Shown: positions 1 through 42,871 of the stretch, piece after piece
How the letters are laid out: each line of letters starts with the position of its first letter
Numbering within the stretch: the first letter of the stretch is position 1
Assembly (NCBI GenBank): GCA_030650845.1
Contig: JAUSDC010000226.1
Span: forward strand, 1-42,871
DNA length: 42,871 nt
Reading direction: 5' to 3'
DNA from: Candidatus Methanoperedens sp.
GTDB lineage: Archaea > Halobacteriota > Methanosarcinia > Methanosarcinales > Methanoperedenaceae
The notes under the pieces: model-generated
The model's input: the letters and a program-made list of their open reading frames with translations, nothing else
Databases searched by the model: none
Told to the model about the DNA's origin: nothing
Program-made: the position numbers and the translations under genes

Positions 1-366
1 AGCGGCATCAGTGTACGCTGTTTCCATGTCGCTTATAGCCGCGGTCATTGTAGCTGGAGTTGGGGTAGTATAGTCTGCTGCATATACTTTTCCGGTCACC
101 AGAGATGACGTCGAAAATTTATTAGAGGAATCCATAATTAACCCAAATCCAGTGATCGCACTGCTGTCGATCGGGCTCACTCCAATATCCCCGGTAATTG
201 AAGTGGTTCCTGTGGTTGAGATCCCTGATTTTGCCAGGATCACAAAATTGCCTGCAGTTCCAAGATTTACCGGAGTCTGCGCCGCGCTTGCTGTTCCTGC
301 TACCACTGCTAAAATAAGCAGCGTAAGCACCAAAGGTGCTATATATTTAATACATTTTTTAGCCAT
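1..366 (-). CDS. DUF3494 (ice-binding-like) secreted protein, C-terminus outside window
   Basis: The minus strand from 366 reads through the left edge without a stop, giving the first 122 residues. Residues 1-28 form a signal peptide: a basic Lys start, a Leu/Val-rich core and Ala-rich cleavage region. The mature part begins with NLGTAGNFVILAKSGIST and continues with TGDIGVSPID and VTGKVYAADYT, the opening strands of DUF3494, a beta-solenoid family that includes ice-binding proteins and adhesins. A GGAG ribosome binding site lies 7 bases before the ATG. Many archaeal members are probably surface proteins rather than true antifreeze proteins, so ice binding is not claimed. The palindromic TATA-like repeat at 464-484 is a possible promoter, leaving a leader of about 90 bases. 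The family call is firm; function is not. Confidence 0.85.
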   Translation of the reverse strand, partial: MAKKCIKYIAPLVLTLLILAVVAGTASAAQTPVNLGTAGNFVILAKSGISTTGTTSITGDIGVSPIDSSAITGFGLIMDSSNKFSTSSLVTGKVYAADYTTPTPATMTAAISDMETAYTDAA

Positions 367-463
367 AATTTTTCTCCTAAAACATTATACACTGATTTAT
401 TTTCTTAAGTGCCTAAAAGGTATAAATAAATTGGTGTTATACTAATTTAGATGTTTATTCTCC

Positions 464-484
464 AATACCTTTATAGTATTTAAA
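464..484. repeat. 21-bp direct repeat, copy A, TATA-like
   Basis: These 21 bases are identical to 937-957. After about 15 diverged bases both copies continue with a similar TTTAATTTT stretch. The repeat contains GTATTTAAA; in this copy GTATTTAAATAC is a full palindrome matching the archaeal TATA consensus (TTTAWATA) in both directions. Read on the minus strand it could start transcription near 455 for the DUF3494 gene. The identity is seen directly; the promoter role is inferred. Confidence 0.55.
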
Positions 485-577
485 TACTTCTAGCTATTCA
501 TTTAATTTTGAACGAAGGTTATCAAAACTCCCTTGAAACCGTTGGTAGCTTAATCCATAATTATTTTCCACTATTTT

Positions 578-766
578 TTAATATTTTAGTATATAAGAGG
601 AGACGGAAAAATCCATATCTGGAGCAACCTTTTTACATATATGGTTTATGTATCGTTCTGCTTCCACTTCTGATCTGAATCCTTTCACTATTCCAGTTTC
701 CCACTCTACCGCTATATTCTGTTTTCCAGGAATATCGGTCTTATTTTTATTCCTAAATTCATACAT
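578..766 (-). CDS. Small hypothetical protein, 62 aa
   Basis: This reading frame gives a 62-residue hydrophilic protein with no signal or membrane segment. A GGAG lies 11 bases before the ATG, a somewhat long spacing. The sequence has mixed charge and two aromatic patches, and its C-terminus is hydrophobic (SVSSYILKY). I do not recognise a family. It stands alone in AT-rich DNA; the second TATA-like repeat copy at 937-957 could drive it, though this would leave a leader of about 160 bases. It may be a genuine small gene or a remnant. Confidence 0.45.
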   Translation of the reverse strand: MYEFRNKNKTDIPGKQNIAVEWETGIVKGFRSEVEAERYINHICKKVAPDMDFSVSSYILKY

Positions 767-936
767 ATTTCAATTCACTCCTTTTTTATCTTTTTTGCCT
801 GCTGTTTTCGAAATAAATATTATCAGGAGAGTGCCTTCCTCATATAACGGATTGTTTGGCGGAATATGGGCTGATGAGGAGGAAGACACGATAAATTCCC
901 GCTCTCATAGTTTACTCTCTGGTAAACACTCTGTTG

Positions 937-957
937 AATACCTTTATAGTATTTAAA
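937..957. repeat. 21-bp direct repeat, copy B, TATA-like
   Basis: This copy is identical to 464-484 over 21 bases. On the minus strand it holds TTTAAATAC, a good TATA box upstream of the small ORF at 578-766. The surrounding stretch 767-1037 contains no convincing gene on either strand. Confidence 0.5.
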
Positions 958-1037
958 AATTACCATTCGTTCGTTTAATTTTAAATTATAATGGAAAAAT
1001 GGTTGAAGAGAAATGAACTCACTGAAAAGTGAAAAAT

Positions 1038-1220
1038 TTAATGGGGCACAGATGCCAAAACATTTACTGAATAATATGAGCAAGATTCGGAACATCCACA
1101 TAGAGACATCTTATGTATTCTGCAATTAGGAATATCCATAGATCTTTTTTGCTCTACTCCAAGTTCAGTAAAATTATTATTTGAATATCCAAAATCGGAA
1201 CAATCTTCTTTAAAAATCAT
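1038..1220 (-). CDS. Small Cys-containing hypothetical protein, 60 aa
   Basis: The start at 1220 is preferred because GAGGT stands 7 bases upstream; an earlier ATG at 1247 lacks such a site. A TATA-like ACTATATAG at about 1257-1266 sits just upstream, so the gene could have its own promoter. The product is hydrophilic, with five cysteines including CGCSESC near residues 42-48, which might bind a metal. No family is recognised. It directly follows the DUF155-like gene on the same strand and could be co-transcribed with it. Low-complexity signs of selection cannot be judged from one sequence. Confidence 0.4.
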   Translation of the reverse strand: MIFKEDCSDFGYSNNNFTELGVEQKRSMDIPNCRIHKMSLCGCSESCSYYSVNVLASVPH

Positions 1221-1273
1221 TTTATTTACCTCTTGGAAAGTAATCATTTCCTGGAGCTATATAGTTATGTTAA

Positions 1274-2392
1274 TCAGAGCAATTCAATAATAGGTTTTAT
1301 TATTTCCCATAAAATCATAAGAACAATTGCAACTTCAAGCCAGAGAGCCAATTGCTCTGTAGAAAGTTCTCTTGCTGTTGAGTAGAGATCCTGAAGAGAG
1401 TCGATCTTTTCCTGCACTAATTTTCCAAAGTCCTGTACTTTGAGGGTATCCAGCATTTTCTGATAAAAAGTCTGGTAATACCAATCGTTCGTAATTTTGT
1501 GAGGATTCATAAGATCTTTAATATCATCAAGGATCACAAGCCCGATTTCACTGACCATAAATAGTGATTTTTCAAGTTTTCGTGGAGCCTGCGTAATAAA
1601 ATAATATCTTGAGCTGTTAAGTTTTTTTAGAGCGTCGAAAGCGTTAGATATTTCAACATCTATCTTTCGGTCATATATCTGGAACAAAAGCAAAAGTGAT
1701 ATGGCAAGTTCCAGTAATTCGCGCAGTTCGTTGATGTAACCATCGCAGCCAATAACAAAAGCCCCTTCAGGAGTAGCAAGAAACAGGTCTTCATCGTAAT
1801 ATGAGAGGTCATTTGCGATCTTTTCCATGATTTCCTTGCTATGTAGCGCACGGATGGATGTCTCACCTGACAGGAAACGTGTGATTATCTCTCCATATTG
1901 CTCTCTCAGGCTTTTCTGGTCAAGCTGGGGAGTAAAATCTTTAATTTTCAGAAATGTGAATTTTTTAATATCCGGAGGATATGCAACCGTTTTTATTGGA
2001 TTGATTTTCTCACGTACTTCCTTTATCCTCTTATTTGTGTATGACTGGTAATCAAGTCCTTCCACGGTAATAGTATTTGATTGAAGAGCTGTCTGGATAT
2101 CATTCAGTGATATCTTATCCCGGATATCGATTTCTGTCCTTAATATTGATACCCCTGCCGCAAAAATATCAGTATACATATTTGTGTTACAGGTAATTTT
2201 TTCATCACCTGCGACAATAACAGTCATGCCTTCTGCTTTTTCAATTTCTATTGGTTTATTCCATCTTTCAGCAATTACTTCTGAACCGATCAACATCTTT
2301 AATTGGGTTTTATCCAGTTCTCCACCATGCCCGAATGCCGCAAGGATCGTAAGCTTGCCATTGTGAATTGTGAAATCGCTGGTCGTATCCAT
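1274..2392 (-). CDS. DUF155/RMD1-like protein with C-terminal membrane anchor
   Basis: This 372-residue protein has a mixed alpha/beta N-terminal half and a long helical region from about residue 270. It ends in one hydrophobic segment (about 350-370, WLEVAIVLMILWEII). A central acidic stretch, a region of coiled helices (DSLQDLYSTARELS) and a final LE-V-I membrane helix match the layout of DUF155 proteins, the yeast Rmd1/Sif family, which are anchored by a C-terminal helix and act in organelle or membrane organisation in eukaryotes. Function in archaea is unknown. The match rests on architecture, so a different tail-anchored family is possible. It is monocistronic or followed by the small ORF at 1038-1220. 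Confidence 0.5.
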   Translation of the reverse strand: MDTTSDFTIHNGKLTILAAFGHGGELDKTQLKMLIGSEVIAERWNKPIEIEKAEGMTVIVAGDEKITCNTNMYTDIFAAGVSILRTEIDIRDKISLNDIQTALQSNTITVEGLDYQSYTNKRIKEVREKINPIKTVAYPPDIKKFTFLKIKDFTPQLDQKSLREQYGEIITRFLSGETSIRALHSKEIMEKIANDLSYYDEDLFLATPEGAFVIGCDGYINELRELLELAISLLLLFQIYDRKIDVEISNAFDALKKLNSSRYYFITQAPRKLEKSLFMVSEIGLVILDDIKDLMNPHKITNDWYYQTFYQKMLDTLKVQDFGKLVQEKIDSLQDLYSTARELSTEQLALWLEVAIVLMILWEIIKPIIELL

Positions 2393-2552
2393 ATCAATAA
2401 TAAATATGCTTTAAATATATATAAAGTCCCCCAAAACATTAATAAACACAGGAGTCAGAGTATAGTCTGGAGACTAGGAATAGACTATCTTGGCCTTTTA
2501 AAGGGTTAAGATGCACAGACAAGGAAAAATCGAACAGATGCGAGGTAAAAAT

Positions 2553-2693
2553 ATGTCAAAACTTAATAAGAGAAGTCTTGAAAGAAAGGGGGAAAAAAAA
2601 CAGAAGATCCAGGACACCAAATTGATGGAGGAGCATCTTGTGGATTTAACAAAAGTAAGGGGAGAGCTGGAAGAGCTGTCTGAGGAAAGGTGA
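2553..2693 (+). CDS. Small charged helical protein, 46 aa
   Basis: The start at 2553 is chosen because GAGGT lies 7 bases upstream; longer versions from 2511 have no ribosome binding site. The product is almost entirely Lys, Glu, Arg and Leu and should form one amphipathic or coiled-coil helix. Its stop overlaps the GTG start of the ubiquitin-like gene (GTGA), so the two are translationally coupled. No family is recognised. As first gene of a four-gene mini-operon it could be a partner of the sulfur carrier, but this is inference. Confidence 0.55.
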   Translation: MSKLNKRSLERKGEKKQKIQDTKLMEEHLVDLTKVRGELEELSEER

Positions 2694-2992
2694 AGGTAAA
2701 AGTAAAGATCCTTTCGGGTGGAGTCAAAGAGCAGATAATGGATGTTGACGCAGATGAGACTTATGAAGAGCTGTTGCATTCGCTGCATATCAATCCTGAA
2801 ATAGTAATCGTATTTCGTAGCGGTGTTCCAGTTCCCCTGGATGAGAAACTGACATGTGATGATGTGGACATCCTGAGAGTAGTCACGGGAGGAAATTATG
2901 GTTACGCGAGGAAATCGATAACTATAAATTCTCATAACGAATTCAACATTATGGAGACGGCAACGAAGGGCACCGTTGATATAAATGAATAA
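2690..2992 (+). CDS. Ubiquitin-like sulfur carrier (MoaD/ThiS/SAMP type) with C-terminal extension
   Basis: Residues 1-68 form a beta-grasp domain of the archaeal ThiS/MoaD type: MKVKVKILSGG, the NPEIVIVFRSGVPVP turn, and DILRVVTGG. Such proteins normally end at this Gly-Gly, which is activated by an E1-like enzyme and used for sulfur transfer (thiolated tRNA, molybdopterin, thiamine) or for protein conjugation. Here the frame continues for 32 more residues after Gly67-Gly68 (polar, no known domain). The tail would have to be removed before the Gly-Gly could work, or the protein is not a carrier. GTG start with GAGGAAAG just upstream. The stop region overlaps the next small gene. A lost stop codon is the simple alternative. 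Confidence 0.8.
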   Translation: MKVKVKILSGGVKEQIMDVDADETYEELLHSLHINPEIVIVFRSGVPVPLDEKLTCDDVDILRVVTGGNYGYARKSITINSHNEFNIMETATKGTVDINE

Positions 2993-3110
2993 AAAAATAT
3001 CTGAAATCCATCAAAAACGACCTGTAATGATAAAGGGGGACAAAAAAGAAATGCAAGAGCTTGAATATTGGGTAATAGAGGAATTCTATGTTCCATATCA
3101 GGCATCTTAA
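2985..3110 (+). CDS. Small hypothetical protein, 41 aa
   Basis: The ATG at 2985 overlaps the stop of the ubiquitin-like gene (ATGAATAA). The 41-residue product is basic at its N-terminus and acidic-aromatic at its C-terminus (EYWVIEEFYVPYQAS). No family is recognised. It is followed after 16 bases by the zinc-ribbon gene. The tight overlap suggests a real coupled gene, but the short length leaves doubt; an internal ATG after position 3026 has AAAGGGG next to it and is not a better start. Confidence 0.4.
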   Translation: MNKKISEIHQKRPVMIKGDKKEMQELEYWVIEEFYVPYQAS

Positions 3111-3126
3111 TTTTTTTTGATGATAT

Positions 3127-3282
3127 ATGGAAGTCACTGGAATTTGTAGTATTTGTGGGCGTCCGGGAAAGCTTCAAACATGCATGTTGTGTGGAAGACC
3201 GGTATGTCAGAGGTGTATTACTTCAGAAGGAGTATGCACCATATGCGCCCAGGGAAGGCATTATTCGGCTTCAAGGACATAG
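3127..3282 (+). CDS. Small zinc-ribbon protein, 51 aa
   Basis: The frame encodes eight cysteines in four CxxC pairs: CSIC, CMLC, CQRC and CTIC, separated by short loops, which is a compact double zinc finger of treble-clef or ribbon type. The motif CGRPGKLQTCMLCGRPVCQRC is typical of small archaeal Zn-binding proteins. It closes the plus-strand mini-operon with the ubiquitin-like gene and runs 22 bases into the 3' end of the convergent DHH gene. Role unknown; RNA or protein binding is possible. The reading frame is short but the cysteine pattern makes it very likely to be real. Confidence 0.75.
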   Translation: MEVTGICSICGRPGKLQTCMLCGRPVCQRCITSEGVCTICAQGRHYSASRT

Positions 3283-4265
3283 AAATATCTGGACGAGATC
3301 GAATCGCTGATAGTTTTAAGGAGAAGCGGTTTTGCAGTTTCGACATCTGCAGCTATACCAAATACACCCAATGGTATTGAAATTGAAGCCTGTAATGGAC
3401 CGCCAGCGACATCACCCCATTCACCGAAGGCTTTTTTGAGGATATTTTTCGTATTAAGCTCCTTGTTCCTGGATTCAGCATAAACGAATATCTTTGTTGC
3501 ATCTACAGCAAATACCAGGGAAGTCGAAATCCCTTCAATATCAAGCATGTATTTGCAGACTTTGGGAATAGTAGTTGTATCTTTAACAAAACCAACATTT
3601 GTAAAAAGGGAAGCCCCTTTTATGATTTTATTGGAGATCGCACGGGATAGATCTTCGAAAGTTTCAAACTTCGCTGAAGGATGTTCAAGACTGTTCAGAA
3701 GTTCCAGGTCTATGTACCTGTGGATATACCAGTATGCCTCTATGTCTTCATGCGTAAATTTCGTTACAAGGGTGCTGGTCTTTTCCCTGATGGCAAATAG
3801 AAGTAGAGTTGCCAACCGTTTGTCTATAGCCACACCAAATGTTTTTAAATATTCTATCATGATGCTGGATGTGGTATCTGTGGTACGGATATCCTGATAT
3901 TTGCATCGTATTTTTTCAGTATTGCCCAGAGTGTGGCCGATCACCATAGTGGGAATAAATTTTTCTCCCGTAAGCTCAGTGGGAAAAATATCAACAAACG
4001 CTATGTCTTTCTGGGACTGTGAAATGGCTGATGTTTTCGTAACATCATCCCCGAGAATGTTCATAATAGTCTTGTTCTGGATCGTGCCCGTATAATATAC
4101 TGTAGCATCCATGCTGTAATGTTCTGCAATGAGCTTAAGGGCAAGAGAACTTGCAAGTGAGTCTGAATCCGGATTGTTCTTGGTATAGATGATGAGCATC
4201 TCACCCTGTTTCGAAACTAACTTTTTAAAAGCCCTCTGTTTCCAGAAATTCAATATTTTGCCCAT
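3261..4265 (-). CDS. DHH/DHHA1-family phosphoesterase-like protein with altered DHH motif
   Basis: This 334-residue protein has the DHH-superfamily order: motif I as NPDSDSLASSLALK (about 31-44), motif II as FVDI, and a C-terminal DHHA1 domain with GDVAGGPLQAS. The name-giving Asp-His-His of motif III is replaced by IGHTLGN, and the DHHA1 GGGH is GGPL. Catalysis as an exonuclease or oligoribonuclease is therefore doubtful; it may be a binding subunit. It is third in the operon pcn-priL-DHH, 15 bases after priL, so a role in replication or repair is likely, as for archaeal RecJ-like proteins. The gene overlaps the convergent zinc-ribbon gene by 22 bases. Confidence 0.75.
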   Translation of the reverse strand: MGKILNFWKQRAFKKLVSKQGEMLIIYTKNNPDSDSLASSLALKLIAEHYSMDATVYYTGTIQNKTIMNILGDDVTKTSAISQSQKDIAFVDIFPTELTGEKFIPTMVIGHTLGNTEKIRCKYQDIRTTDTTSSIMIEYLKTFGVAIDKRLATLLLFAIREKTSTLVTKFTHEDIEAYWYIHRYIDLELLNSLEHPSAKFETFEDLSRAISNKIIKGASLFTNVGFVKDTTTIPKVCKYMLDIEGISTSLVFAVDATKIFVYAESRNKELNTKNILKKAFGEWGDVAGGPLQASISIPLGVFGIAADVETAKPLLLKTISDSISSRYFYVLEAE

Positions 4266-4280
4266 CTGGATCTATATTAA

Positions 4281-5336
4281 TCATTCTTTCTGGATATATG
4301 TTTTGTCAATTGCTTCTTTTGTGGGGCTGTTCTTAGAAAGGATCCATGCTTTTTTTCTGTAATATCCCAGGGGATGTGAGATCCTTTCGCACAGGGGTTC
4401 TTTGCCAACGCAGTTCCCATAAGTGACCATAGTATCGCAGGAAGGCGATTTATAGACAGTTCCAGTGGCACCCTGTATGTGCATTACCTGGTATCGAGTT
4501 CTTTCCTCATCAAAATCAGGAGATACCCGGAACAATCCGATGATCCCTTCAACGTTCATCCCGATATTCAGCAGAAATGAGGTAAGTGCAAACCTCATCG
4601 AATGAGAAAGGTTCACACCTGACTGTGCCCCGGAAAGAGCATGTGCAATACATGGCGGGAAGCTTTCAGGCATTATTTCACTGAACTCTCCAATGCTGAA
4701 CTCGGATTTGCGCGTGCTAAGCGCTTCACGAATTTCCTTCAATTCTTCCTCAAGGGCAGTGCATATATCAGGGGGAACATCAAGCGGCATCCCTGATTCG
4801 ATCTTCTTCCTTATAGCCTCTTCAATAATACGAGAAAATTTTTCCTTTGATAGATGCACCCATCCATGGTCCATTTTCCTGTTTATCAGCTTCCATTCGT
4901 GTTCATGGATAGCGCTTGCATGGCGGATATAATCCGTAAAATGAATAACAAACTCCCGCTCTTCGATCTTTGATGCGATATCGAACTCTTCTGCAAAATC
5001 TTTAAGCTCAATATCCGAAAGTTTCTTTAATAGATCATAGGAAGATTTTGCTTCAGCCAATGCATAACGCTTTAGAAGGTAACTGTCATTTATGCATGAG
5101 ACAAGTATCCTGGCAACAGGATATGAAAGTAATTCCTTTTCAGCACCTGTCCTATCTGTGCACACCTGTTTCTTTATCCCATCCCCGATCGTGGAAAGAA
5201 CACGCTCTTTTCCCCGTTCTCTTACCTGTTCGAACGCCCTGTCGAAAAATAGTTCATCGAGCTTGAAATTAAGGGCTTCTACATATTTTGACGCGCCGCT
5301 GATATAAGGAAATTGAGCGAACCCGAAAACATCCAT
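4281..5336 (-). CDS. priL: DNA primase large subunit PriL
   Basis: PriL is the non-catalytic subunit of the archaeal/eukaryotic primase and helps start and length-control RNA primers made by PriS. The 351-residue length is normal. The all-helical N-terminal domain is followed by the C-terminal Fe-S domain with four conserved cysteines at about 229, 300, 309 and 316 (PPC, SC, GNC, LC) and the HPLGYY signature near 321-326. These four Cys bind a [4Fe-4S] cluster in the family. The ATG lies 3 bases after the PCNA stop, so the two are co-transcribed and probably coupled. No oddities seen. Confidence 0.95.
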   Translation of the reverse strand: MDVFGFAQFPYISGASKYVEALNFKLDELFFDRAFEQVRERGKERVLSTIGDGIKKQVCTDRTGAEKELLSYPVARILVSCINDSYLLKRYALAEAKSSYDLLKKLSDIELKDFAEEFDIASKIEEREFVIHFTDYIRHASAIHEHEWKLINRKMDHGWVHLSKEKFSRIIEEAIRKKIESGMPLDVPPDICTALEEELKEIREALSTRKSEFSIGEFSEIMPESFPPCIAHALSGAQSGVNLSHSMRFALTSFLLNIGMNVEGIIGLFRVSPDFDEERTRYQVMHIQGATGTVYKSPSCDTMVTYGNCVGKEPLCERISHPLGYYRKKAWILSKNSPTKEAIDKTYIQKE

Positions 5337-5339
5337 ATC

Positions 5340-6077
5340 CTATTCAGATTCGACCCTGGGAGCCAGCATATAACTGACATCACCATGTCCCTCTGCGATC
5401 TTGAACCTGATCTTCAGAGGATAATCCTTTCCAACATCGATCATTACTTCCGGGGTTTTCCCTGCTATCTTGCTGATATCTGTTAGATAATCAAGCGAGA
5501 ACAGGGACTTAGCTTCTCCGGATTTAAGCTCTATCAACTGATCTTTTGTCATTTCAAGCTGGACATTATCAGTATCTCCTTCTGCTTCCATGAAGAAAAT
5601 ATCTCCTCTTACTCCAATGGACATATAGTCACTGACTTTTTCAGCAGCTTTAACCGCTCTTTTCAGGTCTTCTCCTCGGATCACGATATGAGCAGGAAGT
5701 TCAAGTGCTGGAACTTTTGGCTCTTTCCTGATAGATGAAGGATCGAGTAAAGACATGGTATATGAAAGTCCGCGCATCCTGATAATTAACTTGTGCGCTG
5801 TTTCATCAAGGTCAAGTTCGATGTTGTCCCCTTTATCAGCCATCTCCATTATACCGTTCAGTTTGGTAAGATCTATCCCGAGTTCGCCTTCTGTCGCTTC
5901 AAAAGAATCAAATGCGTCTCCTGCAAGGTCAAGACTTACCATAGCGACATTGGCGGGGTCTACAGCTCTTACTGAGACCCCATCAGGGGTAAGTTTGAGT
6001 TTTGCTTCATCCACAAGGGTTGATACGGATTCAATAGCTTCCTTTAGTTTTTCTGCGCCTATTACTGCCTTAAACAT
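5340..6077 (-). CDS. pcn: DNA polymerase sliding clamp PCNA
   Basis: This 245-residue protein has the two-domain PCNA fold. It begins MFKAVIGAEKLKEAIESV, has the central interdomain loop around LDPSSIRKEPKVPALELP, and ends with the clamp domain closing VSYMLAPRVES. PCNA encircles DNA as a trimer and tethers polymerase B/D, ligase and FEN1. A GAGG lies 7 bases before the ATG, and AT-rich TATA-like stretches at about 6092-6125 probably hold its promoter. It heads the operon with priL and the DHH gene, a replication cluster seen in related methanogens. Confidence 0.97.
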   Translation of the reverse strand: MFKAVIGAEKLKEAIESVSTLVDEAKLKLTPDGVSVRAVDPANVAMVSLDLAGDAFDSFEATEGELGIDLTKLNGIMEMADKGDNIELDLDETAHKLIIRMRGLSYTMSLLDPSSIRKEPKVPALELPAHIVIRGEDLKRAVKAAEKVSDYMSIGVRGDIFFMEAEGDTDNVQLEMTKDQLIELKSGEAKSLFSLDYLTDISKIAGKTPEVMIDVGKDYPLKIRFKIAEGHGDVSYMLAPRVESE

Positions 6078-6179
6078 TTTCAGCCTCTATCGTATATTAT
6101 AATCCATTATATTAATAAATTATCCTATCATTCAATATGCCGATACTTTCATATCTAACTTCCGCTTTTATATTAAAAA

Positions 6180-6674
6180 ATGACAGGACGTTCGATAGAT
6201 ATCGCGCTTACCAATCTTGAAGCGGGAAGCGACATGGAAGAACTTTACGAAAATGTCTGTACGCTTTCAAGCGATCCAGAGCTATGTTTTAATTATGCGC
6301 AAACTGATGACCTCAAGAAATGGGGATTTTCCGAAGGATGTTTCACCTGCCTGCTCCAGGATAAAAAAGACGTAATTATTCAGGTCATTGCTGCATATTC
6401 CGACAGTGAAGGTGCAAACCGCGCATATAATGCTAACGTGGATTATCTAATAAAAAATGATTATGGAATTCCAGTTAAAGCAAAGACTATTGGCGAATCA
6501 TCTGTACTGTTCAGGAAGAACCAGAGTGATGGGATCTCCTTTAATCTGATATTTCTTAAAAACAGGGTACATGCCGCGATCAGTGCAAAATATAAATATG
6601 ACAATCCCAACAATGTTAAGCATATTTTCGGACTTGCTGAAAAAATTGAAGGGAAAATTGAAGATATTTTCTGA
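6180..6674 (+). CDS. Hypothetical cytosolic protein, 164 aa
   Basis: The product is a soluble alpha/beta protein without signal peptide or membrane helix. It has two cysteines close together (GCFTC, about 54-58) and a conserved-looking end (AISAKYKYDNPNN, FGLAEKIEGKIEDIF). I cannot name a family. The start is uncertain: the ATG at 6180 directly follows an AT-rich TATA-like run (6165-6178), which would place transcription start inside the frame and favour the in-frame ATG at 6234. It is divergent from pcn and convergent with the lipoprotein gene. Confidence 0.65.
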   Translation: MTGRSIDIALTNLEAGSDMEELYENVCTLSSDPELCFNYAQTDDLKKWGFSEGCFTCLLQDKKDVIIQVIAAYSDSEGANRAYNANVDYLIKNDYGIPVKAKTIGESSVLFRKNQSDGISFNLIFLKNRVHAAISAKYKYDNPNNVKHIFGLAEKIEGKIEDIF

Positions 6675-6711
6675 AAAAAAAAGCAGTAATATAATATTTT
6701 GAGCCAGTATG

Positions 6712-7908
6712 CTACTGGCTCGTATTCAGTTTCACAGCGATAGTTTGAACAGGTGGTTCAACTCTCATATTCTGATACAATAACTTAAATGTGTAAGTTC
6801 CTGTGGTTTTGAAGTAGTAATATTCTCGTGATACAAATGTCATATTTGGAATTTGTCCATTTCTTTCAGCAATGGTATATTTCATATCTTTATCATAGTT
6901 CCTCCATTGCATCCAATCTCCTGCGTCGATCTGAAGATCATCTTCAACAAACTTCTTACTCATTATTTTTGTGGTTATTAATTTTCCAGAATATACATTT
7001 TGCTTGCTGTTTTCAAACATCCAGATGAATATATCAGTTCTACCGTCATTGATTGTCAGGTTTATGTCTATTCCATTTTCTACCATTGTTAAAGAAACAT
7101 ACTTATCATCTGAATTTAGAGTTATCACCTTGGAACCATTTGTTTTTTCAATTTTTGCATTGTCTATCCAATCTAAACTATATTTAGTCTTAAGATATTC
7201 TTTTAATCTGGTTTCATCGGTTCCCGGAACATCAGTCCAAGAAAATATATACGAATCCACAGTCACCTTTTCAGGTGTAGGTACTGGCGTAGGAGTCGTA
7301 ATTGGTGTTGCTGTCGGGGTTGCGGTCACCGCAGGTGCAGGAGTTGCTGTAATAGCTGGCGTAAGTTCGATTTCCTGCCTTGTATAAATTTCCCTGGGCG
7401 TTCCTGAACCAAGTTTAAGTTCGATCGTTTTTGATTCCACCTTCTGTCCATTGACTGATAGTATCACTGTAATATCATAGCTTCCTGCAAGATTTCTCCC
7501 TTTGAGTTCCCGCGGAGTAGGAAAAACCCGGGTCAATGTTTTGAACATTTGTGGCTTGATCTCCTCGGTGAATTCTGCAGGAAAAGTCATAGTTTTCTTT
7601 TCATTGCTCATCATTGTCAGGGCAAGATTTGCAAGAAAGTCATTTAGCGACCTTGCTTTAGCCTGTATTTCTATGGTTTCACTTTTAATGATCTCACTGC
7701 CCGTGTTACTCACTACGAGCTTTGCAGTAATGTTCTCTCCAGCCCGTGCATCAGTTGGGGTTAATTCAATGCTCATCATCTCACCGTTAAGGTTAAGGTT
7801 CGCACGTTCGAAAATCTGTCCTTCGGGTTGGGCTGAATCTTTCTGATCAGTACAACCAGAAAATGCAACGATCAATAGTATAATAACGATAGAAATTAGT
7901 CTCTTCAT
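6712..7908 (-). CDS. Lipoprotein with Thr/Pro linker and cupredoxin-like C-terminal domain
   Basis: The ATG at 7908 is chosen over a TTG at 7938 because it opens directly on a lipoprotein signal: basic MKR, hydrophobic core, and FSGC lipobox near residue 19. The mature protein has a CARDB-like beta-sandwich of about 150 residues, then a Thr/Pro/Ala linker (about 185-215), an alpha/beta domain, and a C-terminal domain whose pattern (IDAGDWMQWRNYD ... FKTTGTYTFKLLY) resembles cupredoxins. The usual His/Cys copper ligands are absent, so copper binding is unlikely. It is probably tethered outside the membrane. Function unknown; it may serve cell-surface contacts. The next gene upstream (8016-8987) has a related beta-sandwich. 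Confidence 0.75.
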   Translation of the reverse strand: MKRLISIVIILLIVAFSGCTDQKDSAQPEGQIFERANLNLNGEMMSIELTPTDARAGENITAKLVVSNTGSEIIKSETIEIQAKARSLNDFLANLALTMMSNEKKTMTFPAEFTEEIKPQMFKTLTRVFPTPRELKGRNLAGSYDITVILSVNGQKVESKTIELKLGSGTPREIYTRQEIELTPAITATPAPAVTATPTATPITTPTPVPTPEKVTVDSYIFSWTDVPGTDETRLKEYLKTKYSLDWIDNAKIEKTNGSKVITLNSDDKYVSLTMVENGIDINLTINDGRTDIFIWMFENSKQNVYSGKLITTKIMSKKFVEDDLQIDAGDWMQWRNYDKDMKYTIAERNGQIPNMTFVSREYYYFKTTGTYTFKLLYQNMRVEPPVQTIAVKLNTSQ

Positions 7909-8015
7909 CGAATCATCGATAATGATAATGGTTTCCAACCTTAAAAATGTTTCTCCATCACGTCATAATAATAATGATAGTTCTCCCCAAAAATGGATTT
8001 GTAAACTTTATAAAA

Positions 8016-8987
8016 TTATTTTACTTCGGTATTGACGATTTTTTTATCCACGACCTGCCCGTTCAACACAAGGGAAACAGTTATGGTATATTTTCCTGAC
8101 GGTCTTATTCCGCTTACCTTTTCAGGTATGGTAAATCCTATGGGTATGTCGTAACTGACTCCGGGTTTCAGGTCTGTTTTATACTGGTCGACATATTCTT
8201 TTTTTGCTTTGTCTCCCATAAACGCATAATTATTATTGACTGCCAGTGTCCTTATCTCAAAACCTGTGACAATTGTGGAGCCTGTGTTAACAATGACTAT
8301 TTTTGCATTGACCGTGCTGCCTGCAGTATAGCTTTTCGCGATGTTAAGGCTTGTTATTTTTACTTCGCTCACTTCCTTTATATTGAATTTTCCTGAGCCT
8401 ATGCTATTTCCCTGGAACGTTGCGTTCCAGGTGTGGTCTCCAGCCATCAGGGCTTTTGAGGCCAGGTGACCACATTCGTTTACCTCAGATGGCATCGATG
8501 AATCCACCGAAACAGTTAAGCCTTTTACGCCGGAATTTTTACTGTTATATTGTGTCTGGAATCCCCACTGGTTATTAGTAGCGGAAGAGTCGCGTACAGA
8601 TACGCCTTGCGTGGAATCGATACCGATCGTGGTCTGATTTGCGGTCAGTGTTTTGTTATCAAAAGTTACTGTTAGCATAATACGGTGCTCTCCCATATCG
8701 AATTTATTTATTAGCTTCTGACCGGAACCAGCATATTTTCCGTCCGATGTCCAGTTGAATTGTGGAGCTTTGATGTTCTGGGTCGAGGCAGTGATCTCAA
8801 GTTCAGTACCTTCCCAGACAACCCGGTCGCATCCGATGGAGACTGCAGGGGGTTTTGGCTTTTCAAGTGTCTTCTCTTCCCCAAATAATCCCTGACCAAG
8901 TGCAAAAGCACCTAGGACAAGTACAATAATTGCAGCGAGGATGATAGTAGCTTGCAACTTTTTTATCTTTATTCTATCCTTAGGCAA
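8016..8987 (-). CDS. Membrane-anchored protein with PKD-like and CARDB-like domains
   Basis: This 323-residue protein has a basic N-terminus and one hydrophobic segment (about 12-32) without a clear cleavage site, so it is probably held as an N-terminal anchor with the rest outside the cell. Residues 48-125 look like a PKD/Ig-type fold (FNWTSDGKYAGSGQ, GEHRIMLTV). Residues 205-323 look like CARDB (AGSTVNAKIVIVNTGST ... SGKYTITVSLVLNGQVVD), also found in the downstream lipoprotein gene. Two cysteines near 53 and 172 might bond. Exact role unknown; an adhesin or S-layer associated protein is plausible. Confidence 0.7.
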   Translation of the reverse strand: MPKDRIKIKKLQATIILAAIIVLVLGAFALGQGLFGEEKTLEKPKPPAVSIGCDRVVWEGTELEITASTQNIKAPQFNWTSDGKYAGSGQKLINKFDMGEHRIMLTVTFDNKTLTANQTTIGIDSTQGVSVRDSSATNNQWGFQTQYNSKNSGVKGLTVSVDSSMPSEVNECGHLASKALMAGDHTWNATFQGNSIGSGKFNIKEVSEVKITSLNIAKSYTAGSTVNAKIVIVNTGSTIVTGFEIRTLAVNNNYAFMGDKAKKEYVDQYKTDLKPGVSYDIPIGFTIPEKVSGIRPSGKYTITVSLVLNGQVVDKKIVNTEVK

Positions 8988-9026
8988 GTTCAGTCTCCGA
9001 TATCAATTAGATATTCAACAGTGTGA

Positions 9027-10081
9027 CTACCCAACCCTAAAGGGCTTGGGCGTACCGCTGCATTGGCTCTCTATTGAAAGTCCTTGACGGTCGTAAATTC
9101 CCGTAGTTCCTACGGTACAGCTTGGTCTATTCTCTATCAGTATCGCTGATACTTGATCTCTTCCCATTACAAGACCACAGGAAGGGCATATATGTTTCCT
9201 CTCTGAAAGTTTTTTCGGGACACTGAAACCACAGATACATGTCTGTGATGTTCCTGCTGGATTGACGAACTCCACGAATTTACCAGCGTATTATCGACAA
9301 GATTCTTACTTATCTTATGAGCAAAATCCTTTCTCTGATTAAGAATTTTTCTATGCACTTTTGCAACTACAATTACCTGCTTTTTTCTATTCTGTGGCCT
9401 GAGTTTTTTCCAGCTTAACCGTTTCTGTTCCTGTGTTAATTTATCCTCTGATTCTCTCAGGAACTTTGGCGGTTTGATCTGTTCCCCGCTGCTCAGGGTG
9501 AGCAGGTCAATTAAGCCGACATCAATTCCCGTTTTGGTCTTGATCTCAACCGGAACTGGATTATCGATTTCACATGAAAAAGTAACATACCACTGATCTA
9601 TATCTCTTTTGATAGTGCAGGTTTTAATCTTTCCTTCGATCTCTCGATGAAGGATAATCTTGAAACTTCCTATTTTTGAGAGATAGAGTTTTCCACCTTT
9701 CAGTTCAAAACCCGATTGTGGATAGGTGAAACTATCATACCTGTTTCGTCCTTTGAACCGGGGATAGCCAGAACCAGCAAAGAAATTAACCATGCTTCTA
9801 TCGACCCGTTTCAGGACGTTTTGAAGTACCTGAGAATGTACTTCTTTCTGGAAATTGGTCTTTGATTCTGATAGTTCGTTTGCCTGATTTTCGTAATATA
9901 TCCATTCAGTTTTTCCCCACGGGAATACATCAAATTGTTTTTTCAATCTATTAAGTGCTGCCTGCTTCTTTCGTACTGCAAGAGCATTGTTATAGAGGTG
10001 CCTGCATGTAGAGAGGGTTCTACTCAAAACAACTTCCTGTTTTCTGCCCGGATATATCCTGAACTGATATGTTTTTCGCAT
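9027..10081 (-). pseudogene. tnpB: Broken tnpB of an IS200/IS605-type element, internal deletion
   Basis: TnpB is the RNA-guided nuclease of IS200/IS605 elements. The N-terminal part is intact from MRKTYQFRIYPGRKQE through the RuvC-I motif (KTGIDVGLIDL, Asp about 187) to KISKNLVDNTLV. At about 9275-9285 the frame shifts and jumps to FVNPAGTSQTC, the start of the zinc-ribbon region (CxCG ... CPSCG) and RuvC-III (GRDQVSA). About 65-70 residues that normally carry the RuvC-II Glu are missing. The protein therefore lacks a catalytic residue and its reading frame. No tnpA is present. The element is dead for TnpB, although the end hairpin at 9030-9050 remains. Confidence 0.85.
9030..9050 (-). mobile_element. 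Right-end hairpin of the IS200/IS605 element (guide RNA scaffold end)
   Basis: CCCAACCCT and AGGGCTTGGG form a stem-loop overlapping the last codons of the tnpB remnant. IS200/IS605 elements carry such a subterminal hairpin at their right end, and in the family the same region forms the 3' end of the omega (reRNA) scaffold, the guide being read from flanking DNA. The element edge would lie near 9020. The left end is not certain; a hairpin near 10161-10177 (CGCTC/GGGCG) is a candidate. Confidence 0.5.
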
Positions 10082-10207
10082 TCATCCAGCCATTATTTTC
10101 ATAATAGATATTCCTTATGTTAGTGGTGTGAAAGTATTATTTAAAGGGGTACGATTCATCTACGCTCTCGAAGGGCGCAGTGTTCTCTACCCCTTAACCC
10201 CAACGCA

Positions 10208-10219
10208 TAAAGATTATAA
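10208..10219 (+). promoter_or_regulatory. TATA box for leuD (leaderless)
   Basis: AAAGATTATAAC lies about 25-30 bases before the leuD ATG at 10244, the spacing expected for a transcript that starts at or next to the ATG. No ribosome binding site lies before the ATG, which fits a leaderless mRNA. The upstream stretch 10082-10207 has no gene. Confidence 0.55.
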
Positions 10220-10243
10220 CCCCTCCTGCCAATTCAGCCACTC

Positions 10244-10768
10244 ATGAAGCAGAAACTCACTGTGAACCTTGAAACAGACCTGAAATCCCCCTCCAATGTC
10301 TGGAAGTTCGGGGACGACATTGATACTGATGCCATAATACCAGGGAAATATCTCACAATAAACACACCAGATGAACTTGCAGAACATGCATTTGAGGGAG
10401 TTCGTCCTGATTTTGCCCGGGAAGTGAAAGAAGGGGACATGATCGTAGCAGGTTTCAACTTTGGCTGCGGCTCATCACGGGAGCACGCGCCTCTTGCACT
10501 TCGTGGAGCAAGGGTAAAATGCATAATCGCAAAGTCATTTGCCCGAATATTTTTCAGGAACGCCATCAATATCGGTCTTCCATTGCTCGAATGTCAGGAT
10601 ACTGATAAAATAGAAGAAAGTGACCATATTGAAGTGGACTTTACTTCAGGTATTATCACGAACATCACAAAGCACCAGACCTACAATGCAACACCCCTTC
10701 CCGATTTCGTGCGGAGTATAGTGGATGCAGGCGGGCTAATAGAATTTGCTAAAAAATTGGTGGTATAA
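10244..10768 (+). CDS. leuD: 3-isopropylmalate dehydratase small subunit (LeuD)
   Basis: LeuD pairs with LeuC to isomerise 2- to 3-isopropylmalate in leucine synthesis. The 174-residue protein has the small-subunit signature KFGDDIDTDAIIPGKYL near residues 21-37, NFGCGSSREHAPLALRGA near 72-89 and AKSFARIFFRNAINIGLP. In archaea a homoaconitase small subunit (HacB, coenzyme B pathway) is similar; HacB usually carries YLRT in the substrate loop, whereas this protein has YLTI and the LeuD-like SREHAP, so LeuD is favoured. The large subunit is not in the window. Start supported by the leaderless promoter. Confidence 0.85.
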   Translation: MKQKLTVNLETDLKSPSNVWKFGDDIDTDAIIPGKYLTINTPDELAEHAFEGVRPDFAREVKEGDMIVAGFNFGCGSSREHAPLALRGARVKCIIAKSFARIFFRNAINIGLPLLECQDTDKIEESDHIEVDFTSGIITNITKHQTYNATPLPDFVRSIVDAGGLIEFAKKLVV

Positions 10769-10783
10769 AAAATAAAGAATTGA

Positions 10784-10810
10784 CACTTATGCCCCGCAGG
10801 GGCATAAGTG
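10784..10810. terminator. Bidirectional hairpin between convergent genes
   Basis: A perfect 12-bp inverted repeat, CACTTATGCCCC and GGGGCATAAGTG, with a GCA loop sits between the convergent leuD and the membrane protein gene. It is strong on both strands but lacks a long U-tract, so the terminator role is inferred from its position. Confidence 0.6.
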
Positions 10811-10813
10811 AAT

Positions 10814-11161
10814 TTACTGGCTTGATTCGTATCTTTTCAGGATGCTGATAACCTGGTTAAGCAGGCTCTTTGATTCTGAGAGGTGCTTGGCACCGATATC
10901 AGCCGCTTTGTCAAGGTTAGAATCCAATCTTAGCAGATTCTCCTGCAGCAGGGATATCAGGTACATCATTACGCACCAGTATACCGAGAGAGCAAGGAAT
11001 GCAAAGATACCAATTATGATCAATTGGTCATAAATCAAATGGGTAGAACCTCCAAGCTGGTCAAGAATATCGATCGCAGTTTTGAAATTCAAAAGTATTA
11101 TTACTCCAAATATTAGCGGTACAATTGTCGCAAGAATCAGACTCTGTTTACTCAACTTCAT
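10814..11161 (-). CDS. Small membrane protein, two helices, 115 aa
   Basis: Two membrane segments (about 8-28 and 46-70) are followed by an amphipathic C-terminal helix with LLRLDSNLDKAADIGAKHL, probably cytoplasmic. A double GGAGGAAAC sequence precedes the ATG, the second copy close to it, giving a strong ribosome binding site. The cobalamin operon runs divergently from 11322. No family is recognised. A structural or sensory partner at the membrane is possible. Confidence 0.7.
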   Translation of the reverse strand: MKLSKQSLILATIVPLIFGVIILLNFKTAIDILDQLGGSTHLIYDQLIIIGIFAFLALSVYWCVMMYLISLLQENLLRLDSNLDKAADIGAKHLSESKSLLNQVISILKRYESSQ

Positions 11162-11321
11162 TCAGTTTCCTCCGGGAGTTTCCTCCTCCAATATATTATG
11201 TTATTTATCTATTTAAGTATATCTCGAAAGGACATTTTATTGTCTTGAAAATCGTGGAAACCCACAGCAAGCATTATATCAAGTAAAATTGATTAGACAC
11301 AACTAATATTGAGCCTGTAAT

Positions 11322-11840
11322 ATGATATATCCACGAGGAACCCCCACGCAACCTGAGATAATAGCAGTGGCGCTGTCCAAGCTCAAGCTCAAGCAAGAGG
11401 ATGTGTTCGCTGACGTAGGCTGTGGGAGCGGCTCAGTATCAATAAGCGCTGCAGGACTGGTACGGCAGGTGTACGCCATCGATAACAGGAATGAAGCGAT
11501 CATTGCAACACAAGATAATATCAAAGATTTCGGGATAACCAATATCAAAGTCCTGAAGGGGGAGGCCTCCGAACTCCTTGCTGATATTAATATAGATTGT
11601 GCATTTGTGGGAGGAAGCGGGAATATTGATTCAGTGCTTGAAATACTGATGAGAAAAACCAGGAGGTTCGTGGTCAGTGCTGTAAGGGTCGAAACGGTGG
11701 CAAAAGCACTTGGAATAATGAAACAGAATAATAAATTCAAGGAATTGATCCAGATTCAGATATCAAGAGGAAGCGAGCTTGCAGGAGGCACAATGTTTAA
11801 ACCTGAAAATCCTGTATTCCTGATAGTTGGAGGGAAATAA
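11322..11840 (+). CDS. cbiT: Cobalt-precorrin-6B C15-methyltransferase CbiT (decarboxylating)
   Basis: CbiT methylates C15 of the corrin ring and decarboxylates the C12 acetate arm in anaerobic B12 synthesis. The 172-residue size matches stand-alone CbiT. It opens with the family motif YPRGTPTQPEI and has the SAM-binding ADVGCGSGSVS at about 30-40. It heads the cobalamin operon; its TAA overlaps the next ATG (TAATG). A TATA-like CATTATATCAA at about 11273 suggests a promoter 40-50 bases upstream. No cobalamin riboswitch is evident. Confidence 0.93.
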   Translation: MIYPRGTPTQPEIIAVALSKLKLKQEDVFADVGCGSGSVSISAAGLVRQVYAIDNRNEAIIATQDNIKDFGITNIKVLKGEASELLADINIDCAFVGGSGNIDSVLEILMRKTRRFVVSAVRVETVAKALGIMKQNNKFKELIQIQISRGSELAGGTMFKPENPVFLIVGGK

Positions 11841-13156
11841 TGCTCATAGGAGTGGGTCTGGGACCCGGAAGCCCTGACCTATTGACGCTTGCTGCGGTTA
11901 AAGTGTTAAAGGAAAGTTCGAAGGTTTTCGTTCCTGGAAAACTGGCTGCAGATCTTGTTGCTCCTTATGCTAAAGCCCAGATCCTTGATTTTCCAATGAT
12001 TCAGGATAAAGAGGAATTAGGAAAAATCTGGGAAATGAATGCAAGTATAGTTGCGAAAGAAGCGAAAAAAGGAACCGTATCTTTCGCCGTTATGGGTGAC
12101 CCGAACTTTTTTTCCACATTCTCTCACCTTAGAAGGACGTTAAACGAAAAATATCCAGATATCAAGGTCACAACGATCCCCGGCGTAAGCGCGATAACTG
12201 CGCAGGCGGCGCGCACAGGTACGAGTATCGAGAGTTCATTTATCGTAAGTGATGGTTCACCAGTTGGAATGAAAATATTACTAAAGACGAGACATCCGCA
12301 AATGAAGAGAGATGAACTTTTAAAAGAGGGATTTGATGAATTCACCTATGCCCAACGCCTGTTCATGGATAGGGAAGAAGTGACCGGCATACTGCCTGAG
12401 GAGGGTGATTATTTCAGTATTCTTGTGGCAAAGAAGGGAAAGAATATACAAAACGTGGTTTATTTTGTGGGGGCAGGACCTGGAAATCCCAAATACATCA
12501 CAGTTAAAGGGCGTGAATTGCTTGAATCAGCAGATCTGGTATTGTACACTGGCTCTCTTGTGAACACAGAAATTCTCAATTGTGGAATCGGAGAAAAGAT
12601 CGACAGCCATGGCATGAAACTTGAGGAAATCGTGGACGTGCTGGCAAAGAATGTGGAAAGAGGGAAAATTGTTGTCAGGCTGCACAGTGGCGACCCCTCA
12701 CTGTATGGGGCAATCATCGAGCAGATTGATGGACTTACGAAACGCGGGATCGGCATTGAGATAATTCCAGGTGTGACATCGCTTTTTGCCTCTGCGGCAG
12801 CTCTCAAGACACAGCTTACATTGAACGGGATAACTGAAACTCTGATAATTACAAGACCAGCAGGTGAAACGCTTGAGAAGGATTCCATAAAAGAACTGTC
12901 ACGGCACAATGCAACAATGGCGATATACCTTGGAACGCATAAGCTACGAAAGATAATGAGTGAAGTGGCGTATCCACCGGACACGCCTGCGGCTGTGGTG
13001 TACCATGCATCGTGGGAAGATGAGTTGATAATAAGGGGCACTGTTGGAGATATCGCGGACAAGGCGGAAGCTCTGGGGATAGATAGATCTGCAATGATAA
13101 TTATTGGAAATGTGCTTTCACCTGAGAACTTCAAGAGGTCGCACCTGTATGGTTGA
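11840..13156 (+). CDS. cbiL/cbiF: CbiL-CbiF fusion: precorrin C20- and C11-methyltransferases
   Basis: Two complete tetrapyrrole methylase domains are joined in a 438-residue protein. Residues 1-203 are CbiL (GVGLGPGSPDLLT, MGDPNFFST), which methylates C20 of cobalt-precorrin-2. Residues 207-438 are CbiF/CobM (VGAGPGNPKYIT, SGDPSLYGA, PGVTSLFASAA), which methylates C11 of cobalt-precorrin-4. The two steps are not consecutive (CbiH acts between them), and cbiH is encoded two genes later. The normal arrangement has separate genes. The frame is unbroken through the junction with a short linker, so the fusion looks real. The 3' end overlaps cbiG by 8 bases. Confidence 0.92.
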   Translation: MLIGVGLGPGSPDLLTLAAVKVLKESSKVFVPGKLAADLVAPYAKAQILDFPMIQDKEELGKIWEMNASIVAKEAKKGTVSFAVMGDPNFFSTFSHLRRTLNEKYPDIKVTTIPGVSAITAQAARTGTSIESSFIVSDGSPVGMKILLKTRHPQMKRDELLKEGFDEFTYAQRLFMDREEVTGILPEEGDYFSILVAKKGKNIQNVVYFVGAGPGNPKYITVKGRELLESADLVLYTGSLVNTEILNCGIGEKIDSHGMKLEEIVDVLAKNVERGKIVVRLHSGDPSLYGAIIEQIDGLTKRGIGIEIIPGVTSLFASAAALKTQLTLNGITETLIITRPAGETLEKDSIKELSRHNATMAIYLGTHKLRKIMSEVAYPPDTPAAVVYHASWEDELIIRGTVGDIADKAEALGIDRSAMIIIGNVLSPENFKRSHLYG

Positions 13157-14015
13157 AATCGCCATAATTGCTTTGCCCCTCACGATCGATGGCGCAAGGA
13201 AAATTCAAGAATTCGTGGGCGGTGAGCTCATCCAGTACTCAAGTGACGCTTTCAAACAGGCTTTTAAGTTTGATGCAATTATTGCTGTAATGGCAGCAGG
13301 GATAGCTGTCAGGAATATTGCTCCATTTGTTAACGATAAATGGGAAGATCCCGCAGTTGTGGTCGTGGATTCGGGATTGAATTTCGCAATACCAATTCTG
13401 GGGGGGCATCACGGCGGGAATGAACTTGCAAGAAAGCTGGCTGGTATGGGGATCGTGCCCGTGATAACTACTGCTACTGAGGTTAAAGGAAAAGATTCGG
13501 TTGAGTACATTGCTAAAGCCCTTGGAAGCAGAATAGTAAACAGGGATTCCACAAAAAAAGTTAATACTGCCCTGCTAGAAAAAAATGTTGAAGTCCTGTG
13601 TATAAAGGGGCCGAAAATATTGCTTGTGGACGATGATGTTGCTGTTATGAAAAGGAATGGACTGGTAGTTGGTATAGGGGCGAACCGCGGCGTCAGCAAG
13701 AATGAAGTGATGGAAGCTGTATCCAGTGCGCTTTCTGAAATAGAGGCAGGAATCGATGATGTGAAATGTTTTTCATCCGCGGTCATCAAAGAAAATGAAA
13801 AGGGTATTATTGATGCAGCCGCATCATTCGGAAAAGAGGTAAAGTTCGTTCCCCATGACATTATTAACTCGATCAAAGCCCCCACGAGTTCAAAAGCAAA
13901 AGCTCTGGGTCTGAATGGGGTATGCGAGCCTGCTGCCCTTGCGATCTCAGAAGAAAAAATACTGCTGCTTAAGAAGAGGATATATGGAAATGTCACCATC
14001 GCGATCGCAAGGTAA
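13149..14015 (+). CDS. cbiG: Cobalt-precorrin-5A hydrolase CbiG
   Basis: CbiG opens the delta-lactone of cobalt-precorrin-5A and releases acetaldehyde, contracting the ring in the anaerobic pathway. The start at 13149 (MVEIAIIALPLTIDGARKI) is chosen because it overlaps the previous stop by 8 bases; an upstream in-frame start would run deep into the fusion gene. Length 288 residues. N-terminal part has VMAAGIAVRNIAPF and GGHHGGNELA; the C-terminal CbiG domain has GIGANRGVSKNEV and ends with CEPAALA. Fourth step order in the operon fits pathway logic. Confidence 0.93.
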   Translation: MVEIAIIALPLTIDGARKIQEFVGGELIQYSSDAFKQAFKFDAIIAVMAAGIAVRNIAPFVNDKWEDPAVVVVDSGLNFAIPILGGHHGGNELARKLAGMGIVPVITTATEVKGKDSVEYIAKALGSRIVNRDSTKKVNTALLEKNVEVLCIKGPKILLVDDDVAVMKRNGLVVGIGANRGVSKNEVMEAVSSALSEIEAGIDDVKCFSSAVIKENEKGIIDAAASFGKEVKFVPHDIINSIKAPTSSKAKALGLNGVCEPAALAISEEKILLLKKRIYGNVTIAIAR

Positions 14016-14751
14016 GCTGTACATCGTGGGCATAGGTCCTGGCGGGACAGAACACCTTACGAAAAAGGCAGAGAGTGTTCTTCATTCATCAGAATTCGTT
14101 ATCGGTAATGGCACTTATCTTGACCAGATGGCAACGGTGATAAAGGGAGCAAAGATCATAAGAAGCGGCATGGGAGGCGAGGTGGAGCGCGCGAAAAAAG
14201 CTGTAGAGCTATCCAGAGATCATGTAGTTTCGATAGTCAGCGGCGGGGATGCCAATGTGTACGGGATGGCGGGTCTCGTGCTTGAGGTTGCACAAAAAGA
14301 AGGGAATATAGATCTTGAGATAATCCCTGGTGTAACTGCGGTGAGCGCGGCAGCCTCACTTCTAGGGGCGCCGATAGTGAGCGATTTTGCAGTGATAAGC
14401 TTAAGCGACCTTCTGACCCCGATGGAGGTTATAGAAAGAAGATTCAAGAGTGCGGCTGAGGCTGATTTTGTGATAGCTATTTATAATCCGAAGAGCAGGA
14501 ACCGAAGGGAGAACTTTGGAACGGCGATCGGGATCATCAGGGAATACAGGAATGATAATACCCCTGTCGGTATTGTGAAAAGCGCAACCAGGGAAGGTGA
14601 AACTGTCATTGTAACAACGCTCGGGAAAATTATGGAATATAATGACATTATTGATATGAGCACCCTCGTTCTTATCGGGAACAGCGAGTCAAGGTTGTGG
14701 AATAACAGGATAATAACCCCGCGGGGATACCAGAGAAAATATGACTACTAA
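13984..14751 (+). CDS. cbiH: Cobalt-precorrin-3 C17-methyltransferase CbiH
   Basis: CbiH methylates C17 and drives ring contraction of cobalt-precorrin-3. The 255-residue protein is a tetrapyrrole methylase with IVGIGPGGTEHLT, SGGDANVYGMAG, PGVTAVSAAASLLGAP and the C-terminal NPKSRNRRENF typical of CbiH/CobJ. The start at 13984 follows GAGG by 4 bases; an ATG at 13990 has a more usual 10-base spacing and is possible. It overlaps cbiG by 32 bases and cbiC by 11 bases, so expression is coupled. Confidence 0.93.
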   Translation: MEMSPSRSQGKLYIVGIGPGGTEHLTKKAESVLHSSEFVIGNGTYLDQMATVIKGAKIIRSGMGGEVERAKKAVELSRDHVVSIVSGGDANVYGMAGLVLEVAQKEGNIDLEIIPGVTAVSAAASLLGAPIVSDFAVISLSDLLTPMEVIERRFKSAAEADFVIAIYNPKSRNRRENFGTAIGIIREYRNDNTPVGIVKSATREGETVIVTTLGKIMEYNDIIDMSTLVLIGNSESRLWNNRIITPRGYQRKYDY

Positions 14752-15370
14752 ATTCGGCGCCAGGACAAAGGAAGCGATTGAGATAAGTGAAAAGAGCAGG
14801 GCAATTGTGCGAAGTTTCGTGAAAGGAGACTCGCCTGAGGACAGGATACGGCAGCGCTGCGTGATAGCAACAGGAGATCCTGCATTTGCTGATCTTATGA
14901 GGTTCAGCAACGGGTCGATTGAGGCTGGACGTGAGGCCATCAGGATGGGTGCGACCATATTCACTGACATCAGGATGGCGCAGGTTGGAATAACAAAGCG
15001 CGGGCACGACTGTCAAGTGAGATGCGTTCTTGATGCGGGAGAAGAGACGGCTGAAAAGACAGGGATAACAAGGACATCAGCGGGATTTGTGGCGCTTGAA
15101 AAGGAACTGAACGGCTCAATCATCGTAATTGGGAACGCGCCTTCAGCCGCGCTGACTGTATGCGATATGATCAAACGTGGTCTGAAACCCGCGCTTCTTG
15201 TGGCAACACCTGTGGGTTTTGTGAATGCCGCAGAGTCAAAGGAAGTTGTCAGGGGGCTTGATGTGCCGTCTATCACCTGTGTCGGGACGCGGGGAGGGAC
15301 ACCGGTGGCGGTTGCTGTGGTGAATGAGCTGGTGGAGATGGCGGCGGATATAACTTTTGTTTATTCATAA
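14741..15370 (+). CDS. cbiC: Cobalt-precorrin-8 methylmutase CbiC
   Basis: CbiC moves a methyl group from C11 to C12 to make cobyrinate. The 209-residue protein matches: GDSPEDRIRQRCVIATGDP, FTDIRMAQVGI and IGNAPSAALTVCDMI. In the classical CobH/CbiC enzymes a catalytic His stands just before the ATGD-type motif (I-H-A-T-G-D); here this position is Ile, while a His occurs later at GITKRGHDC. Related methanogen enzymes may share this, so it may be lineage-specific rather than a defect. It ends the cobalamin operon, 46 bases before the convergent mqnD. Confidence 0.92.
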   Translation: MTTKFGARTKEAIEISEKSRAIVRSFVKGDSPEDRIRQRCVIATGDPAFADLMRFSNGSIEAGREAIRMGATIFTDIRMAQVGITKRGHDCQVRCVLDAGEETAEKTGITRTSAGFVALEKELNGSIIVIGNAPSAALTVCDMIKRGLKPALLVATPVGFVNAAESKEVVRGLDVPSITCVGTRGGTPVAVAVVNELVEMAADITFVYS

Positions 15371-15386
15371 TTATCAAAAAAGATAA
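15371..15386. terminator. Weak hairpin between cbiC and mqnD
   Basis: TTATC and GATAA flank an A6 loop between two convergent genes, followed by AT-rich DNA. On the minus strand this gives a T-run. The signal is weak and its role is inferred from the position. Confidence 0.3.
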
Positions 15387-15416
15387 CTTTAAATAAACAA
15401 AAATATGTAGATCAGG

Positions 15417-16253
15417 TTAATAATTATCCTCATAGAACAATGGCTTTTCAGAGTGAGGGAAAAGATTACATTTTTCAGCTCTTTTTATGAACTCTTCAAT
15501 AGCTTCAACTCCATCCCCTATATCATGTGTATAGTCGTTCACATATAATCCGATATGCTGGTCTATAATTTCATCATCCAGTTCCTGTGCATGCTCCCTG
15601 ACATACCCGCTGGTCAAACTTCGGTTCGCAAATGCAAACTCAACACTTTTTTTTAGCATCCGGTCAACCTCGTTTATTACATCTGCGCCAAGGCTTCTCT
15701 TCGCAACAATCCCGCCAAGCGGTATGGGAAGACCTGTTTCACCTTCCCACCATTCCCCCAGGTCAATAAGTTGCACGAGATCATACTTGGGATAGGTGAA
15801 CCTTCCTTCATGGATTATCAATCCCGCATCCACAGTGCCAAGGCTTAACGCATTCATTATCCGGTCAAAAGGCATCTCCACCACCTTTGTGATGCCAGGG
15901 TCAAACAACTGCAAAAGCAGATATGCTGTGGTCATTTTTCCGGGGATGGCTATCGTTTTCCCTGCAAGATCTTTAATGTCCAGTCTCTTCTTTGCCACTA
16001 TCAATGGTCCGCAACCTCTTCCCAGCGCGCTTCCTGAATGGAGCAGGCAGTAATCCTCTCTCAGGTGACCGAATGCATTGAAAGAGACCTTAGTGACATC
16101 AAGTTCCCCATGCAGCGCCATCCTGTTAAGCGTCTCTACGTCCCTCAAAGTCTCTGAAAATTCCAGGCTGCCCCTGACTTTTTTATGAGCCAGGGCATAG
16201 AAGATGAAGGTATCATTGGGGCACGGGGAATAACCCAGGGAGAGCTTTTTCAT
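15417..16253 (-). CDS. mqnD: 1,4-dihydroxy-6-naphthoate synthase MqnD (futalosine pathway)
   Basis: MqnD converts cyclic dehypoxanthine futalosine to 1,4-dihydroxy-6-naphthoate in menaquinone synthesis. The 278-residue protein begins with KLSLGYSPCPNDTFIFYAL, the family hallmark, and continues with GSALGRGCGPLIVAKK and a periplasmic-binding-protein-type fold (LAGKTIAIPGKMTTAYLLL). It overlaps mqnB by 4 bases, so the two are coupled. Methanogens use methanophenazine rather than menaquinone, so this gene suggests a menaquinone-respiring archaeon such as Methanoperedens. Confidence 0.93.
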   Translation of the reverse strand: MKKLSLGYSPCPNDTFIFYALAHKKVRGSLEFSETLRDVETLNRMALHGELDVTKVSFNAFGHLREDYCLLHSGSALGRGCGPLIVAKKRLDIKDLAGKTIAIPGKMTTAYLLLQLFDPGITKVVEMPFDRIMNALSLGTVDAGLIIHEGRFTYPKYDLVQLIDLGEWWEGETGLPIPLGGIVAKRSLGADVINEVDRMLKKSVEFAFANRSLTSGYVREHAQELDDEIIDQHIGLYVNDYTHDIGDGVEAIEEFIKRAEKCNLFPHSEKPLFYEDNY

Positions 16254-16960
16254 TTTAATCTCCTGACGAGTTCCATTACAACTTTATTGCAGTTCGATGC
16301 TGCTGCTTCTATATCCCATTTCTTCATGTCCCTGTCTTCGATCATATTGCTGATACCCCTGACTTCTACCATCGGGACTCCATACATGGCGCAGATATGC
16401 GCCACAGCAGCGCCTTCCATGTTCTCGCACAGCCCATTAAATCGTTTTTTCATGACCGCGCCGCACTTGCGTGTGCCAGAGCACTGCGAAACGGTCAAAA
16501 AATTGCCATGTTCAGTATTAAAACCGTAATCTTTTGAGGCTCTTACCGCAATTTTCGCAAGCTTTGAATCCAGTGAAAATGTGTTATAATATTCTTTCTT
16601 GTTTTTCAATAATGGAAAACCAGTATATTCCATGGGTTTCCAGCCCTCTTTTGTCATCACACCCTCCTCCCCATAGTTCTCGCTCTCCGCAATAGCGATA
16701 TCACCGACTTTCAGAGATGAATCCGGGTACGCGCCACCGATGCCAAAGAGGATTAGAACATCCACATCATAGTTCTCAATCAAAAGGGTCGCAGAATGCG
16801 CTGCATTGACCTTGCCCACGCCGCAGTGGGTAAATATGATAGGGGTACCGTGCAGATCAGCTTCAAAAATGGTTTCTAACTCTTCACCCGGCGCCGGACG
16901 TATTTCACGTCTTATTTCTTTTGATTCAATGGGTGTGGGAGCAACGAGAGAGAGGGTCAT
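16250..16960 (-). CDS. mqnB: Futalosine hydrolase MqnB
   Basis: MqnB removes hypoxanthine from futalosine, one step before cyclisation by MqnC. The 236-residue protein has the nucleoside-phosphorylase-like fold with GVGKVNAAHSATLL, FGIGGAYPDSSLKVGDIA, and NMEGAAVAHICAMYGVPMVEVRGISN containing the conserved MEGA and substrate-binding residues. The neighbour mqnD supports futalosine rather than 5'-methylthioadenosine as substrate. MqnA and MqnC are not in the window. Confidence 0.9.
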   Translation of the reverse strand: MTLSLVAPTPIESKEIRREIRPAPGEELETIFEADLHGTPIIFTHCGVGKVNAAHSATLLIENYDVDVLILFGIGGAYPDSSLKVGDIAIAESENYGEEGVMTKEGWKPMEYTGFPLLKNKKEYYNTFSLDSKLAKIAVRASKDYGFNTEHGNFLTVSQCSGTRKCGAVMKKRFNGLCENMEGAAVAHICAMYGVPMVEVRGISNMIEDRDMKKWDIEAAASNCNKVVMELVRRLK

Positions 16961-16996
16961 TATTGTATCTACGATGTCCTGAGAACTAAAATAACC

Positions 16997-17080
16997 TTAC
17001 CATTCCCCCGACCTTAGTATGGATAATATCACCCCATCCCGATAATACCCGGCATAAAAAAACTGAACATCCCCAGAAGC
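16997..17080 (-). pseudogene. Remnant copy of a ubiB 3' end
   Basis: About 84 bases here align with the 3' end of the ubiB gene at 19890-19975 in the same orientation (shared runs include CATCCCCAGAAG and GACCT..G.ATGGATA.TATCA). On the minus strand it reads LLGMFSFFMPGIIGMG and, after a frameshift, ILSILRSGEW, close to the UbiB ending LLGIFGFF.AGVLGMG...SILRSGKW. The copy then jumps to a short TTATCAAGCT match, so it is deleted inside. The rest of 16961-17407 holds no gene that I can see. Confidence 0.7.
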
Positions 17081-17344
17081 ATTATCAAGCTATGCGGTAC
17101 AGTCGCTGCATATCGAAGTGATGCCGCCGGTTTTTATTTCGACCGGATCACCGCGCTAACAATTCTGCGTTCATCGGGGGTTCCGTTTTTCGAGGAAGCG
17201 CCAGAAATTTATTAATAATTATTTATAAATTAAAATACATGGATCAAGCGATGCTGCTAAATTGTTGAGAGTCACTTACTGAGCCGTGATATGCAACCGA
17301 TAATTTCATGTTAAACTCCGCCAGCGGCGGCGCCTCACCGGGGT

Positions 17345-17362
17345 CTGGGGTCGCAACCCCAG
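17345..17362. other. Perfect hairpin in a gene-free stretch
   Basis: CTGGGGT and ACCCCAG form a 7-bp stem with a CGCA loop. It lies in GC-rich DNA (17317-17375) that contrasts with the AT-rich surroundings and precedes the toxin remnant. It might be a terminator or part of an old mobile element end; nothing decides between these. Confidence 0.35.
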
Positions 17363-17407
17363 CGCTGTAAAAGATGGTATTGACTTCAATCGTTCCAGTC
17401 GTATCTT

Positions 17408-17542
17408 ATGAACATACGATATTATATTGATATTCTGACAGATCAGCCCCATATTTACAAAAGTATTTTTGTAATAACAGCCTTTGATTTAACAGGCAAA
17501 CCATTGATTGCATACAAACGCAGGAGCCAAAAGAAGAGATGA
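17408..17542 (+). pseudogene. Truncated BrnT/DUF4258-like toxin with deleted centre
   Basis: The 44-residue frame joins a toxin N-terminus (MNIRYYIDILTDQPHIY) directly to a C-terminus (IFVITAFDLTGKPLIAYKRR). In intact relatives, from family knowledge, these ends flank about 40-50 residues of the ribonuclease-like core, which are missing here in frame. The gene is followed by its antitoxin with an ATGA overlap, the order of the intact modules. The product is very unlikely to be toxic. Confidence 0.6.
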
Positions 17543-17751
17543 AGAATAGATTTCCAGAAGGTTGGGATGAGAAGAAAGTAAAGACTGTTATTTCGCATTA
17601 CGAAAAGCAGACAGAAGATGAATTAGCTTTTAAGAATAGAAATCTCACTGTAATGGAAATCCCAGTCCAGCTGGTTTCAAAAGTACGCGAATTAATTGTA
17701 AAATCTAAGTCAATAAAGCGCAATGATACCGCAATAAGAATTAATCCTTAA
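17539..17751 (+). CDS. Antitoxin-like protein beside a truncated toxin, 70 aa
   Basis: The ATG overlaps the toxin remnant stop. The N-terminal FPEGWDEKKVKTVISHYEKQTEDE and MEIPVQLVSKVRELI match small partner proteins of BrnT/DUF4258-type toxins: a helical N-terminus and a short ribbon-helix-like C-terminus. The last 15 residues (SKSIKRNDTAIRINP) do not look like the family and may come from a frameshift or altered stop. With its toxin disabled, the protein has no obvious job except perhaps DNA-binding autoregulation. Confidence 0.55.
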   Translation: MKNRFPEGWDEKKVKTVISHYEKQTEDELAFKNRNLTVMEIPVQLVSKVRELIVKSKSIKRNDTAIRINP

Positions 17752-18028
17752 AATCGTTTCCTTTGGACATATAAATCATGTCTTCCTGTCCAACCTGGCT
17801 ATTCTTAGCGCAGCGCCGAATTTTAATATAACATAAGTTATAAAATATGTTAATCCATCTTTGCGTTTTGTGTTCTTTGCAGTGGTGCTCATGCTGAACT
17901 TGGATTGCGCCCTCCTGTCCCCAAATCCCAGCCCCCCTTGCGCGCGCCTTTGTGCCGCATCCAAAAATAATGTTTCTTCTCCAACAATCAATGGTTATTT
18001 ATAAACAAACATAGTATCAATATAAAGC

Positions 18029-18256
18029 GTGGCATTAGCTCTGGATGAAAGAATAGCTCAACATAAGAAATCCAAATATTTCAGGATATGTGCTAATTTT
18101 GAAACGAAATATAAAATGAGTTCCGAGATTTTCCTAAAAAAATTTGACTCAGGACAGTTAGATGATAGGGATGATTTCTTTGACTGGTATGCTGCAAAAA
18201 AAAGTCTTGATTCCTGGAGTAATAAGCTCGAAATATTATCCGGGATCAGTTTATGA
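18029..18256 (+). CDS. Antitoxin partner of TumE/DUF6516-type toxin (TumA-like), 75 aa
   Basis: The frame starts with GTG at 18029. The sequence LDERIAQHKKSKYFRICANFETKYKMSSEIFLKKFDSGQLDDRDDFFDWYAAKKSLD is typical of small proteins encoded directly before DUF6516/TumE toxins in archaea and bacteria. It overlaps the toxin start by ATGA. The toxin is broken while this gene is open along its whole length. The upstream stretch 17752-18028 has no supported gene. Confidence 0.65.
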   Translation: MALALDERIAQHKKSKYFRICANFETKYKMSSEIFLKKFDSGQLDDRDDFFDWYAAKKSLDSWSNKLEILSGISL

Positions 18257-18515
18257 TATTCCAAGAGTATTACTCTCAAATTGAGACAATCATCAATGAA
18301 TGTCCAATAGTCACTCATTTTTCAATTGAATTTGATACAAATATCAATGGCAGTTTGAAAACGGTGATCTGATAACTCGCTGGGATAATGTTCCCCATCA
18401 TCGTGAAATTGCAACTTTCCCGCATCATATGCACGATAATAGAGGTGTATCTGAATGCCCTAACATCGATCTAAAAGCAGTAATTGAAGTCATAATGGAT
18501 AAAACCGTAGATTGA
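18253..18515 (+). pseudogene. TumE/DUF6516-like toxin, centre deleted and frameshifted
   Basis: Frame one (18253-18372) encodes the toxin N-terminus MIFQEYYSQIETIINECPIV up to FDTNINGSLKTVI. A second frame from about 18351 to 18515 encodes the C-terminus FENGDLITRWDNVPHHREIATFPHHMHDN, with the conserved DN-PHH-E-TFPHH histidine signature. In the family about 40 residues separate these parts. The gene has therefore lost its middle and its frame. Confidence 0.7.
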
Positions 18516-18588
18516 GTATGGAAATGAAAAATTCATTATAATTCAATCAATCAGCACGAATTGAATCCGTCACATGCTAACCAAAAGA

Positions 18589-18596
18589 TTATATAC
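18589..18596 (+). promoter_or_regulatory. TATA box for the Pro-rich secreted protein
   Basis: TTATATAC stands about 40 bases before the ATG at 18633; transcription should start near 18618, leaving a short leader with GGAAGAG as ribosome binding site. The same octamer appears in both candidate rRNA promoters (32257 and 32398), which suggests a strong promoter. Confidence 0.55.
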
Positions 18597-18632
18597 AAAT
18601 ATTCATTATTATTATGATAAGGGAAGAGAGCA

Positions 18633-19601
18633 ATGAAAACCAGAATTCTTATAGTATTTGTTTTGATGGCTGTACTTACTGTTGCTACCATCAATTTCGC
18701 ACAGGCAACGGAAACACCCCCATCTGCACCAACACCTCCACCAGCGCCAACACCCCCACCAGGAATGACTCCCAAACCTGGAATGACACCACCTTCGGCA
18801 CCAACGCCTCCATCTGCACCAACTTCCCCGAACACAGGCGGTGAAAAGCAGCCCCTTAAACCAATATTGGAAGATTTTTATAACCAGAAGGAAAAATACA
18901 TTGATCAAAAAAGACAGTGCAAAGAAGAGGTAGTAAGAACTAATGCTCCTTCAGGCACCTGCTGGAACCGACTTAAACCCATGATGATGGCTATTTTACT
19001 AAAAGAAGTCACATTTATTGAGAAAAGACTTGACCAACTTCAAGACAAGAATATCACAATTCCGAATCGTAATGCAATTGACGCAAAACTGACAGACGCA
19101 AAAGCGGTTTTTTCGAATTCCGGCTCCAGCAAGTACGCCCTGAAAAGCGCAGCAAAAACCGTTGAAGACATCATCAATCAAATCGAAGAAATAGCCATGC
19201 AAGATCAGGCAGACAAACTCATTATACAGATGGATAACCTGATGGTCAAAGCAGATTCCATAACCAGCAAACTGGATGCCAAACTGAGTGAGCTCAAAGC
19301 GTCTGGATACAACACAGGTGAACTGGAAAGATCCCTTGCGGATTATAAAGCCGACCTTGCTAGAACCAAAGAAAATATTGCGAATGCGAAAGCCAAATAT
19401 GCACAAATGAACTCTGCGGCTGAAATAAGCCAGCTGGCAAAAGAAGTTCGCAGTTTCATCAATAATGCGCAAAATTATCTGGTAAAAGGATTTGACAAAG
19501 CAAGAAAGATGGTTCCAGAGATGAGCGACGCTGAAAAAGGGGGGAAAGGCAAAAGTTCTAATAGCGGAATGAATCAACAACCACAGGAGGGAACTAAATG
19601 A
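18633..19601 (+). CDS. Secreted Pro-rich coiled-coil protein, 322 aa
   Basis: A signal peptide (about 1-25, ending FAQA) is followed by a Pro/Ala/Thr repeat region (residues 28-68; units such as SAPTPP, APTPP and PGMTP) and a long helical region (about 75-300) rich in Lys, Asp and Gln, with heptad-like LDQLQDKN, MDNLMVKADSITSKLDAKLSELKAS and LADYKADLARTKENIANAKAK. Two cysteines at about 96 and 109 may form a disulfide. The Pro-rich part may span the cell wall or S-layer. The stop overlaps the lipoprotein ATG (ATGA). No enzyme domain is seen. Confidence 0.8.
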   Translation: MKTRILIVFVLMAVLTVATINFAQATETPPSAPTPPPAPTPPPGMTPKPGMTPPSAPTPPSAPTSPNTGGEKQPLKPILEDFYNQKEKYIDQKRQCKEEVVRTNAPSGTCWNRLKPMMMAILLKEVTFIEKRLDQLQDKNITIPNRNAIDAKLTDAKAVFSNSGSSKYALKSAAKTVEDIINQIEEIAMQDQADKLIIQMDNLMVKADSITSKLDAKLSELKASGYNTGELERSLADYKADLARTKENIANAKAKYAQMNSAAEISQLAKEVRSFINNAQNYLVKGFDKARKMVPEMSDAEKGGKGKSSNSGMNQQPQEGTK

Positions 19602-19840
19602 AAAAATCTATCGTTTTGCTATTGATCATAGTTGTTTTAGGATTCTCTGGATGCGTGCAAAAAACCGGGGAAAACACTGCGGTAACAAATAATGAAGGAA
19701 CTGGCGATAATCTAACAACCAGCACCGCAACAATTTCCAGCGATATAGAAAGTATTTCAAAAGAAGTTGCAGGCATTGATACTAATACTTCTGAAAATAC
19801 AATAACGCCACTCACTGAAGCTGATCTTACTATTGACTAA
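19598..19840 (+). CDS. Small lipoprotein, 80 aa
   Basis: The protein has a lipoprotein signal with GFSGC lipobox (Cys about 19), then a short acidic Thr/Ser/Asn-rich tail. A strong GGAGG lies 8 bases before the ATG. The 4-base overlap couples it to the Pro-rich coiled-coil protein, so the two probably work together outside the membrane. Convergent with ubiB. No family is recognised. Confidence 0.75.
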   Translation: MKKSIVLLLIIVVLGFSGCVQKTGENTAVTNNEGTGDNLTTSTATISSDIESISKEVAGIDTNTSENTITPLTEADLTID

Positions 19841-19883
19841 TTTTTTTGCCCCACTGAAGGATATCTTGAAACAATGAAAACGG

Positions 19884-21566
19884 TCACCATTTCCCTGACC
19901 TCAGGATGGATATTATCAACCCCATCCCCAGAACACCTGCAATAAAGAACCCGAATATCCCCAGAAGCGGCACACCAAAGAAACGGGGGGACATTCCGGT
20001 GGTGATAATTATTGAAGAACCAACTATCAGCGCTGATATTATCAAGCTGAAGGATACCCTGTTGCTCGTAACATCCAGTTCTTCCACAAGCGCCTCAAAG
20101 CCGCGGTGTTCAAGTTCAAATTTCATTGTCCCTTTTTCGGCTTTAGTGAGGATATTGTTCACCCGTCTTGGAAGGGCTTTGACAAGCCGGGCAACATCCC
20201 ACACAGCCCTTGCGGTCTCTTTAAGTATATATGTGGGGCTGGTGCGCTCCCCTATCATTTTCTCAACATAAGGTTCCACAAGTTCAGCAAAATTATGTTC
20301 AGGATCGATCTTGCGGGCAATTTCATCCCTGATCATAAGGGTCTTTGACAGCAGCATGATATTCGAAGGGATCTTCCCCCTGCTCTTTATCAGGATATCG
20401 ATAAGATCGCGCAGGAATCTGATAGGATCAATGAACTTTGTGGTCATGCTGTAGTACTGGTTAATGAGTTCCTCGAGCTTGATCCTGAACGTGGGGCTCT
20501 CGCCTCCATCCACTATCAATCCCATCTCCGTGAGAGCCTCAATAAGGAATCCAACATCATTTCTCTGTATAGCTACTACAAGGTTTACCAGGCATTCCCG
20601 AAGTTCCGGGTCGACATATCCTGCCATCCCGAAATCAAGAAATACGATAACCCCATCACGCGTCACAAGTATGTTGCCGGGATGAGGGTCGGCATGATAA
20701 TAACCATCCTCGAAAATCATTTTAAGATACGCATTCGCAATATCTACCGTGATCTTTTTTTTATCCAGTCCAGACGCTTCTATCTGCTCAATATCAGATA
20801 TCTTGATGCCATCTGAATATTCCTGCGTTAAGACGTGTCTTGTGATATATTTCCAGTATATCTTCGGTATCTTGACAGTCTGGCTTCCTGCGAAATTATC
20901 GTAAAACCGCTCGGCATTCTTTGCTTCATGCACATAATCGATCTCATGCCTGATTATGCGGGAAAACTCTTCAACAAATCCGACCGGATTGAAAAATTTA
21001 CTCTCTTTAATATGCTTTTCTGCAAATCTTGCCAGGCTCATCATTATGGCAAGGTCTATCTCCACCAGTCTTTCCACGCCAGGACGCATCACCTTGACCG
21101 CAACGTCATCACCTTCGAGCAGCTTTGCATGGTGGACCTGACCTATTGATGCTGCTGCAATAGGTTCGGGATCGAAAGATAAAAAAATATCGTCAATTTT
21201 TTTTCCTAACTCTTTTTCAATTACTCCTTTTGCTTCATCATAACCAAAAGGCTTAACCTGGTCCTGGAGCCTGGCAAGTTCTATTATGAATGCCTCAGGC
21301 ACAAGGTCATGACGTGTGCTTAATATCTGTCCGAACTTGATAAAAGTTGGTCCAAGCTCCTCAAGCGCATGGCGCAGCCTTTCTGCTTCAGACAATGCCT
21401 GCACAGGCTCGATTTGCGGTCTGGGTCCGAATACCTTTTCACGAAATGACCGAAAGGGACGCAGACCGAACCTTTCAACGAGATACCCGAAGCCATGCCT
21501 CACCATCACATCAACGATCTGGCGATATCGTTTGACGTAGGCGTACTCGTTATCCAGCAGGCTCAA
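19884..21566 (-). CDS. ubiB: UbiB/ABC1/ADCK-family atypical kinase
   Basis: The 560-residue protein has the family motifs: KxGQ as FIKFGQILSTRHDLVP (about 76-90), the Ala-rich loop AAASIGQVH (137-145), Lys158 in AVKVMRP, DYVHEAKNAERF, HADPHPGN (291-298) and DFG at 311. Two hydrophobic segments at the C-terminus (about 500-555) anchor it. UbiB proteins support quinone or other lipid synthesis, often as ATPases. Here mqnB-mqnD lie 3 kb away in a likely menaquinone user, so a quinone-linked role is plausible. The phasin-like gene lies 9 bases upstream. Confidence 0.9.
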   Translation of the reverse strand: MSLLDNEYAYVKRYRQIVDVMVRHGFGYLVERFGLRPFRSFREKVFGPRPQIEPVQALSEAERLRHALEELGPTFIKFGQILSTRHDLVPEAFIIELARLQDQVKPFGYDEAKGVIEKELGKKIDDIFLSFDPEPIAAASIGQVHHAKLLEGDDVAVKVMRPGVERLVEIDLAIMMSLARFAEKHIKESKFFNPVGFVEEFSRIIRHEIDYVHEAKNAERFYDNFAGSQTVKIPKIYWKYITRHVLTQEYSDGIKISDIEQIEASGLDKKKITVDIANAYLKMIFEDGYYHADPHPGNILVTRDGVIVFLDFGMAGYVDPELRECLVNLVVAIQRNDVGFLIEALTEMGLIVDGGESPTFRIKLEELINQYYSMTTKFIDPIRFLRDLIDILIKSRGKIPSNIMLLSKTLMIRDEIARKIDPEHNFAELVEPYVEKMIGERTSPTYILKETARAVWDVARLVKALPRRVNNILTKAEKGTMKFELEHRGFEALVEELDVTSNRVSFSLIISALIVGSSIIITTGMSPRFFGVPLLGIFGFFIAGVLGMGLIISILRSGKW

Positions 21567-21575
21567 GATGAAGCT

Positions 21576-21893
21576 CTATTTTTTTGACAATGATTGAATG
21601 GTCTTTTCCAGCTTTTCGATCTTCTTTTCAAGAGCTGAGATGTCACTCTTCATTACCACACCGCTTTTCTTCATGACCTTTTCGACATTATCATTTATCT
21701 TATCTTCAAGGTCTTTTATCTGCTTTTCCTTTTCAGATAAAACATCACGGACGAACTTCTTCCCTTCCTCCCTGCTGATCTCGCCTTTTTTTATCATTTC
21801 CTGGGTGAATTCTTCGGCTTTTTCCTGCGTCAGGGAAATTACCCCTACACCGAACAGCCCCATCTTTCTTATCATTTCCGACATTTCTGACAT
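21576..21893 (-). CDS. Phasin/PhaF-like coiled-coil protein, 105 aa
   Basis: The protein has a short hydrophobic start (MGLFGVGVISLTQEKAEEF) and a long charged heptad region ending LEKKIEKLEKTIQSL. It resembles phasin-like proteins often called PHA granule or PhaF/PhaI-type. GGAGG lies 8 bases before the ATG. It is joined to ubiB with 9 bases between, an arrangement known elsewhere. The annotation as PHA protein is by similarity of pattern; a general coiled-coil partner of the UbiB kinase is also possible. Confidence 0.65.
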   Translation of the reverse strand: MSEMSEMIRKMGLFGVGVISLTQEKAEEFTQEMIKKGEISREEGKKFVRDVLSEKEKQIKDLEDKINDNVEKVMKKSGVVMKSDISALEKKIEKLEKTIQSLSKK

Positions 21894-22015
21894 TTGTATA
21901 CCTCCGTTTAGTTACCCGTTTTTAATAACAGCTATTGCTGTATGATACCCTTCCAGGCGCAAGTTTTAATATTACGCCCTCTATCAAATTGGTCTATTGA
22001 CTATTAATCCTTTTG

Positions 22016-22786
22016 ATGAGTGAAATAATGAAACATGTTTTTAGCGGTATAATGATCCCCGTATCCACGATAGACTGGTATGGCAGGTCGGTTTCTGTAG
22101 TTTTTTTCAATGGCTGCAATTTTGACTGCATTTTCTGTTCAAATAAGAACTTCATTGACATATCAAACAGGCTGGAACCCCTCTTCAAGAAGGGAAACGT
22201 CGTTGATATTGAGGAGATAGAAAAACAGATCATTGACGCAAAACCCTTCATAAGCGCTGTGGTCTTCTCAGGCGGTGAGCCGACAGCGCACCCTCGTGAA
22301 CTGGAACAGCTTGCCAGGTTCGCAAAGGAGCAGGGACTTCTTGTGGGGATAGAGACAAATGGATATTACACTGACCGGCTTGAGGGATTGATAAAGAAAA
22401 AACTAATTGATAAGATATTCCTTGATATCAAAGCATCTCCGAGCGACATGCAAAAATACAGGAAGATCACCGGGGGCATCGTTGATGCCGCAGAAAAAGC
22501 TCTTTGCACCCTGAACCTCAAGGATGTAGATCTCGAGGTCAGGACAACTGTTTTTCCATCACTTGCCGCCGATATCCCGGAGATAGCAAAGAGCATAGCA
22601 GGGCGCTCCTGCACCTATGTCCTTCAGCAGGGCATCCCTGAATATGCCCCGGATGAGAATATTCGAAAGGAAAAGCCTCTAACCAGGGATGAACTTGCAG
22701 CCCTTGCGGGAAACCTGACGTTTTTAAAGGATGTCAGGATAAGGACTCGAGAAAAAGGGGAAGAAAGGATTATTCATAAGCCATGA
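22016..22786 (+). CDS. Radical SAM protein, NrdG/PflA-type activating enzyme-like
   Basis: The SAM-cluster motif CNFDCIFC (CxxxCxxC, residues about 34-41) and FSGGEPTAHP identify a radical SAM enzyme. The WYGRSVSVVFFNGCNFDC opening matches anaerobic ribonucleotide reductase-activating proteins (NrdG-like). The target is not visible; the gene is followed by a transporter, not by nrdD. The start is chosen at the first ATG; the in-frame ATG at 22028 with GAGTGA upstream is an alternative. The stop overlaps the next ATG (ATGA). Confidence 0.8.
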   Translation: MSEIMKHVFSGIMIPVSTIDWYGRSVSVVFFNGCNFDCIFCSNKNFIDISNRLEPLFKKGNVVDIEEIEKQIIDAKPFISAVVFSGGEPTAHPRELEQLARFAKEQGLLVGIETNGYYTDRLEGLIKKKLIDKIFLDIKASPSDMQKYRKITGGIVDAAEKALCTLNLKDVDLEVRTTVFPSLAADIPEIAKSIAGRSCTYVLQQGIPEYAPDENIRKEKPLTRDELAALAGNLTFLKDVRIRTREKGEERIIHKP

Positions 22787-23649
22787 AACTCACACAGCTG
22801 CGTGGCATTTTTGAAGGTTATGGCGAGATAATAACCGCTTCCGTACTCTGGGGTACTGCCGGGATATTTGCAAAAATGATCTCTGGTATGAGCGCCCAGA
22901 GTATTATATTTTACAGGGTGGCTATTGCTTTTGCAGTATTATTTTTAGTTTTCATTTTATCTGGTAACCTTTCAAGACTCAGGCTCAGTGACAAGAGATC
23001 TTATCTTGTATTGTTCAGTGTACTTCAGGTAATTACAATGCTGGCATTTTTCGAATCTCTAATGAACGGGTCAGTCCCTGTCGCCGTGCTGCTGCTGTAC
23101 ACAGCTCCTGTGTATGTGACCATTTTTTCCCCATTGCTCCTTAAGGAACGTTCAACAGGAAAAGGATGGGTCGCACTTATTCTTTCCATAGCAGGCGTCA
23201 TACTCATAGTAGATCCAGGGAACATTGATTTTTCTATAAGATCTACCGGAATAATCGCCGGGATACTATCAGGGATTTCATACGCTTTCCAGATAATGAC
23301 ATCTAGGCATATCAGTAAAAGTTATCCAGGATACAGCCAGGCTTTCTGGAGCTTCTTGATAGCTGCGCTTCTTCTTTTGCCTGCGGTGGCTGTGCCTATT
23401 GAAATTATTGAAGAAAATATCTTATACCTTGTTCTACTTGCTATATTTCCTACAATATTTGCTGTATCTCTGTATTTTAATGGATTGAAAAAAGTCAGGG
23501 CTGCAAACGCAAGTATTCTTGGATTAATAGAACCCCTGAGCGCAGTTATTTTCTCTATTATAATTCTCCATAACATTATTTCGATCCCGGTAATGATGGG
23601 CGGTGCGCTTATATTGGCTGGCGGGGCAATAGTTACACAAGAGCAATGA
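22783..23649 (+). CDS. EamA/DMT-family transporter
   Basis: The 288-residue protein has ten hydrophobic segments in two EamA repeats of five. It begins with a short cytoplasmic stretch, then ASVLWGTAGIFAK, a typical first EamA helix; the second repeat starts with STGIIAGILSGISYAFQI. Such proteins export amino acids, nucleotides or other small molecules; the substrate here is unknown. Overlaps by four bases with both the radical SAM gene and the methionine aminopeptidase suggest one polycistronic mRNA. Confidence 0.88.
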   Translation: MKLTQLRGIFEGYGEIITASVLWGTAGIFAKMISGMSAQSIIFYRVAIAFAVLFLVFILSGNLSRLRLSDKRSYLVLFSVLQVITMLAFFESLMNGSVPVAVLLLYTAPVYVTIFSPLLLKERSTGKGWVALILSIAGVILIVDPGNIDFSIRSTGIIAGILSGISYAFQIMTSRHISKSYPGYSQAFWSFLIAALLLLPAVAVPIEIIEENILYLVLLAIFPTIFAVSLYFNGLKKVRAANASILGLIEPLSAVIFSIIILHNIISIPVMMGGALILAGGAIVTQEQ

Positions 23650-24482
23650 ACGAATATATCCGCCAACATTACATTGAAGCAGGTAATATTGCCTCTGTTG
23701 TACGCAAAGAATCATTATCAAGAATTAAAGAGGACGTATCACTGCTTGAGGTTGCGGAATATGTTGAGAACAGGATAAAAGATCTTGGAGGGAACATAGC
23801 TTTCCCCTGCAACATATCTATCAATGAAATAGCGTCCCATTACACCCCAGATGATAATATCCCGTGTTTTAAGAAAGGCGATGTTGTTAAAATAGATATT
23901 GGGGTACACATTGAAGGCTATATCGCTGATACTGCAAGCACAGTTGAAGTCGCTACAGGGCATCATTCAAAGTTAATAAAAGCATGTGAAGAAGCGCTAG
24001 ATAATGCCATTCTCTCAGTAAAAGATAGCGTCCAGACCCGGACGGTCGGGAAAGTGATCGAACAAACAATAAAAAAACACGGTTTCACTCCGATAAATCA
24101 CCTGACCGGGCACAGTCTTGAGCAATACATGCTCCATTCAGGCATTAGCATACCGAATTACGCAAGTGTGTTCAGCCAGAAAATAAAAAAAGACATGGTA
24201 TTTGCCATAGAACCATTCGCAACCTCAGGGTCAGGTAACATCATATACGGAAAACCGCACATCTATGCTGCTTTAAAGGCAAAGAAAACAGCGCACAAAA
24301 AGATCAGCGAACAGTTCGGGACACTTCCCTTTGCAAGGAGATGGGTTCCGGAAATGAATATCGGTGATCTGAAAGGGCTCAGGGAATATTTTGAGTTGAT
24401 AGAATCAAGCGGTGCGATAGTCGCACAATCAGAACATACCGTTATAGTTGGCGAAGGAGGATGTGAAGTAACAACAAGGTGA
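23646..24482 (+). CDS. map: Methionine aminopeptidase, type II
   Basis: This enzyme removes the initiator methionine from new proteins. The pita-bread fold and metal ligands are visible: Asp84, Asp95, His156, Glu189 and Glu263, in KIDIGVHIEGYIADTA, TGHSLEQY, AIEPFAT and QSEHTV. The type II insertion (about 198-255) is present. Length 278 is normal for archaeal MetAP2-like enzymes. The ATG overlaps the stop of the transporter gene. Confidence 0.95.
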   Translation: MNEYIRQHYIEAGNIASVVRKESLSRIKEDVSLLEVAEYVENRIKDLGGNIAFPCNISINEIASHYTPDDNIPCFKKGDVVKIDIGVHIEGYIADTASTVEVATGHHSKLIKACEEALDNAILSVKDSVQTRTVGKVIEQTIKKHGFTPINHLTGHSLEQYMLHSGISIPNYASVFSQKIKKDMVFAIEPFATSGSGNIIYGKPHIYAALKAKKTAHKKISEQFGTLPFARRWVPEMNIGDLKGLREYFELIESSGAIVAQSEHTVIVGEGGCEVTTR

Positions 24483-24552
24483 TGCAAAGATAATGATGAA
24501 ACGATAATGATGAAAAGGGATAAGAAGCATTAATGACTTATTACATATTGAA

Positions 24553-25164
24553 ATGGAAAAGAAAGACACAATAATATATGAAGCACATGGAAACCTGTAT
24601 CTTAACATAACCAACAGGTGTACTTCTGAATGTGTTTTTTGTATCAAGCGCTATTCTGATGGAGTTTATGGCTATAACCTCAGGCTTGTAAAGGAACCAA
24701 TACTTTCTGAAATTATAAAACAACTTTCAAACATTGAGCTTCAAAAATACAACGAAGTTGTTTTTACAGGTCTGGGAGAACCGCTGGTGCGCCTTGATGA
24801 GGTCCTTGAGATCACACGCTGGCTTTCTGCACGCGGGATGACCGTACGTCTTGATACAATTGGTCATGCAAAACTTCTCTATCCTGAAAGAAAAGTTGCC
24901 AAGGAACTTGCAGATGCAGGAATGAAAATCGTTTCTGTCAGCCTGAACGCCCATGATGAAGAGACCTACAACAGTTTGTGTGTTCCGAAATACAGGAACG
25001 CTTATTCCAAAATGCTTGAATTTGCAGGGGATGTCTCAAAATCAGGAATTGAACTGCGGTTTACTGTAGTCAATCTACCTGCCGTTAATATTCCTGAATG
25101 CAGGGAGATCGCAAAAGAATACTGTGCGGATTTTAAGGTCCGTGGTTATAGCGGTCAAGTTTAA
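24553..25164 (+). CDS. TatD-linked radical SAM protein
   Basis: The CTSECVFC cluster motif (Cys 23, 27, 30), LYLNITNRC, FTGLGEPLVRLDEVLEITRW and SVSLNAHDEETYN match the TatD-linked radical SAM family (TIGR04038). Family genes often stand next to a TatD-type nuclease; no tatD is in this window. The reaction is unknown. The 203-residue size and GYSG end fit the family. It is separated by 70 bases from map, with no clear ribosome binding site before its ATG. Confidence 0.82.
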   Translation: MEKKDTIIYEAHGNLYLNITNRCTSECVFCIKRYSDGVYGYNLRLVKEPILSEIIKQLSNIELQKYNEVVFTGLGEPLVRLDEVLEITRWLSARGMTVRLDTIGHAKLLYPERKVAKELADAGMKIVSVSLNAHDEETYNSLCVPKYRNAYSKMLEFAGDVSKSGIELRFTVVNLPAVNIPECREIAKEYCADFKVRGYSGQV

Positions 25165-25231
25165 TAATAATTACCAAAAGTTATAATTATTATGATGTTT
25201 ATTGGCTAGTAGGTAGGAAGGAGGATAACTT

Positions 25232-25519
25232 CTGAAAAAACTGCTCTGGTATCTAATTGCAGGAACTCGTGGTGGACATACACGTGCAATGATCTTAAAG
25301 AATATAATTGATAGGCCTTATAATGCCAACCAGTTAGCTGAGTCTATGAATATGGACTATAAGACTATCAGGCACCATCTGGAGGTTCTTGTAAAAAATG
25401 GAGTGATCACGATGGAAGGTGACAAATATGGTGCTATGTATTTTATTTCCAAGGTTATGGAGGCAAATTTAGATGAATTTAATCAAATTTGGGAAAAAAT
25501 TGATAAAGAGAATAAATAA
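25232..25519 (+). CDS. Winged-helix regulator, apparent CTG start
   Basis: The frame reads KKLLWYLIAGTRGGHTRAMIL, then a winged-helix domain NQLAESMNMDYKTIRHHLEVLVKNGVI, a common archaeal ArsR-like regulator that normally begins with (M)KKLLWWLIAGTRGG. An in-frame stop (TAA) lies two codons before CTG at 25232, and no ATG, GTG or TTG exists before that block; the first ATG (25289) would remove the conserved start. GGAGG stands 7 bases before the CTG. So initiation at CTG, 95 residues, is the best reading. Sequence error is the alternative. It is followed by a small membrane protein, a usual pairing. Confidence 0.7.
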   Translation: MKKLLWYLIAGTRGGHTRAMILKNIIDRPYNANQLAESMNMDYKTIRHHLEVLVKNGVITMEGDKYGAMYFISKVMEANLDEFNQIWEKIDKENK

Positions 25520-25540
25520 TGAAGGTAAGGAGGTAATCCT

Positions 25541-25858
25541 ATTCAGATAACAGAGATAGCATACTATATCACGGCAGGTAATGTTGTGTTATTGCTCGTC
25601 CTTTTGGTATCTTATGTTGAGATATACAGGAAGATCAAGTCTAACTTTACTCTGGGTCTCATAATATTCACTATTGCGCTTCTTCTACAGACTGTTTCCA
25701 GGCTCGTATTGTTGTTATTGATCATAGCTGAGCCGCCTCCGGTGAACGTATATCCATTGATCGTCAGCCTGCTGGGATATAGTCCATTATATGTATTGAT
25801 CCCGGATGCACTTGAGTTTATGGCCCTTAGCATATTGTTATATTTCACCCGGGAATAA
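25541..25858 (+). CDS. Small membrane protein, apparent ATT start
   Basis: Starting at ATT (25541) gives QITEIAYYITAGNVVLLLVLL and three hydrophobic segments in 105 residues. A strong GGAGGT lies 7 bases before the ATT, whereas the GTG at 25586, the first usual start, has no site and cuts into the first helix. The protein is probably a partner of the regulator encoded just before it, as seen for many archaeal wHTH-membrane protein pairs. ATT starts are very rare, so a base error is also possible. Confidence 0.6.
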   Translation: MQITEIAYYITAGNVVLLLVLLVSYVEIYRKIKSNFTLGLIIFTIALLLQTVSRLVLLLLIIAEPPPVNVYPLIVSLLGYSPLYVLIPDALEFMALSILLYFTRE

Positions 25859-25874
25859 TTGGTAATGAATTAGA

Positions 25875-26567
25875 TTGACGAATATCAGCATAAAAACGAA
25901 CGAAATAGAGCATGAGATAAGTGGCATAATTGACTTCCCGGATGACACGTTTGAAGAGATAATCCGCGAAGTGGGATTCGTCTGTGATCTTTGCGGCAGA
26001 TGCTGTACAAGAGAATTCAACGACCATGTGTTCCTTCTGGATAATGATGCCGAAAGAATGATCGATGTTGCAGGCAAGGAAGTGCTTCGACCAGCGCCAT
26101 ATTTTGAGTTTTGCGATAACCTGGGCAGGTTTTATGTGATGGGTTATGCCCTCAGGGACACATCCAATGGGGACTGCATATTCTATAAAGGTGGAAAGTG
26201 CGACCATTATGCAGACCGACCTGAGATATGCAGGATATATCCATATATGCTGCACAGGGAGGAAGATGATGAGGGCAAACTCGATTGGCGACAGATCGGG
26301 GGTCTAGACCAGCATGGACTGTACCATGGCGAGGTCGGAGTTGAAGAAGCAAAAAATATCGCAGAAGCTGTGAAACGATACGAGATCGCATTTCTGAAGC
26401 AGAAACTTGAGTTCTTGAATAAGATAGAAAAGCATTTCAAGAAGCACGGTTTGAGGCACAGTCAGCAGATTTATGACCGAAAAATGAGGGAGTTAAAAAG
26501 TGGCGTAGATTTAGAAGTTTATGTGTTCCAAAGGGGGGAATTTATTAAAGAGAAATTTTCAATATAA
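25875..26567 (+). CDS. YkgJ/CxxCxxCC-type Fe-S cluster protein, TTG start
   Basis: The motif CDLCGRCC (Cys 37, 40, 43, 44) and the distal CDHYADRPEICRIYPYM define the YkgJ/FliB-like zinc- or Fe-S-binding family (PF03692). Some members are N-methylases of flagellins; most have no known reaction. The 230-residue protein has an N-terminal Asp/Glu-rich part and a helical C-terminus. It starts with TTG in a context without a clear ribosome binding site. It sits between a small membrane protein and the rhomboid gene. Confidence 0.78.
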   Translation: MTNISIKTNEIEHEISGIIDFPDDTFEEIIREVGFVCDLCGRCCTREFNDHVFLLDNDAERMIDVAGKEVLRPAPYFEFCDNLGRFYVMGYALRDTSNGDCIFYKGGKCDHYADRPEICRIYPYMLHREEDDEGKLDWRQIGGLDQHGLYHGEVGVEEAKNIAEAVKRYEIAFLKQKLEFLNKIEKHFKKHGLRHSQQIYDRKMRELKSGVDLEVYVFQRGEFIKEKFSI

Positions 26568-26597
26568 TTATTAACCCCGAAGGAAATAAAGGGAAGG

Positions 26598-27443
26598 ATG
26601 CCAAATGAATGCCATTACTGTCATTTCAGGGAACCCATGCCCTTTACCTGTAAATTCTGTGGAGGGACGTTCTGTTATAACCATCGTTTGCCTGAAACCC
26701 ACAAATGCCCAGGGCTTATTAAATTGAAAGAAAAGGTTCGTGAAAGTGGAACATTTTATCCCCATGATCAAGGGCTGACATTCAAGAAAGAAAAACAATC
26801 TCCCTTTCGCCCTGTATTAAAAGCATTATCTATATTGAGATCCAGTTATTCGCTAACCATCCTTGCAATAGCTCTCATATCTTTTTTTTTAGAGTATATT
26901 TTCGGCAATAAATATTTCTTTTACTTTGCACTTTTTCCGTCTGATGTATTCTATCAACCATTGAAATTAGCAGTAAATCTTGTTACTCATATGTTCCTTC
27001 ACAGCGGAGGTTTCCATCTACTTTTTAATATGCTGTTCCTATACTTCTTCGGACCAGAACTTGAGCGCAGGATAGGTGGAATAAAGTTCCTTAATGTGTT
27101 TTTCCTCACCGGGATCGCAGGTGGGGTGGGTTATGTGTTATGGTCTCTTCTCATTTATTTTATATTCAATTCTCCCCCTTCACCTGCAGTTGGGGCAAGT
27201 GGTGCGTTGTTCGGTGTATTTGCATGCCTTGCCATCCTGGCTCCAGAGATCCGGGTATATGCTTTTTTCATACCAATACCCATGAAGCTCACCCAGGCCC
27301 TGGTATTTTTCACGTTCCTTGATATTATTTTTATAGTCATGGGTGATCCTATTGCGCTCAGTGCCCATTTAAGCGGGGCAGCAGCTGGACTGGTAATGGG
27401 ATGGTGGATAAAAAAGAAAGGAATGCATGTTATTGGATATTAG
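26598..27443 (+). CDS. Rhomboid protease with N-terminal AN1 zinc finger
   Basis: Residues 1-40 form an AN1-type zinc finger (Cys 5, 8, 18, 21, 26, His 29, His 35, Cys 37). Residues 84-275 are a six-helix rhomboid core with the catalytic Ser201 in GASGALFG and His257 in AHLSGAAAG, plus the HMFLHSGGFHLLFNM motif at 131-145. Rhomboids cut membrane proteins inside the lipid bilayer. The AN1 finger is usually linked to ubiquitin- or stress-related proteins and would sit in the cytoplasm. The 3' end overlaps the convergent ACT gene by 4 bases. Confidence 0.92.
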   Translation: MPNECHYCHFREPMPFTCKFCGGTFCYNHRLPETHKCPGLIKLKEKVRESGTFYPHDQGLTFKKEKQSPFRPVLKALSILRSSYSLTILAIALISFFLEYIFGNKYFFYFALFPSDVFYQPLKLAVNLVTHMFLHSGGFHLLFNMLFLYFFGPELERRIGGIKFLNVFFLTGIAGGVGYVLWSLLIYFIFNSPPSPAVGASGALFGVFACLAILAPEIRVYAFFIPIPMKLTQALVFFTFLDIIFIVMGDPIALSAHLSGAAAGLVMGWWIKKKGMHVIGY

Positions 27444-27943
27444 TACACGGTGACACTCTTAACACCGTTTATCATTGTTAACGCTTTTACAAGCCCTCCA
27501 CTGACCTTTCCCTCTATTATTATCGTGAGCTTTGGATTTTCCGTGAGATAGGGATCATCTGAAACTGCCTGTCTTATAATATTGCCGTGTTCTGCTACTT
27601 CTGTAGCCACAGCACCCAGAAGCCCTTTTTGCGCTGCATCGTCCGGTGTTATTATCACTACTCCCAGACCTAGATACTGCGCTACATCTCTCAGGAAAGG
27701 AATTGTGCGCACATTGTTGAATATCTGCCCGAGTGTAGTATCTTTCAGGATCGCTTCACAGGTTGCATCCACTACCCTGCGATCCACACTGATCTCATTG
27801 GCTATCTGAGTATGCGCGATCTCGATATTCCCTGAGACCACGCGACCGTCTGCATTTATCTGGAAGCCTCTTTCCAAAAGTAGCCTTATTACTTTTTCCT
27901 GTGCCGGATGGTTCTTAAATTTCTCCTGAATTACACTCCACAT
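27440..27943 (-). CDS. Archaeal ACT-domain regulator of amino acid metabolism
   Basis: The 167-residue protein has an N-terminal helix-turn-helix-like region (HTQIANEISVDRRVVDATCEAILK) and a C-terminal ACT domain (YLTENPKLTIIIEGKVSGGLVKALTMINGVKSVTV). This layout fits the archaeal COG2150 regulators of amino acid metabolism. The ACT part probably binds an amino acid. It is convergent with the rhomboid gene. AT-rich promoter signals lie just upstream of 27943. Confidence 0.88.
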   Translation of the reverse strand: MWSVIQEKFKNHPAQEKVIRLLLERGFQINADGRVVSGNIEIAHTQIANEISVDRRVVDATCEAILKDTTLGQIFNNVRTIPFLRDVAQYLGLGVVIITPDDAAQKGLLGAVATEVAEHGNIIRQAVSDDPYLTENPKLTIIIEGKVSGGLVKALTMINGVKSVTVY

Positions 27944-28080
27944 TTAATTCTATTATTGTTGTCAATATACTAATGTTTTGCCGTTAAGGGATTATCCAAC
28001 TGTATAAAAAAATTATAGTTTATACTCGGTTTTTTGAGAAATGTTTAAATCTAATGAGGACAGAGGGAGTATTTACCATC

Positions 28081-28096
28081 TATGATAAGTATCATA
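28081..28096 (+). promoter_or_regulatory. Perfect inverted repeat, putative operator
   Basis: TATGATA and TATCATA with an AG spacer form a 7+7 palindrome between a TATA-like TTTAAATC (28043-28050) and the gene at 28122. It lies just after the predicted transcription start, a usual place for a repressor site. The small frame ATG at 28082 (11 codons) overlaps it and may be chance. The role is inferred. Confidence 0.4.
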
Positions 28097-28121
28097 ATAA
28101 TGATGTCAAAAAGGTAATATT

Positions 28122-28667
28122 ATGAAAAATGAGGATAATCATCAATCCTTCTGGCTCACAAGGATCCAGGGTTTGTTGTGTTTATTGGTGTTACTTACCT
28201 GGGGATTTGGAGATGCTTTGACTGCATTATATATGATCGAACAGAAGGGGATAATGGCAGAAGGAAATGCCCTCGTAAGATCAATAATTTCATATCAAGG
28301 GGCTTCATCTTTTCTTTTATTAAAAATATCTTTCACATTGATGATCTTATATGTCCCATTCATAATAAAACCAAAGAGTGCTTACTGGTTGATCAACGGG
28401 TATCTTATTTCATTTATTGCAGGAGGGTCAATGGCAATGCTCCTGAATATGCAGGCTGCACTTGATATACCTCTTTCTATTCTGCCGCAGCATGTTATTA
28501 TGATCTATATCAGTTCGATACTTATATTGACAAATATCGGAGAATTGTTGGATAAAATGACCCATCCAAATGTTAGAAGTTATTTTGAATGTGGATTAAA
28601 TGATGCAGTACATCTGCTCATCTACCTGGATCTGTTCGATCTCAAAGGTGGTGCCAGACATGCTTGA
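28122..28667 (+). CDS. Membrane protein, possibly DUF5658-like, 181 aa
   Basis: Four hydrophobic helices (about 15-36, 60-80, 85-107, 117-137) and the WGFGDALTALYMIEQKGIMAEGN pattern in helix 1 resemble DUF5658 proteins. The C-terminal part is soluble. AGGT stands 8 bases before the ATG. The 28670-28777 small membrane gene ends two bases away in the opposite direction. Function unknown. Confidence 0.65.
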   Translation: MKNEDNHQSFWLTRIQGLLCLLVLLTWGFGDALTALYMIEQKGIMAEGNALVRSIISYQGASSFLLLKISFTLMILYVPFIIKPKSAYWLINGYLISFIAGGSMAMLLNMQAALDIPLSILPQHVIMIYISSILILTNIGELLDKMTHPNVRSYFECGLNDAVHLLIYLDLFDLKGGARHA

Positions 28668-28669
28668 AA

Positions 28670-28777
28670 TTATTTAAAAACTGCTGGAAAAGACATGCTG
28701 ACGATCGCCAACAATGCAAGCCACCAGAGCAAAGACTTTTCTATTGTTATTCGTATATGTTTCAGGTCTGTGTTCAT
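28670..28777 (-). CDS. Small membrane protein, 35 aa
   Basis: A 35-residue frame with basic N-terminus (NTDLKHIRITIEKS) and one hydrophobic helix (LLWWLALLAIVSMSFPAVF). A GGA lies 7 bases before the ATG. It ends two bases from the convergent membrane protein gene. The helix design (basic start, then WW and aliphatic core) is that of a real single-pass peptide, but no homologue can be named. Confidence 0.5.
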   Translation of the reverse strand: MNTDLKHIRITIEKSLLWWLALLAIVSMSFPAVFK

Positions 28778-28810
28778 CTTCTATCCTTTTTGTAAATATT
28801 TGTATTAATG

Positions 28811-28822
28811 GTATATAAATAT
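28811..28822 (+). promoter_or_regulatory. TATA box for the metallopeptidase gene
   Basis: TATATAAATATA lies about 25 bases before the ATG at 28842, fitting a leaderless transcript. This supports 28842 as start rather than the internal ATG at 28899. Confidence 0.6.
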
Positions 28823-28841
28823 ATCTGACATTTTAATTAAA

Positions 28842-29405
28842 ATGGATACATCGAAAATCGAATTTTTATTATACCCTGTTAGCATACAGGCATTAAATAT
28901 GGATATAAAAATCATAAGGAGCCCGGACAGGAAAAAGACAATTCAGGCTAAGCTGATAGGGGAAACGCTTGTAGTATATCTCCCAAATGGGATGCGCAGG
29001 GAAGAAGAAATAAAGATAATTGAAAAAATGAAGAAAAAAATCGAGAACAAGAGGCTAAAGAAAAATATTAACAACGATGAATATCTGATAAAGCGGTTCG
29101 CCCAGTTCAATAACAGGTATTTTCGGGGCACACTCAAGGTAAATTCTATTGAATTCGTAACAAACCAGGAACACTGCAATGGAAGCTGCACTCCTGTAAA
29201 TGGCACGATCAGATTATCTCATAAACTTTTTGGGATGCCAAAATGGGTCATTGATTATGTTCTTATGCACGAGATGAGCCATCTTTTGCATCCAGATCAT
29301 TCAAAAGCCTTCTGGGAGAAAGTGTCAGAGTATAAATATTCGGAGAGGGCAAGGGGTTTTCTTATAGCAAAGGGCATGGAAAAAGACGAGACTGAAACTC
29401 AATAG
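28842..29405 (+). CDS. YgjP-like (DUF45) zinc metallopeptidase
   Basis: The 187-residue protein holds HEMSH (His143, Glu144, His147) followed by HLLHPDHSKAFW with a third His, the layout of YgjP/SprT-like zinc proteases. Residues 21-70 form the beta-rich YgjP N-terminal part (IRSPDRKKTIQAKLIG). Substrate unknown; the family is often near restriction genes but none is seen here. Start supported by the leaderless TATA box. Confidence 0.85.
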   Translation: MDTSKIEFLLYPVSIQALNMDIKIIRSPDRKKTIQAKLIGETLVVYLPNGMRREEEIKIIEKMKKKIENKRLKKNINNDEYLIKRFAQFNNRYFRGTLKVNSIEFVTNQEHCNGSCTPVNGTIRLSHKLFGMPKWVIDYVLMHEMSHLLHPDHSKAFWEKVSEYKYSERARGFLIAKGMEKDETETQ

Positions 29406-29461
29406 GATCTTGAAATTTTCGCAATAAGATTTATTTATATCAAGATCAGTATTCCTTCATT

Positions 29462-30022
29462 ATGGCAAAAGCACTTGTTTTGATGGCTGAAGGTTATGAG
29501 GAGATCGAACTCACAAGTATTGTCGATATACTCAGGAGGGGTGGAGTAACGGTAACCATAGCCGGTCTGAAGGATGGATTGATCACGGGGTCAAGAGGAA
29601 TAAAAATGCAGCCTGATGTAACACTTGATGGCATAAAGGAAATGTATGATATCATAATACTTCCAGGGGGTTCTCCAGGTTATGTCAATCTCGGAAATGA
29701 CAGGCGAGTCATCGATCTTGTAAAAAGGTACAATGCTGAAGGAAAGATCGTGGCTGCTATTTGCGCTGGTCCGTCCGTTCTTGTGAAAGCCGGTATCCTG
29801 GGTGGCAAGAAAGTAACTATATTCAAGGGGATGGAAAATGAGTTGAAAAATGCTGTTTATGTTGATAAAACGGTAGTTGTAGACGGGAATATTTTGACCT
29901 CACAGGGACCAGGGACAGCCATGGAGTTCGCCTTAGAGCTTTTAAAGAGGCTTACGGGTGAGAAAAAAGCCCTGGAGGTACAGGAAAAATTGCTTTACAG
30001 GTCAGTTCAACCGATACATTAA
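29462..30022 (+). CDS. DJ-1/PfpI-family protein
   Basis: The 186-residue protein has the DJ-1/PfpI fold: MAEGYEEIELTSIVDILRRGG, ILPGGSPGYVNL, and AAICAGPSVL with the nucleophile Cys101. Members act as chaperones, deglycases or stress proteins; the exact activity is not known. A TATA-like TTTATATC about 25 bases before the ATG fits a leaderless mRNA. Confidence 0.9.
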   Translation: MAKALVLMAEGYEEIELTSIVDILRRGGVTVTIAGLKDGLITGSRGIKMQPDVTLDGIKEMYDIIILPGGSPGYVNLGNDRRVIDLVKRYNAEGKIVAAICAGPSVLVKAGILGGKKVTIFKGMENELKNAVYVDKTVVVDGNILTSQGPGTAMEFALELLKRLTGEKKALEVQEKLLYRSVQPIH

Positions 30023-30099
30023 AGTACTACCGTGTCGAAAATAGCACCTCCCTAACACCGTAGGAGACCAACGAGTCGACTACTACGGGAGGAATCTTA
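30023..30099 (+). promoter_or_regulatory. Leader of the uL1 operon that can fold over its ribosome binding site
   Basis: CCTCCC at 30047-30052 is the exact complement of GGGAGG at 30087-30092, the ribosome binding site of rpl1, and CCGTAG (30058-30063) pairs with CTACGG (30083-30088). Together they form an interrupted stem of about 10 bp that would bury the site. In archaea uL1 is known to repress its own mRNA by binding a structure like its 23S target. Whether this fold is that structure is inference. Confidence 0.5.
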
Positions 30100-30741
30100 T
30101 TGGAACATGAAAAGATAGTAACCGCTGTAAAAGAGGCGATGGAGAAGTCGCCGCAGCGTAAGTTCTCAGAAAGCATAGATTTAGCTATAAATCTTAAAAA
30201 TCTTGATATGAATCAGCCTCAGAACAGGCTGGACGAAGAGATCATACTGCCTAATGGCGTAGGTAAACAGATCAAGATCGCAGTATTCGCAAAAGGCGAA
30301 ACCGGCCAGAGAGCAAAAGCCGCAGGGGCGGATTATGTTTTTGATCCGGATGAAATAAACGTCCTTGGAGAAGATAAGACAAAAGCTAAGAACCTTGCAG
30401 AAGAGGTCAATTTCTTCATAGCAGAATCAGCGTACATGCCTTTGATAGGTAAGACGCTGGGTCAGGTGCTTGGTCCCAGGGGCAAAATGCCCATACCGCT
30501 CACCTCTGACAAGGATATTGTACAGATCATCAACAAGTCCAGGAACTCGATCAAGATCAGGTCAAAGGATAAAATGACTTTTCATATATCTGTTGGCAAA
30601 AAAGAGATGCCGCCTGAGAAGATATCGGAAAATATCGACACGATCATTAACCGCATTGAACACAGGTACGAGCGCGGTCTGTATAACGTGAAGTCGATAT
30701 ATGTCAAGACCACAATGGGCCCATCAGTGAGGGTGATTTAA
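30100..30741 (+). CDS. rpl1: Large-subunit ribosomal protein uL1
   Basis: uL1 binds the L1 stalk of 23S rRNA and helps release of E-site tRNA; in archaea it also represses its own operon. The 213-residue protein has GPRGKMPIPLTSDKDI near the centre and the C-terminal RGLYNVKSIYVKTTMGPSVRV. It starts with TTG, 7 bases after GGGAGG. It is followed directly by uL10 and P1, the usual archaeal order; uL11 is not upstream. Confidence 0.96.
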   Translation: MEHEKIVTAVKEAMEKSPQRKFSESIDLAINLKNLDMNQPQNRLDEEIILPNGVGKQIKIAVFAKGETGQRAKAAGADYVFDPDEINVLGEDKTKAKNLAEEVNFFIAESAYMPLIGKTLGQVLGPRGKMPIPLTSDKDIVQIINKSRNSIKIRSKDKMTFHISVGKKEMPPEKISENIDTIINRIEHRYERGLYNVKSIYVKTTMGPSVRVI

Positions 30742-31767
30742 ATGTCAAGAGAAGGGGTGCACCACAGCATCCATATTCCACAGTGGAAAAAGGATGAGAT
30801 AGAAAATATTAAGAAATTATTGACCACTTATTCTTCAATGGGCATTGTCGGAGTTCATGGAATACCTTCAAATCAACTTCAATTGATGCGCAAGAACCTT
30901 CGTGGTCTTGCTGATGTAAAATTGTACAGAAATAATCTGATATTCAGGGCATTTGACGAATCATCTGATGATGTTAAACAGGTCACCAAATATGTAGTTG
31001 ACCAGACTGCATTGTTGTTCACGAATGAGAATCCGTTCAAGCTGTTTAAAATATTGGAGAAAGGAAAGACAGCTGCCCCTATTAAACCCGGAGGTATAGC
31101 GCCAAAGGATATAGTTGTCCAGAAAGGTCCTACATCATTCCCCCCCGGTCCTATAGTGGGAGAATTGCAGGGCTCTGGAATCCCGGCAGGCATTGAAGGA
31201 GGAAAAGTTGTTATCCGTGAGACAAAGACGGTCGCCAGAGCAGGGGATGTAGTTAATGCAAAACTTGCTTCGATCCTTTCACGACTTGATATACATCCTG
31301 TAGAATTAGGTTTGGATCTTCGTGCAGTTTATGAAAAGGGCATGATATATGAATCTAAACTGCTTGCAGTGGATGAAACTGTATATAGAAACAATATTAC
31401 TCTTGCAGCACAGCAGGCTTTCAATTTATCGATCAATGCGGCATATCCGGCCAAAGCCACGATCAGCACGTTGCTTACAAAAGCAGCTTCGCAGTCAAGG
31501 AATCTAGCCATTAATGCTGAAATTGTAATGCCAGATATCATCGATGTACTGCTTGCAAAAGCGAATGCACAGATGTTATCCGTTGCTAAACTTGCTTCAG
31601 CCAAGGATGCCAATGCAATAAGCGATAAAGTAAAAGAAAAACTTGCAAAAGCACCAGTTGCAGCAGCTCCAGTGGTGGCAAAAGCAACGCCGGAGAAGGA
31701 AGAGAAGAAGAAAGAAGTACCAAAAGAAACAGATATAGCAGCCGGTCTTGGCTCGCTATTCGGTTAA
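30742..31767 (+). CDS. rplP0: Large-subunit ribosomal protein uL10 (P0)
   Basis: P0 binds the GTPase centre of 23S rRNA and carries the P1 dimers. The 341-residue protein has the rRNA-binding N-terminal domain (IVGVHGIPSNQLQLMRKNLRG), a central domain with GGIAPKDIVVQKGPTSFPPGP, and a charged acidic tail ending LGSLFG, shared with P1. ATG directly follows the rpl1 stop (TAAATG). Confidence 0.97.
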   Translation: MSREGVHHSIHIPQWKKDEIENIKKLLTTYSSMGIVGVHGIPSNQLQLMRKNLRGLADVKLYRNNLIFRAFDESSDDVKQVTKYVVDQTALLFTNENPFKLFKILEKGKTAAPIKPGGIAPKDIVVQKGPTSFPPGPIVGELQGSGIPAGIEGGKVVIRETKTVARAGDVVNAKLASILSRLDIHPVELGLDLRAVYEKGMIYESKLLAVDETVYRNNITLAAQQAFNLSINAAYPAKATISTLLTKAASQSRNLAINAEIVMPDIIDVLLAKANAQMLSVAKLASAKDANAISDKVKEKLAKAPVAAAPVVAKATPEKEEKKKEVPKETDIAAGLGSLFG

Positions 31768-31810
31768 TACCCCGTAATACGGGGATTCAGTTAAAGAAAA
31801 GGTGATTAAA

Positions 31811-32122
31811 ATGGAATACGTATATGCAGCACTGTTATTACACAGCGCAGGAAAGAAAGTTACAGATGAAGCGGTTTCTGCTGTTATCAAAGCAGCAGGC
31901 GGAGAAGTTGATGCAGTAAGAGCAAAAGCACTTGTGTCTGCTCTTGAAGGCGTCAATATCGAAGAAGCGATCTCAAAGGCAGCATTTGCAGCCCCAGCGG
32001 CAGCAGCGGCAGCTCCGGTAGCGGCAGCAGCAGCTGAAGCTCCTAAGGCTGAAGAAAAACCGCAAGACAAAGAAAAAGCTGAAGAAAGCGGAATGGAAGG
32101 ACTCGGCGCACTGTTCGGGTAA
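31811..32122 (+). CDS. rpl12: Large-subunit ribosomal protein P1 (archaeal L12)
   Basis: The 103-residue stalk protein has the helical dimer domain [22 protein letters not shown], an Ala-rich hinge and an acidic tail ending [10 protein letters not shown]. This tail binds elongation factors. AGGTGA lies 6 bases before the ATG at 31811; the in-frame GTG at 31802 is part of this site. Last gene of the operon. Confidence 0.96.
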
Positions 32123-32127
32123 GTCCA

Positions 32128-32151
32128 TTTTTTCTTTTTTCTCTCTTTTTT
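32128..32151 (+). terminator. T-tract terminator after rpl12
   Basis: Three T-runs of five or six (24 bases) follow the rpl12 stop by a few bases. Archaeal RNA polymerase ends transcripts at such T-rich tracts without a stem. This separates the stalk operon from the rRNA promoters. Confidence 0.6.
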
Positions 32152-32256
32152 AAATTATATTAAATACCTTATTTTTGTCTAAAATTTTTATAAATAATAT
32201 TATATATTATATAAATTTTAAATCTTTTGATCCCTCAAAATCCCCACCCGCAAGCC

Positions 32257-32264
32257 TTATATAC
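32257..32264 (+). promoter_or_regulatory. Candidate rRNA promoter P1 TATA box
   Basis: AAGCCTTATATAC precedes the rRNA operon by about 540 bases. Its core TTATATAC is repeated exactly at 32398. Tandem promoters are usual for archaeal rRNA operons. The 32152-32797 leader has no gene; it holds two promoters and the 16S processing stem. Confidence 0.55.
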
Positions 32265-32397
32265 TCGGGTGTTGTAGTTGGGGAAGCCCGGCAACGAGGT
32301 TGCCAGGACATATGTTGAAGAAAATTCAGAAAAACTGTTCTGGTTTTCAGTATAAAAATAATGATCTCGTGTATAAAATCGTATGCGAGGGAAAGCG

Positions 32398-32405
32398 TTA
32401 TATAC
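32398..32405 (+). promoter_or_regulatory. Candidate rRNA promoter P2 TATA box
   Basis: AAGCGTTATATACG is nearly the same as P1 (AAGCCTTATATAC). The AAGC before the TTATATAC core matches a purine-rich BRE. Transcription should start near 32425. Confidence 0.55.
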
Positions 32406-32609
32406 GTTAAAAACATATAGAAATCTTCCTGCGTGGTAAAACACGAAGGAATGTTGTGTTGAAAAATACAACGCATCTTTATCACCACCTTATTCATGGT
32501 CAATATTTGGCGTCGGCCCAGATTGTAGGTAAAACCTGAATGTGAAGGGCTGTCTTCCAACCATGATACATTAAATGGAGACGAGGATTAAGTTCTTCGT
32601 CCGACGTTG

Positions 32610-32641
32610 ACATGACAGTTCGGTTAATTCCAATCGAGAGA
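32610..32641 (+). other. 16S processing stem, 5' arm
   Basis: ACATGACAGTT and TTCCAATCGAGAGA in this arm are complementary to AACTGTCATGT and TCTCTCGATTGGAA at 34296-34327, after the 16S gene. Such stems form the bulge-helix-bulge cut by the archaeal splicing endonuclease to free pre-16S rRNA. Confidence 0.7.
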
Positions 32642-32797
32642 AAGGGAATTAACAAGGAACTATTGTACCTTATATAATAGTTCCTCCTAAAATTCCGATA
32701 GTCAAAGCTTCGTTTTGACCTCGTATTAAATACGGGGATCGAACGCGGACAAAATAAAACTTCAAACGTGTGCAGATATTCAACGAGATATCAAACA

Positions 32798-34266
<1,469 letters not shown>

Positions 34267-34295
34267 AACGCAGCACACAAACGTGTGCTAATATC

Positions 34296-34327
34296 TCTCT
34301 CGATTGGAAATCGAAAAACTGTCATGT
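34296..34327 (+). other. 16S processing stem, 3' arm
   Basis: This stretch pairs with 32610-32641 and closes the processing stem around 16S rRNA. It lies between the 16S end and the tRNA-Ala gene. Confidence 0.7.
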
Positions 34328-34371
34328 CATAAAGAGAAGTAGATTCGTGGGCCATACGAGACCACGAGAAA

Positions 34372-34444
34372 GGGCTCGTAGATCAGCTGGAAGATCGCCG
34401 CCTTTGCAAGGCGGAGGCCCTGGGTTCAAATCCCAGCGGGTCCA
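34372..34444 (+). tRNA. tRNA-Ala (UGC)
   Basis: The cloverleaf has acceptor GGGCTCG/CGGGTCC, D-arm, anticodon arm CGCCTTTGCAAGGCG with anticodon TGC, and GGTTCAAATCC T-loop. No 3' CCA is encoded, as usual in archaea. Location between 16S and 23S is typical for Euryarchaeota. Length 73 bases. Confidence 0.96.
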
Positions 34445-34571
34445 TGAGTAATAACTCACAAACCTCGGATTAAAACACGAGGATTGCCGATGCACTCAGC
34501 AGCGTAATGCTGCTGCGGAAGGGTAGATTAGCGATTACTAACCATAATTAAGCAAAATGAAACCGTGTATA

Positions 34572-34605
34572 AGCACAATCTGGACGCTAACTGAATGTAG
34601 TAGAA
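34572..34605 (+). other. 23S processing stem, 5' arm
   Basis: CACAATCTGGA and GAATGTAGTAGAA pair with TCCAGATTGTG and TTCTGCTACATTC at 37534-37568 (one G-U), making the stem that brackets 23S rRNA for splicing-endonuclease cleavage. Confidence 0.65.
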
Positions 34606-34615
34606 CGTGTTCTGG

Positions 34616-37533
<2,918 letters not shown>

Positions 37534-37568
37534 TTCTGCTACATTCGGGCGATATCCAGATTGTGTTT
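37534..37568 (+). other. 23S processing stem, 3' arm
   Basis: This arm pairs with 34572-34605. The rest of the 23S-5S spacer to 37683 holds two small hairpins (CGGAT-TTTA-ATCCG and TATGCCC-GATA-GGGCATA), possibly processing signals, and no tRNA. Confidence 0.6.
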
Positions 37569-37683
37569 AACTATGCCTCGGATTTTAATCCGGGGTATCG
37601 TTGTGCCTACTACAATCCACGTATGCCCGATAGGGCATATGTGTGTGCGCATTGCAGCGGGCGCGACGCTGACAGTCATAAGC

Positions 37684-37810
37684 GAGTATAGCGGTCAAAG
37701 CGACGGGGCAACACCTGTACCCATCCCGAACACAGTAGTTAAGCCCGTCAACGTTCTACATTGTACTATGATGTGCGAACTCTAGGGAACTGTAGAAAGC
37801 TGCTATGCTC
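37684..37810 (+). rRNA. 5S ribosomal RNA
   Basis: The ends GAGTATAGC and GCTATGCTC pair, and ACCCATCCCGAACACAG is the conserved 5S loop. 127 bases. It closes the rRNA operon. Confidence 0.9.
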
Positions 37811-37813
37811 ACT

Positions 37814-37840
37814 TATTTCATCTTATTTTTTCATTTTTTT
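37814..37840 (+). terminator. T-rich terminator of the rRNA operon
   Basis: T-runs of five to seven bases directly after 5S are a typical archaeal termination site. The A24 peptidase gene follows on the other strand. Confidence 0.55.
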
Positions 37841-37850
37841 CAGACATAGC

Positions 37851-38606
37851 TCATCTGATAAGTATTAGATATTTTGTTAACTCAGTTATCATATCCCCAT
37901 AAAACACAGCCACGAAAAATCCCAGCGTTATAGGAATCATAAAAGGCAGTCCAGGTGTGACCCATACTTCATCTTTGATAAGCCCCTTATTCGACAATGT
38001 TTTCAGTTCTGAGATCACTTCATCATTAATCTCCACTCCACCCCGCTTGAATCGGAATTTTACCTGTCCATTCTCTTCTTCAAATGACTGGATGAGTTTG
38101 ATATGTTTATTTGCGAGATTTGAGATACTGGATTTATAGCCTATGAAAATATACAGCGGATGATCGGTTTTTAAACCCAATTTGATTATATTGTATGCTG
38201 CTAAACCGAGCGGTACAACAACGGTCAGGAGCACTGCATTCCCGAGGATGCCGAAAGAGAACAGTTCGATCAGAGGCTTATTCAGGGGAAAATTATTATC
38301 AAAAGCCTGGATTACTGGATAAGAAGGCAGGATTATGGATATAACGATGAGCGATTTTGCATCTGCTCCTCCGAAAGTTCCTATCTGGAAAAGGATGTAA
38401 ACAAGAACGAATATTGATCCTGCGGATAAAAAAAGGAAGATAATGTATGGCGTTCCTTTGGTCAGGATGTCGTAAAGCACAAAAAAAGCACTGCCTGCAA
38501 GCATTACCTGCCAGAGTTTATTTGTAACACGGCGGGTTTTAATATCTGAATAGCATGAATAGAGAAGGAAAGGTATACAGAACAATATCTTTAAAAGATC
38601 CAGCAT
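37851..38606 (-). CDS. A24 prepilin/preflagellin peptidase (FlaK/PibD type)
   Basis: This membrane aspartic protease cuts class III signal peptides of archaellins and pilins. Catalytic Asp21 (SDIKTRRVTN) and Asp82 (GGADAK, the GxGD-type motif) are present. The 251-residue protein has six or more helices and a soluble insert (about 165-215). Its target pilins or archaellins are not in the window. Confidence 0.88.
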   Translation of the reverse strand: MLDLLKILFCIPFLLYSCYSDIKTRRVTNKLWQVMLAGSAFFVLYDILTKGTPYIIFLFLSAGSIFVLVYILFQIGTFGGADAKSLIVISIILPSYPVIQAFDNNFPLNKPLIELFSFGILGNAVLLTVVVPLGLAAYNIIKLGLKTDHPLYIFIGYKSSISNLANKHIKLIQSFEEENGQVKFRFKRGGVEINDEVISELKTLSNKGLIKDEVWVTPGLPFMIPITLGFFVAVFYGDMITELTKYLILIR

Positions 38607-38723
38607 ATACTTTTAATTATTTTATATACTATTAATGTTTCTTATAATTATTGTCTCATAGGAGCGTTTTTAGAATTTCAAATTTGAATTTTATAAACAT
38701 CAGAATGACAAATCATGATAGAT

Positions 38724-39236
38724 TCAGCCTTCAGCCAGGTTTTCAATCCTGTTTTGTGCGGCTATGTCGTGGTTTGTCAGGTCAGAGTGTAGTAATTTGA
38801 AGTTATCATTAGTATCTTCCCGGAACCCTTTTAAAACCTCGTTTGTTTCTTTCCTGAAATCTTTCAAAGTGAGAGTGTTCTGCTTAAGTTCAGCCCTCTC
38901 TGAATCGAGCCTTTCACCCAGTTCCTCGGTCCAATCCCCTCGCCTTATCTCAAAATATTCAAATTCTCCTGTGGAATCCTCAAACTTGACATCCAGATCC
39001 TCCACATCGATGGGGAATTCACTGATATTAATCTGCTTGATAAACCCCTCAACTCTTGCCTTATCCCCTTCGCATACGATCCTTACATCATAAGGCTTGA
39101 CGTTCTCGACAAACCCGGTGAGTTTCATTTTACGGGCAATCCTCTCAACCGCATCTCTATATCCTACCCTCTGAACATCTCCTTTTGCGATTATGACCGC
39201 TCTTGCCTGTGCTGTTCTGCTCACGGCTGGATGCAT
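38724..39236 (-). CDS. Acylphosphatase with C-terminal coiled coil
   Basis: Residues 11-100 form an acylphosphatase with GDVQRVGYRDAVERIA (catalytic Arg27) and GFVENVKPYDVRIVCEG (Asn45). Acylphosphatase splits carboxyl-phosphate bonds. The normal size is about 90 residues; the last 60-70 here are a charged helix, SERAELKQNTLTLKDFRKE, probably a coiled coil for oligomerisation. The glycine usual in VQGVGFR is Arg. A TATA-like TTTAAA is about 25 bases upstream. Confidence 0.85.
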   Translation of the reverse strand: MHPAVSRTAQARAVIIAKGDVQRVGYRDAVERIARKMKLTGFVENVKPYDVRIVCEGDKARVEGFIKQINISEFPIDVEDLDVKFEDSTGEFEYFEIRRGDWTEELGERLDSERAELKQNTLTLKDFRKETNEVLKGFREDTNDNFKLLHSDLTNHDIAAQNRIENLAEG

Positions 39237-39446
39237 CTTTGACCTCCGAGTTCTATGATACTATATTTAAACAGCTTATCTTAAGCTTTATCTTAAGATT
39301 TATCGCCAGATTTGTTAATTGATGTATATAACGGGGATATACGATAAACGCTGTCGGTAGGGGGGAAAATGGGGGTATGATTGTATTGACGACCATGAAG
39401 AAAACGTGCTATAACGCATTCTGGAGGGTTGACATGCCGATTTCTT

Positions 39447-39712
39447 TTAGCCTGTGGCTGTTTTATTCTCAGGATCAATCTTAACTATTACATCATCCCC
39501 ATGCTTGAAGGGAAAAATGTTATCCCTCGCTACTTCGCTGGGGATATAAACAAATGATATATGTTAAAACCAGTATAGATAATTGGGTCCGGTATGCAGA
39601 CGCTGACACTCTCAATCTCAGATACCTCGTAAGTATCATCAGAGTTGCCAGATATGCCGTCGGACCCTGATTTTATTTTAGTACCTCTGGGTAACTGCTG
39701 TTTTAATGACTT
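39447..39712 (-). pseudogene. Frameshifted remnant of a small protein gene
   Basis: Two overlapping minus-strand frames join end to end: 39530-39712 encodes LPRGTKIKSGSDGISGNSDD and 39447-39563 encodes VYIPSEVARDNIFPFKHGDDVIVKID. No start codon is found, and the shift near 39550 breaks the frame. The end resembles a small barrel of AbrB-like type. The other parts of 39237-39889 contain no gene I can support. Confidence 0.4.
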
Positions 39713-39889
39713 TTACATTGTTTTCTTTATTATTAAAGTCATCAAAATGAAATAGAAGTGTTATGAACGATTTAGCACAATTTGGGATGATGTCGTACTC
39801 TAAAAATAATATTGGATGGTAAGTATATTTATGCTCTAAAAAATTCAATCAGGTTATAACGGCAAAATGCCGATACATGAGGTGAAATT

Positions 39890-41146
39890 ATGAAGATGAG
39901 ACATAAAACTACAGCAGGTATAATCTTGTTGGTGCTGGTCTTTACTATAGGCATGGCTGGCGCCACAGAGAATGCTACAGGCAATGTAACAGTAAACGCA
40001 ACAGGAACTCCAACTTCAACATCATTAACTGCAACTCCAACAGCAACCAGTACAGCAGTTGCAGGAACGGCAGAAGATGACGACTACAAGCCGGATAAAG
40101 GTCTAATCGGCCCTGGAAATGCGCTATACGGATTACAAATAGCGTTTCAGCATCTCGATATAGTTTTCACATTCAATCAGAGTGAAAAGCTCGGAAAACA
40201 GGTATCTTATGCAAGACATAGGATAAAAGAGTTCAGAGCCAGTTTAGCCGATAATGATACTGAAGCAGCAAACATAGCTATCGAAGAGTTTAAAAATGAA
40301 ATCGAAGAGGTTAACAAATCGGTCTCTGAATTTTCCGGCAAAGACACAGGACTTGTCAATGCACAGAAAATGATTGCAAAACACCAGGCAGTTCTGGAAG
40401 CCCTCCTTGAATCACACCCCAATAATTCAGGACTTCAGAAAGCGTACAAAAACAGCTTGGAACTTGAGGATAAATTTGCAGAAAAGACAAAAGTAAAATA
40501 TGACCGCAAGATGACGAAACAGGGCAGGGTAGTACTGGAGGAAGTAGAGATAGATAATGAAGATGATGGAAAGGAGAAGACTCAGGTAAAAGCTTCAGTC
40601 GAAGACAATAAGACTCACGTCAAAGTGGAATTGAAATTCCTCACGAACAGCACTGAAGACGCTGACATAGCAGCAGACATCTCCGACAGAGTGGCTGCAA
40701 TTAAGAACAATATTTCAGGTATCATAAAGATCGAACGCGACGGTGAGGAAAACGATGAGATAGACGATGATGAAGCTGAGCCTGAAGTCACAGTGACCGG
40801 CGGACCAACTACAACTTTGACAACAACCCAGGCAGTTACCCGGGCGGCAAATCTGTCCAGAGAAAAACTGAAAGCTGAAGCTGAGGTCAAAGGAAATACA
40901 ACCAGAGTCATGTTTGAGTATACGTTCTTCCTGAATGTAACAGAAGATCCTGCTATCATCACCGGTGTCCAGGGAAAACTGTCTGCTCTGACAGTGGATC
41001 AGATCCTGAGCGTTCTGGACGTAAAGGTCAAAGAAAATACAGTAGAGATAAAGGAAACGAAAGTGAATGAAAGGAAGAACGTGCAAATAGATGAGACGAA
41101 GCAGGAAAATAAGAGAGGACAGATAGAAAGAGAATATTCAAAATAG
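39890..41146 (+). CDS. Secreted DUF5667 protein with a repeated C-terminal domain
   Basis: A signal peptide (1-26) and a Thr/Asn/Ala-rich stretch with several N-glycosylation sequons precede a DUF5667 domain (about 62-150; PGNALYGLQIAFQHLDI ... QVSYARHRIKEFRASL). The C-terminal half has two related copies: about 230-285 (VKVELKFLTNSTEDADI) and 325-385 (RVMFEYTFFLNVTEDPAI), linked by an acidic/Thr-rich stretch. Surface location is likely, role unknown. GAGGTGA stands 5 bases before the ATG. A strong hairpin terminator follows. Confidence 0.82.
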   Translation: MKMRHKTTAGIILLVLVFTIGMAGATENATGNVTVNATGTPTSTSLTATPTATSTAVAGTAEDDDYKPDKGLIGPGNALYGLQIAFQHLDIVFTFNQSEKLGKQVSYARHRIKEFRASLADNDTEAANIAIEEFKNEIEEVNKSVSEFSGKDTGLVNAQKMIAKHQAVLEALLESHPNNSGLQKAYKNSLELEDKFAEKTKVKYDRKMTKQGRVVLEEVEIDNEDDGKEKTQVKASVEDNKTHVKVELKFLTNSTEDADIAADISDRVAAIKNNISGIIKIERDGEENDEIDDDEAEPEVTVTGGPTTTLTTTQAVTRAANLSREKLKAEAEVKGNTTRVMFEYTFFLNVTEDPAIITGVQGKLSALTVDQILSVLDVKVKENTVEIKETKVNERKNVQIDETKQENKRGQIEREYSK

Positions 41147-41161
41147 GATTAGAACGACGCT

Positions 41162-41187
41162 AAGATAGGTGAAGTTTCACCTATCTT
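41162..41187 (+). terminator. Intrinsic-type hairpin terminator
   Basis: AAGATAGGTGAA and TTCACCTATCTT form a perfect stem of 11-12 bp, followed by a T-run. It lies 16 bases after the DUF5667 gene. Confidence 0.75.
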
Positions 41188-41298
41188 TTTTTATCATATT
41201 AAAAGTTTTTTAACCTCGGCTCGTGCCTCTGCGATTTCTTTTTTATCCTCTTCGTTCAGTAGTCAGTGGAATGACAAAAATTGAAGGAAGGTGAAATC

Positions 41299-41502
41299 AT
41301 GGCAATATATCCAGTAATCAATGCCCCGAACGTTAAAAACGGTGCGATTGTTGATGGAACAAAAAAAGCTTTCCTTGAGACCAGGGAAGAGAGAGTTAAA
41401 CTTTTGAAGGCAGGTATGACCGGCAAACAGATCGAGCAGCTCTACGTGAAGGCAAACGGCTTTAAAGTGGTAAACACAGTTCTGAAAGAACCGCAGGTAT
41501 AG
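41299..41502 (+). CDS. Small hypothetical protein, 67 aa
   Basis: The ATG at 41299 has AAGGTGA 5 bases before it, better than the TTG at 41281. The product MAIYPVINAPNVKNGAIVDG continues with a helical C-terminal half (REERVKLLKAGMTGKQIEQLYVKAN) that looks like a small helix-turn-helix (Glu/Lys, then KAGMTGKQIEQLY). It could be a small DNA-binding protein. The next ORF is a decayed regulator 4 bases downstream, so the two may once have formed an operon. Confidence 0.6.
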   Translation: MAIYPVINAPNVKNGAIVDGTKKAFLETREERVKLLKAGMTGKQIEQLYVKANGFKVVNTVLKEPQV

Positions 41503-41506
41503 AACC

Positions 41507-41701
41507 ATGCGCTGCGGACGGCTTGAGATAATCGTGGGCCTTCTGGAAGCGTGCCAAGAGATGACACACAAAACCGCGCTGGTGTATAAAACCAATCTTA
41601 ATTTGGTTCTGTCAAGTTGTCATTTGCTGGGCACCTGTCAAAAGTCGGTTGCTACTATTTTCCATAAGAATTGGTGGATTAATCATATACATCGAATCTG
41701 A
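41507..41701 (+). pseudogene. Truncated wHTH transcription regulator
   Basis: RCGRLEIIVGLLEACQEMTHKTALVYKTNLN at the start matches the first helices of small archaeal winged-helix regulators (usual form: MRRGRLEIIVDILEA). After TNLN the frame becomes cysteine- and His-rich without a wing (LSSCHLLGTCQKSVATIFHKNWW), and a full-length domain is not reached in any frame. A broken gene is the likely reading; exact end unclear. Confidence 0.5.
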
Positions 41702-41868
41702 ACACACGATACCTCATTCCAGAGGTCGAAAGCAGGGTTAACCCAAGTTCATTTCCATTTTTTATTTGCTTTCGCCTTCTTAGATTTAGTTAACAGTTAA
41801 ATTACTTTCAATTCTCATATCGAAAGATTAAAATAATACTAACTGCTTAATATATTATGGGAGTCAAT

Positions 41869-42243
41869 ATGAAAACCCTCAACATTAAACAACTTGATGA
41901 GAAAGACGAAGAAATTGCAGACGCACTTATATCTCTGGGAATGAGCAGAAATGCCGCAATGGTACTTGCATATATGCGAAATACGAATTCTGCCACATCG
42001 ACAGACCTTGAACGCTCAACCAGATTACGCCAACCTGAAGTCAGCATAGCAATGAGGCAGTTAAAGGAACGTGACTGGGTAAATGAGCGGGAAGAGAAGA
42101 AGCCAGGGAAAGGGAGACCGTATAAGATTTACACGTTCAAAGTTGGGTTTAATGACATAATCGCTCATCTTGAGAGGCAGCAGAGAAAAGGGGTAGAAGA
42201 GACGCAGGCGAAGATTGAGCGTTTGAAAAAATTGGGGAAATAA
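41869..42243 (+). CDS. Archaeal wHTH transcription regulator, 124 aa
   Basis: The protein has KTLNIKQLDEKDEEIADALISLGMSR, an ArsR/TrmB-like winged helix RLRQPEVSIAMRQLKERDWVNEREEKKPGKGRPYKIYTF, and a C-terminal coiled coil RQQRKGVEETQAKIERLK for dimer formation. Related regulators are common in Methanosarcinales. GGGAG lies 7 bases before the ATG at 41869; an ATG at 41857 is possible with a leaderless TATA at 41826-41834. Target genes unknown. Confidence 0.82.
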   Translation: MKTLNIKQLDEKDEEIADALISLGMSRNAAMVLAYMRNTNSATSTDLERSTRLRQPEVSIAMRQLKERDWVNEREEKKPGKGRPYKIYTFKVGFNDIIAHLERQQRKGVEETQAKIERLKKLGK

Positions 42244-42320
42244 TCTATATTTTAAAGTATGTGAATAAGGTGTCAAACGCCGGGCACACCCAACCGCAGC
42301 AGAGCTGCGGGGTATAGCGA

Positions 42321-42713
42321 TTAAGAATCAAGAACAGAAACGTGGTTCTCAACGATTTCAATAACAATGGAACACAAGTCCTGCTTGCCACCACAACCTG
42401 TGGCGAGACAGGGCTCAACATCCCGCAGGCGAATGTGATCATCATAGCGGATACGTCCTAGACGCCAAGCAAGCAGATCCAGGCATACAGCAGGATACTG
42501 AGACCTCAGCAGACCAGAAAACTCCGTATTTACCTGCTCAGGGCGAAGGGTACGATAGACGAGTACATGCAGCAGTTGATGGATGCGAAATCAGAGGCGA
42601 TAGACGAAGGCATCGACTATCAGGACGCATCGGAGTTTGACCCTGCAAAGTGGCTGAGCTACCGCGATTTCACGATAAAGATGCTGGAAGAAGAAGGATC
42701 TGATATGGATTAA
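42321..42713 (+). pseudogene. SNF2-like helicase C-terminal remnant with in-frame TAG
   Basis: The frame encodes VVLNDFNNNGTQVLLATTTCGETGLNIPQANVIIIADTS, TAG at 42459-42461, then TPSKQIQAYSRILRPQQTRKLRIYLLRAKGTIDEYMQQLMDAK. This is the C-terminal RecA-like domain of an SNF2/helicase protein (motif V GLN-P, motif VI QAYSRILRPQQ). The amino-terminal part is absent: a stop stands just before 42321. In relatives a Trp is expected at the TAG (DTSWTPS), so TGG to TAG mutation fits. The tail ends at TAA 42711. Confidence 0.75.
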
Positions 42714-42724
42714 AGGAGGCAAAG

Positions 42725-42870
42725 AGATTGACAAATTGACAATATCCTTATATATATATATATATATACACTAATTATAAGTATAATTAAAATGTTTAAT
42801 TTAGTAAGTTAGTGGTGTTCAATCATTAAGCAAAGCGAGAGGGTATTTTTAAAGTTTCCTCTGTCAATCT
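42725..42870. repeat. Inverted repeat pair bounding an AT-rich segment
   Basis: AGATTGACA (42725-42733) and TGTCAATCT (42862-42870) are exact inverted copies, 128 bases apart, with a (TA)10 run at 42749-42768 between them. No gene is seen in 42714-42871. A small non-coding mobile element is possible, but the window ends here and no target duplication can be checked. Confidence 0.35.
42749..42768. repeat. (TA)10 simple repeat
   Basis: Ten TA units run directly from 42749. The stretch may act as a strong AT-rich opening site or be slippage only; it is also a likely place for assembly error. Confidence 0.8.
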
Positions 42871-42871
42871 T

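Follow-up and report, generated by a model that had tools for sequence, protein, structure and literature searches.

A SAMP2-family gene of Candidatus Methanoperedens that appears to read on into the promoter of its neighbour

Activation of a SAMP2-family ubiquitin-like (Ubl) protein by an E1 enzyme needs a free C-terminal Gly-Gly, which the Ubl encoded at one locus of Candidatus Methanoperedens lacks as encoded and would gain only through cleavage; how such a frame arose, and whether its product still works, is the question that the locus raises. The window, that is, the whole stretch of DNA analysed (42,871 nucleotides), belongs to a genome denoted here as G000, its relatives likewise being labelled with G-numbers. 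In the window, hlx46 (2553–2693, plus strand), a partner gene for a charged, predicted helical protein of 46 residues, is followed by the SAMP2-family frame (2690–2992, plus strand), which starts with GTG, encodes 100 residues and stops with TAA at 2990–2992. The original prediction that this frame continues for 32 residues past Gly67-Gly68 agrees with the ORF coordinates: the body (2690–2893, plus strand) closes with the two glycine codons at 2888–2893, and the tail frame with its stop (2894–2992, plus strand) follows, conserved in neither frame nor length. Downstream lie s41 (2985–3110, plus strand), which encodes a conserved 41-residue protein, and Zn (3127–3282, plus strand), which encodes 51 residues with four CxxC motifs and overlaps the end of a convergent DHH gene. 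Starts and stops had been described as overlapping throughout; hlx46 and SAMP2 do share 4 nt, and SAMP2 and s41 share 8 nt, but s41 and Zn stand 16 nt apart. Judged by their conservation, all four ORFs are real genes. On the minus strand, a 372-residue ORF (1274–2392) has no Pfam match and a chance-level NCBIfam match (E 0.11), and was not seen near SAMP2 in relatives.

The body of the Ubl matches Pfam PF21965 over residues 1–65 (E 2.2e-16; 60.5 bits, cut-off 27), and a profile of its family matches the SAMP2 structures 4hrs and 2l32 (both from Haloferax volcanii) as well as 5lda. Given that it scores below the equivalog cut-off of NCBIfam NF041919 (53.6 of 70 bits), we file it as SAMP2-family by homology and do not equate it in function with H. 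volcanii SAMP2. Gly67-Gly68 falls at the end of the domain and aligns with a Gly-Gly that is invariant among 11 aligned sequences. When SAMP2 ends were read across 29 genomes of the genus Methanoperedens, 17 were found to stop exactly after ...VVTGG, so that close relatives with an exact Gly-Gly end, which the original prediction had named as refuting a new processed Ubl set, do exist. Nine carry short tails (GG-NR in five, GG-NRYL in two and GG-RR in two) and three carry long ones (32 residues in the window, 36 in G011 and 14 in G016). Outside the genus, nearly all SAMP2 genes read close with Gly-Gly or with just one terminal Gly, the exceptions being G034, with 10 residues past the end, and four others with one to three. 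Single-Gly ends (ASQG, VSSG and VSAG), each followed directly by the stop, occur in several lineages of the class (L133, L139, L155, L158 and similar loci). The two-residue GG-RR tail is independent (L036 and L044, in G006 and G015), and there the SAMP2 stop overlaps the start of moaA.

The DNA at the junction records how the long tail came about. Species with GG-NR read GGA GGA AAT CGA TAA, whereas an alignment of junction DNA shows GGA GGA, 19 extra bases and then AATCGATAAC in the window. These extra bases (2897–2915, plus strand; TATGGTTACGCGAGGAAAT) form the second copy of a tandem duplication whose first copy is the end of SAMP2 (2878–2896, plus strand; AGTAGTCACGGGAGGAAAT), and they are missing from G023 and all other relatives. 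The copies are identical at 14 of 19 bases, a level equalled by none of 2,000 random adjacent 19-mer pairs drawn from the window. The other long-tailed genomes hold 31 (G011) and 20 (G016) extra bases at the same junction, with a common core, the duplicated GGTTACSSGAGGAAAT; as insertions of 19 and 31 give one frame and 20 another, the tails differ. The old stop TAA survives at 2919–2921 but, having been put out of frame by the duplication, it lets the SAMP2 frame run on. The alternative offered originally, namely that a stop codon had been lost, is thus borne out, and the indel near 2894–2900, named originally as the other refutation of a new processed Ubl set, is present as an insertion at the start of the tail in three assemblies. 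In a FastTree phylogeny of hlx46, SAMP2, s41 and Zn combined, the genomes with long tails form a trio whose nearest relative is G023 (NR), nested, with some weak nodes, in a group whose every species has at least NR; within the trio, the node that joins G011 to the remaining two has a low support of 0.23.

What the displaced frame runs through becomes clear from the distribution of s41 and Zn. Among 60 relatives, the former occurs in 38 and the latter in 46; within the genus, 29 of 31 genomes have s41. At each of the 29 loci read in the genus and family, s41 directly precedes Zn. The C terminus of s41 is strongly conserved (ExWxIEEYFVPYQAS); searched against Pfam, Zn gives merely sub-threshold zinc-finger matches. 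The hlx46-SAMP2 and s41-Zn pairs stand side by side in no more than 12 of the 29 Methanoperedens genomes, so the proposed four-gene set dissolves into two independent pairs. A four-gene operon as a unit is rejected, s41-Zn having its own promoter and being located away from SAMP2 at 17 loci of the genus and family. Where the pairs are separate, the gene after SAMP2 is moaA or another, in other Methanoperedens mostly moaA; the position of moaA directly after hlx46-SAMP2 points to a molybdenum-cofactor role for SAMP2 in those genomes.

In the 17 s41 loci without SAMP2, the sequence AAATCGATA-CTTTAAAT-CTTATAA is almost invariant at a distance of 73–86 nt from the ATG, whereas its immediate 5′ flank is unconserved; in form, we take it for an archaeal BRE/TATA box. 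The corresponding BRE/TATA-like element of the s41-Zn unit in the window (AAATCGATAACTATAAAT; 2912–2929, plus strand; 73 nt before the ATG) lies inside the tail frame and is near-invariant across those 17 loci and the 12 with SAMP2. It is followed by the 5′ leader of s41 (2952–2984, plus strand). Across the s41 loci, such a leader carries GGAGAC. Among the 29 s41 loci, a CATCC...GGATG hairpin in this leader, possibly an RNA control element, is present in most Methanoperedens and decayed in the window's group. Residues past Gly-Gly occur in 10 of the 12 genomes in which SAMP2 abuts the promoter and in only 2 of the 17 in the genus where a different gene lies downstream of SAMP2. In the seven genomes with NR or NRYL ends, the TAA that stops SAMP2 falls within this promoter. 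Given that abutment thus tracks the presence of such residues, the NR tail and the long tail alike are promoter translated into protein, and on this pattern of conservation the tail DNA is the promoter and leader of s41-Zn.

Other accounts of the tail need to be weighed against this. An assembly or sequencing error at the SAMP2 stop codon might be suspected, as the assemblies are drafts, mostly metagenome-derived, and the extra base of G016 relative to G000 could be an artefact (coverage 5.4). However, three independent assemblies have the insertion at one place, with the same duplicated sequence and with lineage-specific differences, so sequencing error does not account for the tail; we regard this explanation as exceedingly improbable. 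Alternatively, the tail could be a selected propeptide of a new processed Ubl system of four genes, one of the readings originally put forward. The insertions in G000 and G011 do keep the same frame, and the 8-nt overlap of the tail with the start of s41 could couple translation. Yet the 14-residue tail of G016 is in a different frame, relatives end at Gly-Gly with an indel where the tail starts, gene order is not kept within the genus and the same DNA is conserved as a promoter in loci without the Ubl. Tested as a conserved part of the protein, the tail failed: lengths and frames differ, and over 27 codons G000 and G011 show one synonymous against seven non-synonymous changes. In these comparisons, the tail shows no detectable constraint at the protein level; a conserved propeptide is rejected on length, frame and substitution pattern, and the system as proposed seems very unlikely.

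The third possibility, that the tailed SAMP2 is on its way to loss, deserves more weight, given that it would have no free Gly-Gly and that G000 encodes two further Ubls, of MoaD type and both ending exactly in SGG, which could cover its work; the differences among the three tails would fit such decay as well. The body, however, does not behave like a dying gene. Its dN/dS is about 0.1 (range 0.07–0.2); G000 and G011 differ by 22 synonymous and 7 non-synonymous changes (dN/dS 0.07 at dS 0.69), and G000 and G016 give 0.13. None of the three long-tailed bodies contains a stop or frameshift, and hlx46 is also intact. We therefore consider impending loss unlikely. Between G000 and G011, nucleotide identity is higher in the tail (90%) than in the body (86%), which, together with the substitution pattern, indicates that selection maintains the body for its protein sequence and the tail for its DNA sequence. 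The observation of a tail is real, but these 32 residues do not define a novel class of processed Ubl; they are an accident of genome compaction in one lineage, and the SAMP2 protein is otherwise ordinary.

We thus favour, as the probable explanation overall, a functional SAMP2 accompanied by hlx46, with a tail that arose by duplication into the s41-Zn promoter. On this account, a SAMP2-family sulfur carrier or modifier is co-translated with its small partner hlx46, and in this lineage its stop came from the s41-Zn promoter (GGA GGA AAT CGA TAA, that is, GG-NR-stop). The common ancestor of the three closest genomes acquired a tandem duplication of 19 bp between Gly68 and that promoter; TAA was pushed out of frame, and the frame now passes through promoter and leader to a stop overlapping the start of s41. 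Since the body is still under purifying selection, an active C terminus must still be made. A JAMM1-type protease might free Gly-Gly before activation by E1, and the matured SAMP2 would then act in sulfur transfer or protein conjugation, the functions established for the family in other archaea.

The genome encodes candidates for these steps. Neither E1 nor tRNA thiolase lies beside the genes, as originally noted, but a single UbaA-type E1 is found elsewhere in G000 (at C219; ThiF E 1.4e-85), and the suggested search for JAMM genes yielded two, at C130 and C230, the former with the full HxHP...SxxD motif of a catalytic enzyme (HTHPVSSAVPSLWD). In G011, only contig-edge or weak fragments of E1, and no full-length copy, were found. 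Of 60 relatives, 59 encode a JAMM, tail-less ones among them, so that its presence is uninformative as a marker of the tail and counts as permissive evidence only. The earlier argument that a protease must free Gly-Gly keeps some force, given that residues past Gly-Gly have persisted through a group of species, with the body under purifying selection, and that a catalytic JAMM is encoded; from this analysis, we lean slightly towards a metalloprotease of JAMM1 type that would cut behind Gly-Gly ahead of activation by E1.

The partner gene hlx46 belongs to a family of 40–60 residues with a conserved start (MSKxxKRxxERKGxKK...) and, searched against Pfam, NCBIfam and PDB sequences, gave no match above threshold. 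When 197 genomes from the phylum were searched with a separate profile for each family, hlx46 turned up in 70 and SAMP2 in 179. Where both were located (65 genomes), they are neighbours on one strand with hlx46 first in 64, so that hlx46 adjoins SAMP2 in 64 of the 70 genomes that bear it. In G064, the two are fused into a single protein of 104 residues (L190:461–772), for which an AlphaFold model gives a long helix and a confident beta-grasp domain (pTM 0.57, a value on which we make no claim about docking of the two parts); TtuB and MTH1743 were among the Ubl-fold relatives recovered by a fold search. Copies of hlx46 without a recognisable SAMP2 beside them occur in one genus (G041, G123, G128 and G196) and G080, as read directly in G041 and G080, which implies that hlx46 need not act solely through SAMP2. 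Its lysine- and arginine-rich single helix suggests, from composition, a partner or RNA-binding peptide. We raise, as a tentative and rather doubtful proposal, the combined claim that hlx46 is a dedicated, phylum-wide component of the SAMP2 system (a helical partner that binds either SAMP2 itself or the RNA or enzyme that SAMP2 targets) and that every SAMP2 of one Methanoperedens group is a precursor needing a cut after Gly-Gly. A literature search returned no paper on both Methanoperedens and SAMP2.

Taken together, these observations indicate that a compact genome can fuse the end of a protein to the promoter of the next gene, and they provide natural SAMP2 alleles with 2, 4, 14, 32 or 36 residues after Gly-Gly, a set with which to ask whether archaeal JAMMs are obligate SAMP maturases or just remove conjugates. 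The hlx46 family, an unannotated lead in the archaeal ubiquitin-like system, may outweigh the tail in value.

Among known systems, the protein resembles the SAMP2 family (PF21965; H. volcanii and Pyrococcus SAMP2) in its above-cut-off domain score and in the Gly-Gly that ends the domain, and differs in that this Gly-Gly is not the C terminus of the encoded protein. The Ubl sulfur carriers QbsE and HcyS likewise have a few residues after Gly-Gly, short tails that a JAMM protease removes; they are bacterial, however, and have a dedicated adjacent protease. Relative to archaeal MoaD/ThiS neighbourhoods, as represented in Table 1 of PMC2948915, moaA after hlx46-SAMP2 in other Methanoperedens is the point of likeness, the window's group differs in having s41-Zn downstream, and an hlx46-like association is not evident in that table. 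The closest parallel in kind comes from Ca. Caldiarchaeum subterraneum, in which the SAMP precursors Csub_C0702 and Csub_C1603 are cut by a SAMP-type JAMM, CsJAMM (PMC6043591): here too an archaeal SAMP has residues past Gly-Gly and a JAMM is encoded in the genome. In that species, the JAMM (Csub_C0703) is numbered next to a SAMP (Csub_C0702) and cleavage was shown (PMC6043591), whereas the JAMM genes of G000 lie elsewhere in the genome and cleavage is deduced; and unlike those precursors, the SAMP2 of the window carries a tail that is a translated promoter.
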